DNA from: Rugalucina vietnamica
Lineage: Eukaryota > Mollusca > Bivalvia > Lucinida > Lucinidae
DNA length: 64,000 nucleotides
Assembly: GCA_964017185.1 (NCBI GenBank)
Contig: OZ024876.1
Span: 28,674,278 to 28,738,277, forward strand
Direction of reading: 5' to 3'
Each line of letters begins with the position of its first letter. Within the stretch, counting starts at the first letter, position 1. The position numbers and the translations under genes were made by a program. The notes under the pieces were generated by a model that did no database searches, was not told the origin of the DNA, and worked only from the letters and a program-made list of their open reading frames with translations. Positions 1-64,000 of the stretch are shown one piece after another.

Positions 1-814
1 TCAGTTGCCATGCGCCATTTTGTCTGGTCGGGTGTTACAAATAACAGACCTGCATAATTTAACGGAAAGAATAAAGCATATTTATACATTTTATTCAAAA
101 TAAAATTTTTCGAAAAGCAAGTATAGTTGTTTAAAAAGTTAAGCGCATTCTCAGTTAAAACTCGCTTGAACGTGTGATCTTAGTCATGTTAAGGTTGGAC
201 ACTGTTTTGATATCAAATGCTACCACTGGACAAAAAAAAAAACAACAACAAAAAACAAAAACAAACAAACAAAAACAAACAAACAAAAAATAATAAAGAA
301 AGAAAAAGAAATAAACCTGTAAATGGTCCAATGAGGCTCAATTATACATCATCTGAAAAGCTGTTTAAACAAAGATTTATTTGAAGTTCGAAATAAGCTG
401 TAATTCCTCAGATTTTCATGTTAAAGTTTCGATTTTTCATCGACCGACGACAGGAAATAAAGACAGAAACAAGATTGCGAAGATCCAGTGAAGCGGTTTT
501 CGATTTCGTTTCGCTGGATAAATTGTTCCTGGATTTTTAACAATCCGTAATCCGCTCAAATTACTCGTACAGACATAATTGGTCTAATACGGTAGAAAAT
601 TGGGGATCAATTTTACGAGTGACTAGATAGCTCTGTAACTTGGTATCTTCAAAGGCAGAGTTCCTATGTGTCCGGACAGAATCACGGTATGGTTCACTAT
701 CTCCAGAGAAAGACGGATGACAGAATATCGTACATGTAAAGTGCCTCTGAATTTGACGTCACCGTTAGTAAAGTAAGTAAGTCAACGATTGACGATTTGG
801 TTATATCCTCGTTC

Positions 815-846
<32 letters not shown>

Positions 847-889
847 CCGCAATGTGTTACGGGTGAAATCAAGCAAAGGACATCATTAT

Positions 890-1095
890 CATTATGAAAA
901 CACGCCAATGAGATATGGTTTACAGATTTCTTCAGCTTCAGTTGAAAAATTTTGATACTTTTGATACTTGCTCAAAAACTGATTGTGGTGAGGCGTTACT
1001 AGCGATTACCCACAATCTGTTTTGGAATAGAAATGATTAAAAATGTGTATACATGTACTGTTTACATGTATTTCACGGACATGTTTTCTTGATTG
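890..1095 (+). repeat. GGCGGTTC hairpin miniature element, diverged copy
   Basis: The left end CATTATGAAAAC and right end TTCACGGACATGTTTTC match the termini of better copies at 8567-8846 and 39079-39358. The central palindrome is largely eroded. A further decayed relative lies at about 1400-1610, recognisable by its TATACCCC and CATTGTGGGTA words. Confidence 0.6.
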
Positions 1096-1161
1096 TAGGG
1101 TGGCTAGTCTATGTGAGCAGTACAAAACAGTGTTCGATTTCATCAGGATAAAATGCCCATA

Positions 1162-1397
1162 TGAGCCTCGACGCGAGAAAACCGGTCTTCGGGGTTTCCG
1201 ACCAGGTCCGACACAAACCGGCCTGTACAAGCTCAGAAAAGAGTAGAAGCTTGAAATTTCGGATTTAAGTAGAAGAGGAATTGTACTATCCGAGTAGCGA
1301 AAACAAAGGCGCTGATCAGCTTCGCGGTTACCGCGAAGCTGATCTGCGCCTTTGTTTTCGCCTAGGCAAAAATCCGGTTTTCTCACGATGCGGCTCA
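1162..1397 (+). repeat. GCCTTTGTTTTCGC hairpin element, full copy
   Basis: The 236-bp copy begins TGAGCC and ends GGCTCA. Its centre is a near-perfect inverted repeat at about 1297-1361, with GCGAAAACAAAGGCGC on one side and its complement on the other around a GCGGTTACCGC core. The family recurs at least nine times in the window in both orientations. Its terminal inverted repeat and lack of coding capacity mark it as a miniature inverted-repeat transposable element or foldback element. Confidence 0.75.
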
Positions 1398-2230
1398 TAT
1401 AATATACATGTATACCCCTTATACCCCACAATTATACAGAAAACGTAAACCTATTTTTTTCTTATTTTAAATCGAAAACATACATTGTGGGTAGTGGGTA
1501 CTCGTCAGAAACACCTTGAGCATAAATAATAAAGATATCGGAATCTTTACTAAGATATTTTCAATTTTTACAGCTCAAAATGATCTCTGTATATTGCATG
1601 GATGCCTTACAAAAATCATTATTCATTTCAGAATCAAGATAGTATTTCCTGGCTGCGAACATGCGTCCTGTACTAATGAGCCATAATGAAATATACATGT
1701 TGGTAATTAGATAAGTGGTCTACAACAGATCTGTTTGTATAGCTAAATAGATGGAACGCGCGTGTAAATAGATGGTTACAGTTTCGTTGTAACAAGAATG
1801 CAATACGCTTGTGCCAGAAAATAATTCCGCGTCAAGTCTTTCCAGGCGTCCATTTCGCATTCGAGACTACAGGGCGTTCATTTCGCAATCGAGACAATGA
1901 TATTTTTATACGAAAGTTTAGCAAAAACGCATCGAAAAATCACATGACATGCTCTTCTTTTTTTCTTGTGATTGTATTTGGGTCTTTGATAAATAAATAA
2001 ATAAAGAGATAAATAAATAAAGGCATAGTAATCAGATATCGATCTAATCAATGGATAAAACGTTAACACCCGGATGACATGGCGTCAAGGATTACGGTCC
2101 AATTCACGGAAGAAATAATATTTTATATGGACTTGTTTGTGGCGCGTGTCAACTGTGTAAACAGCCGCAGGAAGTGATGTAAGACATCAAAACACTTGTT
2201 TCCATACCAAAATGTTGCGACGGCATCTAA

Positions 2231-2271
<41 letters not shown>

Positions 2272-4633
2272 CGTCAGTCATACTACAAAGTCGCAAACCT
2301 GGTACTCTTTCACATGTTCTTTGCAAACTTTGAGGCACTGAAAGGCTGCTACAGTTTCTCTTGCGACGATAAAATTATGATTTCAATAATTCATGACCGC
2401 TGATGCCATATCTTAAATTAAAATATGTTTTATTTTCAATCACGTGTTGTTAGTTTCCTTCCCTACGAGGGTACACCTTTGTCATTTAAATACTTTGTCC
2501 CATTATGTCCTTCGTTACGCGCAAATTCAAAACCCTCCCGCTATCACGTGCTGCAGACATGAGTGGTCATGTGACGTTTGTACGGTAACTGGCTTTATTT
2601 GGAGCGTGCCATCTGTCATTTTATCAAATTCAAGAGAGGAATATCAAGTAAACATCACTGGGTGGCGAAAACGTAAGCCCTATCGGAAGATAACCACTGC
2701 AACGATGTGCAACCAGAGGTCAATAAGTTCCCTTCCTCAAAATTTCAACGTCAAAATACAACAAATGACTCAATAAAACCAGTCCATCCAATATTGGGCA
2801 TTTTAAACGCTTTAATTAGTAGAGTATTTGTACGGAATGACTGTTGCATTCATTTAGCTTTTAACATATTTCAGTTTTAATGTTAACGAAATGGATATAG
2901 TTTCAGAGACAAAATATAAAATTTCAGAGTATACTAAAAGCATTGAAATGGTCACTAATTTGTATGTGATTGTATTTTCTTCGATGTAGATATATTGAAC
3001 ATGACACCTTTTGATAGTAATTCAACGGAATTCATTGATACAAAACTAGTCTCCGGCCTGGAATGCAGTAAGTCGCCTAGAATTTAAGGATAAAATCTGA
3101 ACATGTAATTTGAAAATGAACTTGGCATCTTGGCTGTATGAACGTTTTGATAAAAATCGATCACAAAACAATAATATTAATTGAGAACCAATTACTAAAT
3201 TGCATCTTATTTGACACCTTGAGTGACAAGTTTATAATCTGGTGTTATGTCTATTTCAAAGAAAACAATGATCAGCAATGGCATTACGTGTGGTTTGGTT
3301 TGGACCTGCTATGATGGGGAGTCTATGATGGGAAAATGGTAAAGAAAGAAGTAGGACTCAAGATCGAGAGAGTGACTAAGATAGGTAAAACATCGTTTTA
3401 GTAAATCAGAAAGGACAAAAAAGGAAGGAAAAGGCTTCTTCACGATTAAGAATAAAATGCCGCCTGAATACCGTCACCTGAAAATTATTTTGCAGTCACA
3501 TGATAGTTCACACTGACTCTATCCAGATATGTACGCCGAACAACTATACTGCATGACAGGTTACCGACGGGCAATATTTCACGTTCTAACGGATATTCCC
3601 GACATGTTTTATATCAAATCTATAGACAGAAACTATAATTCTGATATGAGGATCTGTCAGACATAAGAAAATAATCATTGTTTTATGCTCAAGTGTTAAA
3701 AGCAGCGATCCATTTGAGTGATGGCAACTGGTCATTCTTCGCCTACACGAACGTTTTGGTCTTTAACGGTTGTGGATCTTCGGCGAACAAAAAGATCCGA
3801 CCAAGAAACTAAACTAAGTTGCTATGTTCCTAATTTTAGTTCGGCCTTATAAATACAGCAAATGAGCTCATCATTTTCTTAATTTCACTTTTAATTATAC
3901 TTTCCACCATATAAATGCCTTATTATTAGAGTTTAATTCTGCAGTTTGATAATTTTAACTGCGATGCATTTGTACCACACATTGCGACCAGCGCGCAAGA
4001 ATTAATTAAATATTGAGATTTTTATTACCATTTAATAATAAGCTTTGTTAACACAGGCAGGGGTCTCCATAGCAAACGGCGCCAATTTAATGTAAAATTT
4101 CTTAGCACGAAAGCATGTGACGTTATTTCAATTTCCCTAGCTTGATTCTCGATTTATTCGGACGATCCAATGTTAGGCCCGGAAATTAAGACGGGTCTTA
4201 GCGGGATTAAACCTTTTCTTTTCATAATTATAAGCAAATTGTACGTTACAGCGCATGTTTATGCGGCGACATCAGAAGCGAAATGAAACTAGTCTGCGTG
4301 TCTCAACTGCATTGCAGGAAACAAAATAAAAGAAGAAAACGTTTTAATTTTGTTAATCATGTGATTTTTGCATCGTGAAGGCTGGGCGAATCAAATTCTA
4401 GCGCCTTCATAACTGAAATGGTGAATTTTTTTGGTGATAAAACTAAGTTGCAAGTTTAAATAATTTTCCTTGTTATAACCCCTATCACAGCCGTTGACGA
4501 CATCGCAACTGTCAAGCGCCTAGAACTTTTCTGGCAGTTAAGAAAAAATCGAAGTTGTTGGACTGAATATAGTAGCCATCCCTAAATACAAGCCAGTTTA
4601 ATATGTGCTGCGCAATGTCGGCTCTTTTGATAT

Positions 4634-4849
4634 TAACCCATATTTGACGAATGGATTTTCCCATCATTATCATTTGGGTGATTCCAGTTTCATTTTTAGG
4701 GGTGTCAGGAGTGATTTTTAAATTTTATTTAATTTTTTGATGAAAATTCTTTAAGCAAACAGAATAGCCCCAGATGGGACGCCGCGTTCTGCGGCGTCAC
4801 ATCTGGGGCTATTCTGTTTGCAAAGGGACGCCAGGCTTAAATGAGTTAA
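4634..4849 (+). mobile_element. TTAA-flanked hairpin miniature element, copy a
   Basis: TTAACCCATATTTGACG is at the left and ATGAGTTAA at the right, so the element is bounded by TTAA. The core (about 4757-4821) is an inverted repeat of roughly 30 bp per arm, starting GCAAACAGAATAGCCCCAGA, with a CGCCGC/GCGGCG inner stem. Two further copies share both flanks and core. TTAA duplication is typical of piggyBac- and Kolobok-type insertion; which one applies here is not decided. Confidence 0.7.
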
Positions 4850-6608
4850 ACATTGCTGTTTTTGTCAACCTTAGTGTTTGCTTGGACCATATTCAACTTC
4901 GTGATCTTTATTGTCGATGAACCATTCTGATGCTGTCATCCATTATAGTCCATATTCAGGGACTAAACCTCGTTACCACGAAAACTTTGTTTACTTCTGG
5001 CCCGCAATATTGACAAAAGGAATTATGGACACTAAACAAATTAGCAATACGGCTCGGGGTAAAATAAACGCAAGACGACCACATAAAGTAAACTTTCTGG
5101 TGGCTTTAGACGAAGTTCGGAAGCCAGAGGGCAGTGGAAATCACAATGGCAAACTTTGGAGGCAAGGCCTCTGACTAGAAGTCCAGTTTTATTGTGTTTT
5201 GTGGGAAGAACAAATTTAATTAACCGATAATAAATTGGATTTAAAGATAAGGGTTATTAAATACTCACAATAAGACTATCGGGCCTTCTGGTGATTTTTT
5301 GCTAAACGAAATTTTAAGAATTGTTGTAACCCTTTAGTTTTACTGTAATGCACTTTGTCTAGCTATTTTATAGTAATTAGTTAAAAGCCTTGCACAAAAG
5401 CAACTGAAATGAAAAGAATGGGTCGTATAAGCCTAAAACTGCCCTCGTATTGAATTCAAACTGTGATTCCAGTTGCTAAACTGAGCAAAGTATTACGAAG
5501 AATGGTAAACTAAAAATGTCAGTTTCTGCCACAGAACACCGGCGTCCAACCCAATTATATTCATCTGAAGAAGTGACAAAATAGTTACAACAAAAATAAG
5601 AAACAGAATTTGATTCACGTATCTCACTTTCAACATCATTTAATCTTGATAGCAATAATATAAATCCGAAAATGAAAAGGAGAGTTGCAAAGATTGGTGT
5701 GTAAGAGATACGAGTATAGTATAGCCGTATGTACACTATGGTGTCCGACAATGACACAATTGTAATAGTCATCATTAATGAAGTATTTGGCAAGGGTGGC
5801 CAGAAAAATGGTAAAGCAGTGATAAAGAGAATCGCTAATAAAATACCTCGACGATCTAAAGACATCTTGTACTTCAAGGCACCGTTTATGCCAGATGCAA
5901 TAAAAGCTGCACTGATATTAGGTATATGCATTCAGAAAATGTTATCCTATCACTCTTCAAGTCATTCTAGAAGTTGTGATAATACAAGAAAGCAACTCAA
6001 TGAACTAATATCGTGTCAGATCAGATCACAAGTCTGACAAACACAATAAAATTGAAATGATTGCATCTGTTAATGACATAAATGATAGACTTAGAACTCA
6101 TGTCAGGGATAATATTTTCGAAAAACGTCTTTCAAACATTTAAATCGTTCACATCAAAATACGATAGCTGAGATTAGTTTGACACAACATTTCTAGACAC
6201 GCGACGGGTGTGCGCACGCAACATGGATGCAGTTGTATATCGACCAGAATCGAACCTTCTAGAAATGCCACTGATCAAGATAACAATAATTATGGAAATG
6301 TTTTGTAAAACAACGCAGACATTAAACGTGGGTCGACACTGAGCAACAAACCTGGTGAGTAAAAAGCAACGCATCCACAAAAAGCGACTTACTGCTCTAT
6401 GGCACTAATTTTATATATCTCTATTTCTGTAACCGCCACAATGAACTGCTAAAAGTTTTTAATGAAAGGAAAGGTGTGACTCAATTAAATGATTTAAGCG
6501 ATATACTGATAGCAATGGCTCTTATTAAGGGCCTGTCACACACTCACCTGAAGCTGTGACAGCAAGGCTGCGTAAAGCAAAGCAAATAAGCCGGGATGAG
6601 CGGCCATA

Positions 6609-6831
6609 CACCAGGAAAACATGTCCGTGCAATGAATACCCCCTTAAACCCCACTTTTATATAGCAAAACTGGGTATGCGGGGGTATACCTATTTTTCTT
6701 ATTTTTGCTCCAAAACATAGATTGTGGGTACTCGTTAGAACCGCCTCGGCAGCAAACTTTTTCAGCTGAAAATTTTCAATTGTTTAAGCTCGAAAAATCT
6801 CTGTTTATTGTATGGGCATGTTTTCGTAATG
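6609..6831 (-). repeat. GGCGGTTC hairpin miniature element copy
   Basis: The copy runs from CACCAGGAAAACATGTCCGTG to GGGCATGTTTTCGTAATG. It contains CATAGATTGTGGGTACTCG and GAACCGCCTCGG, but one arm of the central palindrome is lost. Partial relatives follow at about 7095-7271 and 7285-7488, making a small cluster. Confidence 0.65.
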
Positions 6832-7094
6832 AGTATCATGGGGGGAGTGGGGTATTCAGATAACCTACAATTATACATAAACAAATACACAGTCCTTTCT
6901 AACCTTAAATGAACTGAACTAACTGACATTTTCAGATATTTTCAGACAAAATAATCAGAATTTAATACTCCCTCGATTGTTATTAAACGAAATTAATCGT
7001 TTTTAATCAGTATTTTATAGCAACTGAGTGTTTCATTGAGGTTGCCGAGTACCAATGACTGCACTCGGGTTCATGTATCATTCTTGAACGTCAC

Positions 7095-7488
7095 GAAGGA
7101 ATGTAAGGGGGTACTTATACTTGCATCGCATTCCATGCCGGTTCTAACGTGTACCCACAATCTATGTTTTGAGCAAAAATAAGAAAAATAGCGAAAATTT
7201 TCAACTGATTTTTTTTCATTTTTAACAACTTTAAAAATCTCTGTATATTGCATGGGCATGTTTTCGCAATGAGAAAATGCCTGAGTAATGAATATACCCG
7301 TTAATCCCACTTATATATAGCAAAACTAGGATATGCAAGGGTATACATTTTTCTTATTTTTGATCCAAAACAAAGATTGGGGGGTACTCAAAATCTATGT
7401 TTTAAGCAAAATTGTAACAGAAAAAATCAAAGTTTTTGACTTTTCAATTTTCACAGTTTAAGAAAAGTATGTAGATTGCATAGAATGA
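7095..7488 (-). repeat. Two partial GGCGGTTC hairpin element copies
   Basis: The first part (to 7271) keeps GGTTCTAACGTGTACCCAC and the right terminus GGGCATGTTTTCGCAATG. The second (from about 7285) keeps the ATACCCGTTAATCCCAC subterminal word and a damaged AAAATCTATGTTTT arm. Both are diverged. Confidence 0.5.
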
Positions 7489-8485
7489 AAGTAATAGGCA
7501 GAATATACAAAAACGGCGCTCAACTGTCTCTTCTCAATGGTCCATTTCATTAAGCGTTGAATCAAAGTTACTTGTAAATGAAAGCCTTGGCGGAATATGA
7601 TATTAACACCATCTCGTATAATTCGACTTCCCTCACGGCCATTCATTCGAAAAACCAACTCCCCGAATGCAATAATTCTAAAGAGTTTATTATTGATCAT
7701 TGATATGACGTTTCTAAAACGCATGCCTACCATTTTCCTGGTTTGAGGCAACAATTTCGTGCGGATGACCGACAATTTCGTATGATTATTTCACTGTAGT
7801 TATACAGTATTAGTCTGTCATAATTGCAGCAATTATTAAAAGATGAAGGGAGAAAATCATACTTTTGAGGCTTCGCATTTTTGTCTAGTCTATTAAAGTG
7901 GCTTTGATAATTTTCTCCAACAATATACGAGATGCAATGAGGAAAAGTGAGGCAAGACAAAAATGATGATTTCAAGTAATGAAAGGAATTTAAGAGCATC
8001 TTTTTTTTCAATTATCTTTTTCTCGAAATATGTGCGGTTACAGCCGTTGTGTCCACTTGCATATAGTACAGCTGTGGTTATCTTTATTTAAGTTTATAAT
8101 GAGGAAAATATACACAACTTAAATGCATCTCCATATTTCATAAATTACTGTAACCTTTAACACAAATTTCCATTTTTAAGACGACTCTTCTTTTTACGAG
8201 TTCTGTAGCTTACAAATCATTCTCAACCCTTTCAGTGATATATGTCTTGTCTTGAGAAGGTACACGTTTCTTGCTTTAAAGTTATCACGCTGGACAAATA
8301 TACTGTCATGATAAGGTATAGTTTTGAAGAGAGATAGGTAAAGTATTTAGACATCTACATCTTTTTCTCCGACCCTTTCACCTGATTTATTATACTTACG
8401 TTTAATATTCTATTTGGTATTTTATTCTTCGCTCAACCATTTTAGTTTTCGTATGTTTCAGCCCATATATATTTACCATATTAAA

Positions 8486-10102
8486 TAGAATATTCGCTGA
8501 CTGGGTAAAGTCTTATTCTGGCAATTCCTCTTAATGTATGATTTCAGTATCAGACAGTGTTGTTCGCATTACGAAAACTTGCCCATGCAATACACAGAGA
8601 TTTTTTAGCTTTAAAAATTGAAAATTTTCATCAGATTTTTTTAAATATTTTTCTTACTTTTGCTCAAAACATAGATTGTTGGTACACGTTAGAACCGCCT
8701 CGGCGAGGCGGTTCTAACGAGTACCCACAATCTATGTTTTGGAGCAAAAATAAGAAACATAGGTATAACCCTGCATTCCCCTGTTTGGCTATATAGAAGT
8801 GGGGTATAAGGGGGTATACATTTCACGGACATGTTTTCGTGATGGAAAATTGTCAACGGAGTCTTCAACTACGGGCCCAAAACTTCCAAATATTTGACCG
8901 TTCAGATTTTTTCGTCTACGTCTCAGACAATAATCTTATTCCGAGACTGTCTCCTATTTTGGTTATAATTTATCTTGATTCATCATGTTGGTTTTAAACT
9001 GCGGACCTCGATATCTGTTTAACTCAGTCGTAAATTGGGCTCAAGGTTGTCTCTTTCCTCCAAACATTTTTATCTCCCAGATTGCTATACGCCTTACAGC
9101 TTGGCAAACTATCCTAAAAAGGCTACCATGGATTTCGTACGTTGGCAGTCTCAGATGGGAGATGAGGCACGTTTTATGAATTATATAATCAAGCTTGTAG
9201 GATGCGATTCCAAAAATATATATTTATTAGGGATGTCATTTGTTGTCAGATTTAGGGTTCGGGCGTTCGGAAACAAACATCCGGATGGTTCGAACGTTCG
9301 CATCTTTTTTTTTTTTTTTTTTTGGAATAATGAAGGAAATAAACGAATAATATCATCAAATTGCAGCTTTTGCTGCATTTCAGAGCTGTTTTGAAAAAAA
9401 TAAAATGACATCTATTGCTAACTGAGAAAGGTATGGGGTAACGTTTTTAAAACGCAATCAGCGATTTAAAGGGTGTCTGGCAACTGTCAAAAAATAATTA
9501 GAAAATAAATCGGCGGTGCTTTAGAATATAAAACAGTAGTATTCATCATTCCGCTCAGCATGTAGTACGATTAAATGAGACAAAGTTAGATTCCAACATA
9601 TAAACATATATTTTTGGAATTGCATCCTACAAGCTTGATTATAATTCATAAAACGTGCCTCATCTTCCATCTGAGATGCATACGGGCGACTGCCATACTG
9701 CCAAACAGTCCGAAAGCCATGGCTTTTTTAGGATATTTTGTCAAACTGTGAGGCGTATAGCAATCTGGAAGATAAACATGTTTGAAGGGAAGAGACAACC
9801 AAATATATACGCATGTGGTTGAGGCAAAAATTTACGACTGAGTTAAACAGATATGGAGGTCCGAATTTTTTAAGCCAACATGGCCGTGAATCAAGATAAA
9901 TTATAACCCAAATAGGAGACAGTCTCGGAATAAGATTATCGTCTAGGACGTAGACGAGAAAATCTGATCGGTCAAGTGTTTGGAAGTTTTGGGCCTGTAG
10001 TTCGAGACTCAGTTGACAATTTTCGGAGAACTGTCTGACACTGAAATCGGAAAATAAGAGGAATTGTCGGAATAAGACTTAACCCAATCAGCCAATATTC
10101 TA
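8486..10102. mobile_element. Foldback element with ~0.5-kb inverted arms
   Basis: The left arm (8486-9228, excluding an insertion) and right arm (9600-10102) are inverted copies. Both share TAGAATATT at the outer edge, TCTTATTC, CCTCTTA, GGCCCAAAACTTCC, GACTGTCTCCTATTT and ATCAAGCTTGTAGGATGC in mirrored order. The central spacer is about 370 bp. A GGCGGTTC hairpin element sits inside the left arm only. No open frame in the arms is shared in a conserved way, so the element looks non-coding. Confidence 0.8.
8567..8846 (+). mobile_element. GGCGGTTC hairpin miniature element, full copy nested in foldback arm
   Basis: The 280-bp copy runs from CATTACGAAAACTTGCCC to GACATGTTTTCGTGATG. The centre is a palindrome of ACGTTAGAACCGCCTCG against its complement, flanked by mirrored CATAGATTGT/ACAATCTATG words. 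The right arm of the host foldback element lacks it, so the insertion point is defined between GTTCG and GAAAATTG. Confidence 0.8.
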
Positions 10103-11784
10103 AGACTCAATGTAACATCTGAAAGCAAGAATACGTATGCACATCGCGGTGAAAATTATCAAAATTAGAAGAAGTCACTAAATAAATGAACAATTCAAAA
10201 GAGAATTTTCAACAAGAAGCATTCGAATCACATGAGAAGTCTCAGTGGTCAGCAGTGTTTGGGGGTACATAAAACACTGACAGATAATCATAAACATATG
10301 TACATGTGTGTTAAGAGTTGGCGCGAGATCTAGCAATAACAATCATGGCTAGAAACTCCTTGTGGAAACTATCAGACTACTTGTGGTCTACCGCATTTGC
10401 TATTCAAATTAGTCCATTGTTATTTTATATAAATAAACTCCATATGACCGAATATTTGTTAAAAAATGTGAATACAAATTAAAACTGAGCCCCTTTAAGA
10501 GCAGGGAACACATTAATGAGAAAGGGGATGGGCAATACCGCGGTTTCGACTATTAAAGTGACCCTTAAGATTTGGCAACATGGAGCCTAAGAGAATTACT
10601 GAATTTTTTGCAACTTTCAACAGGGTAGTCGATACAAAGACTAGTATTATCTAAATGGTAACAAATACGTTAAATATTGGTTAGAAAATGAATCTTAACT
10701 GATACTGGATAATAATTTCTGATTTCTCAGAATATCCTCGCTGATCTCAAAGGTCCAAAAAGAAAATATAACCTGCACTATGGATGGTGTACGGGGAGAC
10801 TTTTTAGGGCCGCCACATGTTTTTAGGGACGAGTTTGATGGAATTAGTTCAATGTTAAACAAGTAAATCTATATATGTTGTCTCGGTCATCATTTTGCAC
10901 TACAGAGGCATTGCATCACGCATTCTTATTACAGTAATGCGGGTGGGATCAAAAAGTATTGTTGCGTGTCTGACCTCGGTCCCTTAGAAATCCCTGATGG
11001 ACTTTTAATAATTTCGAAGAATCCTTATAAGAAAGGTTTTCATTAGTTTTTCAGAAAAATAATGACATTCAAATATACCGGACGCATATTTCAGGAATAG
11101 ATTAACAGAAAACAGGCCTAGAAAAAATTACTTATCATCAACTGGTACGTCGTTGGGGGTAGAAATAATAAACTCCCCCGGGAGGTGTATGAGATACGGC
11201 GTCAATGGATAGACAGTTTGAAGTGTGTACGTTATATCTAAGAACTTGATTTCTTCATTTGCTTTTCGCCGAAGCAAATTAGTCCCACCAGGTACAAGTA
11301 CTAGTAGGCTGGGTTATTTTAGTGATTCAAGATTTGATTTTAGCGGGAATCTGTGTTTATCTGTGTATTTTGATAGAAATAAATTGCACCTTCTTTCCAG
11401 ATAGACATCTATAATATTGAAGACATTTTGGGAAATATAATTGACGTTGCATGCGTATCTTCGCCATTTTCTGGTGAAAAAAAAAATACAAGCACAAGGT
11501 TTTTCTGAATTGCATTATTACTTATTTCCAAATTACGTGTACATGTCTGCTACTGCAAATGACCCTTTACCTTAATCTAAAGGTGTTTTGTTCACTGATT
11601 CCAGCTGAACAGATTTTAGTCATAGACCCATCATATTTTGTCTCTCTTTTAGGGACTTGGGCAAACAGTATAGTGTGAGATGAGATACACCAGAGATAAC
11701 GCGGCGTCTCATTTGAAGATTTCTGTTTATCTGATGGAATTACACAAAAATAACCTTGGTGATCCCTAAAGTGAAAGAGACTTT

Positions 11785-12013
11785 TTAACTCATTCAAGCC
11801 TGGCGTCCCTTTTATGGGACATAGGCAAACAGAATAGACCCAGATGTGACGCCGCAGAACGCGGCGTCCCATCTGGGGCTATTCTGTTTGCTTAGAGAAT
11901 TTTCATCGAAAAATTAAATAAAATTTAAAAATCACTCCTGACGCCCCTAAAAATGAAAGTGAACTGACCCATATGATAATGATGGGAAAACCCATTCGTC
12001 AAATATGGGTTAA
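11785..12013 (-). mobile_element. TTAA-flanked hairpin miniature element, copy b
   Basis: The inverted relative of the element at 4634-4849 is bounded by TTAACTCATT and ATATGGGTTAA. The hairpin core lies at about 11831-11891. It sits inside Islet intron 4, with its edge about 10 bp from the exon 4 donor. Confidence 0.75.
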
Positions 12014-12024
12014 AAGATTCTCAC

Positions 12025-12311
12025 CTTCTCTTGCTGCTGTTGTTGAATCTGTTTCATGAGAATACTCCTCTTCTTGTCCTTACACCTCTTGTTCTGGAAC
12101 CACACCCTGATAACCCGGGGGCTCAGGTTTGTCATTTCAACCAACTGTTCCTTCATGAGAGCGTCCGGTCTTGGATTAGCATTATAGCACGTGCGTAACG
12201 TGTGAAGCTGTTTCTCATTTAGCACTGTGCGTACTCGCGTTGGTTTGTGTTCTGATTTATTATGACTATGAGATTTTACTCCATTTTTGCCCGGTGACAT
12301 TTGTTCCCTGC
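12025..12311 (-). CDS. isl: Islet exon 4 (homeodomain)
   Basis: After the acceptor TTTTCAG the frame reads [10 protein letters not shown], a His/Ser/Lys linker, then the 60-residue homeodomain from about P214 to R272. It contains [18 protein letters not shown] and [16 protein letters not shown], nearly identical to vertebrate ISL1, including the helix-3 residues that contact DNA. A Gln-rich tail (QIQQQQQEK) follows and the donor GTGAGA starts at 12024. The next exon is not visible. A TTAA-flanked hairpin repeat begins only about 10 bp into the downstream intron. Confidence 0.96.
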
Positions 12312-15300
12312 CTGAAAAGAATACAAAGAAAATATCTGAGACTTATTGAGCTTCATGATAACATGTCTTCAAGGCTCTTGGTCATGTCTTAAACGAGACG
12401 GACTCTACAAGACCATACTGCTACGAAAACGTTATTTTCATTCGGTGGTGGGTTTAGTACTTTTTACATGCTACTCACTTTGGCATTTTGTTATGTAATC
12501 GTCACACATTTAAGGTCAAATTAAGGGCTGGAACACTTCAAAATATTATGTCGATAATTTAATTATTCGAATAAACCACAATGACAGGTTATGCTGTTTA
12601 GCCAAATATTTGAAATAATGTTAGGACTGTTTGCTTTTCGCTGATCTGTGTGTTCGCCAACATTTTCGTTTGCTCACTTAAATATTTGTCTTAACATGAT
12701 GGTGCTTTAGTAAGCAGTGTGTATAAATATACCCTGTAATTAACACCCCTCATTAATTAAGGTTATATGATGAGTAAGAAATCGAATCATGATAAACTAA
12801 AGGGAAAATGTAACTCAGTTTTAATGATGGCCAGAGCTCTAATTTCGGTTTGAAGTTTAGTTCGAATCTTAGCGTACGGGCAAATATTATTGTCATATGC
12901 AAAAACGTATGGTGGAAATTAAATGAAAATACGTAAAAGGCTGAACATGTAGATCTATATCCATTGATAACGCGCTCGTGCCACAGCTAAGTATACAGAA
13001 ACTAGTTTTTCAAAAAACGGTAATGACGATTTTATTGTGAAAATCTCAGCGTATTTATTAATAAGATTATCACATGCCGATGATTAAAACGATAAGCAAG
13101 CTGCGTTATCAGCATCTGATAACGGTATTATCGCATGAAATATAAATATGAAATTGTGCAGATGCCTATTACAGTGAGATGTTTCTAAATATTTTTACAC
13201 CAAGCTAACCTCACATGGCTCCATGTTATGATATAGGAGTCGCAATACTTGAGATCGAAGTGGAGATACACAACAAACTAATGAAAGAAAGGCTGTAGAG
13301 ACTACGAAGCCGGAACAGCCGTGAAAGTTCAATCCCGCCGCAAGGAGGGAAACAGTCATATGTCCGAAAGAGTAACACCATGGCAAAATAATACACGATC
13401 TAATGTTTCGGAAAATGCGGTATTTTATTCCGATAATGTACATTGTGCGAGCTGGTCAGGTGCCTTAGAAGCCTTTTGGGACCACAGCGGAACGGACTAG
13501 TTACAGATCGGGATATACTTTTTGCCGTAAAAACACAATTTGGAAACGAGTCTGTCTGAATCTATCACAGTATTTTTGCTTGCCTTACCATTCACATTAG
13601 ATTGGGCATACGAGGGTGTATCGCCGAACGTTTCGTTTTTTCTAGACCCTGAAGCTTTTCGGTGCAAAATTGCTCAGTATCACATATACCAAAATGTCCG
13701 TCTGGGGCCAGTTGTTCAAAATTAATGACATCGTTAGTTAAGGATTCGTTAAAATTTCAAACATGAATATTACAAATACACTGTTAGTTTTTGTTCAATG
13801 AGAAAATGTGAGAATCCACTTTTTTCAACAACAAAAAATAACAGAGTATTTGCTTATTTATAAATGTCGTCCGCATATACGAGCTGAGGTCTTAACGATG
13901 ATGTTTTAAGCTAACGAAGTTTTGAACAACTGGCCCCTGGTTGTCAGATACCGTCTCTATTTGCCCTCTAGAACAGCAATACGGGCACGTTCAGACCTTA
14001 TCAGGCTGTTATATCGAGTCGTATTGGCATTCAGCTCGAATCCCAGGAGGGGCCGGGGGATGTTTTCTCTTCTGCCGGGATGTTGACTTATCTCAGAATC
14101 AATTAAAGCGGGTAAATAATTAATGATTAACCTTAGATAGCGGGCAACTAATTATTGATTCAAAATATTAATTGAAAATTTTCTATTTCATAGCTTATGA
14201 ATAGAATTAACTACAAAACACGCGTGGCTAATTTCCATATTTTGAAAATCACAAAAGATGTAGTTTTTGAAGTTAATGAGGTAATAGAAATGTTTTAATT
14301 CAAATTCAGAGGGTTCAAAAGTGATCAACTTGTAACATGCTAATAACATGCAGCGCTAAAGTCAAGTTCGTTTGCGGCAGCTTTGTATTATCATTCTGCA
14401 CATTTTCACGAGGTACATTCAATGCAGACGAGGAAAGGTTCGTGCGCCATTTTGCATTTTTAACCATTTTTACAATTCAGATACAAATACGTGACGTGCG
14501 AATATACACAATCGTGCCATCAAAGACAACGACCACGACAAACCAGCGGGTCGTGCAGATTTGTCCGCGCCTTTCAAAGAACCATTTCGTTCGAATGTCT
14601 GCCAACATGGACACCATATCACCAGCGCGAATCGCACCGTTCCAAACTCCTCAGTTAACTGACGGTACAACCATCATACGAACGTATACTAAAACATCTT
14701 TCAGCAACAACAAGCAGGTATTTTTTTTACAAAAATGATTGATATGAAAACATAAGACTACTTATTTCCTGTCAAAATGATTTATGTCGGCTGCTTGGAA
14801 CACTGACCTAGTGATTAAATGGCGCGCGCTCTCTGTCAGAGGAAATGCCGTCTGCAAAGTGAAAGTCCAGCCTACCATCCAGATGAATATCGTACATTTA
14901 CCTATTGGTACGACAGATAAAGATTTTTTTTTCTTTTCATCAATATATTTGTGAAAGTGAATTTGATATAACTATAGGATTGTTTTTAAAATCTATACGT
15001 CACCCTATACGCTGTCACATTTAGGGCCAAGTGTCACCATCGGAGATACGAACATTCATCTCACATCAAAAGACTAGCTTTTCCGAACCAATCATCGTCA
15101 ACTTTGCTACCTGGTGCATGAAATGATGAAGAAAAATGCAAACTATGGCAAGTTATGACAATTCGCCTCATATCTGCAATTTGCTTTTTTTGCTGTGAAG
15201 GTCTACTTTGTGAACAAAAACCAAAAAAATGTGAACAAAGAGCAAAATGGACATCGCGGACTGATACAAGTCAACGACTACGGAATACTGGACCTCAGTT

Positions 15301-18300
15301 TATCCACCGTGAAACCAGATAATACTAACTCTGCCAAGATAAAATTTCAGCAACCGTACCTTGATACATTTTGCCAAACGGATATCATTAGATTGGCAAT
15401 GATTGAAACTGAATAACGTGGGTAATGTAATCAAAACGTCTTGAGCCGTTGTGGTGAAACTGAGGCCGCACTTTGTGATTGAAAAAAAATATTGATATAT
15501 TTGTCATATACCTGTATTTTGTTTAAAAATAATGACATCATTTTGTGTTTACTGGGTCTTTTACTTAAGTTTTATATCGATGTAGTTTTGTGACTTTCAT
15601 ACCGTCGGTCTCAGACATTTATTCTGGAGACTGATCTTACGACTATCTAACGTGACAACGATATCTTCCTTCACCAGATACGACTGTTTTTAAACCACAA
15701 GACACCTTCGTGGAAGTTTGATGCGCAATATTGTCATTAAAATCATCATAATGGCCATAATGATTAGTTAACAGGTGATTACGGCTGTCAAAATGCTCAA
15801 AATCTTGCTACAATATAGACAAACAGTCGTTTCTACATGGGCGAAGCCCATTAAACAACCAATACTACTAAAATGTGTCTAGCTATTGCGATCATTGCTT
15901 ATAATGTTGTATGTAATTTGGATAATCATTATTGCCTACCTACTAATGGTTGCAATCATATGAACCCATATTTGACGAATGGATTTTCCCATCATTATTA
16001 TATCAATTCCACTTTCATTTTTAGCGGTGTTAGGAGTGATTTTTAACTTTGTTTCAAATTTTCGATGAAATTGTTATAAGCAAACAGAATAGCCCCAGAC
16101 GGGACGCCGCCTTCTGCGGCGTCACATCTGGGGCTATGCTGTTTGCCTATGTCCCATAAAAGGGGCGCCAGGCTTAAATGAGTCAAACGGGTAACAGTGA
16201 AGCATAACCAACAAAGTACATGTACATCAATTGCAATAGACAGAACGGTTGAAAATCGACTTCAACCATTGTAACTTTCTCGCGTGGTGATCCATGACGT
16301 CTCGGTTGGGAAAATAAAATTGATCAATTCCTATGCTTTGTAGTCTTAGTTACTACTTCATACCATAAACAGCAGAAACTTGGAAAGAGCTGTTGTGTTC
16401 AACTAATGATCGAGATCACTCAGTCATACGAAACATGCACATTCGTATTTATATGCGTGTGGAATGACTTCCTCTGTCATCATTACGAACGTTTTACGTA
16501 TAAAGGAAAGTAAAAAAAAATCGAGATAATCTGCATATTTATGTCTAGACAAGTTGACAATTGTATAAACCAAACAAGCAACTTGACGGTCAAGTACGAG
16601 GTTGTCCGAAGAATGCGACAGTCGGTCCAGATAAGGTGTTCTGATTGAAGAGTCCGTTACGGTACGGCAGGGTCAAAGGTTATACTCGACACGAATTCGC
16701 GCATGATTCAATGCCTGTTGACAGTTCAGAACATGTCATATCACTTGTCACCAGAGAAAAGTATTAAGTTGCTATTTTATAGTAAGCATTGTCCATTTGT
16801 ATTCGCGCGCTTTTACTATATCTAAGATTGGGATATAAGTATATATTGAACCACAAAAATAACGCATCACTTAATAAATGCAACTTTGCAAACGCTCATT
16901 TTTTTACCCAGAAAAAAAAAATAATATATATATATATATTTTTATTCGTTTGTCGTAGAGAATTCAAATTAAAACGTCACTAATGACGGCCGCGAGATTG
17001 CAAATTTACGGGCAATTCCTATTTCTAAATGTCACAGAGCTGCCATTATAAACGGAATAAGGCGGTTTTAGCCTCTGGTGAATTAAAATTCTGTTTTAAG
17101 GCCCAGTCCCACTGTGCTTACGATCGCACAAGATCGCAATACGATTGTCTTAATTTTAATTCGGGGGTCATTTCTTTGACCTCGATATGCAAAAGAAAGC
17201 AGAAACACGATGTATTTTTTTTTTCTTTTACAAATTTTGCATAAGCAGTCTTATCAATAAACTTATGACTAGACAATCGTAGGATTGCTAACGATTCAGT
17301 GGGACCGGTACTTTAGGAAAATGATATCTTCCAAAACGTTGTCGATTAATGTCTAAAAAGGAGAGCAGATGGGCAAGTCGTAAAATATTTGATAAGACGT
17401 GAATAAAAACATACAAATGTTCATGCCCGATCTTTGTAAACGTTTTCTACTTGTATACAGGCTAAAGAATATGTCAAAATATTATTGCGCTAGCCTTCTG
17501 ACCCTACTTTTTATATAACACGGTGCAGTATAAGTATTTGTATGTATTATTCTCACTATCATTTTGCTAAACAGTTGTCCAAACAAAGGTTTACTGTCGA
17601 GTTGTGGGGGCCGACCACAACAGACAAACATAAAGATTACCGATAAACGTCTTATAATTGAGGTTTAAATGCTGATAAGCATGAGATTCAAGTGTAGGAC
17701 AATCGAGGTACATGTTGATGACTTGGAATGTAGCAGGGAAAGTGTGGAATGCTGTTTACTTATTTCATCAAATTCTATAGATAGAGATATAATCTTGCAG
17801 TTTATCTCGAGATTTGCGCAAAATAAAGACCTGGCATATCCAAGGGTTTCCGAATCACTTTGCCTTCGAGTATGAAAATACAGAAAGGTACAAGTAGGCA
17901 AAGATCAGGAAAAGGCGCAATCAGAAAAAAATTCCCACTCCAAAAACCGAGGTGGGGAAAAAAAATAACAATCAGGTACTTATACCATGAAAACATATCG
18001 TAAGCCGAATGAGCAGCTATTTTTCCAATAGGTGGCCACTCAGTTACCTCAACTTAACGAAAAATATGAAAACACACACAAGGCGCCAACAGTACAAAAA
18101 CATTTTGACACCAATACATAAAACAAAAAGAACCACCACAGAAGTATTGCCTTGGAACGATCAGTAACACAAAGTTACTGGCGGGCTTAAACCGGTTTTA
18201 CATGGCCATAACCTCACCCTCAGCTTCTGCAGTGGTTCATAACATTTAGTTAGTTCTTCGGTCCTCGTGGTGAATCTCTAACTAGTCAATGAATCACCAA

Positions 18301-21300
18301 GAACAAACAAATAAACCATGATGAACATCATAATGACTCAAAGATTGAGTAAGCTGCCCGACGATGGAGATCCCTGGGCGCCGAATAACCTACCGGAGCA
18401 AAAGAAAAACACCATCTGGACCCCGGTGGGCCTACAAATGCAAATATGCATTTTATATAAATATGAGTTGTGTTTTTATTATATGCACACCGTATTAGAG
18501 GCAATACAGAACACACTATGAGATCGCAGAACGCCGACCTTTTTGATAGGCCAGTGTTGGGGGATTATCTTTTAACATTAAATAACAATGGTATGATTCA
18601 AAATGACTTCACATAGCTAATGTCGAATAAATTATGTTATGTTCTGTGCAGTAGTTGCTTCTGTATGGGCGATGGTGATAAAATGAGCCACTGCATAAGA
18701 AAACCAAGAAAATGCTTGTGCGAAAACAAAGGCGCAGATCAGCTTTGCGGTAACCGCAAAGCTGATCAGCGCCTTTATTTTCGCTACACGGATAATACAA
18801 TCCCTCTTCTACTTAAATCTAAAATTTCAAGCTTCTAGCCTGCTTCTGTGACTGTACAGGCTGGTTTGTGTCTGGCCTGGTCGGAACCTAAATTGTTGGT
18901 TTTCTCACGCACAGGCTCAAATGTAACTGTATCCACATTGGAAACAAATGCATACGTAGCTGAAACCAGGAAACATGGTTAGTGTTTTCCTTGTCTAATA
19001 TGACGTCATCTTGACGTAACATGACTGGGTACTTAATTAAAAAGGTTTGACATACGTACCTGGAATAGGCGATAATCCTTTTTCTGTTTTGATATTGTTG
19101 TTGTTATTGATGATATTTTTATCTACAGTAATATTGTTATTGTTTAAATTGTCTCTTTTACTAGGTGGACTACTTTCACAGTCACTCGACTCGTCTTTTA
19201 TTGAAGCACGTTCCACAACGTCATGATCCGCCTTACAAAATAGTCCGTCGTCCCGAAGAGCGAATTCGTCTCCTGGAATAAGCTGTCTGCTGCACGCTAC
19301 ACATCTGAAGCAGTCTATATGATATGAACTTTCCCGCGCTTTCATAACAAAGTCATTCTTGGAAAAACCTTGGTCACACTTTGAACATTTCTGACCAAAT
19401 AACCTGAAACAAATACAAACAAAAATATCATTATGAAATCTTGCCCATACAATATACAGACTTGCTGTAAATAATTTATTTGGGGAAAATATTTTTAATA
19501 GTTTATATTTGCTCAAATATGTGGGTACACATCAGAACCGCTTCGGCGAGGTGGTTCAAACGAGTGTCCAAAATCTATGTTTTCCAGATCAAAATTAAGA
19601 AAACTTGTATATCCCTGTACACCCCACTTTTACCGTATAAATTTGGGGTACAGGGGAATATTTATTTCACGGACATGTTTTCCTGATGTATTTTAGTGGC
19701 GAGGACATGTATGCATTCGTTTGGAAAGTTTTTACCAGCGCCATGAAATTAGACATTTTCTTCAGAACCAGATAATACACAAAACTAGTATGCAAATGAG
19801 TAGAGAGTTTTTTTTTTATTCACAGAAACAGTTGCATTGCAAGAGAACAAGAAAATACATGTACTGTTAATACACTCCTTCCGTATTCCACTTATGAGTC
19901 ACAAAAATCACCTGAGAATTCATTAATAAACGTATATTAAAATAAAGACCACAATTTCAACGGAATTTATGTCTAAATACGTAGTTTTTGTCACTATGAC
20001 AAAAGTTAAGCAGACTTGCAACACCAAGACATATGTTAAAAAAGTAAAATATATGTTTTGATGTCGTAAGTTTGTGCGTTACAGCACATACACAAGTTTT
20101 TGTAGGTCAGGCCTTGAAAGGGAGACTGACACCATCTGTGTCGTCGAGATGTGAACAAAATTGTGCATCCTGCATCGAGCAGTATCAGATTATGATGAAA
20201 TCGAGCTATCATTCATGGGCGACATTGGTGTGATTTGCTTGATCTTTGATGGTTTTCTTGCACTACTTGTTGGGTATTCGCATGTGTCGCAAAAAAATAT
20301 TCCGGTTCATGAAATAAGTGTAGCCGTTTCGCGCCGCGACTGTTGGCCAACACGTAATTTTGTTAGAACGTCACTATGATAATTATCACAATGACGTCAA
20401 AGTTCAGAATGTCCTGTTGATGTCAAAACGCGTGATTATGTGTGCTTCTCTTTAGTGATTATAATACAGGTCTGACGATTTTTATTGGCACTAAACAATC
20501 CATTGCATATTTACATTCAAGTTTGCCGATATCTCATTTAAGGATACATGTATACTGCGTTGATAGGCAAAACTAAATAAACAAAGAATTGTTTGCGACA
20601 GAATATCGCGAATGGTTTATAACAGTTTGCATGAAAAAGCATCAAACAGTAACTGGAATCAATGGGGATAGAGAATGCCGTTCGTCGTGATCCATGAATT
20701 GCATCCTCGACATAACCTCGCTCGTGCCTCCGCTCGTGACAGAATTTGCTACCTTCCTTGCGCTCTATGAAATCTATGCACTCTTATATTAGATAAGAAG
20801 ATTGAGGGATTCATTTTTGCTTTTACTGGCGAAATGGTACTGCTTCCACTTGCAGACAACGAACACAACGTCAGTTTAAGCTTCAATATCATTTTACAGT
20901 CTACGAAGATGATTCTTTCTTGTCAACCTTAACAATGGCAATTCTGAAATTCTGATCTGAAACGACCAAATCTACGAAACCTCTAGACGACTTCATGTTC
21001 GTGCAAAGTTAATCCGTATCATAATCAACACCTAATAATTATGTTTTGTCAGTTTTAGTGTCGGATCGTTTGATCACTTTGGCGGCGGCTTTGAAGTTAT
21101 AAAGCTAATCAAAATATTGAATGGATTTTATGATTAATCCAATTAAAGCTTACAGTTACAGAGCGATCAGATGAGCGTAAATCGTCAGGTGAAGATAGCG
21201 CTAGTTTACGCCATAACTCAATGAATTGCTGGAATCTTTGTCTGGCTTTAATAACAAGAAATAAAATTAAATCGGCTGCACATGGCTAATGAATACAGTA

Positions 21301-24300
21301 GTAAAACGCCAAAGAAGCCAAGGACCTTTTAAATCACATATTTTTAGGTCATTCGCGTAGATTTCAGAATATATTTTGTATCAAGAGTTCTGGTTCTAGT
21401 ACAGGTCTTAAAACGAAATGTATTCTGATTCTCTAGCCTCTACACCAAGTACCAGGGATCTCCATCGTCGGGCAGCTTACTGAATCTGTGAGTCCTCGTT
21501 TTTGTTATCTTTATCATTTGTTTGTCCTTGATGATTCATTGACTAGTTAGAGATTCACCACGAGGACCGAACAACTACGTGTTGTGAACCACAGCAGAAG
21601 CTGAGGGTGAGGTTATGGCCATGTAAAACTAGTTTAAGCCCACTATTAGTTTTATAATTACTGATCGTTCCAATGCGAAACTTCTGTGGTGGTTCTTATT
21701 GTTTTATGTCTTGGCGTTGAATTCTTGTGCTGTTTGCACCTTATGTATGCTTTCATATTTTTAGTTAGGTTTAGGTTACTGAGTGGCCACCTATTGGGAC
21801 AAAGCTGCTCACTCGGCTTACAATATGTTTTCTTAGTACAAGTACCTAATTGTCAATTTATTTTTGTTTCATTTTTTCCCACTTTCGTTTTTGGAGTGGG
21901 AATTTCTTTCTGATTGCGCCTTTACCTTTTTTGTTGATAAAATGTGAGAAAATCCTTTGTATCGCAAAGATCAACAAAAAATAACAGTGTATTTGTCAGT
22001 AACACTCATGTTTGAAATTTTAACGATTCGTTTTACTGACGATGTCGTTAATTTTGAACAACTGGGTCCCTATTTTTCTAAACCTTACAATAGTTAATTT
22101 CATCTCAGTGACTTGGAAGTGCAATTAGAAGTATTTAGCGTTACACGCTAACGCGTCAGTGGCGGTGGTATGCAGTAATTCAACGTTAGACCACTGCTAA
22201 TACGTATATGAGCCTTTGTGGGAGAAAAAAAAATGAGAGTTCCGACCAGGTCCGACACAAACCGGCCTGTACAGTCACAGAAGCAGGCTAGAAACTTAAA
22301 ATTTTGGATTTAAGTAGAAGAGGGATTGTACTATTGCAGTTACTGCGAAGCTGATCTGCGCCTTTGTTTTTCGCCTATGCAGATTGTTGGTTTTCCCATG
22401 CAGAGGCTCATAGAAACTGACCACTTGACCGACCATCTCTAGCCTTTGCCCTTTACTCGCCTTTTCAGTGGTCTGTTTGCTGCCAAACAATGCCATATAG
22501 TTCGGCGAGTAACACTAAGAAGCGCAATACCCCAGTTCCAGATACTGACACCCACAAATACTTAAAAGCACATGCAGGCTTACATGCCTAGCCTAAAATA
22601 TTCTTTGGAATCATGACCGGCAAGTAGCTTATGAGCTAATATGCTCTTGTGGCCGGTCATTCTTTCAAGATGGTCTATTAAAACAAGTACTTTACCTCGT
22701 ATAATCCCTTTTGCAGTACGGTTTGCCGTCTCGTACGAAGCACGTGCATGTTTCATCGAGATACTGGTTACAATCAGCACACTTGAGGCACGAGGCGTGC
22801 CACTCTAGGTCAGGTGCCACTCGCAGAATAAACTGGTCGAGGATCTGTGACCCACAGCCGACACATGTTGGGGTCCGTCTCCGTTCTGAAAGAAAGGGGA
22901 GAGGCTAAATAAATCTGTGCCGCTCAATCAATAATTGGTCTGTGGACATTCTGGACCCTTCGGGTTGTCCCGGAATGTCCGACAATGATTTTTTTTTTTT
23001 CGATTTTTTTTTATTAATTTTTTCCTCGAAACTTTGCATTAATTAGTCTTTATCATTAATACTGTATATGTGTATCATGTTTTAACATTTTCCATAAAAA
23101 CTTGAGGACATTACCGGCCTATGGACATTACGGTCCCTGCTTTTGTAACGTTGTGTTTTCGAAACATTATCTTTCCGAGTTCCAGCGTAGAAATATTATA
23201 ATACATGTATATTGTTTCCAATTCTTTGGCAGTTTTCTTTATCATTTGACAGCCATTTGTGTATTTGCATGGTCGCCAGAAAGGCATATTTTTGGTTAAT
23301 AAGACCTAACGTCTCAAGAGTCATGCCGTTACGGAGCAAACGCACCTGGGTATTGCCAGGCTACATTGGGGTGTATTAAACGCGTCTGGTCACATACATG
23401 GACTTGCAATTAAAAATTTCAAAACAAAATCATATTATGTATTTTCCCGATTCGTAATTATAGGTATTAATTAAAATGTAAAAGTAAGATCATTTGGAAG
23501 CAATGAAAACGTTCAAAAGGATATACTATGGGCCATTTTGTCATTTGTCGCCTAGAACAAGTGTGAATACACTTCGGAAACCGGCAAAATAGAAATTTGG
23601 GCTCACTCATGATTAATAAATGAGCAGCCTCGTGGGAAAACCAACAATGTGGTTTCCGAACAGGTCTGACACAAACCAACCTGTACAAGCACAGAAAAGA
23701 GCTAGAAGTTTGAAATTTCGGATTTAAGTAGAAGAGAAATTGTATTATCCGTGTAGCGAAAACAAAGGCGCTGATCAGCTTCGCGGTAACCGCGAAGCTG
23801 ATCTGCGTCTTTGTTTTCGCCTATGCAGATTGTTGGTTTTCCCATGAGGCGGCTCAAATAGATCGAAATATAATGGGGTAGGAACCAACGACGTATCGTC
23901 GCACAGAAATACGCTGCCTCCATTTTATGGGACTTTTACCCAACATTAGGATGTCATGACACTCAAAATGCGCTTCATAAATATAACCACCCATTGAACT
24001 AAGCCAATAAGGCTTATATGTATGGATGATTTGACTAAACCACTTTTCCTGGGCAGGCACAGACATGAGCGGTTAACCAGTAATCAGATGGTCGGTCAGT
24101 AGATTAGAAGCTTTGCCTGGAGACACAAGCAGCCCATCTATTTCTCCTAAGCCCCAATGGGCCGGGGCCCAAAAATTACTGATTCATAAATGCAATGTTT
24201 ACCAATCGATGGTCTGAGTCTGCCCAGGAAAAGTGGCTAAAGTCAACCCATCCATACATATAAGCCTTTTTAGTTTACTTGCGTAATTATTTTTTGCAAG

Positions 24301-27025
24301 CACATTTTGGTGTCATGGCATCATACTGTTGGGTAGAAGTCCCATAAAATGGAGATGTCCCAACATGATCAAAGCAGTTCATTGGGACGCTAAGCCACAA
24401 CAAACAAAAATACAATGTACAAAATAGTGGCCGAACATGTCGCCCTATGGTGAGATTGGGATGTCAAAGATACAATTGCTGGGATGAAATCAAAATAGAC
24501 ACATTATTTTCTTTCTATAACATGTTTCAGGACTACTCCCTTCCTCTGATAGAAATATTCAGGAAAAGATGCAATTGCGCAGTCAGTGGTGTTCTTCTTT
24601 ATTTTATTTTGATAAGTGTTATAACAAAATGTCGTAAAATTGTGGAAGGTTACCTTTTACCTAACAAAATACATTTTAAACGAGAACAGGCTCCTGACGA
24701 GAATCATTAAATCTAAATAAATTGATAAAGCTGCCTATTTGTTTCCAGAGACTACAGATATGGCCACAATATTTTTGTTTTAGTGTGACTCCTTGAGCAA
24801 TGATTATGATTCTGCAGATCCCACGGGCGTCTTCATGATAGGGCCTTGTTCGCAACCCTGTATTCGAGTCGGACTAATGAGTGCTTTATAATAAATGTAA
24901 AGAGTTACAATTTATTGAGAAATGTCAGATGATACAGAAAAGTTTTATTGATTGTGGATAATGATTGGAGTAAAATAAATTCTGCATTGATTTCTAATTT
25001 CCGACATTGTATTTTTGATCATTTGAAAACATGTCTTTTTGAAATGATGCGAGACTATAAATCGATTCCAACTCTGTTTATCAATGTGCCAGTAACGTTA
25101 GTCTTCTTTCTGTTTTTCTCGCGAAAGTGAAAGATGAAATATGTAACCCAAACAAATCAGTCGAATACTTCCATGGCATTTTCTCTAAAATCACTGATAG
25201 GACATTTACTATATGCTTTAAATGGAGAGCTTTAGATCTGAAGGAGCTAAAGTGGTACCACTGTTTAATGATTAGCTAATGACCCTCAGTAGACAGGAAT
25301 GCAGGTCTTTTAGCCCCTGGATTTTACTTCACTTCACTATTTGCCAATGCAATAAAACACAACGAAATAAGTTTGAGAATCTGTTTCGCAAACAAATTGT
25401 TGTGCCTGTCCGAAGTACATTCTGTATATACATATTCCGCGGTACACAATCTCGACAGTTGTACATGTATAGTAGCAACATCTCATTTTTGACATCAAAG
25501 ACTTAAGAAAGTGTCAGAAAACATGTTAGATTTTATTTTATTTGTTTTGCTATTTTAAACCGAAATGAAAACTGTCCTATTGGATTAATTCAATGAACAT
25601 GTATACTTTTGTCAAATCTACCATTTGAGTAAATTTTGAGAACGGTGTTTATTTAATACGAATTAGAAATGGGCTTGTATAGATTACATCAGTGGAAATG
25701 TTTTAATAATTTTTCAAATATAATCAAATTTAATTTTGAAATTTCACCTTCTCTTATCTGATTAAAAGAAGTAGCAGTTCCTAGTAAAAGTACGATTTGG
25801 ATGATTTGATACATGTATCAAGCGTACGTTGTATTTTAATATGCGAAAACCAATTTTCAATGAATAAAAAAAAAATAATAAAAATAAAAAAAAAATAAAA
25901 GAAAAAATGAAAAGTGCGATCCTAATTTGCCAGAAAAATCATACTTACATGTAGCAGACTTGAACAAATTAATTAGAACTTAATAATAATTATGACTTTA
26001 TTTAACTGTATGAAATTACTCTACAAAACGTCTTGGCTTCGTCTTATTTTATTGATAAAGAAGTTAATATACTTTGGAGTTCTTCCTCAACTAAACTTCT
26101 GCTGTGTTGTATTAACTTTTTGTTTGATTATTTATTCAGTTGTTGAAAACGGGGCGGAAAGGCGTCAGAATTAAGGTCGCGAACTATAATTGAATTTGAC
26201 TGAGACACAAAATTATTTATAAATTCTGGATAAGAATCGTAGCCAGACAGTAAGATTTTCCATAGGCATTTTAATAAGTACTTGTCATATCTTTTAATTT
26301 AATGAACATAAACGGATGAATGAAATATAATTATAAAATAAAGCAAGTAATTATACAGGGGAGTCATTGGTTATTGTATTGTATATTTAGTTTATTTACA
26401 GTGACAATTCCCATCCCCCCTCCCCTCCATACGCATTGCATTATAAAATATCAATTTCCCCACCCCGCATCCGCAACATACAAATGATGCACAGCATGCA
26501 GAACTGTGATAAAATATGCATTGCGTTGATCACTGACTCTCAAACACAGAATTAACCACTATACGATCTGTCCCAACGTGTCTGAAAAATTGTTGACTGG
26601 GACAAACAAATTTTAAGAGCGTACTTTTAAAACTTTGTTACTGTGAAAACCAGAGACAATCATAACAACTGCTTGTAATCATAAATCAGTATAGATTTTC
26701 AGTTCCTGTATAAGTGGGTTCACAGCGGTAATGATGATGATGATCATTATATTATACATGATAAGTACATCATGATAAGAGATTCTCTGCTGCTGTGCAT
26801 ATATGGGCAGTTTGGTTAGTTTGAGATGTTACATTATAAGCTTTGTAATGTTACAGTCATCTTTTATTTGAATCTGTTACCGAGCAAAAAAAAAATGCGT
26901 ACCTTGTATTTTTTTCAGATGCATACATTGTACTTTCACATTTCCGTACATTGTATTTTACATGCAATAACTTAATCTATTAACTTACTTTTTGTTTGTG
27001 GTGGTAGGTCCGTATCCGCAGTCAT
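12025..27025 (-). CDS. isl: Islet LIM-homeodomain transcription factor (spliced, 3' end outside window)
   Basis: Four coding exons join to a continuous frame: 26989-27025, 22696-22885, 19060-19403 and 12025-12311. Splice phases agree at each junction (37 nt, then 190 nt, then 344 nt) and all introns are GT-AG. The protein has LIM1 at about residues 20-73, LIM2 at about 82-135, and a homeodomain at about 213-272 containing [12 protein letters not shown], the Islet-class recognition helix. Islet proteins bind DNA in the nucleus, pair with LDB cofactors through the LIM domains, and specify motor neurons, sensory neurons and pancreatic or cardiac-type lineages in other animals. The conserved C-terminal segment after the homeodomain is not found between 1 and 12024, so its exon or exons probably lie further left and intron 4 exceeds 12 kb. 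Introns 1-3 are about 4.1, 3.3 and 6.7 kb. Identity is secure; ISL1 versus ISL2 is not meaningful, since many invertebrates have one Islet gene. Confidence 0.95.
13704..13937. mobile_element. GGGGCCAGTTGTTC miniature inverted-repeat element
   Basis: The 234-bp element has terminal inverted repeats GGGGCCAGTTGTTCAAAA and TTTTGAACAACTGGCCCC, with no coding capacity. A half copy with the same right terminus (GAACAACTGGGTCCC) lies at about 21936-22070. Confidence 0.75.
15961..16186 (+). mobile_element. TTAA-flanked hairpin miniature element, copy c
   Basis: The copy is in the same orientation as 4634-4849. The TTAA borders have decayed to TGAA and TCAA. The hairpin core (about 16080-16146) still pairs over roughly 30 bp per arm. 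Confidence 0.7.
17880..18386 (+). repeat. 0.5-kb intronic repeat, left member of inverted pair
   Basis: This block reappears as its reverse complement at 21437-21935. Landmarks in mirrored order include AAATTCCCACTCCAAAAAC, TGGCCACTCAG, GGCCATAACCTCACCCTCAG, ATTCACCACGAGGACCG/complement and GGGATCTCCATCGTCGGGC. Shorter relatives occur at about 34670-34890 and 37762-38045. No protein is conserved between copies. Confidence 0.8.
18684..18918 (-). repeat. GCCTTTGTTTTCGC hairpin element, full copy
   Basis: The copy runs from TGAGCC to GGCTCA with an intact central hairpin (about 18719-18784) around GCGGTAACCGC. It lies in Islet intron 3, in the opposite orientation to the copy at 22209-22410. 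Confidence 0.75.
19060..19403 (-). CDS. isl: Islet exon 3 (LIM2 domain and Asn-rich linker)
   Basis: The exon encodes the second LIM domain with all eight ligands visible (C82, C85, H104, C107, C110, C113, C132, D135). An acidic and serine-rich stretch follows, then a linker with two asparagine runs (residues about 161-179) and the text [11 protein letters not shown] leading to exon 4. The acceptor is TTTGTTTCAG ending at 19404 and the donor is GTACGT beginning at 19059. The phase-1 end supplies the first G of a Gly codon completed by exon 4. The Asn runs come from AAT/AAC repeats and are not seen in vertebrate ISL1, so the linker length is likely lineage-specific. Confidence 0.95.
19429..19688 (+). 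mobile_element. GGCGGTTC hairpin miniature element abutting Islet exon 3 acceptor
   Basis: The termini are CATTATGAAATCTTGCCC and GACATGTTTTCCTGATG, with the GAACCGCTTCGGCGAGG core partly intact. It lies in Islet intron 2, leaving only about 25 bp between its edge and the first base of the LIM2 exon. Confidence 0.75.
21437..21935 (-). repeat. 0.5-kb intronic repeat, right member of inverted pair
   Basis: The reverse complement of 17880-18386 over nearly its whole length, from the GGGATCTCCATCGTCGGGC word to the GGAGTGGGAATTTCTTTC word. A half copy of the GGGGCCAGTTGTTC element follows directly. Confidence 0.8.
22209..22410 (+). repeat. GCCTTTGTTTTCGC hairpin element, one hairpin arm deleted
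   Basis: The copy runs from TGAGCC to GGCTCA. The sequence GGATTTAAGTAGAAGAGGGA leads straight into the right side of the hairpin, so about half of the core palindrome is lost. It lies in Islet intron 2, about 285 bp from the LIM1 exon. Confidence 0.7.
22696..22885 (-). CDS. isl: Islet exon 2 (LIM1 domain)
   Basis: The exon carries a complete first LIM zinc finger pair: CVGCG, then H and C in EWHASC, CADC, and the closing C and D of YCKRD, with the spacing CX2C-X18-HX2C-X2-CX2C-X18-CX2D. The eight zinc ligands are C20, C23, H42, C45, C48, C51, C70 and D73. It starts after TTCAG and ends before GTAAAG. The codon for R76 is split with exon 3. LIM1 of Islet proteins normally contacts LDB/CLIM cofactors. 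Confidence 0.95.
23621..23856 (+). repeat. GCCTTTGTTTTCGC hairpin element, full copy
   Basis: The 236-bp copy is bounded by TGAGCAGCC and GGCGGCTCA, with a near-perfect central hairpin around CGCGGTAACCGCG at about 23757-23820. It lies in Islet intron 1. Confidence 0.75.
23920..24411. repeat. AACCACTTTTCCTGGGCAGG palindromic repeat, head-to-head pair
   Basis: The left half contains CATTTTATGGGACTTTTACC, AGGATGTCATGAC, the signature word, GCGGTTAACCAGTAATCAG, CTTTGCCTGGAG and GCCCCAATGGGCC. The right half carries the same words as reverse complements and ends in an ACAACAAACAAA tail. The same family forms the cluster at 31.4-34.5 kb. Confidence 0.7.
26989..27025 (-). CDS. isl: Islet exon 1 (start codon, basic N-terminus)
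   Basis: The exon encodes [12 protein letters not shown] plus the first base of the next codon and ends at a strong GTAAGT donor beginning at 26988. The start is chosen because it is the only ATG between an in-frame TGA at 27053-27055 and the donor, and because the product resembles the short acidic-then-basic N-terminus of vertebrate ISL1. Joining to exon 2 completes a Lys codon and gives a KKRRR basic stretch before LIM1. Confidence 0.85.
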
Positions 27026-27330
27026 ATTCCCCGTTTTAAATGAAGAATACAATCAGTGAAAATAAATACAGTCCAATGATAGAGAGAAGAAAAGAAAACG
27101 AATAAATCTCCAATAAATCGTAGTCCTGTTTTAACTACACTACCGATAATTATGGGCAAACTCAATGTTGAACCGTATCATACTCCACTTGGTTGATTTT
27201 TCGCTAATATCTGACCATCGATTGGGTAGCGACAGGTAATTTATGCACGTCGCTACTAGAAGGCGGGGCTAACACATCGGAAAAGTGTTAGTAGCTAGTG
27301 GCTAGGCGATTGCTAGGCGATTGCTAGAAA
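27026..27330 (-). promoter_or_regulatory. Candidate Islet 5' UTR and core promoter
   Basis: Read on the minus strand, a TATA-like CATAAATT lies at 27238-27245. A GC box (GCCCCGCC) lies at 27262-27269, just upstream of it. Further upstream are two direct copies of an 11-bp word GCTAGGCGATT at 27301-27322. GC content rises here relative to the surroundings. The layout GC box, TATA, about 210 bp of leader, ATG is plausible for this gene, but no transcript evidence is available and a non-coding upstream exon cannot be excluded. Confidence 0.35.
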
Positions 27331-28978
27331 TTGTGAGGGCGTGTTGACTTGTCATAATATTTGATATTTTCATTATTTTAGGTGAAAAATTACAGTTAGT
27401 GAGATACGGTATGAAAGAATCAATCGATCTGTACAAAGAGATCTTGCTTTCTTAATAAAACAAAAGTAACGACGACCCTCATTCGTTAATTATCTTTCAG
27501 ATTTCCCTTTGTAGCTAAAACCTGTCCGAACTGTCCTTTTGGAAATAAAAATTAACCGAATAAATAAACTATTGTTTGTACATGGTTTTCATTTTATTAG
27601 GACGTTGATAAAAACCAAAACCGAAAGCAAAACCAACATTGGAAGAAAAGAAGAATATTACCCGAAAATAGAGAATACACATTGAACAGGGTTGGCTCAT
27701 AGTTTATTCATATTTCGTAAATTTTGTAATAACCGTAAGAGCTTTTGGAGAAGAACAAACCGGTAATGAAAATTAAAAAATAAGCGCAATACGATGCAAT
27801 ATTTTTTCAACGATCTACGAATTTTGATTTATAAAATTTAAGAAATCCGATAATAAGGCACTAGCTAGAGATTCTGCGTACATTGTATTTATTTAACAAA
27901 AGAACATTCAAAGTAAAATTTGGTAGGGAAATAAAATTGCGTACGTTGTATTTATGATAAAATTGAGTTCTAAATCATAAATACAAAGTACTACCGTAGT
28001 GTGTAGGGAATAGAGGAGAAACCTCGGAATAGAGGAGAAGTAAGTAATGCATTTGTCTGTCTTGAGGATTTGCCACGAACAAATTCGGTACCGTAAAATT
28101 CAGGATTTGCCATAAACTAATGCGGTACCGAACCACAGCCTAACCAAACCGAAAAGACTAAAATTAAAACGACAAAATACATTTATTAATCAAGCAAAGC
28201 CAACTTGTGATTTTAAAGCTACATGTATCTTGAGATAAAGCTATCATCATCATGTCGCCCTGGGGGAAGCTGGTATTTCTGACGAACAAAAACAACTACA
28301 TCCTCCGATCTGGCCCTTGGGAGTCGAGATAGTTTTGGTAGAGATGACACAAAGTAGTTTTATCTGTAACTTAATCAACCGCGGGACATTGCGGTGTCTT
28401 ACCGTCTCTTTTGATCAGTCGCTAAAAACAATTTTTACAATATATAGAACGGAATATCAATAAAAAATACAAATTTTCCTTTTGTTTGTTTCATATTGTA
28501 CAAAACGCAAAGATAAATTTTAAAGATCATGTAGATATTTATTTTATTAGAAGGATGTGCTTTGTCGGTTGATATTTGGCGTTGTTTTCTTGGCTATTTA
28601 CATTTTATTGCCCGGTGATTAGAACACCGAAGAATGTTAAATGTGGGTACATTTTTGAAAAGAGTATGCGAAACGTATTTTCCTCCGTGTATTTTTAAAA
28701 GAGAGCACAAAACACTCGCCTCAATGAAACAAATCATGTTTGCACCATGGGTACATGTATGAACGGTTGCTTTTACCGCATGCAACTATCGTATCTCTAG
28801 TCATTCAGTTTAACTTTGAAATATTGTTACATTGATTTTCAGGCGAACTTTACAGAATGAAAGATCGATCGCCTGCAACTAAGCATTTATATAATGACAT
28901 CTCGTATTTTATTGTCGAGTAGGAATCAGGTAGAAATCGAACAATGGGCGGGTCGTTATGTAGAACCACATACATGCA

Positions 28979-29260
28979 CATCAGGAAAACAATTCCGTGC
29001 AATATATACCCCCTTAAACCCCACTTTTATACAGTAAAACTGGGGTTTGCAGGAGCATACCTATTTTTCTTATTTTTGCTCAAAAACATAGATTGTGGAT
29101 ACACGTTAGAACCGCCTCGGCGAGGCGGTTCTAACGAGTACCCGCAATCTATGTTTTGAGCAAAAATAAGAAAAATATCATTTTTTTTTTTCTGATGAAA
29201 TTTTCAATTTTTACAGGTGAAAAAAATCTCTATATATTGCATGGACAAGTTTTCGTAATG
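28979..29260 (-). mobile_element. GGCGGTTC hairpin miniature element, full copy
   Basis: The 282-bp copy is reversed relative to 8567-8846, with a perfect core (ACGTTAGAACCGCCTCGG mirrored) and terminus CAAGTTTTCGTAATG. It is one of the best preserved copies. Confidence 0.8.
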
Positions 29261-29732
29261 GTCTTTTAATGAGGACATTATGCCACTTGCCTTGGTGTTT
29301 TAGCTGATATCTAACCGTTGAACTGGAGCTAACTATTGTTGGCATTTGAACATCTTTATGCAGACTGTTTTGTGCCCAGAAGAGCAGAGTATGAATACCT
29401 AAAAACTTGCGGATTGTACAAATAACTAATAATAGGGCAAAGCGGAATGGCTGTCAATGCAATCAAGTTTGCACTATACTTTTACAAAGCAAACTGGTTT
29501 GACGAAAATTAATCCTTCCCATGGAAGAACTTATATTATCTGTCAAAGAATCAAAATTCGCGAAAATATAATCATGATTGACAAGTACGTACGATGTATG
29601 TATATAATGTTGTCACCGGTGTTTTTAAATGATTCGTAAATACAATGTACGCAATCGAATACTATAGCACACAAATAAACTTGGTTTGATTTGTTAAGAG
29701 TTGTTGCTTAATGTCACCAGTCAACAGATATG

Positions 29733-29985
29733 GTCATGTTGGGACGTTACCCCCATTTTATGGGACTTCTACCCAACATCAGGATGTCATGGTACCCAAA
29801 ATGTGTTTGAAAAATAACCGTCCAAGTACACCTAAAAGAACTTGTCTTAAAACTACTTTTCCTCGATAAGTGCAGACCCTGTGAGCGGTTAACCAGTAAT
29901 CGGATGGTAAGAAAGTATTTTTAAAGCTTTGCTTGGAGACACAAGCAGCTCATATATTCCTCAGGGCCCAAATGGGCGTGTGTCC
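29733..29985 (+). repeat. AACCACTTTTCCTGGGCAGG family copy
   Basis: The copy contains GTCATGTTGGGACGTTACCC, ATTTTATGGGACTTCTACCC, AGGATGTCATGG, a diverged ACTACTTTTCCTC and GCGGTTAACCAGTAATCGG, then CTTTGCTTGGAGACACAAGC. Confidence 0.6.
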
Positions 29986-30744
29986 ATTTTAAAACTTGGT
30001 AGAACTACAAACAATGAATCGGTCACAACGAAGCTACATGTGTGTTTATCGTAATGTAAAATAAGCAAATGCACAAGCCCGTCAATAAAAATTTGAGGAA
30101 GTTTGTCTGAAAAGTCGGGGAAAAAGTTAAGGTCACCAGAGTGTTCCCGTTTCATCGGCAATCAAATAAATTAGGACGAGGCCTGCTCAAATAGGATTAC
30201 GAATTAAGTAAATCTTTAACAGGTCATCAAATAGGACCGTTGAAAATCTTGGATTACTGTGTGTTTATACAAGACTTTAGCCCAAGCTCCTGTCTGCAGT
30301 TTAAACAATCTACAGTATAAACATTAGGCGGTGTAAATAATTGTTGACAAATATCTCCGCTGAAAAACGGCCGAAATGTTCCCAAACTGATATATTGGTC
30401 TGAATCTGGGTCGGGAAAAGCTTGGGAGTGATTTTCTCAGGTGACTGGGAGACAATAGGGACGGGACTTAAGCAGGATCTGTACTCATAGAAGAGGATAA
30501 ACTTGTATTGTGGAATATATTTTAAACAATTTTGTTTTTACTGGATGTAGTGTAACGCTATCATGTTGTCACGAGCCAAAATTTTAAACCCGATTTAGCG
30601 ACCGCGAACTTTTTTTCAAATGAAAATGTGTATCTCGATTCCCTTCCAATATATAATGTTTAAGGACGAAAACTACATATCATTCAGCTGTATACCTCCC
30701 TACCTACGCTAGCCGCGACGTGGTCTTTCTGGTTTTCGACCAGC

Positions 30745-30901
30745 TAAAAGATAGAAATTTTCGTAATTGTAGAAGAGGAATTGTGACTATTCGTGTAGAG
30801 AAAACAAAGACGCTGACCAGCTGTACAGTTACTACTGAACAGCTGATCTGTGCCTTAATTTTCGCATGGGCATAAATCCGGATTTCTCATGATGCGGCTC
30901 A
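30745..30901 (+). repeat. GCCTTTGTTTTCGC hairpin element, partial
   Basis: The right two thirds of the element: GTAGAAGAGGAATTG, a diverged hairpin around CTGTACAGTTACTACTGAAC, and the terminus GATGCGGCTCA. Confidence 0.6.
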
Positions 30902-31384
30902 TGTGAAAAAAAATCATGTTAAGGAACACAATATCCTCATTCTAAATTGTTTTTAGTGGAACTGTTCATTTATAAGTACTTTTGCTCCGATTTTCCAAAG
31001 GCATATTTTGCTAGTAAAATACGAGTAAACCTCTGCTAGCAAACGAACGTAACCGTTCTGTGCTGTGTCTATTATCGTTTTGTATACCAGCATAGCCGCT
31101 TAATTATAGGACAATATTCATTGAATTTTAAATCCAGAAAAAAGTCCATGAACTGTTACAATTAGATTTAAAATTCCAACCCAGTCCAAATTTCTAACAT
31201 CAAGCACATGGTGTTTCCAGTCTGGGCGTTATAGCTTCATCAACCGAGGCATACGAAGCAAGGGGTTGGATCCTTTTTCAATTAGTGAATGCAGCAAATG
31301 CATGCAATGTACTATCTATCTGCCTCCAGGACCTTAGATATTGACTTGTTTGTTTGAAATAGTGCTTTACGCCCCCACCCCCTG

Positions 31385-34300
31385 TCAACAGCTACGGTCA
31401 TGTCAAGAAATTGCCTCCATTTCATGTAGATAGACTACTTGTGCCTCGGCAGGCAAAGGTTATAAAGTTTTGACTGCCCATATGATTACTGGTTTCCTGG
31501 GTACTGCGTTTCTGGCTCAGAAGGTCTGAACTTGCCCAAGAAAAGAGGTTCAGGTCAAATCATCCGTAAATATAAGCCTTTAATAGTTGTTTACTTGAAA
31601 GGTTATATTTCAAGCTCATTTCGGGTGTCGTGGCATTCTTATGTATGATGGAAGCCCCATTAATGATGGAGACAAAGTCCCACCATGACCAGAGATCGAA
31701 TGATAAACCACAATCAATTCAATCAGTTATAAACCACTTTTCCTAGACGGGGCAACAACTTTTTCTGCGCAGGCTCAGACCTTCTCAGCGGTTAACCAGT
31801 AATCAGGTGGTCGGCCATTCGGTTATTAGCTTTGCCTTTTTACATCAGCCCAACCAGCTTAACAAAAACTTCATGCAGGTTATAATATAATCCTAATGAG
31901 CTGACAATCTGGTCGGTGGGAATATTCCCCCGTTCATTGGGGCCTAAAGAAATAGATGGGCTGCTTGTGCCTCCAGGCAAAGGTTCTTCGCTACTGACTG
32001 ACCATCTGATGACTGGTTAATCGCTCTGGTCTAAGCCTGCCCGGAAAAGGTGGTTCATGTCAAAATATCCAAACATAATTATATGCCTTGTTGGTTTGCT
32101 TGAGTGGTTATATTCGAAGCACTTTTTGGATGACATGACGTCCTAATTTTGGGTAAACGTCCCATGAAATGGAGGTAGCGTCCCGACATGACCTTTAGCT
32201 GTTGACTGGGATGTTAAACATCGATTTCAAACAAACAAATCTGGCTCTCTGTCCAGTCTCCAGTATGGTGGTCAAGCAGGTAGCAAAGCAAATGCGCACA
32301 CCGTTATGACGTAACTGCGTACATTGTATTTATTAGTCAACGAGTTTTCAAAAACGTACAGATAAATCATACGAAAGCAGTTCCTAATTATTTATGTATG
32401 TTTGTTTCGATGCTTTACGTCCCAGTCTACAGTTATGGTCAATTCGGACGTTGCCTCTATTTTATGTGATTGTTACCCAACATAAGGATGTCATGCCATT
32501 CAAACTGTGCTTCAAAAATGTAATCCACCAACTTTCATGTATGGACCGTTTGACTAAACCACTTTTCCTGGGCAGGCTCAGGTAATCTAAGGGGTTAACC
32601 AGTAATCAATGGTCGGTCAGCAGGTTATTACTGCACAGCTGATCAGCGCATTTGTTTTCGTTACACGGATAGTACAATTCTTCTGCTACTTATATGCAAA
32701 ATTTTAAACCTATCTATAGCTTTCTTCTGTGACTGTACAGACCGGTTTGTGTCGGATCTGATCGGAAACCCCGAAGACCGGTTTTCTGGCGTCGCGGCTT
32801 CAATTATCATTTTATGAAAAATATCTCATCACAACAATTCTTTACGTCCTTGTGGTGGGAATATGGATTAAGTCCGTTTTGGCCCAGGATGACGTTAAAA
32901 GCCTAATCTTTACTACTACTACACAACAACAATTCTTTCCTCTCTGATAGTTAGATCTAACGTCTTAGCCCACGTTTGCAAGGAGAAAAAGTTTTTGAAT
33001 TACTACCTGAGAAAATATTGCATTTACTACGTGAAAATTGTGACATTAGAGACTGGGACTTAGAGACTGTGACCAGACTAAATTGGAATATGGACCCCGC
33101 CCATTGGGGCCTAAAGAAATAGATGGGCTGCTTGTGCCTCCAGACAAAGCTTGTATGCACTTCTAGTTCTGACTGACCATATGATTACTGGTTAACCGCT
33201 CAGGTCTGAGCCTGCACAGGAAAAGTGATTCTTGAAATCCTTTGGAAGCAGTGAAAACATTCAAAGGGAGGTAGTATGGGCCATATTGCGCAATTTCGGG
33301 TACTGAACCCTCATCAGTGACCCTTTATAAAACGGCGACGACAGCCAGATAAACACACTGCAATTTCAAACTACTCGAGGTATGTCTAAATCAAAGACAC
33401 ATGACTAAACGGGGTCAAATAATTGAAATTTTGTTTAGAAGATGGCTCTAAATGTACACTTGAATTTTAATAATCTGAATATTGTAACTAATATTCTAAG
33501 CCTTTTGTGGCATAGTTGGATGGTTATATTTCAATCACTTGTAGGATGTCATGACATCCTCATTTTGGGTAAAAGTCTCATAAAATGGAGGCAACGTCCT
33601 GACATGACCTTAGCTGTTGACTGGGACGTAATTCAAACAAACAGTCTAAATTTCTATGTGCAAGACATTCAGTCAATAATGGCAGTGTGGCAATATAGAC
33701 CCCACCTATTGAGACCGTGAGAAAATATGGGCTGCTTGTGCTTGTAGGCAATATGAGGCCCCGAGAAATAGATAGGCTGCTTGTGCCTATAGGCTAAGCT
33801 AATAAACTACCGACTGGCCACTGATTAACCGCTCAGAAGGTCTGAGCCTGCCCAGGAAAAGTGGTTCAAGTCAAACCATCCACACAAATAAGCCTTTTTG
33901 GTTTACTTAGATGGTTATGTTTCAAGCGCATTTGGGTGTAATGACATTCTTAAGTTGGGTCAAAGTCCCTTAAAATGGAAGCAACGTCCCGACATAACCA
34001 TAGCTTTTGACTGGGACGCTAACTCACAACTCAAAAAAGCACAAGAGTATAACAGATTAACCGACCACCTGATTACAAGGTCTGTGCCTGCCAAAGAAAA
34101 GTGGTTACTCATACACAATTATAAGCCTCAAACTACCTGGACTTTGTTTGAATTTTGTTTGAATTGATATTTTACGCCCCACTCAACAACAATGGTCATG
34201 TCGGGACGTTGCCTCCATTTGATTAGGATGTCATGACACTCAAAGTGTGCTTCATGAATATAACCACCCAATAAGGGTTATATGTGTGGATGGTTTGACT

Positions 34301-34505
34301 AAACCACTTTGGTTTGAGCAAACCATCACCAATCCACTTTTACTGGACAGGCTCAGACATGAGCGATTAACCAGTAATCAGATTAGAAGCTTTGCCTGGC
34401 GGCACAAGCGGAGAAATACTGTCGTTGGGTAAAAGTACCATAAAATGGAGTAAAAGTCCCGACATGACCATAGCTGTTGACTAGGGCGTAAAGCAACAAA
34501 TCAAA
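31385..34505. repeat. Dense cluster of AACCACTTTTCCTGGGCAGG family copies
   Basis: At least eight full or partial copies lie in both orientations, at about 31385-31700, 31735-31850, 31895-32225, 32400-32625, 33085-33230, 33500-33640, 33690-34035 and 34160-34500. Each shows several of the words GTCATGTCGGGACGTTGCC, TTTTATGGGACTTTTACCCA, GGTTAACCAGTAATCAG, GCACAAGCAGCCCATCTATT and tails of AAACAAACAAA type. Part of a GCCTTTGTTTTCGC element (32626-32800) is embedded. No protein-coding content is recognised. Confidence 0.75.
32626..32800 (-). repeat. GCCTTTGTTTTCGC hairpin element, partial
   Basis: GCTGATCAGCGCATTTGTTTTCG is followed by the ACGGATAGTACAATTC arm and GTACAGACCGGTTTGTGTCGG, ending at GGTTTTCTGGCGTCGCGGCTT. 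The left side of the hairpin is lost at the junction with the neighbouring repeat. Confidence 0.6.
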
Positions 34506-34669
34506 TAAAACACTCCGGTTTCTATGCAGCACTTCGTTATGTTGATAGTTTCATAGTTAAGTGTCAGAGACGTACACTACGTAAAACTATACAGATTTAT
34601 TAAGCAGGATAAACGCGAGTTTAGAGAACGAAGATTCACAATAAATGGAGAAGCAAGCAATGAGCAGCA

Positions 34670-34890
34670 AATGGCTCAATCAGAACGAAAGTCCCACTTC
34701 AAAAACAGAGGTGGGAAAATTAAATTCACTATCAGGTAGTAATACAAAGAGAACAATCGTAAGCCGAGTGAGCAGCTAATCACCAGTAGGTGACCACTCA
34801 GTAAGGGAGACTTATGAAAACGTACACAGGCGGTGCAAACAGCACAAAAATTCAGCACCAAAACAGAAGCATCGCCTTGGAATGATCAGT
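34670..34890 (+). repeat. 0.5-kb intronic repeat family, partial copy
   Basis: Shares GTCCCACTTCAAAAACAGAG, GTAAGCCGAGTGAGCAGCT and GACCACTCAGTAA with the copy at 17880-18386, in the same orientation. A T-run/G-run junction (34914-34944) follows it. Confidence 0.6.
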
Positions 34891-35334
34891 AATGTAAAAT
34901 AACGGGATTGGGATTTTTTTTTTTGGGGGGGGGGGGGGGGGGGATAAAATATCTAAGTAGCGCAAAGAACTTTTGTCCATTGGCCCAGTAAAGGATTACT
35001 TGGAGGGTGCTTTGGCACATCCAGTTTATCCCTCTGGTGCCGCTTAGCTTCCGCGATTCGTCTCCCAATCAATTCACCGCAACAAAGTTCGTCCATAAGC
35101 CCTCTTCAGATGAATTGAACAACTTGTTTGTTTGACACGAACGTAGGAGGGTGTCATGTTAGTTTTGCATGACTGACATTAAAAACTGTAATTTTGAAAT
35201 GGAAAGTGGGCCAAGTTGGGATATCATAACTTTTGTTTGTCTAAAAACGTATAGTTTTGACTTATTAAGTGTTTCGCCATACCTTTTTCGGTGATATACA
35301 AAGATTTGAAGAATTTTACGCGCAAGTATTTAGA

Positions 35335-35412
35335 TGAGCCCGGTGGCTTAGTGGAAGATTGCCGGACACCGTAGCGTGTGGTCATGCGTTCAATGCCCAC
35401 TGCCACCGGTAT
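35335..35412 (+). repeat. tRNA-derived SINE head (A and B boxes)
   Basis: GGTGGCTTAGTGGAAGATTG resembles an RNA polymerase III A box with a tRNA D-arm. GCGTTCAATGCC, about 40 bp later, resembles a B box, and GTGGTCATGC precedes it. The order and spacing match a tRNA-like SINE head rather than a working tRNA, since the acceptor stem does not pair convincingly. The body after 35412 contains GTCCTTTAGCAAGA, a word common in SINE bodies. A hairpin element interrupts soon after. Confidence 0.5.
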
Positions 35413-35455
35413 GTGTCCTTTAGCAAGATGCACATAACGCACAAAGTGTTATGGT

Positions 35456-35677
35456 TAATTACAAACACTTGCCCATGTAATATACAGAGTTTTCTGGTAA
35501 AAACTGAAAATTTTTGGTAGAATCGTTTTCATATTTTTCTTAGTTTTGCTCAAAAAAATAGATTGTGGGTACACCATAGAACCGCCTCGTCGGCGTTCTA
35601 ACGAGTACCCACAATCTGTTTTGGAACCAAAATAAGAAAAATAGGTATACCCCTGCATACCCCAGATTTTCGTGATG
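35456..35677 (+). repeat. GGCGGTTC hairpin miniature element, shortened core
   Basis: The copy has TACAAACACTTGCCCATG at the left and ATTTTCGTGATG at the right, with mirrored AGATTGTGGGTACAC and GTACCCACAATCTG words. Part of the central palindrome and of the right subterminal region is missing. Confidence 0.65.
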
Positions 35678-35710
35678 GAAAGCACTGGCTTTATTTCGAT
35701 ATGACTGGAT

Positions 35711-35921
35711 CAGCCACGTCATGAGAAACCCAACAATGTGGTTTCCGAACAGGTCAGACACAAACCGAGCTGTAGAAGCACAGAAGATGGCTAGAGGCTG
35801 GAAATTTCGGATTTAAGAAAAAGCGGAAGTGTACTATCCGTGTAGTGAAAACAAAGGCACTTATCAGCTTCGCCTTTGTTTTCGCATGTGCAGATTGTTG
35901 GTTTTCTCATGAGGCGGTTCA
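35711..35921 (+). repeat. GCCTTTGTTTTCGC hairpin element, inner hairpin deleted
   Basis: Begins CAGCCACGTCATGAGAAACC and ends CATGAGGCGGTTCA. The core is reduced to GCACTTATCAGCTTCGCCTT, so most of one stem arm is gone. Confidence 0.65.
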
Positions 35922-37761
35922 GATGTACATTTCGACGAAAAAACAAGTCAGCGACAACCAAACCGTTTTAATGCCTAATGAAAAGCACACTAAATAGTCA
36001 TCACCGCCGGGAATCCTGACGCTACCCCTTGTTGCATTACACCGGCGATGTTGATGTTATGTCCTGACAACCGCAAAAAACTTTCGACAAATTTGGTGTG
36101 CGAGACACTGTGCAATAGAAGTAAGTAAAGTACACATGATCAGTGTCCTCAGCAGGTTCTTCATGTTTTGTTTTATCATCAACCAGAACATAAAACACAG
36201 GTAGTTCATCAAATTCCAATTTGCACGACTGTTGTCGAGCCCTGACTGTTTGTTTGATCTCCAGATAAGGACATCCTGCGACAACTTGGCGACAGGTTGT
36301 GTCCAAACTCTCGTGAAGTCTCGGGGACGACGGAAACTTTCTCCACGAATAGTCGCGTGCACCGCTACGAGACACGAACTTAGGAATGCGCACTCGCTCT
36401 CTATCATACAGCCCGCCCTATTAAAATGACATTATCTTTCGCTTATGTCCAAATAAACGATGAATGTAGGAGATAACGCGAGTTAAAAGAGAGATAGGGA
36501 CCAAAACGAGCCTCTGTCAACCCTTTATCAACAATTGAAAGCGCAATTGAAAACGTCATAGAGGAATTAAGCCAAACAATACGACTTTAATCGCAATTGA
36601 GTCGAAAACGGAAGGTGACAGATTCAGTCTGAATCCCAGAAACACTTCACAACAGTGTTACAAAAACATAACGATTATGTGCAAGAACGATAAGACTGAA
36701 ACTGTCAAAATTCAGAAAACAGAGTTTACTCCTTAATCTCATTGTTTACCATTGCTAAGCACTCTGATCCATTGTTTAAACGCTGATTAGGTCCAAAACC
36801 AGCCAACTAAGTCTGAAGTGGCCACTGGAGAAGCGAAGACAGCTGAAGGGTTTTGATATGATAAGTTCTTGTTGAAGCACGCAAGTTTATAACAGAACTT
36901 GGCACGGGCGCAAAATGAAAGCCTTCGTACATAGAGATTCATGGAATTAAAGCTTGAAGCTGCCGAAGCTTGAGAATCATGGACTAATAAGCTTGATGTT
37001 GTCGAAGATTATTCTGCCTGGCCAAAGCAGGCACTGCACATTGATCATAAGGTCATTGCCAGAAGTACGGTAACTAGCGAGGTATTAAGAAGTCTCCGCG
37101 AAACCGCTCGGGAGCGGAATGGAACAACCAAGCCTCTTCTTTGATATAAATCAAAGAAGGGGCATAACTTGGACATGAAAAATATGGGTCAACTAGTTTT
37201 CATAAGGAAGTTGTACACGAAATTTCAAAACTGTCGCATGCAGTATTCAAAAGTTTGAAAAAAAAGTGCAACAGACGCACACACAGAGAAGCCAAAAGCA
37301 ATATGCTCTTCCAACATTTCTCAAGATTCAAAGATTCAAAATTTAATCTGCATTCAATCCAAAACATACAAGATTATGACAGAAACATATAACATACATA
37401 CAAGATGAAAAATGACAACTACATGTACACTACATTTACAGTACATTTGCATTCTACGATGTACAAAACTATACTATGAATATTGACTTATGTAAGTGTG
37501 ACATACCATTACACTTGGCAGTGCAGCCGTAACAGTGTATAAATGTATTTTTATTATGTCCATAAAATGTCAAATAAAACTAGTTGAAACTAATGTACCT
37601 GAATGTTGACTGGAGTCCTGATATTGTTGCCTAATCTTTAAACAATTATCTACATACAGGACAACTTTCTCAAGTGCATAAAAGAATAACGTTTTTGGTT
37701 CCTGCCATTTATCTGTAAATAGACTTTATTTTAAATGAAGAAATTTTTGAAAGTAGAGTAG

Positions 37762-38045
37762 AAAACATATGGAAAGGTAAAAGTAGGCAATGACCAGGAA
37801 AATGCGCAATCAGAAATAAATTCCCACTCCAAAAACCGTGGTGGGAAAAATTAAATTAACAATTAGGTACATATACTTAAAAACATATCGTAAGCCGAGT
37901 GAGCATCTGTTTCTCAATAGGCGGCCACTCAGTAACCCGAACTTAAATAAAAATATGAAAACGTACAAAAAAAATCGACTCCAAAACAAGTAGAACCACA
38001 ACAGAAGAAGAAACCTGCGCAATAAAGTTCAAAGTCCCGCTCCGA
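37762..38045 (+). repeat. 0.5-kb intronic repeat family, partial copy
   Basis: Contains AATTCCCACTCCAAAAACC, GTAAGCCGAGTGAGCATCTG and GGCCACTCAGTAACC in the same order as at 17880-18386. Confidence 0.6.
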
Positions 38046-38804
38046 GACCAAAACAGGAATCAACAAAAATCACATGTAATACCAATACAGAGGTTATGGT
38101 CAGCATGTAAAGAGGAATAAACAACACAGAGAAGCACATATTTCCATCTGACTGCTGCTCAAGAGAATTTATTGATCAGTGATGCGTACGGCGTTCGACA
38201 ATATTTTACCACAATGTTTATTTCGCGTGACTGCTTCGTCAGCGAGGCACGTGCGCGCGCGCTTTGATGCTGCTCTGAAAATAACGACAGCAGACGACAC
38301 AAACTGATGTCTTCTGCCGCAAAGACAGACGATAATTTACGATGTTTTCCTTTCAATATGATTAACCTGCATCGATGAGACATTTTATTTACTCATGAAA
38401 TTAGATTTGTAGAAGTCGTGGGAAGCATTTTGAGGCGAGGACTCCACATAAAATATTATCAATTTGCATGTTAATCAGACGCTTGTTTTTATCATTCTAT
38501 GATCAATAACAAGTGAGCTGTTGATCGTCCTGATGAGCTTAGATTTAGAAGACGATGAAAACAGTTTTGCCATTTTCAACATAAGAGTATAGTTTTCAGT
38601 ATAAGGGTATAATTTTCAAAGCTAGATTGTTGCATGTACGTGTTATAATGAGATAGGAAACACAAAGCGTGTTTCATAATTTCTGCAATGATGTTTAAGA
38701 CGAAAAGTAAACTCATACGAGATTTTTGGATAGTCACCACACACATGAACATTTCAGTTGACACCATGATAATGATAACAATGGAAACGTGACGATTCTT
38801 GACG

Positions 38805-39045
38805 ATTTACGTCCCACTCAACAGCTATGGTCATGTCGGGAAGTTGCCCCCATTTTATAGGACTTTTACCCAAACATTAGGATGTCATAGCATCCAAAAA
38901 GTGGCCCATATTCCCACCCTTGAAATTGTGAAGAAAGGACTTGAGGCGGTTCTAACGTGAACCCGCAATCAATATTTTGAGCAAAAATATTAAAAAACAC
39001 TTTTTTTTAAATGAAATTTTCATCTGTATATTACATAATGCGAGA
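38805..39045 (+). repeat. Fragments of two palindromic families
   Basis: 38805-38905 holds GTCATGTCGGGAAGTTGCC and ATTTTATAGGACTTTTACCC of the AACCACTTTTCCTGGGCAGG family. 38940-39045 holds GAGGCGGTTCTAACGTG and a diverged right arm of the GGCGGTTC family. Confidence 0.55.
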
Positions 39046-39078
39046 AACGTTGTAAAGGAGAAGACGGGCAATACAACA

Positions 39079-39358
39079 CATAACGAAAACTTGCCCATGC
39101 AATATACAGAGATTTTTAAAGTTATCAAAAATAAAAAAAAAAATCATTAGAAAAAGTTTGATATTTTTCTTATTTTTGCTCAAAACATAGATTGTGGGTA
39201 CACGTTAGAATCGCCTCGCCGAGGCGGTTCTAACGAGTACCCACAATCTATGTTTTGGAGCAAAAGTAAGAAAAATAGGTATACCTCCATACCCCAGTTT
39301 TGCTATATAAAAGTGGGGTTCAAGGGGGTATACATTACACGGACATGTTTTCATGATG
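39079..39358 (+). mobile_element. GGCGGTTC hairpin miniature element, full copy
   Basis: This 280-bp copy is the same length as 8567-8846, bounded by CATAACGAAAACTTGCCC and CATGTTTTCATGATG, with a nearly perfect central palindrome around CGCCTCGCCGAGGCG. Together with 8567-8846 and 28979-29260 it fixes the family's full length. Confidence 0.8.
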
Positions 39359-39947
39359 ACAGAGACCATAATGATTGGGTACAGATGCGCTCATTGGCAC
39401 GTGCGTATCGCAGTGAAGGTGTTATTGTATTATTTTTGTTGGCTTTTCCTAAAAGGAGAAGAAGTATCTGTTCTCTTCAAAATCCATTAGTCAAAATATT
39501 TTGAAGTCTTCAACATATTTATCGAATAATAATACACACAATTCTCTGTAAATAAAGAAACCTAAAAAGCATGGTTTTTGTGATATCTCGTTAAAAGCAT
39601 TACTGAAAATAAGCAGGCTCAATCATTGCAAAAAAGAAGGAAAAATGCCATTTAAAAATAATATGAAACCAAGTATACAAGACCTTGAACTTCTACGAAA
39701 CGGAGGATTTTTATACAAATATAACATTGAAGTGTGGAATACGCGAACATCTCATGTAAGTTTTAACAATTCCGACCAACATAGTTCGCATTTGATCTAG
39801 CCACAAATTTAAATGTCAGAAAGTTAGGGTCTCTCATCACATTTTATCATTGGCCGCAATCCATTCTGAGAATGCATTAGTAACTAGGCAACAGGTTTTA
39901 TTCCATTTTCTGGGGAAGAAATGTTATTGATCGGCGGCTGAAATAAC

Positions 39948-40183
39948 TGAGCCACCTCGTGGAAAAACAAACAATGTGGTTTCCGATTAGGTCTGACACA
40001 AACCGACCTGTACAAGCACAGAAAAGAGCTAATAGCTTGAAATTTTGGAGTTAAGTAGAGGAAGATTTGTACTATCCGAGTAGCGAAAACAAAGGCGCTG
40101 ATCAGCTTCGCAGTAACTGCGAAGCTGATCTGCGCCTTTGTTTTCGCATATGCAGATTGTTGGTTTTCCCATGAGGCGGCTCA
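39948..40183 (+). repeat. GCCTTTGTTTTCGC hairpin element, full copy
   Basis: The 236-bp copy is bounded by TGAGCC and GGCTCA. Its central hairpin at about 40085-40145 is almost perfect, around GCAGTAACTGC. The core has changed together with its complement (CGCAG/CTGCG against CGCGG/CCGCG elsewhere), so pairing is kept. Confidence 0.75.
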
Positions 40184-40753
40184 ACTGTTGTTGACATATA
40201 AAATAACTTTTCAGACTGTCCCGGAGTAGTGTTTCAAGGGTTTTATGTCCAGTCGTCTTTTATTAGAGAAATCGATACGTGCCGTTTGGGACCCATAAAC
40301 TACTAAATACGTTTCACATTGCATCATGCTGTATCATCAGTGCTGTATCTATGGTGTCTAGAAATATGTTGCTTTGTTTTGATGCTTTATGTCTATCTGT
40401 TTATTCTGTCTGTTGTGCTCATCATATTTATCTAAATTTGTAGATGCTGGCCTAGCCTTGCTCAAAGTAAGAATAGAGGGACCAGGAATCGATGCAATTA
40501 TATTTAAAGTCCCTACATAGACAACAGGTGGGAAAGAAAATACATAAAACACAACAAACCATTTTTTCGACAACACACACAAAGTCAGAGCTAACAAGGT
40601 AGCCATCCGGCTAAGTTTCAACCAGAACGAAAGGCTAACGAGCACGACAGAGAGGCAGGCACAATGAACAGTAGTATAATGGCGATAAACCACTTTTCCT
40701 GGGACACCCAAGGCTTAGAAATAAGAAATAAATAAATACGCCTCTCTTAATTT

Positions 40754-40892
40754 CATAACGAAAACTTGCCCGTGCAATATACAGTGTTTTTTTTTTCAGC
40801 TGTAAAAATTGACAATTTCCCTGTAAATTCCAGTTTTGCTATATTAAAGTGGGTATAAGTGGTAAAGATTACACGAACACGCTTTCTTGATG
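40754..40892 (+). repeat. GGCGGTTC hairpin miniature element lacking the palindrome
   Basis: Both termini are present (CATAACGAAAACTTGCCC and ACGCTTTCTTGATG) with the TTGCTATATTAAAGTGGG subterminal word, but the whole central palindrome is absent, giving a 139-bp derivative. Confidence 0.65.
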
Positions 40893-41194
40893 TTATTTTT
40901 GCCGGATAGCTTTCTTGCTGGACAAAGCTAGTCATCTTGATTATGATTCATTCGAGGTGTTAAAATTTTATTCTGTCTTGTAATGTCCTTTATTTCGCGT
41001 CTCAAACTATCCATACACTGTACTTCTCTACTTGAATCATCGGCCGAAGAAAAAAAAAAGTGGACTTTCTTCATATTATTTTCTATCGGCGTCCAACTGT
41101 TTTCAAATTTCCCACTTTCAATTTATGGTTCGTTAGTGATATTCTGATGAAAACATGACCAGTCTAATGAAAAATCATGTCGAATTTAAATAAG

Positions 41195-41430
41195 GGTGGC
41201 GGGGTGGAATGGCTGCGTGTGCCTCCAGGCAAAGCTTATACGCTACTTATTGGTTAACGGCTCTCGTTTGAGCTTGCCCAGGAAAAGTAGTTCAAGTCAT
41301 CCATAGTCGTAGTGGCTTACTTGGGTGGTTACAATTGAAGCGCTTTTTGAATGTCATGGCATCATAATTTTGGTTGAATGTCCCATAAAATAGAGCCATC
41401 GTCGCGACAATTCAAACAAATAAATATATA
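41195..41430 (-). repeat. AACCACTTTTCCTGGGCAGG family copy
   Basis: The reverse-complement words are GCTGCGTGTGCCTCCAGGCA, GCCCAGGAAAAGTAGTTCAA and GTCCCATAAAATAGAG, ending near CAATTCAAACAAATAAAT. Confidence 0.6.
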
Positions 41431-41961
41431 TGTAAATAAATTACGACGAAACGCGCAAGGAAAGGTACCCCGGAGCATGCCATGTCAAATCACTGTTGTG
41501 AAGTTCATGAAAAAATAATTCAAATTTTAGTCGATTCAAATCACGTGAAATTACGTCAACGTCTTAAATGGCGCCACGAAATAAAATCAACGTTCAGCAA
41601 CCGCAACAGGGAGACTGGAGTAAGTAACAGGGGGTCCCAAGAGACATGAATAGAAACACGGGCAGCGATTAAATCGGTTCTGCGTAAATTTGGGGCATAC
41701 GCCACAAGAGACTTATAATTTGTTGAGCAAGGCTTAAGAGGCACCTGAATTAAAACCACCAGCTGTTTTAAAATGATATGTCCGGTTTAAAAAGGACGAA
41801 AAAGCGTAGAAGACGATCCAAAGAGTGGACGCGCAACGAAAATTGGAGAAAAACATGTGACGTGTGTGAAAATAACGTCGTTGAGAAAGATAGCCGGCAA
41901 AGAATTAGACATATTTCAGATATAAGTGTAAGGACTGTTACAGAACGGCAGCAGTAATATT

Positions 41962-42112
41962 TGAACCGCCTCGTTAGAAAACCGACAATGTGGTTTTTGA
42001 AAAGGTCCAACACAAATCGAGTTGCCATCGAAGATGGCTAGAGACTTGAAATTTTGGATTTAGAAAGAAGAGGAATTGTACTATCCGTATAGCGAAAACA
42101 AAGGCGCTGATG
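41962..42112 (+). repeat. GCCTTTGTTTTCGC hairpin element, right half missing
   Basis: Runs from TGAACCGCCTCG to GCGAAAACAAAGGCGCTGAT and stops abruptly inside the hairpin. Unrelated sequence follows. Confidence 0.6.
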
Positions 42113-42299
42113 TTAATATTGCTGAACATAATTCGTTGACTTTATTTGTTCTTGTCAACTTCGTCATACATAAACAAGTGAACCTACATGTCTATCCATA
42201 TACGTTTAAAATGAAGCATATCATACATCACCATTTGAAATTGTTTGTACATGTCAGCCTTGTTAAGCTTTACTTAACATGTGTAATTTTTGTTCATCC

Positions 42300-42625
42300 T
42301 CTAAACAGTGCTTTAAATATAACCACCCAACCATGCCAATATGGCTTATATATATATTTATTTATTGTCCGCACCTCCATCCCCATCGGGCACCAGTGCA
42401 CATCTTCACTTTATTTGTACTATTTACAACCGCATTTTAACTAGATTGATGAAACAGAAATAACATGTATGTATGTATGTATGTATGTATGTATGTATGT
42501 ATGTATGTATGTAGGGATGGATGGATGGTTTGACTTTAAACCACTTTTCCTGGGCAGGCTCAGGGCAGGCTCAGGCCTGAGCGGTTAACTATTAATCAGA
42601 TGGTCAGTCAGTAGCATAAAAGCTT
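42300..42625 (+). repeat. AACCACTTTTCCTGGGCAGG family copy split by an ATGT microsatellite
   Basis: AACCACCCAACC with GGCTTATATATA lies left of an ATGT tetranucleotide run (42464-42512). GATGGTTTGAC, CCACTTTTCCTGGGCAGG (with the CAGGCTCAG word duplicated) and GCGGTTAACTATTAATCAG lie right of it. Confidence 0.55.
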
Positions 42626-42659
42626 TGCATGTCAACCATATGCTTTATTTTGTGTTTGC

Positions 42660-43440
42660 AACCTAGCCTTATTGAATAATAGTCAAGCCGATAATTGCAA
42701 AATATCAAAGAAAACTGCTATTTGTGGTACAAGCATGAAACTTGGCATAAGTGTTGTCTAAAGCAAAATATTTGATTTCAGATATGGAGGCATTCTGGGA
42801 AACTCCCACTTCCGGTCAAAATCCGAGATGGCCGCCACCACTATAATTTCAAGCTTACAACATCATAAATGTTACATTATTTGACCCGTGATAGGCGTTT
42901 TTGCGAATTAATCACTGTTTAATCACTCAAACAACATTTATCAAGTAATAGCATGATTGATTGACGCTTAAACTGATCGATCGACCAATCAATCACGAGC
43001 GATCGATGAAAAAAATGATCGATTTTAGACTGCAGTTGCATCAAGCACTTGGCGTTCGCATCACATTTGCTTCTAGTTCATACGAGTTTTATAAAGTTTG
43101 AAAAACTTTTTCGAATCCCCATTGATTGCATCATTATTTGCATTGGGGTTATATTTAATATTTATCTTCTATAATAGTTGGGAAACGGAATTGCTTTTGT
43201 GGCCATCAAACATACATTGTCTCTTTTCTGAATTCAATTTGAATGCTACTTACAGCAGCATTTTTGCAATCCCAGTTTTAAAGACGCCACTGTTTGTAGT
43301 TATAAATGTGATTGTTTATCGCATAAATGGTATCTGAAGTAATGTTTTTGCTTTCAGATAGGAAGGCATTCTGAAAATCGCCCACTTCCGGTCAAAATCC
43401 AATATGGCCACCACTACTGCTATTTTAAGCCTAAAGCATC
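42660..43440 (+). repeat. CCGGAAGT-family repeat, two units
   Basis: Two related segments carry GGCATTCTGGGAAACTCCCA and GGCATTCTGAAAATCGCCCA, followed by CTTCCGGTCAAAATCC and ATGGCC. The same family in inverted orientation forms the tandem array around 46.6-47.4 kb and 51.3-51.5 kb. Confidence 0.6.
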
Positions 43441-45495
43441 CATTGATAGATAGTTCGTCAAATTAAATTAATGTTTTATAACGTAACAATATTTATCAAA
43501 TGATTAACTGATTTATTGACATTTAAATCGATCAATCACTGAATTAGTTTATTTGCTTTAGACTGAATACTGCATACTTGCATCCGCATAAGGAATGACT
43601 CTGTTCCAAACGTTAAAATGTTGTACTTGTATTGATAGTTTAAAGATGTCTTTTATAAATAGAGGAGAAAATGGAATATGATTGCACGTCGTTGCACATA
43701 CTTAATTTATAAGGGTACCTGGACCGAAAATCCACGTCTCCAAATCTCCACATACTGGAAGAAAACCTACCTACCGTTTGATATGTATAGATTCTCTTTA
43801 GTATGGAAAAGAAATTGAATGTTGTGTACTAGATTGATGTTTATAGATCGTTTTGATTTAGTTGATGAAAGGAAAGTTTTAAATGGTCAAATGAATATTT
43901 TCAGGCAGTTTTGAGTCCGGTTTGCATAGTTTGGCATTGTTGTGTGCACATCTGGTATATTGGAATCTTCAAATACGAACCTAACAGCTTGCCACCAAAT
44001 TCATAATTCTTAATTGGGAAAGAACAACTATGATCATCCACAAAATTGCTCAAAGGACTAGGATGTTAAACTGACTGATAAAGAACGTGATTATTGCTAA
44101 AATAAGTCTTAACATCAATGAAAAATTAGGTCCAATCCGGTAATTACGTCCGATCCGGTCCGTTCCGGTCCGATCCGGTGATTGCACGCACCCACCCTAA
44201 ATGACTTTGTGTGAGCACCGTTTACATTTTAACAATACGCTGTAAGGTTGTAGCTACTCATGTCATCAGACGACACCACATTAACCTAAAATCGCAAAAC
44301 ATACATTCGCGTATGAACTTCAGAACTGTCGCCACTGATGTGTGCGGTAGCCAAAACTACATGATCTTCAGTGTGGCTCTGATGCCGTCAAAGTCTTAAA
44401 AGATCAACTAGATAACTCAAGTCGTTTCTGTTGGCTGACAGTACTACCAGCGTGGCAGGGTAAACCAATAGATCCACATTACCATATACATTGTTATTTA
44501 TGCATTTAGTACTTCCATGGTTCCGCTTATTATAGTGGCTTAGGGACAACTTCATCGTCACCCAAACTTTCCGTTGGCTCATACAGCCACCCTCACAATT
44601 TAGCAGGTCTTCAAAACACACAGAGGCTCTCATAAACAACCAATCAGATTACTTTTAAGTGCGTGACTGAATCAGGCAAATGCCAACTTTCATTTGCGTT
44701 GAGGGCTAAAAAACACACTTCCCGACGATGATTACCATCCAAATCACTGCCACGTCGAAGTATTGAAGTATTTTCAAAAAATGTCGCTTGAGTCGTACCC
44801 TTGACACCTTCGTTATGATATTTGTGTTTGGTGTGGTTAACCTCTAAATCTTTGAAAAATCTAAGAGGGTTGCGTCGGTTTCCCGACAATAACATTCTTT
44901 ACTAGGGCCTCTATTAATCATTATGATTAGTTGATGAGTTGCTGAGTCCATTTGGGCTGTTTTTCGATACCCTTGCAAAGAATGCACGTGAGGAATATTG
45001 GTGTATACATGTAGTTCGATGCCAGAGTTATCACTTTTCTTAAACATGGGTATGGCATTAAACTTCTTCCTGTCGTCTTTTACATTAATAATTTTATGAA
45101 TGGGGGTAACATCACAAAGACAATCTGAAAGGTCTAGCTTAACTGTTTAAGATTTTTCTTTTATTTTCGGCGGTCATTTTCTGAAATGCTTATCTGTAGC
45201 ACCCACTTGGTAATGCCCTGTTGAAGCTCATGGTAGGCGTCAGAAGACATACCATCTGCTAAATGCGGTTTTTGCAAACGTATTTCGGCCTTGTGTGAGA
45301 CAGACATACTCTATTTAGGAGAAACATTTTAGATTCATTCAGGTTGATAACGGTTGGTTTCAAAACAAATGACCTGTTATGGGAGCATGTATGTATAATC
45401 TACATTCCCCATTGCAGCAACATGTTGTCATGAGCTCAAGTTGTTCGCTGCAAAACGGGCTATAGGAGGGCGTGTTAATCATTATTTCAAAAGTT

Positions 45496-45548
45496 ATTCA
45501 ATGTATTTGCAATAGAATCAGTACTGATCTATTGCAAATACATTGAAT
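45496..45548. repeat. 53-nt near-perfect palindrome
   Basis: Two perfect 20-nt arms (ATTCAATGTATTTGCAATAG and its complement) enclose a self-complementary 12-mer ATCAGTACTGAT plus one unpaired A. It is not part of any other repeat family seen in the window. Confidence 0.85.
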
Positions 45549-45809
45549 GACAAAATTTTGTCAAATTAGCCAAGTTGAGTCGACATGTCTATAGTTAACA
45601 CATTAAAACAATGGAATACACATCCACAATGAAGTCTGGTATAATGAAAGTGTTTGCAGCCAATCTCTTAGTACACATTGCCTTCTTTCTTTCTTCAAAT
45701 ACTGAGTCGATCATTTTCAGATCATCACCATTCAGAAAACATTCGGGATCATGGACAATTAAAACTATTTACAAAGAGTTGAATAGAGGCATACTAAAAC
45801 GTGTGCCTC

Positions 45810-46592
45810 TGGGCGCGTGATTTAAAAGCCTTAAAAACTTCCATGGTCTTAGATACGACCACAGAAGGATGACTATTCCACTGTTAGTCCTTGGGAAGAA
45901 AAATTCTTCAGAGCATCACTATAGGCAATGTATCTTGTGCACTGTGAACCATGAGTCTTTATCTGGGTACCAGGTCAGATACTTATCTTTGTCAAGAGAC
46001 ACTGTACCGGAGTGAATCTTGTAAAACTAAGTTAAGGAATACCGCAGCCTGCGGTCCTCCGGGGATGTCCACTCAAGATCATCAAGCATGTCGTCGACGC
46101 TACTGGTGTTTCTCAACCGCCATCAGGCCGCCACCTAGCTGCTGTCCTCTGCACTTTCTCCACATTTTCTGTCTCAGTGTCATTATAGGGATGCCAAATA
46201 GGAGTTGCATACGCGAGCTGAGGACGAACCAATGTTTTGTATGCAACTTCCTTTTTAGTGCAAAAGCCCAATGTCTTAGTTGCTTTAGAAGACATATTCT
46301 TAGTTGCTTTAGAAGACATATCCGAAACATGTTGACCACATTCCAAGTTGTCTGTAATAGTTATTCCGAAGTATTTTGCGGACTGAACCTATTCCAATGT
46401 TTGTTGATGCAGTGAGTAAATAAAGTGTATTTGATTGCTAGGGAGGAACCGGGTCACCCTCATTGAATGACATTTTGGCAACATCGGTCTCCCATTGTGC
46501 TTGGTTATTCAGGCCATCCTCTACAATCCGACAATCTGTAGGGGATTTGATATTTCTGTACAGAACACAATCGTCGGCAAAGAGGCGAACTG
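45810..46592 (-). pseudogene. 5'-truncated non-LTR retrotransposon fragment (reverse transcriptase C-terminal half)
   Basis: Read on the minus strand from about 46590, the text VRLFADDCVLYRN gives the catalytic FADD box (46570-46581). Next come a thumb-region frame with SSKATK and AYKTLVRPQLAYATPIWHPY, then HSGTVSLDKDKYLT and, near 45850, a decayed C-terminal FFPRT block. The frame shifts at least twice and the SSKATK segment is duplicated by a 24-bp tandem repeat (about 46273-46320). The fragment starts at the FADD box, so fingers, endonuclease and ORF1 are missing, as expected from incomplete target-primed reverse transcription. It fits the Jockey/CR1-like group; the exact clade is not determined. 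Confidence 0.8.
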
Positions 46593-46639
46593 CGGCTAAA
46601 ATAAATAGAATTGCACGCAGGAGTCATCAATAATTAAAA

Positions 46640-47376
46640 CTTGAGAAAGATCCAGTCAAAATTTATCCACGAATTTTATTAATTTAGGATTAAGATTTCC
46701 TTTAGTTTGTCTCTTGACCATACGATACTAACCGGAAGAAATACGCTTGGCGCATACATAGTGGTAACAACAGTTACTTGCAATTGCAATTGTACTCACA
46801 TACAATTCGTTTTATATTAAAGACAAAAACCCGGTATTATCAGTTTATTTAGATATAAAAGCAATATTTTGAGACATGATAAAAAATAAAGAAATAATAG
46901 TCTTGGATTTAACCGGAAGTTGAATTAGTTTGAAGCAAAATGCGGTTTGTCTTTTGATGTGAATTTTAATGTATTATGAGCGTTAATTTATGCTGAACAC
47001 TGTGTTGACTTTTAACCAAAGATCCTGAGATTTGTTCCAGCCTGTAGGCTTAAAGAATAAGATTCATAACCAAATCCGCCATCTTTAATCAAACCGGACG
47101 TAAGAAGTTTGGCGCATGCTTATCGGAAAAACCTTTCAATTGTACTCACATACTTTTATTTTCATATAAAAGACAAAATTGCCTGCTATTGTTTGATTTA
47201 GATGAGCGATTTTGTCAAATTGACCAAAATAAATAAATTCTGGTCCGCCATCTTGGATTTAACCGGAAGTTGAATTATGTTGAAACAAAAAGCACTTCTT
47301 TGTCTTTGTACATCATTTTTTATTTATTTTTGATGAAAATCGTCTTGACTTTGATGATTTTCAACAAAATCCTGAG
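46640..47376. repeat. Tandem array, period about 345 bp, left part
   Basis: Landmark words recur at a fixed distance: AACCGGAAGTTGAATTA at about 46910 and 47260, and ATCCTGAG at about 47026 and 47370. CATATAAAAGACAAA-like words and GGCGCAT also recur. The array continues at 51296 after a 3.9-kb insertion, where AGATATTTCCCAGCCTGTA corresponds to AGATTTGTTCCAGCCTGTA at 47031. Confidence 0.75.
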
Positions 47377-50300
47377 CACGCCCGGTAAAGTGCAAATTGA
47401 CCACCGCCGGTGGTCAACGTAAAAAAAGTTGATATACATCCGGTGGTCGTTTTGAGCGTTTCCTGTTATTAGTTTTCGCGAGTTTGGTGGATGTGGAAGG
47501 TAAGATGTTTTTTGATCAAAAGCGTATTATAAAAATCAAAGAATGTCAGGCTATCAGTTTTTTGCCATTGAATGTCTAGCCGAAGTGGTAGTTGAAAAAA
47601 ATAAACCGTTTTACTGCAATCCTTTCCGGCCCGTTTGATCGGTAGTGAAAACGAAAGTAGAATCTGGTCAAACACAGGTTAAAATGCCCTGATCGTGCAT
47701 TTGCAAGCTTTTTGTAACCAATGGTCGTTGCAGTTAGTTAAATGAACACTAAATTAGCTTTTCAGACATAATTTTAAAATATTTCAAGCTTTCCTTTCAA
47801 CACTTAGATCGATTTTGTACCGGCGGTCAACTTGAAGTTGCGGTGGTCGTATTGATCAATGGGGATTACAATGTAAATTTTCATCGTGAGAGAAAGCCAG
47901 AAAAAATGCAACTTGATGTCGTTTTCTGTTAGGGGGCATGGCAACATTAATGGAGATGCATTCTAGACACAACCAAATCCAAATCAATGCCGTCGGTGTC
48001 CTCATAATTCAATTTCGTTTGTCCATTAGCCATTCAGTCACATAGTTTAGCAATGTCGGATGTATTTATTACTAATTTTTGGTAACCCCAACAATACAAA
48101 TACTACCTCATGCAAGATGCGTTGAATTTATGTACATAATTCGCATTGACTCGAAGAAAAACCACTAGAATAACAGTGTGGTCAATTTGCAAACTAGGTG
48201 GTCAATTTGACCATAAAAATGAGCAACTTTAAAATGATTTACTGTCCAATTCGAAAAGTATTGAAGGACATCCCTGCTGTTTAATGTTGAGTAGGCTCAG
48301 TCTGGCAGATTCGACAATTATAGGAGTACCACTAAGCAAAGCGTTCATTGTGTTGTTTGTATGAAATCTATCTCCTGTTTTGCAATATCAATTCTTTGAA
48401 TATGTAAAGGTGAATAATCACGTGGTTTATATCAATTATATCAGAAGTTCTTCGGGAACAACAGCTTGTGAATTGCTGGTGCCAATAGATTCTGTATTAG
48501 CTTGTGCTTGTGCATAGCTATGGTCTATCATAATCAAACTTCGTTTTGATTTCTTTGGGGTGCTAGTATACATGTACGGACTTAAGGTGGCTCGATACCG
48601 ATTTTTGTTGATAAATAGATCTATAATTTTTAGACAGCTTAAAATATAGGTGGAATGCTACTCAAAAAGCAAAATATTTTTGGGGTATCCATGCTTTTTA
48701 AAAAAGTTACAGATTTTTCAAAATTGAGAAAAATATACTTTTTGATATATTTTCAATTTTATTCTTCACGGAATAGATCTAAAATATGTAAACGGAATGT
48801 GTTTTAAACTGTAAATGTATTCACAAGCTAAGTGGCAAATAACAAAATTGAAAGGTAAAAATGAATACATGTATGTGCATTCTAGGGCAAAATACAATTT
48901 TTTGCAGAAAATATTTATATTAAATTTTTGAACAAATTTGTCCAGTACATCTCCGAGAATATACTTAGAATAACAAAAAACTTATTTTTAAACATGGGAA
49001 TGATTATCAAATAAGATAATGCATAAATTGTTAGGTGTTTTCACGCTTTTTAAGCTGCTTATATTTTCCCACACCCACCCCTCACAAAGATGCATATCCC
49101 GGCAACCTCATATTTTTTTTTTTCAAAAATATTTTTAAAGCTGGTTTTGTATGGATGTTTAGATTCGAAAATTGCCAATGTGATGATACCAAAATTATTA
49201 AATTCTAATAAATATTAGATGCGATATAAGGACCAAACCACCACTTGACGTACACCACGATCATATTGTCCCGACAATATGAGTATGCTATAGAAACATT
49301 TTCAAAAGCTTCAACTTGAATGTAAAAAGTTATTATTTCCCTTTCAATACCGGCTGGATATGTGTCAGATGAGGCATTCTAGTTAGAGAATTTAAAACTT
49401 CTGTTCAATTAATAATTCTTAAATAAAAAAGAACAAAACAAGCAATTTCGATGCATTTTCATTTTCCATTCTTCTTACACCTTCTGTTGATGTGATATGC
49501 ACATTTCTTCAACCATATGATTTTCATCACAATATGTGCAATCTATATTAAACAATACAAATTTTACAAGAACCAAATAACGATAACTCTTGCTTTTCGA
49601 GCTCATTACAGTTGTCTTATCGACAGGCCTTAATACTTTTGATTTAGTCCCTGTTTTTATGTTGTTTTTTTTTTTCTTAGGAAATCCGAACTTTCCTTTC
49701 GGTGTATAGATTTTAGAACAAATTGTCTTTTGGGGTGATGGACCAATAGCTCTATAGGGTGATGAACTGTATTTCGGCTTTTTCTTAGATGGCGATTTGA
49801 ACGGACTCGAGATTTCCTGTCCACGCCAATCAACGTCTTAGATTTCCTGTCCACGCCAGAGATATGGTTTTTTTGTTCGTCAGGTAATGACGCTTGGTTC
49901 GTTTCCCTTTAAATCGACCCATCTGGAAACGTATAAAGGAAAACATAAGGTCAGTAGGCACACCTACAACTGACGAGGCCAGTTATTCTTCAGCATTAAT
50001 ATATGCATTCTTTCTACACTTTGCAGTGGACAATCACGTGATCTCGACTCGTTTGAACTAGCGTTTGGGTTTAAACAGCGAGCCAATCGACTGCTGGCAA
50101 AATCCAGAAACATTATGAATCTATTGTTCCAACTGCTCCTGACAATGTGATGAAGAGGTACATGCATGTGTAATTTTACACGCCAATTCATCTAGCATTG
50201 ACAATCTTATTATGACAAATGTTTCTAAATATTTCGTCTGAAATTGATATAAACCACGTGATTATTCACCTTTACATATTCAAAGAATTGATATTGCAAA

Positions 50301-51295
50301 ACAGGAGATAGATTTCATACGAACAACACAATGAACGCTTTGCTTAGTGTTACTCCTATAATTGTCGAATCTGCAAGACTGAGCCTGCTCAACATGAAAC
50401 AGCAGGCATGTCCTTCAATACTTTTTAAATTGGTCAGTAAATCATTTCAAAATTTTTAAGGTCAAATTGACCACCTAGTTTGAAAATTGACCACACTGTT
50501 ATTCTAGTGGTTTTTCTTCGAGTCAATGCGAATTATGTACATAAATTCAATGCATCTTGCGTGAGGTAGTATTTGTATTGTTGGGGTTACCAAAAATTAG
50601 TAATAAATACATCCGATATTGCTAAACTATGTGACTGAATGGTTAATGGACAAACGAAATTGAATTATGAGGACATCGACGGCATTGTTTGGATTTGGTT
50701 ATGTCTAGAATGCATCTCCATTAATGTTGCCGTGCCCCCTAACAGAAAACGACATCAAGTTGCATTTTTGCTGGCTTTCTCTCACGATGAAAATTTACAT
50801 TGTAATCCCCATTGATCAATACGACCACCGCAACTTCAAGTTGACCGCCGGTACAAAATCGATCTAAGTGTTGAAAGGAAAGCTTGAAATATTTTAAAAT
50901 TATGTCTGAAAAGCTAATTTAGTGTCGATTTAACTAACTGCAACGACCATTGGGTACAGAAAGCTTGCAAAGGCACGATCAGGGCATTTTAACCTGTGTT
51001 TGACCAGATTCTACTTTCGTTTTCACTACCGATCAAACGGGCCGGAAAGGATTGCAATAAAACGGTTTATTTTTTTTCAACTACCACTTCGGCTAGACAT
51101 TCAACGGCAAAAAACTGATAGCCTGACATTCTTTGATTTTTATAATACGCTTTTGATCAAAAAATATCTTACCTTCCACATCCACCAAACTCGCGAAAAC
51201 TAATAACAGGAAACGCTCAAAACGACCACCGGATGTATATCAACTTTTTTTACGTTGACCACCGGCGGTGGTCAATTTGCACTTTACCGGGCGTG
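47377..51295. mobile_element. Large foldback DNA transposon with CAC ends and 5-bp target duplication
   Basis: Arms of about 1.06 kb (47377-48437 and 50242-51295) are inverted copies and differ at only a small number of positions by eye. The element begins CACGCCCGGTAAAG and ends with the complement. CTGAG lies directly outside each end (47372-47376 and 51296-51300). The neighbouring tandem unit at 47026 shows the uninterrupted site ATCCTGAGATT, so the duplication can be read directly. The 1.8-kb spacer has no transposase I recognise, only a short basic reading frame (minus strand, about 49922 to 49480) broken by a tandem duplication. The copy is therefore non-autonomous. CAC termini with 5-bp duplications recall the Transib superfamily, but the heptamer does not otherwise match. 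Confidence 0.85.
49480..49922 (-). pseudogene. Broken basic reading frame inside the foldback element spacer
   Basis: A frame starting MGRFKGKRTKRHYLTNKK at 49922 meets a stop just after a duplicated word GGCGTGGACAGGAAATC (two copies within about 49799-49860). Beyond it another frame stays open for about 100 codons, rich in Lys, Ser and Pro and ending with Cys-rich text (CTYCDENHMVEEMC). The composition suggests a remnant of the N-terminal part of a DNA-binding transposon protein. I do not recognise the family, and the region may also be chance. Confidence 0.3.
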
Positions 51296-51545
51296 CTGAG
51301 ATATTTCCCAGCCTGTATGCTAAAGAAATGAAATTAATGGCCAAATCCGCCATCTTGAATCAGACCGGAAGTAGATTTTTTCAGAATGCCTCCATATCTA
51401 AAATCGCTTGTATTGATGCCCTCTTCATTTGTACCAAGTTTCATGCTTGTACCATAAATAGCACTTTTTTCAAATATTGGCTTGACTATAAAGTATACTG
51501 CAGCTATGGGAAAGTCGTTTTTCAATGTGTTTCGCTGCTTTAGAT
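51296..51545. repeat. Tandem array, right part beyond the foldback insertion
   Basis: Starts with CTGAGATATTTCCCAGCCTG and continues with CAAATCCGCCATCTTGAATC, CCGGAAGTAG and AGAATGCCTCCATATCT. It is the inverted relative of the repeat at 42660-43440. Confidence 0.7.
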
Positions 51546-51900
51546 TAGGGTGGATTGCAGAGTTTAGCAAGATATTCATCAAATTCGTTGATTTCCTTCA
51601 TTTTTCAAAATGACACATTCGCCAGTTTTTACGCAATTGTAGGCGAACGAAAAAAAGTCTGACGGCTGATTTTCATAGGTCGTCTTTGAAAATAGTTTGA
51701 CTACATATACTCGGAATTTCGGATGAATCGACTGAAACCACAAAAAAGTTATTCAAACACCAAACAAAAATCTTCCCGGTAGCACTGGATCCTAAGAAAG
51801 GATTCGAAAAATGATTAAAATGAGCATATAGGAGGATTAAACCATTAACAGTGCAAGAATAAATCAAACTGAGCGCTTGCGGCTTTCGCCTTCTTCAGAG
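51546..51900. other. Unassigned segment between tandem array and non-LTR element
   Basis: No open frame is convincing. Read on the minus strand, its right end has GACTCTGAAGAAGGCGAAAG, a word often found near the 3' ends of retroelement coding regions, so this may be a small fragment of another retroelement. The evidence is weak. Confidence 0.3.
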
Positions 51901-51902
51901 TC

Positions 51903-54250
51903 AATGTGTATTTACAGGAATAAAGCATCTATTCCACCCATTGAGCATAATAACCAAATATACACAAATGAACACGATAAAGCAAACATCCTTAATGAAT
52001 TCTTTCAGAGTCAGTCATTTCTAGATGATCGAGAAGCCCGTCTTCCAGCAATTCTTCCAACTAAGTTAGACTCTGAATTAAACAGTATTGTCCTAACAAT
52101 GGACGAAGTTGAATCTGCTCTCAAAGTACTTCCGGTGGGCAAGGCAACTGGTCCCAATGGTCTAAGTAATCGCATTCTTCGAGAACTTTCACACGAACTT
52201 TCTATCCCATATTGCTCCCTATTTAACCAGTCTCTAAGTACAGGATATGTACCAAGATCATATAAAGAAGCCAACGTTAGTCCGGTTCCTAAAAAGGGTG
52301 ATTTATCCATCACAGACCTATTTCTTTACTAAATTCCGAGGACAAAGTAATTGAAAGACTTGTATTTAAACATTTGTATAACCATCTTCGTGACAACAAT
52401 ATTCTCTCCTCTCTACAGTCTGGTTTTATACCTGGCGATTCTACCGTGAATCAACTAACATATCTATATAATGTTTTCTGTCAAGCCCTTGACGAAGGAA
52501 AAGAAGTAAGAGCTGTTTTCTGTGACATCAGCAAAGCATTTGACAGAGTTTGGCATTCTGATCTACTTCTCAAACTTCAAGCGGCTGGTGTCACAGGAAA
52601 AGTCTTAGCATGGTTCAATAGTTATCTTTCTGAACGCAGACAGCGTGTAGTGATACCTGGTGGTACTTCTGACTGGAAATCTATTCATGCTCGTGTTCCA
52701 CAAGGATCTATTTTTGGTCCCTTGTTGTTTCTAGTATATATCAATGATATTGTCGTAGACATAGGTTCAAACATACGTCTATTCGCTGATGACACTAGCC
52801 TTTATATAATAGTTGACGATCCTGTTACAGCTGCTGGATGCCTGAACACAGACCTTCAGAGAATTACTAGATGGGCTTCTCTGTGTTTAGTCAAATTCAA
52901 CCCGACCAAGACTGAAGCGTTCTTAGCATCACGAAAATTATTTAAGAATCATCCCCCTATCTATATGCAAAACCAGCAGATAACTGAAGTAAATTCACAT
53001 AAACATCTTGGTATTATTTTTTTCAAGCGATTGCACATAGCATAATCAAATAAAATACATCACTGAAAAAGCATGGACTAGAATTAATATTATGAGAAGA
53101 CTGAAATTCAAGCTTGATAGAAAGTCATTGGAAACGATCTATTTAACTTTTATCAGACCATTACTTGAGTATGGTGATGTTCGCTGGGATAACTGTACCA
53201 AGTATGAAAAAGAAGAATTAGATAAAATACAAAACGAGGCAGCCAGAATTGCAACTGGCGCAACCAAACTTGTATCTTTGATTCCTCTTTCTAATGAAAT
53301 AAAATGGGAAAGTCTTGAGGATAGACGCAATAAACACAAACTAACGCTTTTTTATAAAATGAAATTTAACCTTTGTCCTGAGTACTTGTCTTCACTAGTT
53401 CCTCAAACTGTAAGTAGTATTTCTCGTTATAATCTTAGAAATGCAAACGACCTACAAATGATCAAAACTGAATCAACTCTTTATTATAACTCATTCCTAC
53501 CTTCCACTGTAAGAGCATGGAATAATCTGCCCAATGAAGCTAAACATTTACAATCAACTGATGCTTTCAAATACTATCTTAAAAAGGACAATGTACAAGT
53601 CCCTAAGTATTATTATACTGGCAAACGCAACGTTCAAATCTTACATACTCGATTAAGAACTAACTGCAGTTCACTAAACCTTGACATCTTTATTAAGAGT
53701 ATATCCAATTCTCCCTTGTGTGTTTGTGGTAGTTTGGAAGATACTCAGCATTATTTCTTTCATTGTCCAAACTTTACGCAACAACGAATTGAGCTTTTAA
53801 ATGAAATTTCTAGATACAGTACCACTTCGTTAACTCTCTTCTTGTATGGTGACTTGACTTTATCTTTTGAAACAAATGTTCTCATTTTCCAAGCAGTGCA
53901 TAAGTATATTCACAACACACATCGCTTTTAAGTCAAAAATGGTCTATGGTCTCCATGATTAGTGTGTCAGGAGTTCGGTTTTGTGTGTCCCGGTTTGCCT
54001 GCGCCCTGCTTCCATCTCACAGGGGAATCTTTTCATTTTTTGTAAACTTATTTTTATTCTAATGTAGATCTACCTCTACATTACGAAATTACTCATAAAT
54101 CACATTTTTGTTTTGCTGTATTTTTTCTCAATAAGTTTTTTGCTTAATTTATTCCTTAGACTTGTTTTTGTTATTTTCATTCTTCATATTGACTATGACG
54201 TAAATTATACTTGTCTTTAATTATGAATCAATTATTATTATTATTATTAA
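51903..54250 (+). mobile_element. 5'-truncated non-LTR retrotransposon (Jockey/CR1-like)
   Basis: The element contains the whole reverse transcriptase and C-terminal region of a non-LTR retrotransposon, but lacks the apurinic endonuclease and ORF1. Recognisable protein begins at about 51925. The 3' end is placed near an ATT-rich simple tail (about 54232-54250), the kind of short-repeat end seen in CR1/Jockey elements. A 3' UTR of roughly 300 bp separates it from the last stop codon. No target-site duplication is evident, probably because the 5' edge is not exactly located. Confidence 0.85.
51925..53931 (+). pseudogene. Reverse transcriptase ORF2 remnant of a non-LTR retrotransposon
   Basis: Three reading-frame segments (to 52332, 52374-53045 and 53092-53931) together carry the reverse transcriptase blocks in order. 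These are NEFFQSQ and GKATGPNGLSNRIL (fingers), SGFIPGDST, CDISKAFDRVWH (catalytic Asp of motif A), VPQGSIFGPLLFLVYINDI (motif B), the FADD box at 52782-52793 and KHLGI (motif D/E). A long thumb and connection region follows, then a C-terminal CVCGSLEDTQHYFFHC zinc-like motif. The first break, near 52310, is a short deletion that shifts frame. The second, near 53017-53045, combines a T-run length change with a TGG-to-TAG change. The copy is dead but recent enough that all motifs remain readable. Confidence 0.88.
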
Positions 54251-54814
54251 TCTACTATTAATATATGAGCATGTGTACATAAATATATGAATACTATGTC
54301 ATCGACAAAATTCCATCATTTACTATACAACATAAACATACTAGGAGAAGAACTCTATAAGTTCTTGTGCTTTCGTTCTAATCCTATTAATTATTTGTAT
54401 CTGTCAATGTATATGTATGTTGTTCTTAATTATGAAAAAATATGTTTAAACTATTTACAGGAAAAAAACTGGAAAAAAATGAAAATAGGTATATAAATAA
54501 AGTGAAACAAAAAAAAATGCAAAATACACAAGAATCCCATAATATGTGTCAAAGTTGACACCACCGTGTGTTCAGCAGTGGGTATACGATATAAAATAAA
54601 TCGATATGCGCCCTTTGAAAGGGCCGAGAATCTGACTGAAAATGGCGGAATGATCTGCGCGTCACTTTGTATAAAGTTAGTTTGTTGCGGTGTGTTTATG
54701 TTTCTCGGTAATTGTGTACGAACTATGAAAGCTAAAAATAGGGGAACCAGGGCTAGGGGAAATCAAAGAAAAACCAAGGTAATTAGCACAGAGGGTGTAA
54801 CCCCCCTCCCCCCT

Positions 54815-54897
54815 TGAGTCCTGAATACTCTTTAATTTTTGCCCTGAGTCCCGAATACTTTTTAATTTTTGCCCTGAGTCCCGAATACTATTTAAGG
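54815..54897 (+). repeat. 30-bp tandem repeat, about 2.7 copies
   Basis: The unit TGAGTCCYGAATACTYTTTA followed by ATTTTTGCCC recurs at 54815, 54845 and 54875, with the third copy incomplete. It follows a C-rich run at 54801-54813. Confidence 0.85.
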
Positions 54898-54978
54898 CAT
54901 ATTTAAAATTGCAGAGTCACGGTTGAAATGGGATAAAATTGTTTTTACCTAGGTTTTATTTGGTCTTCGATATTAAAG

Positions 54979-55190
54979 CTTGCGATGATCGTACGATGTC
55001 ATTTTTTTGCATTTTCATACGGTCTCCGCAGGGTGACCTTACAATGTCCCTACGTTTCTACGATATGTTTTCTAAGTATAAAGCCTAGGTTACATTTGGC
55101 CTATGATTAGCTTGCGATGATCGTTCGATGTCATTTTTTGTGCGGTCTCGGCAGGGTGATCCTGCGATGTGCCTACGATTCTACGGCCTC
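54979..55190 (+). repeat. Direct repeats outside the left end of the long-TIR transposon
   Basis: GCTTGCGATGATCGTACGAT (about 54979) and GCTTGCGATGATCGTTCGAT (about 55110) open two similar segments. Each continues with ACGGTCTC-type and CAGGGTGA words and ends in CTACGATT-type words. They look like extra subterminal units of the element that starts at about 55206, or a second truncated copy. Confidence 0.55.
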
Positions 55191-55960
55191 CTACGATCTC
55201 CGTAGCCTCTACAATTTTGTAGTAGTCTGCACTTTTATGATTTTATGATGTAGAGACGTCGTAGGTAGCATCGTACAGGCGCCTTACGGAAACCCTGCGA
55301 TGATTGTGCGGTCACCGCACGGTTTTTATGATAAGTTGGGGACTAAAATCGTAAGATAATCATAGACATTTAGCGTGACGGTACGGATATTTTGCAACAA
55401 TGACAACCAGTCAAAATAAAACCGAATGGACAAAAATGATCCGAAACGGTCAGTTTCGGGACGTTACGTTTCGAACAAATTCGACCAAAAATGACGTCGT
55501 TCACAGTGCCTTGCGTTCAGAAATTATTCGTTCCGATGGCCCGACGAGATTACCTTTCCTGGTGAAGCCAAATGGGACCCATCAGTTCAGTACGGTAGAC
55601 TGCCTAACAATCAGTTACATGCCCCCACCCACGAACAGGAGCGTGATTCTACAATCTGAACAATACATCCACTGGGCATAATTATTCGTCAGAGGGAGGA
55701 TATTTGTTTCTTGTAAACATGAAATTACACCGAAGTCGCTGTAGCTTTTTTTCCGAAAAGTGAATATTTACGCCCAGTGTCAGTAAATTACATGCAGCTA
55801 TTTTTAATAAAAATGAAAAGCGGGCTTATAAGCGGACCTACCCCAGAATACGATAATAATTGATTAAGTTTTTCTTTCAATGTTTAAAGAGTGTCCCCAT
55901 ACTTACGTTTCACGCCGATAGTATCGGCAAACTGCTGCACTTCTGAGTCTTTCAATTTTT

Positions 55961-57629
55961 AGCTCACCTGAGCCGAAGGCTCATAGGTGAGCTTATAGTA
56001 TACCCATGCTCCGGCGTCCGTCCGTCCGTCGTCGTCCACAATTTCAAAGATCTTCTTCACTGAAACCGCTGGGCCGATTGTTCTCATATTACACATACAC
56101 CATCTACAGGTAAGGGGAAAGAATAATTGTGTTTTTTGTTTTGATCGGATAAGGACTCTGGTTGCTATGGCAACTTATGCTTCCCATAGACTTATAATGG
56201 AAAAAAGTGAAAATTGCCAGTTTTTGCTGTCTTGTTGGAGATATTTGAATTTTGTTTTTGCAGAAATGTTTATTGAGTAGTCCTCTACGTTTCATGTGAC
56301 TTTTTTCCTAATCCTTCATTTTGATTGGTTGCAGGGGCCCCATATAGGGCAAAATTTGGAAAAACATTCAAAAGTCTTCTTCTCAGAAACTGGGGATGAA
56401 GCCTATACTTTGTATACATGTTCCTGACAGTAGCCTCTACATAATTTGTGTTTTTTATTCCAGGCAGATAAGAACTCTGGTTGCTATGGCAACTTAAAGT
56501 TTCCATAGACTTATAATGGGAAAAGTGGAAATCGGCTATTTTTCCGCTAAATTTGCAGACATTTGAATTTTGTTTTTGCAGAAATGTTTACTGAGTAGTG
56601 TTTGACGTTTCTTGCGAGTTTTGTCCTAATCCTTTATTTTGATTGGGTGCTGGGGCCCCATAAAGGGCAAAATTTTGAAAAAAAAAAAAAAAAAAAAAAC
56701 ATTTAAAAATCTTCTCCTCAGAAACTGTCAAGTGGATGAATCCTGTACTTTGTATACATGTTCCTGACAGTAGCCTCTACATAATTTGTGTTTTTTATTC
56801 CAGTCGGATAAGAACTCTGGTTGCTATGGTAACTTTAAGTTTCCATAGACTTATAATGGGAAAAGTGGAAATTAGCTATTTTTTGAAAACTATTGCAGCC
56901 TGAGATCTGAAAAGTGGTAGATGCAAACAACTAATGGATTAGATGAAGGTATATGATTAATTTAGGTCAAGGTCATCTCTTGACCTTGGCCGGTCTGTCG
57001 TCCATACAACTTTTCAAAGATTTTTTTCTCAGAAACCACTTGGCCAATCAAAGCCAAATTTTATATGAAGCATCTATAGGAAGTGGGAACCAATGTGTAT
57101 ATAAATGATCCAGGTCACATGACCAAGATGGCCACCATGCCCATATATGGTAAAAACCCTTAAAATATCTTCTTCTCCAGAACCGGTAAACTGATTTCAA
57201 CGAAACTTTGCATGAAGTATGGATGACTCAAGTACTACAATGTATACATAAAACATGACCCTGTGGTGACCTTGACCTATTTTATGGCAAGGTCAACATA
57301 GGTTGTCAATGCATTTGAATGGGGAAAACTTTTAAAATGTCATTTTAAGTGAAAGTCTTGCAGGAAATGGGCAGTAGGACTGAAATTTAATGATTCTGAA
57401 AAACAAATGGACCCCAGGGGCTCATCTGCTTTTAAAATGTTATTTGAAGGGGAAAATCAGCAGGAAATTGGCAAATGGACAGAATATTGATTATTCTGAA
57501 AAAAAGAAAATGGCCCAAGGGTTTCGTCTGCCCCTGCACTGGGGTTAAATACCATAATATTCAAATATGTTTATTGTTATATGAAGCAAATCTCAGGTGA
57601 GCGTTTACAGGACCATTGGTCCTCTGGTT
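55961..57629 (+). mobile_element. AGCTCACCTGAGC-type non-autonomous element
   Basis: The left end AGCTCACCTGAGCCGAAGGC forms a short hairpin with GGTGAGCT and is followed by GTCCGTCCGTCCGTC and CACAATTTCAAAG. The right end CAGGTGAGCG leads to a 15-nt hairpin AGGACCATTGGTCCT and then CTGG. This sequence type is very common in bivalve genomes (my recollection, unchecked). The 3' hairpin followed by CTRR would suit a Helitron, but conserved bases outside the TC start argue against a simple match. Internal tandem units lie at about 56110-56880. No coding capacity. Confidence 0.65.
56110..56880 (+). repeat. Tandem units of 320-340 bp inside the AGCTCACC element
   Basis: The word ACTCTGGTTGCTATGG recurs at 56154, 56474 and 56814, each followed by TTCCATAGACTTATAATGG-like text. 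GTATACATGTTCCTGACAGT and TGAATTTTGTTTTTGCAGAA recur between them. The second unit is longer because of an A run at about 56678-56699. Confidence 0.8.
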
Positions 57630-58338
57630 TGTTGTTCTATTGTTCGTTTGAAATAGCATAGAAATACGGCCTGTCTTCGAAGAGCTGCACAATCCTGTCG
57701 CTTCTCCCCTTGTTCATCTTTGTCATCTGTATAATTCTGTGATGTTTCCTTTTTGAACCGCTTGCCTTTTCCTTTCGGGGGAGCCATGATGCACTGGTTG
57801 TACACTTTTGGTAGTACACAAAAGACGGACGGACACCTAACATCGTACGGCTATCGTAGGGAGACCGCAAGGGCTCAGTCAGAAATCGTAAGGACTCCTC
57901 ACGGACATCACACGGGCTCCGTACGATTTCCACTTCAGTGTATGGAGACCCTACGATTTTCCTAAGATCTCAAAACGGTTCTGACTCAAAACATTTAAGA
58001 AAGCCAGAACAATTGTAAACACGTACGTCGTAGCCCATGATCACCTTCGATGTCTAAAAATCGTAGGGACAATTGCAGACCGAAAAATCGTACAATGATC
58101 AGGGCAAATGTAACCTACTATGCATGACCCCCTCCCTACGGCCTCCCTTCGATCGATTTACGATTTTTGTCCCCAAATTATCATACAAAAATCGTGCGTT
58201 GACCGCTCGATCATCGCAGGGTCTCCGTGCGGCGCCCGTATTATGCCCTACGACGTGTCTATGGGCTACGGTCTTACGATTTTAAAAAAATTGTAATAGT
58301 GCAGACTATAACAAAATCGTAGAGGATTTTGTATATCC

Positions 58339-58427
58339 GAAATTTCCAGTCTCTAGCCATCTAGGCCGGATTGTGTCAGACCTGTTCGAAAAACACATTG
58401 TTGGTTTTCCCACGAGAAGGCTCAAAT
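58339..58427 (+). repeat. GCCTTTGTTTTCGC hairpin element, terminal fragments only
   Basis: CTAGCCATCTAGGCCGGATT and GTCAGACCTGTTCG, then CATTGTTGGTTTTCCCACGA and GGCTCA. Only one end of the element is represented and the central hairpin is absent. Confidence 0.55.
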
Positions 58428-58604
58428 AAAACCCCAAAGGGGTCAGTGTGGAGGAAAGTGTAAAGAGCCGTCTGAAGCTATCGGCTCGGGTGTGCTAAAA
58501 ACTAAAATAAAAACAAAATTAGTTTTATAATATAAAGTATGAAATAAAATAAAATAAAAACAAAATAAGTTTTATAAAGTATAGAGGTTATACATTTCGA
58601 CGTA

Positions 58605-58690
58605 TGTGGGATTTGAACGCACGTTTGTCAATCACATTTGGATAAATTATTTGCGTCTTTAACCACTCGGCCTTGTCATTTGGGCCTCTT
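58605..58690 (-). tRNA. tRNA-Leu/Ser-like pseudogene or SINE head
   Basis: On the minus strand GGCCGAGTGGTTAA matches the A box and D-arm of class II (Leu or Ser) tRNAs, and GTGCGTTCAAATCCCAC matches a T-arm with one mismatch in the stem. The acceptor strands do not pair well and the anticodon arm cannot be folded convincingly, so this is probably a dead tRNA or a tRNA-derived SINE. Confidence 0.4.
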
Positions 58691-59185
58691 TGTATTATGG
58701 AAAGATTATAATTCTGTGATAGAAGCAGGTATGTGTTTGGTATTTTAATTAATTCAATAATTAATTTATAGTGTATTCATTTATATTTACGTGTCACTCG
58801 CAGTGTCAAGGACATAGAAAGCATTCATGGACGTGGAAGAACTTATTAGTTGTTCCCCTTGGAAAAACTCACTATTTTCATACACAGTTACTTCCCTTGG
58901 AAAAACGTTTTATATACGTTTTATAAATACCTTAATATGTTTGTCAAGATAATATGTCATTCCAGGCTGAACATAAACCAGAATGCTAATTCAATAGATA
59001 TTAGCTTAAGCTCCTGACATTTTGATATATTACATCTATGTATATCATTTACTTTCTTTGTAACAGCTTATTTCATGTACACCGTTTACTTGAAATATTC
59101 TCAGCAATATAACTGCTATGGAGTTCATGCACTTTTCGCCAGTCACGATAGTCAAACCGATCAGGTGGGCTATATTCCCTTACTC

Positions 59186-59298
59186 GTTTTTGTTCTCATA
59201 GGACACCAGACGATTAAGGCAGAGTTTCCATTTTTGTTCTCACAGGACACCAAGTGGATTCTCTAAAAGCTTACTGCTTTTGTCCCCACGGGACACCC
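59186..59298 (+). repeat. Three spaced copies of a 21-bp word in the putative LTR
   Basis: TTTTGTTCTCATAGGACACC (59187), TTTTGTTCTCACAGGACACC (59232) and TTTTGTCCCCACGGGACACC (59278) are spaced about 45 bp apart. Each carries an internal GTCCCACGGGAC-like imperfect palindrome. Repeated words of this kind inside U3 often bind transcription factors. Confidence 0.6.
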
Positions 59299-59612
59299 AA
59301 GTAGTAGCTTTTTCTAAATTCTAAATTATAGAGTTTAATTACTATTCCCCGGCATCCAGTCAGGGGATTTAATCTTAGAAAGTGCATTTACTTTTTCTAA
59401 GTTCTAACATTTCTCATAACCATTTTCCTTTTGTAAATAAACATAGTAAAATTTGTCCATCTTGTATTCTCCGAAAACCATATCCAGAGATTCGAACCTG
59501 ATCTCATACAAACCTAATACTTTCCGGTATTCTGTCGCTACGACCGTCCGTCCGTCCGTCTGTCTTCGACTCAGGGAAAGTCCATAAACAAAAACACAAC
59601 GCGAAGTACACC

Positions 59613-59659
59613 GTAGACCTGGTTAGCAAAGCAGATACTGCATGCTTAGCCTGGTCTAC
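59613..59659 (+). other. Leader hairpin upstream of the gag start
   Basis: GTAGACCTGGTTAGCA pairs with TGCTTAGCCTGGTCTAC, with a few mismatches, around a 14-nt loop. A second smaller palindrome TGGTCAGCCGTGACCA follows at about 59671-59686. Position between LTR and gag suits an RNA structure used in packaging or dimerisation, but this is inference. Confidence 0.5.
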
Positions 59660-59790
59660 TATTACAGAATTGGTCAGCCGTGACCAGGATATGGTTCAAT
59701 CGGATATTACAAGCAATATCAATATTAAACTTCAAGTACTAACTTTATCAAAAAGTCATCACTGTGATATAAAGCCAATACGGTTTCAAA

Positions 59791-62700
59791 ATGTTTGCAA
59801 ATACAAATCAGTTTGACTTCAATGAAGAATATTATAGCAATGACCTAGGCAGTCTTTACCCTGCAATCACAAACTTAAGCAGTGGGAATATGGCTGGAAT
59901 GGGTAGCTATAGTTACGATCAAAGATCCATCTTTGACCCATTAACAATAAATCCCCAAGCAACATCCACACCTGCCAATGTACGCAGCCAATTAGTAAGT
60001 TGGGGTCCAATCACACACCTTTCACAAGGATCAGAAATGAGTTTCCAGACTTGCAGTAGCGGTTCATTTTCAGATCGTGAATTAGATCATAGCCTTTTCT
60101 CTGCTCAACCTCGCACAGAAAGCTATAGTACACAAGCTCAGTCTAATCATGGAAAAAATCCTAATTTACAAGTACCTGATACATACCAGTCTGCTCAGCA
60201 AATGAATACCCCTCAAGATCACATGCTGTTGCATTCACATCAGGATAGAACATTAGCTCCCACAAATTTAACACAAAGCAAAATAACAACTGATAGTGGC
60301 ATATGCATGTCTAATTCACAGCAAGAACAAATCAATGCTGACAGACTACAGGCACACTCATCAGCTAAAAATGTAACGAATGGACAGAATGATGGTATTT
60401 CTGTGGTAGAAGCTCAATTACAACAACAACTGAAGGAAATTCAAACTACTCTTCAGCATATTTCCCTTGTAAAACAAAAGCAGCAACAAAGCACTTCCCC
60501 AAATCAATCACATAGCTCTACACGCCAAACACGGGTTCAAATGTGCGAACAACAGCCTACCTCCCGCCTTCCAATGCCGGCAAAACAGACCCCTGTAGAG
60601 TGTTCGAGTACGCCAATATCTGAGGAAAGACAATATCATGATCCGACAATACGGCGCCCAGTTGGTTTACCCAGTCAATCACAGATGACGCTAGCAAATG
60701 CTACGGGATTCAATATAAATCAGCCACAATATACACAGCCTGGTGTTATGCCCCTTGGTACCACAAGTACACATGTACAGTCATCATCACCGGAAACTAT
60801 GCGGCAGTCACTTGTTGATCCATATCCACAACTCCAGACAATTCCCGCTCAGCAGTTGCAGCCTAGCCACGTTATTCACCAGCAAATGCAAGCGCCCTAC
60901 AACATAGCAGGTGTTCCTACATCAGTGTTAGCGCCTTACAACATGGCAGAAGTTCAGACATCAGCATTAGCGCCTCACAATATGATCACTGTACCAGCAA
61001 CTGTAGGCCAGCCTTTCGCTACAATGAATATCAATGGTAATCAGGTGAAACAAATGCCAAACTCGGAAAAGCCATACGTTATGCCAACAAACAACACTAT
61101 GTTTGCTGCCTCCAGCCAGGACAACGCTTCACAGAGAAGAATGCCCTACAAGAAGGAGATTCACCCTGACAACTTCGATGGATCTAACAAAACAGAGTGG
61201 TCTGATTACATCATACACTTTGAACAAGTTGCCAGCTGGAATGAATGGACAGATGCTCAGAAGGCGAAAATGTTAAGCATTCACCTGCGAGGAGAGGCAC
61301 AGAAACTGCTCACTGACTTAACAATGGCTCAACTTTCCAACTATGATACCATGAAGCAAATAATTACTGATAGGTATGCACCGAAGGAAAAAGATGTCGC
61401 CTACAGATGTCAGTTAAGATACAGAAAACGGGAAAAGGGAGAGAGCGTCTCTGACTATGGTCATCACTTGAGTAGACTTGCAAGGAAAGCGTACCCTAAT
61501 TTGACACTGAGTCAGCTAGAGATGTATGTCATTGATCAATTTATTACAGGCCTTGGGAATTATGAACTGCAAAAGCACGTACAATTCGGCCATCCAAAAT
61601 CGATGAATGCTGCTATCGGACTAGCAACAGAGTATGAGGCACTGGACGGGTCAGTTGACAGGGTGAGAAAGCCACATGTGTCCTCAGAGCAAATTGCACC
61701 GATAGTATCGAATGAAAATGATGTCCATCAAAGCATCACTCTCGACCAAATTGACAAACTGCTGGACAAGAAATTGAATACTTTGGCTCGCGAAGGGACC
61801 TATAGGAACAAATCACCAAACCCTGAACCAACTCATACTAGCAAAATGGCAACTGAACACAAAGAAAGTTCCACAAGTGAGCCTAAATCAGAAGAAACAA
61901 AGCAGGCTAAATTTTGTAATTACTGCAAGCGAAGGAATCATACTATCGAAGAATGTAGAACACGTCAATACAAGGAACGTAGAGTAGCTGAAAAACAAAC
62001 AGCACAACCAAAGAGTAATACGGCCTATGTCATCACACCTCAAGATTCACATATAACTACACCAGACATTGTCATCACTCCTGTTCATGATCCAGAGCCA
62101 CAACAAGCTCCTGGTACAGAAACAACAGAGAACCCGATTAAACAAGATAACACTGTCAATGAAAGTATACACGAACATCTCTTAAATCCAGTTGTCACCA
62201 GCCAAATTTATGATGATAACAATGAGATGAAGGTTGATATAGCGGCGACGTCTTGTTTGTACATAGATTCAGAGATGTTTGACACAAATGTGAAACTCTT
62301 GGTTGACACAGGGTCACCTTACTCTATCTTATCACAGAAACACTTTGAGAAACTACAACAAGAACACGATATTAAACTGTACAGTCATCCTATTAAACTT
62401 ACAGCTGCAGATGGAAGCAAGTTAGACATCAGTGGAAAAGTGACCATTAACTTTCGTACAATGGGTATCACCTATGAACAGGATTTTATCGTAGCGAGAA
62501 TTCAAGGTATAGTCGGTGTCTTAGGCATGGATTTCCTGACAAAATACGATGGTAGTATAAAGGTGCGTAAACAGACCCTCAAAACATCTAAAGGAAAATT
62601 AAAGTTGAATAAACAACCATCCACCATTGAAACATTCAATTATCAAATACAATACAGACCAGGCAGACAACACCAAAATGCTGACACCCTTTCACGAAAG

Positions 62701-64000
62701 CCGAACCGGAAATGCCCGAACACTTCATGTCCGGATTGCTATCCCTCAAGTGTAAATGTAGGTCAAGATGATAATGGAGAAGCCGATAGCTTGATGTTGG
62801 TCACTGCGACCAACAAGATCGAGGAATGTCCTTCCTACCAGTCACCTGCTACTTCTCCTAGTCTCGCGCCGGGGCCAGCTGTGCTGCAGCAAACTGATAG
62901 GGAGACAGCGAAGGTCGCTGACTCGACTCGAGGTAGATCACCTACCTATTGGTCACCTATCGGCCCACTCGTTCCTGAAACGAGAACGGAATTGTCGGAT
63001 AGAAGGGATAGCACCGCGAACTGGCTACCAACGTGGAGCCCATCTGAGTTGAGCAAAATGCAGTTAGATGATTCTTCCTTAAGCGTTATTCTCGAACGCA
63101 GGTTATGTAATGAGAAGCCAACGTTAGCTGAAATAGATCAAACTAACTACATAGCTAAGGCATTATGGTACCAGTGGAATGAACTTAAGGTGGTAGACGG
63201 AGTTCTTTATCGCAAGTGGTTAGACAAAAGAGGGAATTGTATTTATCAGGTGGTCGCACCAGAAACAATAAGGGACCTTATATTCGCAAACCTTCATTCA
63301 GCGCGAACAGCAGGTCATTTCGGTAGAGATCGCACCATCGAAAGTATTCAGCGTCGATTTTACTGGCCGGGTTATAGAAAAGACATAAACCGGTGGGTAA
63401 AGGAGTGTGACACTTGCGCACGGATAAAGCCTGGCCCAGGAAGAGGAAAGTCCGAACTTCGTCAGTTTCGCGTAAATGAAATTATGCGTTGCGTGGCCAT
63501 AGATATTTTTGGGCCTTTGCCTCTAACAGAGGACGGAAATGAGTATATAATCGTGCTCGGTGATTACTATTCGAAATGGGTAGATGCATGGGCAGTGCCC
63601 GACCACACTGCTCAGACTGTTGCGGACAAAGTGGTCGTAGAATTCTGTACAAAATTCGGTTGTCCGGGCCAAATTCATACCGATCAAGGCAGAGAATTTC
63701 AGTCTCAGTTGTTTAAACTGCTTTGTCAGAAGTTAGGGATACAACAAACGCGGACTGCGCCCTATCGGCCGAATTCGGACGGGTTAGTAGAGAGGTTTAA
63801 CCGTACACTCAAACAAATGCTTAGAGTCTTTTGTTCAGAGAATCCGAAAGATTGGGATGATCACCTGCCTTACTTACTCATGGCATACAGAGCATCAGAA
63901 CATAAAAGCACTGGTTGTACACCAAACTTACTGTTTCTCCAACGAGAAATTTCATGCCCTCTTGATCTTATGGTAGGACCACCACCAAATACGTTAGAGG
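59791..64000 (+). CDS. Gag-protease-integrase polyprotein with reverse transcriptase and RNase H deleted
   Basis: One frame stays open for 1403 codons to the window edge. Residues 1-450 are a Gln/Ser/Thr-rich extension containing three 12-13-residue repeats with APYNM-like starts (about 370-407). Residues 451-620 resemble a retrotransposon gag capsid domain. A CX2CX4HX4C knuckle lies at 709-722. The aspartic protease has LVDTGSPYS (active D839) and GVLGMDFL. At about residue 940-950 the text jumps to the end of an RNase H domain (YQIQYRPGRQHQNADTLSR), skipping reverse transcriptase. Integrase follows with an HHCC finger (H1169, H1176, C1206, C1209) and the catalytic D1238, D1298, E1334, the last two separated by 35 residues as in active enzymes. 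No stop or frameshift occurs. The frame could serve as a source of gag and integrase for other copies, or could be a recent deletion. Confidence 0.9.
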   Translation, partial: MFANTNQFDFNEEYYSNDLGSLYPAITNLSSGNMAGMGSYSYDQRSIFDPLTINPQATSTPANVRSQLVSWGPITHLSQGSEMSFQTCSSGSFSDRELDHSLFSAQPRTESYSTQAQSNHGKNPNLQVPDTYQSAQQMNTPQDHMLLHSHQDRTLAPTNLTQSKITTDSGICMSNSQQEQINADRLQAHSSAKNVTNGQNDGISVVEAQLQQQLKEIQTTLQHISLVKQKQQQSTSPNQSHSSTRQTRVQMCEQQPTSRLPMPAKQTPVECSSTPISEERQYHDPTIRRPVGLPSQSQMTLANATGFNINQPQYTQPGVMPLGTTSTHVQSSSPETMRQSLVDPYPQLQTIPAQQLQPSHVIHQQMQAPYNIAGVPTSVLAPYNMAEVQTSALAPHNMITVPATVGQPFATMNINGNQVKQMPNSEKPYVMPTNNTMFAASSQDNASQRRMPYKKEIHPDNFDGSNKTEWSDYIIHFEQVASWNEWTDAQKAKMLSIHLRGEAQKLLTDLTMAQLSNYDTMKQIITDRYAPKEKDVAYRCQLRYRKREKGESVSDYGHHLSRLARKAYPNLTLSQLEMYVIDQFITGLGNYELQKHVQFGHPKSMNAAIGLATEYEALDGSVDRVRKPHVSSEQIAPIVSNENDVHQSITLDQIDKLLDKKLNTLAREGTYRNKSPNPEPTHTSKMATEHKESSTSEPKSEETKQAKFCNYCKRRNHTIEECRTRQYKERRVAEKQTAQPKSNTAYVITPQDSHITTPDIVITPVHDPEPQQAPGTETTENPIKQDNTVNESIHEHLLNPVVTSQIYDDNNEMKVDIAATSCLYIDSEMFDTNVKLLVDTGSPYSILSQKHFEKLQQEHDIKLYSHPIKLTAADGSKLDISGKVTINFRTMGITYEQDFIVARIQGIVGVLGMDFLTKYDGSIKVRKQTLKTSKGKLKLNKQPSTIETFNYQIQYRPGRQHQNADTLSRKPNRKCPNTSCPDCYPSSVNVGQDDNGEADSLMLVTATNKIEECPSYQSPATSPSLAPGPAVLQQTDRETAKVADSTRGRSPTYWSPIGPLVPETRTELSDRRDSTANWLPTWSPSELSKMQLDDSSLSVILERRLCNEKPTLAEIDQTNYIAKALWYQWNELKVVDGVLYRKWLDKRGNCIYQVVAPETIRDLIFANLHSARTAGHFGRDRTIESIQRRFYWPGYRKDINRWVKECDTCARIKPGPGRGKSELRQFRVNEIMRCVAIDIFGPLPLTEDGNEYIIVLGDYYSKWVDAWAVPDHTAQTVADKVVVEFCTKFGCPGQIHTDQGREFQSQLFKLLCQKLGIQQTRTAPYRPNSDGLVERFNRTLKQMLRVFCSENPKDWDDHLPYLLMAYRASEHKSTGCTPNLLFLQREISCPLDLMVGPPPNTLE

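What the first reader, a model, noticed from the sequence alone, without database searches (positions are those of the whole stretch)
59791..64000. Gypsy-type polyprotein with an in-frame loss of reverse transcriptase but otherwise intact
Gag, zinc knuckle, protease and a complete HHCC/DDE integrase lie in one uninterrupted frame. Protease (ends about residue 935) is joined directly to the last ~20 residues of RNase H near nt 62610-62640. A random deletion should preserve frame only one time in three, and no stop has accumulated over 1400 codons. This could be a recent deletion, or a non-autonomous lineage that keeps gag and integrase and borrows reverse transcriptase in trans. A host-selected gag-integrase gene is a third option.
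Basis: partly seen in the sequence, partly recalled or inferred. Interest (0 to 1): 0.75.

Follow-up and report, generated by a model that had tools for sequence, protein, structure and literature searches.

The report
Jumping gene family lacking reverse transcriptase
A small family of young retrotransposons in one eukaryotic genome has cleanly lost its reverse transcriptase, kept most of its other proteins readable, and still reached several chromosomes, most likely by borrowing that enzyme from another element.

Summary
Confirmed and extended. The window holds the 5' part of an 8.3-kb LTR retrotransposon: a 952-bp LTR and one 1,662-aa frame with gag, CCHC knuckle, protease and integrase but no reverse transcriptase (RT) or RNase H. 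Four more full-length copies on four other contigs share the junction (one with three extra bases). All five have LTR pairs 99.6-100% identical and a 4-bp target duplication, so the deleted form itself was copied and inserted repeatedly and recently. No RT-bearing element of similar identity turned up in junction, LTR, integrase or RT searches (the last two lists capped). The closest RT-bearing family (two copies, open 2,303-aa frame) is 67-72% identical in DNA; relative to it 557-558 codons are missing in frame. Pooled capsid, nucleocapsid, protease and integrase pieces show fewer amino-acid changes than neutral (omega 0.33-0.49); N-terminal gag does not. Best reading: a semi-autonomous, RT-less Gypsy-derived lineage mobilised in trans. 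The principle is known (IAP 1Δ1, wheat Sabrina_SA, Quinta); losing only RT-RNase H while keeping integrase is the variant. Helper identity and use of its own proteins are inferred.

The parts
58711..58714 (.). 5' copy of the 4-bp target site duplication (ATTC); the same four bases follow the 3' LTR outside the window
58715..59666 (+). 5' LTR, TG...CA ends; its partner lies outside the window (equivalent to 66088-67040); no substitution and one 1-base gap between them
59667..59790 (+). leader with putative primer binding site just after the LTR, similar to that of the RT-bearing relatives
   Evidence: primer role inferred, tRNA not identified
59791..64000 (+). gag-protease-integrase frame, continues to the equivalent of 64761 (outside the window)
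59791..61149 (+). N-terminal gag piece, fast evolving (8 synonymous, 43 nonsynonymous changes among 5 copies)
61150..61662 (+). capsid-like piece of gag, 78% identical to the RT-bearing relative on C17
   Evidence: the capsid label is inferred from position, no Pfam gag model matched
61915..61956 (+). CCHC zinc knuckle, present in 5 of 5 copies
   Evidence: motif pattern
62203..62622 (+). aspartic protease piece; DTGS present in 4 of 5 copies, its Asp replaced in C4
62624..62625 (+). deletion junction: the stretch after protease is joined to the last residues of RNase H; 558 codons missing here compared with the C17 relative (557 in C4)
63259..63792 (+). integrase HHCC and DDE core; the combined motif matched in 4 of 5 copies; C15 has its first His replaced (its DDE was not checked apart)

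Best explanation
A semi-autonomous LTR retrotransposon lineage derived from Ty3/Gypsy. One in-frame deletion removed reverse transcriptase and RNase H. The element's RNA is made from its own LTR and translated into Gag-protease-integrase (plus, downstream, a small zinc-finger-like protein). Particles co-assemble with Gag-Pol of an RT-bearing relative, most likely the family with copies on C17 and C7, whose RT copies the RT-less RNA; integrase of either source inserts it. Shown: the deletion, five LTR-flanked insertions with target duplications, recent activity, fewer amino-acid changes than neutral in the pooled core domains, no RT-bearing twin found in this assembly. Inferred: expression, co-packaging, the helper's identity and use of the element's own integrase.
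For: Five copies with one junction on five contigs. LTR pairs 99.6-100% identical against 97.8-99.4% between copies over long pieces. 4-bp target duplications in 5 of 5. Pooled CA+NC+PR+IN: 34 of 62 changes nonsynonymous against 71-79% expected, omega 0.33-0.49, p 2e-5 to 5e-3 for kappa 1-6; contrast with N-terminal gag, Fisher p 0.001. LTR search: no RT-bearing element seen with these LTRs. RT search: only C17 and C7 close, the other 113 listed at most 60% identical to them. C17/C7: LTR pairs 100% and 99.9%, open 2,303-aa frames, same first 10 LTR bases, similar primer site.
Against: Five full copies only; the selection estimate rests on 134 changes, and the grouping of core domains (linker and integrase tail left out) was chosen. 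Gag as a whole gives omega 0.87, p 0.35; capsid alone is not significant, and with kappa 2 or more only integrase is significant alone. Two copies carry a changed motif residue and two are split by insertions. The primer site differs from the helper candidate's by a few bases, and similar LTR 3' ends occur in other families, so the helper is not pinned. Pairwise distances vary along the element, which suggests recombination and weakens the assumption that all changes arose after the deletion. C4 has 4 LTR differences, so part of its changes may postdate insertion.
Confidence: 0.68

Rival explanations
1. An RT-bearing twin family exists or existed but is absent from this assembly. The RT-less form was its deletion offspring and recombined with it; the constraint seen is the twin's.
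For: Uneven distances along the element, and no differences among C8, C11 and C4 over 62667-63266 just downstream of the junction, as if the junction region had spread into different backbones. Two solo LTRs (C9, C10) could come from RT-bearing copies. Two diverged LTR relatives (C11:6952315, C8:7793128) were not examined beyond about 1.5 kb.
Against: No RT-bearing copy or half-junction of high identity among junction, LTR, integrase or RT hits; 5 of 5 full-length copies are RT-less.
Confidence: 0.2
2. A passive passenger: only LTR, primer site and packaging signals matter, and the frame is open because the copies are young.
For: LTR pairs nearly identical, so little time since insertion; N-terminal gag changes freely; only one of five copies has both the whole frame open and unsplit, and two have changed motif residues.
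Against: Between-copy divergence exceeds LTR-pair divergence, so for most copies most changes predate insertion, and in the pooled core domains they lean to silent ones.
Confidence: 0.1
3. A host gene made from gag and integrase.
For: Long open frame without RT.
Against: Several dispersed LTR-flanked copies with target duplications; broken copies coexist.
Confidence: 0.01
4. Assembly artefact: RT collapsed between the two sides.
For: None found.
Against: Same junction at five places with different flanks.
Confidence: 0.01

Closest known systems
Mouse IAP 1Δ1 subtype
   Same: A propagating deletion derivative with a gag-pol fusion frame that needs Gag and Pol in trans; the fusion protein is reported to help in cis (PMC7411935 and PMC6466679, passages read)
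   Different: An endogenous retrovirus; its 1.9-kb deletion removes part of gag and pol; full-length IAPs of the same family coexist. Here the missing stretch is RT-RNase H, gag-protease and integrase remain, and no close RT-bearing parent was found
Wheat RLG_Sabrina_SA with RLG_Wilma
   Same: Semi-autonomous Gypsy element with a gag-protease frame and an RT-bearing partner of low sequence similarity (PMC9744471, passages read)
   Different: Lacks integrase as well as RT; thousands of copies
Wheat RLG_Quinta with RLG_Cereba
   Same: Gypsy pair whose non-autonomous member keeps gag (PMC11302176, passages read)
   Different: [quoted passage not shown] both are centromeric
RT-bearing family on C17 and C7 of this genome
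   Same: Same order gag-PR-[RT-RH]-IN plus a downstream zinc-finger-like frame, same first 10 LTR bases, integrase 72% identical
   Different: Has RT-RNase H; 67-72% DNA identity over the pieces that align; LTRs mostly unlike

Membership tests
Ty3/Gypsy LTR retrotransposon (complete) | LTRs with TG...CA ends and short target duplication | tested here: met
Ty3/Gypsy LTR retrotransposon (complete) | Domains gag-PR-RT-RH-IN | tested here: not met
   RT-RH absent; so filed as a non-autonomous derivative, not as a complete member; the RT-bearing relative has them
Ty3/Gypsy LTR retrotransposon (complete) | Integrase related to Gypsy and retroviral integrases | tested here: met
   spumavirus and Ty3 entries among the best matches; relative with RT 72%
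Non-autonomous LTR element mobilised in trans | Full-length copies lack an essential enzyme | tested here: met
   5 of 5
Non-autonomous LTR element mobilised in trans | Multiple insertions of the deleted form | tested here: met
Non-autonomous LTR element mobilised in trans | Primer site, LTR termini and activity period shared with a helper | tested here: inconclusive
   first 10 LTR bases identical, primer site similar but not identical, both recently active; other families have similar LTR 3' ends
Semi-autonomous element contributing its own proteins | Coding frame under constraint | tested here: inconclusive
   met for the pooled core domains, not for N-terminal gag or gag as a whole; few changes, grouping chosen afterwards
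Semi-autonomous element contributing its own proteins | Proteins made and packaged | not testable with these tools
   no RNA or protein data
Domesticated host gene | Single, immobile copy | tested here: not met
Troyka lineage | CG...CG termini and 3-bp target duplication (PMC12440569, passages) | tested here: not met
   TG...CA and 4 bp

The most novel reading that the evidence does not exclude
A stable division of labour in which a Gypsy-derived lineage has discarded only RT-RNase H, keeps gag, protease, integrase and an accessory zinc-finger-like protein under selection, and lives on the RT of a distantly related family (67-72% DNA identity), outnumbering it here (5 against 2 full-length copies found).
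Probability: 0.35. Interest if true: 0.65.

Novelty: new variant of a known kind. Interest (0 to 1): 0.55.

Why it matters
The non-autonomous LTR elements described in the passages I read keep gag, gag-protease, a gag-pol fusion or no coding capacity. A lineage that loses only RT-RNase H shows which part of the polyprotein another family can supply, and makes a natural test of whether Gag and integrase must come from the element itself while RT need not.

Tried and rejected
Single recent deletion: rejected by five copies. Host gene and assembly collapse: disfavoured as above. Other RT-less relatives: of the 15 integrase hits ranked 8-22 (49-61% identity), RT was seen upstream in 10: 6 by coordinates, C2:979159, and C16:12200342, C4:24871494 and (in pieces) C14:47215334. 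So the clean RT-less form was seen only in this family among those tested; lower-ranked hits were not looked at one by one. dN/dS against the RT-bearing family was uninformative (silent sites saturated). The tRNA primer was not identified. Splicing as origin of the deletion: the RNase H side in the C17 relative is preceded by AG, but no GT stands at the other side there; left open. No separate genome search with gag was made. Literature: (word searches of open-access papers, lists capped at 10-25 rows except) listed nothing that I recognised, from titles and abstract starts, as an LTR lineage losing only RT and keeping integrase; that does not show that none is in print. RNA families and tRNAs in the window: none.

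Full report
The window's last 4.2 kb hold one open frame from 59791. Pfam finds an aspartic protease (about residues 830-932; RVP_2 just above its cut-off, other protease models below), Integrase_H2C2 (1157-1214) and rve (1236-1327), no reverse transcriptase or RNase H, and no gag model. The genome is held (1.09 Gb, 47 contigs; window = C8:28674278-28738277). The frame ends at window-equivalent 64761 after an integrase C-terminal domain match; a second frame of 218 aa and a 3' LTR follow. The 5' LTR is 58715-59666.

Copies. The 201 bases across the junction matched C8 (window), C11 and C15 (100%), C4 (98%) over their whole length, and C14 over the first 167, with the rest about 4 kb away behind an insertion. 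All five lie between LTR pairs: 99.9% in C8 (a gap only), 100% over 943 bases in C11, 99.9% in C15, 99.6% over 894 in C4 (its 3' LTR is interrupted), 99.8% in C14. Aligned pieces of the copies are 97.8-99.4% identical to C8; their LTRs are 98.7-99.7% identical to that of C8, so the margin over the within-copy figure is small for C15. The target duplications are ATTC (C8), CTAT (C11), CTAT (C15), GTTG (C4), ATAG (C14), in different flanks. So the deleted form itself was transcribed, reverse transcribed and integrated at these five places (inferred from this anatomy), recently.

The family. An LTR search gave 39 matches, all 36 candidates scored. Besides the ten LTRs there are two solo LTRs with target duplications (C9 TAAA, C10 CATG), one 3' LTR with 37 internal bases (C15:35482529), one 5'-truncated copy (C11:33362524), fragments on C9 and C3, two diverged relatives (74% and 78%) and partial matches to the LTR's 3' part. 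I saw no RT-bearing element with these LTRs; flanks of the fragments and diverged relatives were seen for about 1.5 kb only. The integrase search (115 of 3,223 candidates scored) gave the five copies at 98-100%, C17 and C7 at 72%, one 87% fragment with a stop, and the rest at 61% or less; in 2.5 kb fetched around that fragment only part of integrase matched. The RT search with the C17 protein (115 of 3,680 scored) gave C17 and C7, then nothing above 60%.

The RT-bearing relatives. C17 and C7 have LTR pairs of 100% and 99.9% and an open 2,303-aa frame; in C17 the part examined holds RVT_1 and RNase H matches. DNA identity to the RT-less copy is 67-72% over the larger internal pieces that align. 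Codons 1074-1630 of the C17 frame, 557 codons, are absent in frame from C4. The other four copies lack three more bases at the junction; C4's extra bases match the RNase H side of C17. This fits one deletion and a later small in-frame change. Protein identity to C17: capsid piece 78%, nucleocapsid piece 41%, protease 56%, linker plus integrase 68%, integrase tail 49%, N-terminal gag 31% over 287 aligned residues. Silent sites are saturated.

Selection. Among the copies there are 42 synonymous and 92 nonsynonymous changes (5 rows per piece; 4 for capsid, where C15 is split, and for the linker, where C14 is split). Synonymous/nonsynonymous: N-terminal gag 8/43, capsid 3/5, nucleocapsid 6/7, protease 6/7, linker 0/4, integrase 13/15, integrase tail 6/11. 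All together omega is 0.60, p 0.005; gag as a whole 0.87, p 0.35; protease to tail 0.41, p 8e-4 (no transition correction). Then I pooled capsid, nucleocapsid, protease and integrase, a grouping made after seeing these numbers: 34 of 62 nonsynonymous against 71-79% expected; omega 0.33, 0.39, 0.46, 0.49 for kappa 1, 2, 4, 6; p 2e-5 to 5e-3. LTR changes are 14 transitions to 11 transversions. Singly, integrase is significant at each kappa (p 0.004-0.036), nucleocapsid and protease only at kappa 1, capsid and tail at none. N-terminal gag is neutral or faster and differs from the pooled core (Fisher p 0.001). Because LTR pairs are more alike than the copies, most changes probably arose before insertion, less surely for C4. 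Against constraint: C4 has lost the catalytic Asp of the protease and has an early stop, C15 has lost the first His of the integrase zinc site, C11 has a 14-base loss near the C-terminus. Changes are largely private to single copies, and distances are uneven along the element, so recombination with an unseen relative cannot be excluded.

The second frame encodes 190 residues from its first Met in the window copy and is 38% identical to that of C17. It looks like two C2H2 fingers; Pfam zinc-finger matches were below cut-off and only in the C17 protein, and the PDB search gave weak matches to EGR1-type fingers (best E 0.002). Among 4 rows (C4 left out) there are 4 synonymous and 4 nonsynonymous changes.

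Mechanism. LTR transcription, translation of Gag-PR-IN, co-assembly with Gag-Pol of an RT-bearing relative, reverse transcription in trans, integration. The C17/C7 family is the best helper candidate by relatedness, shared LTR start, similar primer site and recent activity, but similar LTR 3' ends occur in other families. That this family is the helper: about 0.55 by my judgement.

Compared with the known. IAP 1Δ1, Sabrina_SA and Quinta establish the kind (passages of PMC7411935, PMC6466679, PMC9744471, PMC11302176). What differs is the extent of loss, RT-RNase H alone, and the distance from any RT-bearing relative found. It works like a trans-mobilised semi-autonomous element; as a complete Ty3/Gypsy element it fails, having no RT.

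Noticed in passing
51877-53931: Three adjacent frames that read like a non-LTR retrotransposon reverse transcriptase, apparently broken (frames; label recalled, not tested).
   Followed up: no
19037-19516 (-): Frame with a LIM-domain-like stretch, recalled as resembling an Islet-type gene exon (frame; label not tested).
   Followed up: no
56075-56883: Direct repeats of 150-171 bases at about 320-340 base spacing upstream of the element.
   Followed up: no
L010:1312-1965 and L020:3534-4232: A zinc-finger-like accessory frame downstream of integrase is kept in both the RT-less and the RT-bearing family.
   Followed up: partly
59791-61149: N-terminal gag changes mostly at amino-acid level among copies (43 of 51), neutral or faster.
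   Followed up: partly
62667-63266: No differences among C8, C11 and C4 over 600 bases just after the junction, unlike most neighbouring windows.
   Followed up: partly
L017/L018 (C14 copy): About 4 kb inserted just after the junction, with inverted ends about 90% alike over 492 bases.
   Followed up: no
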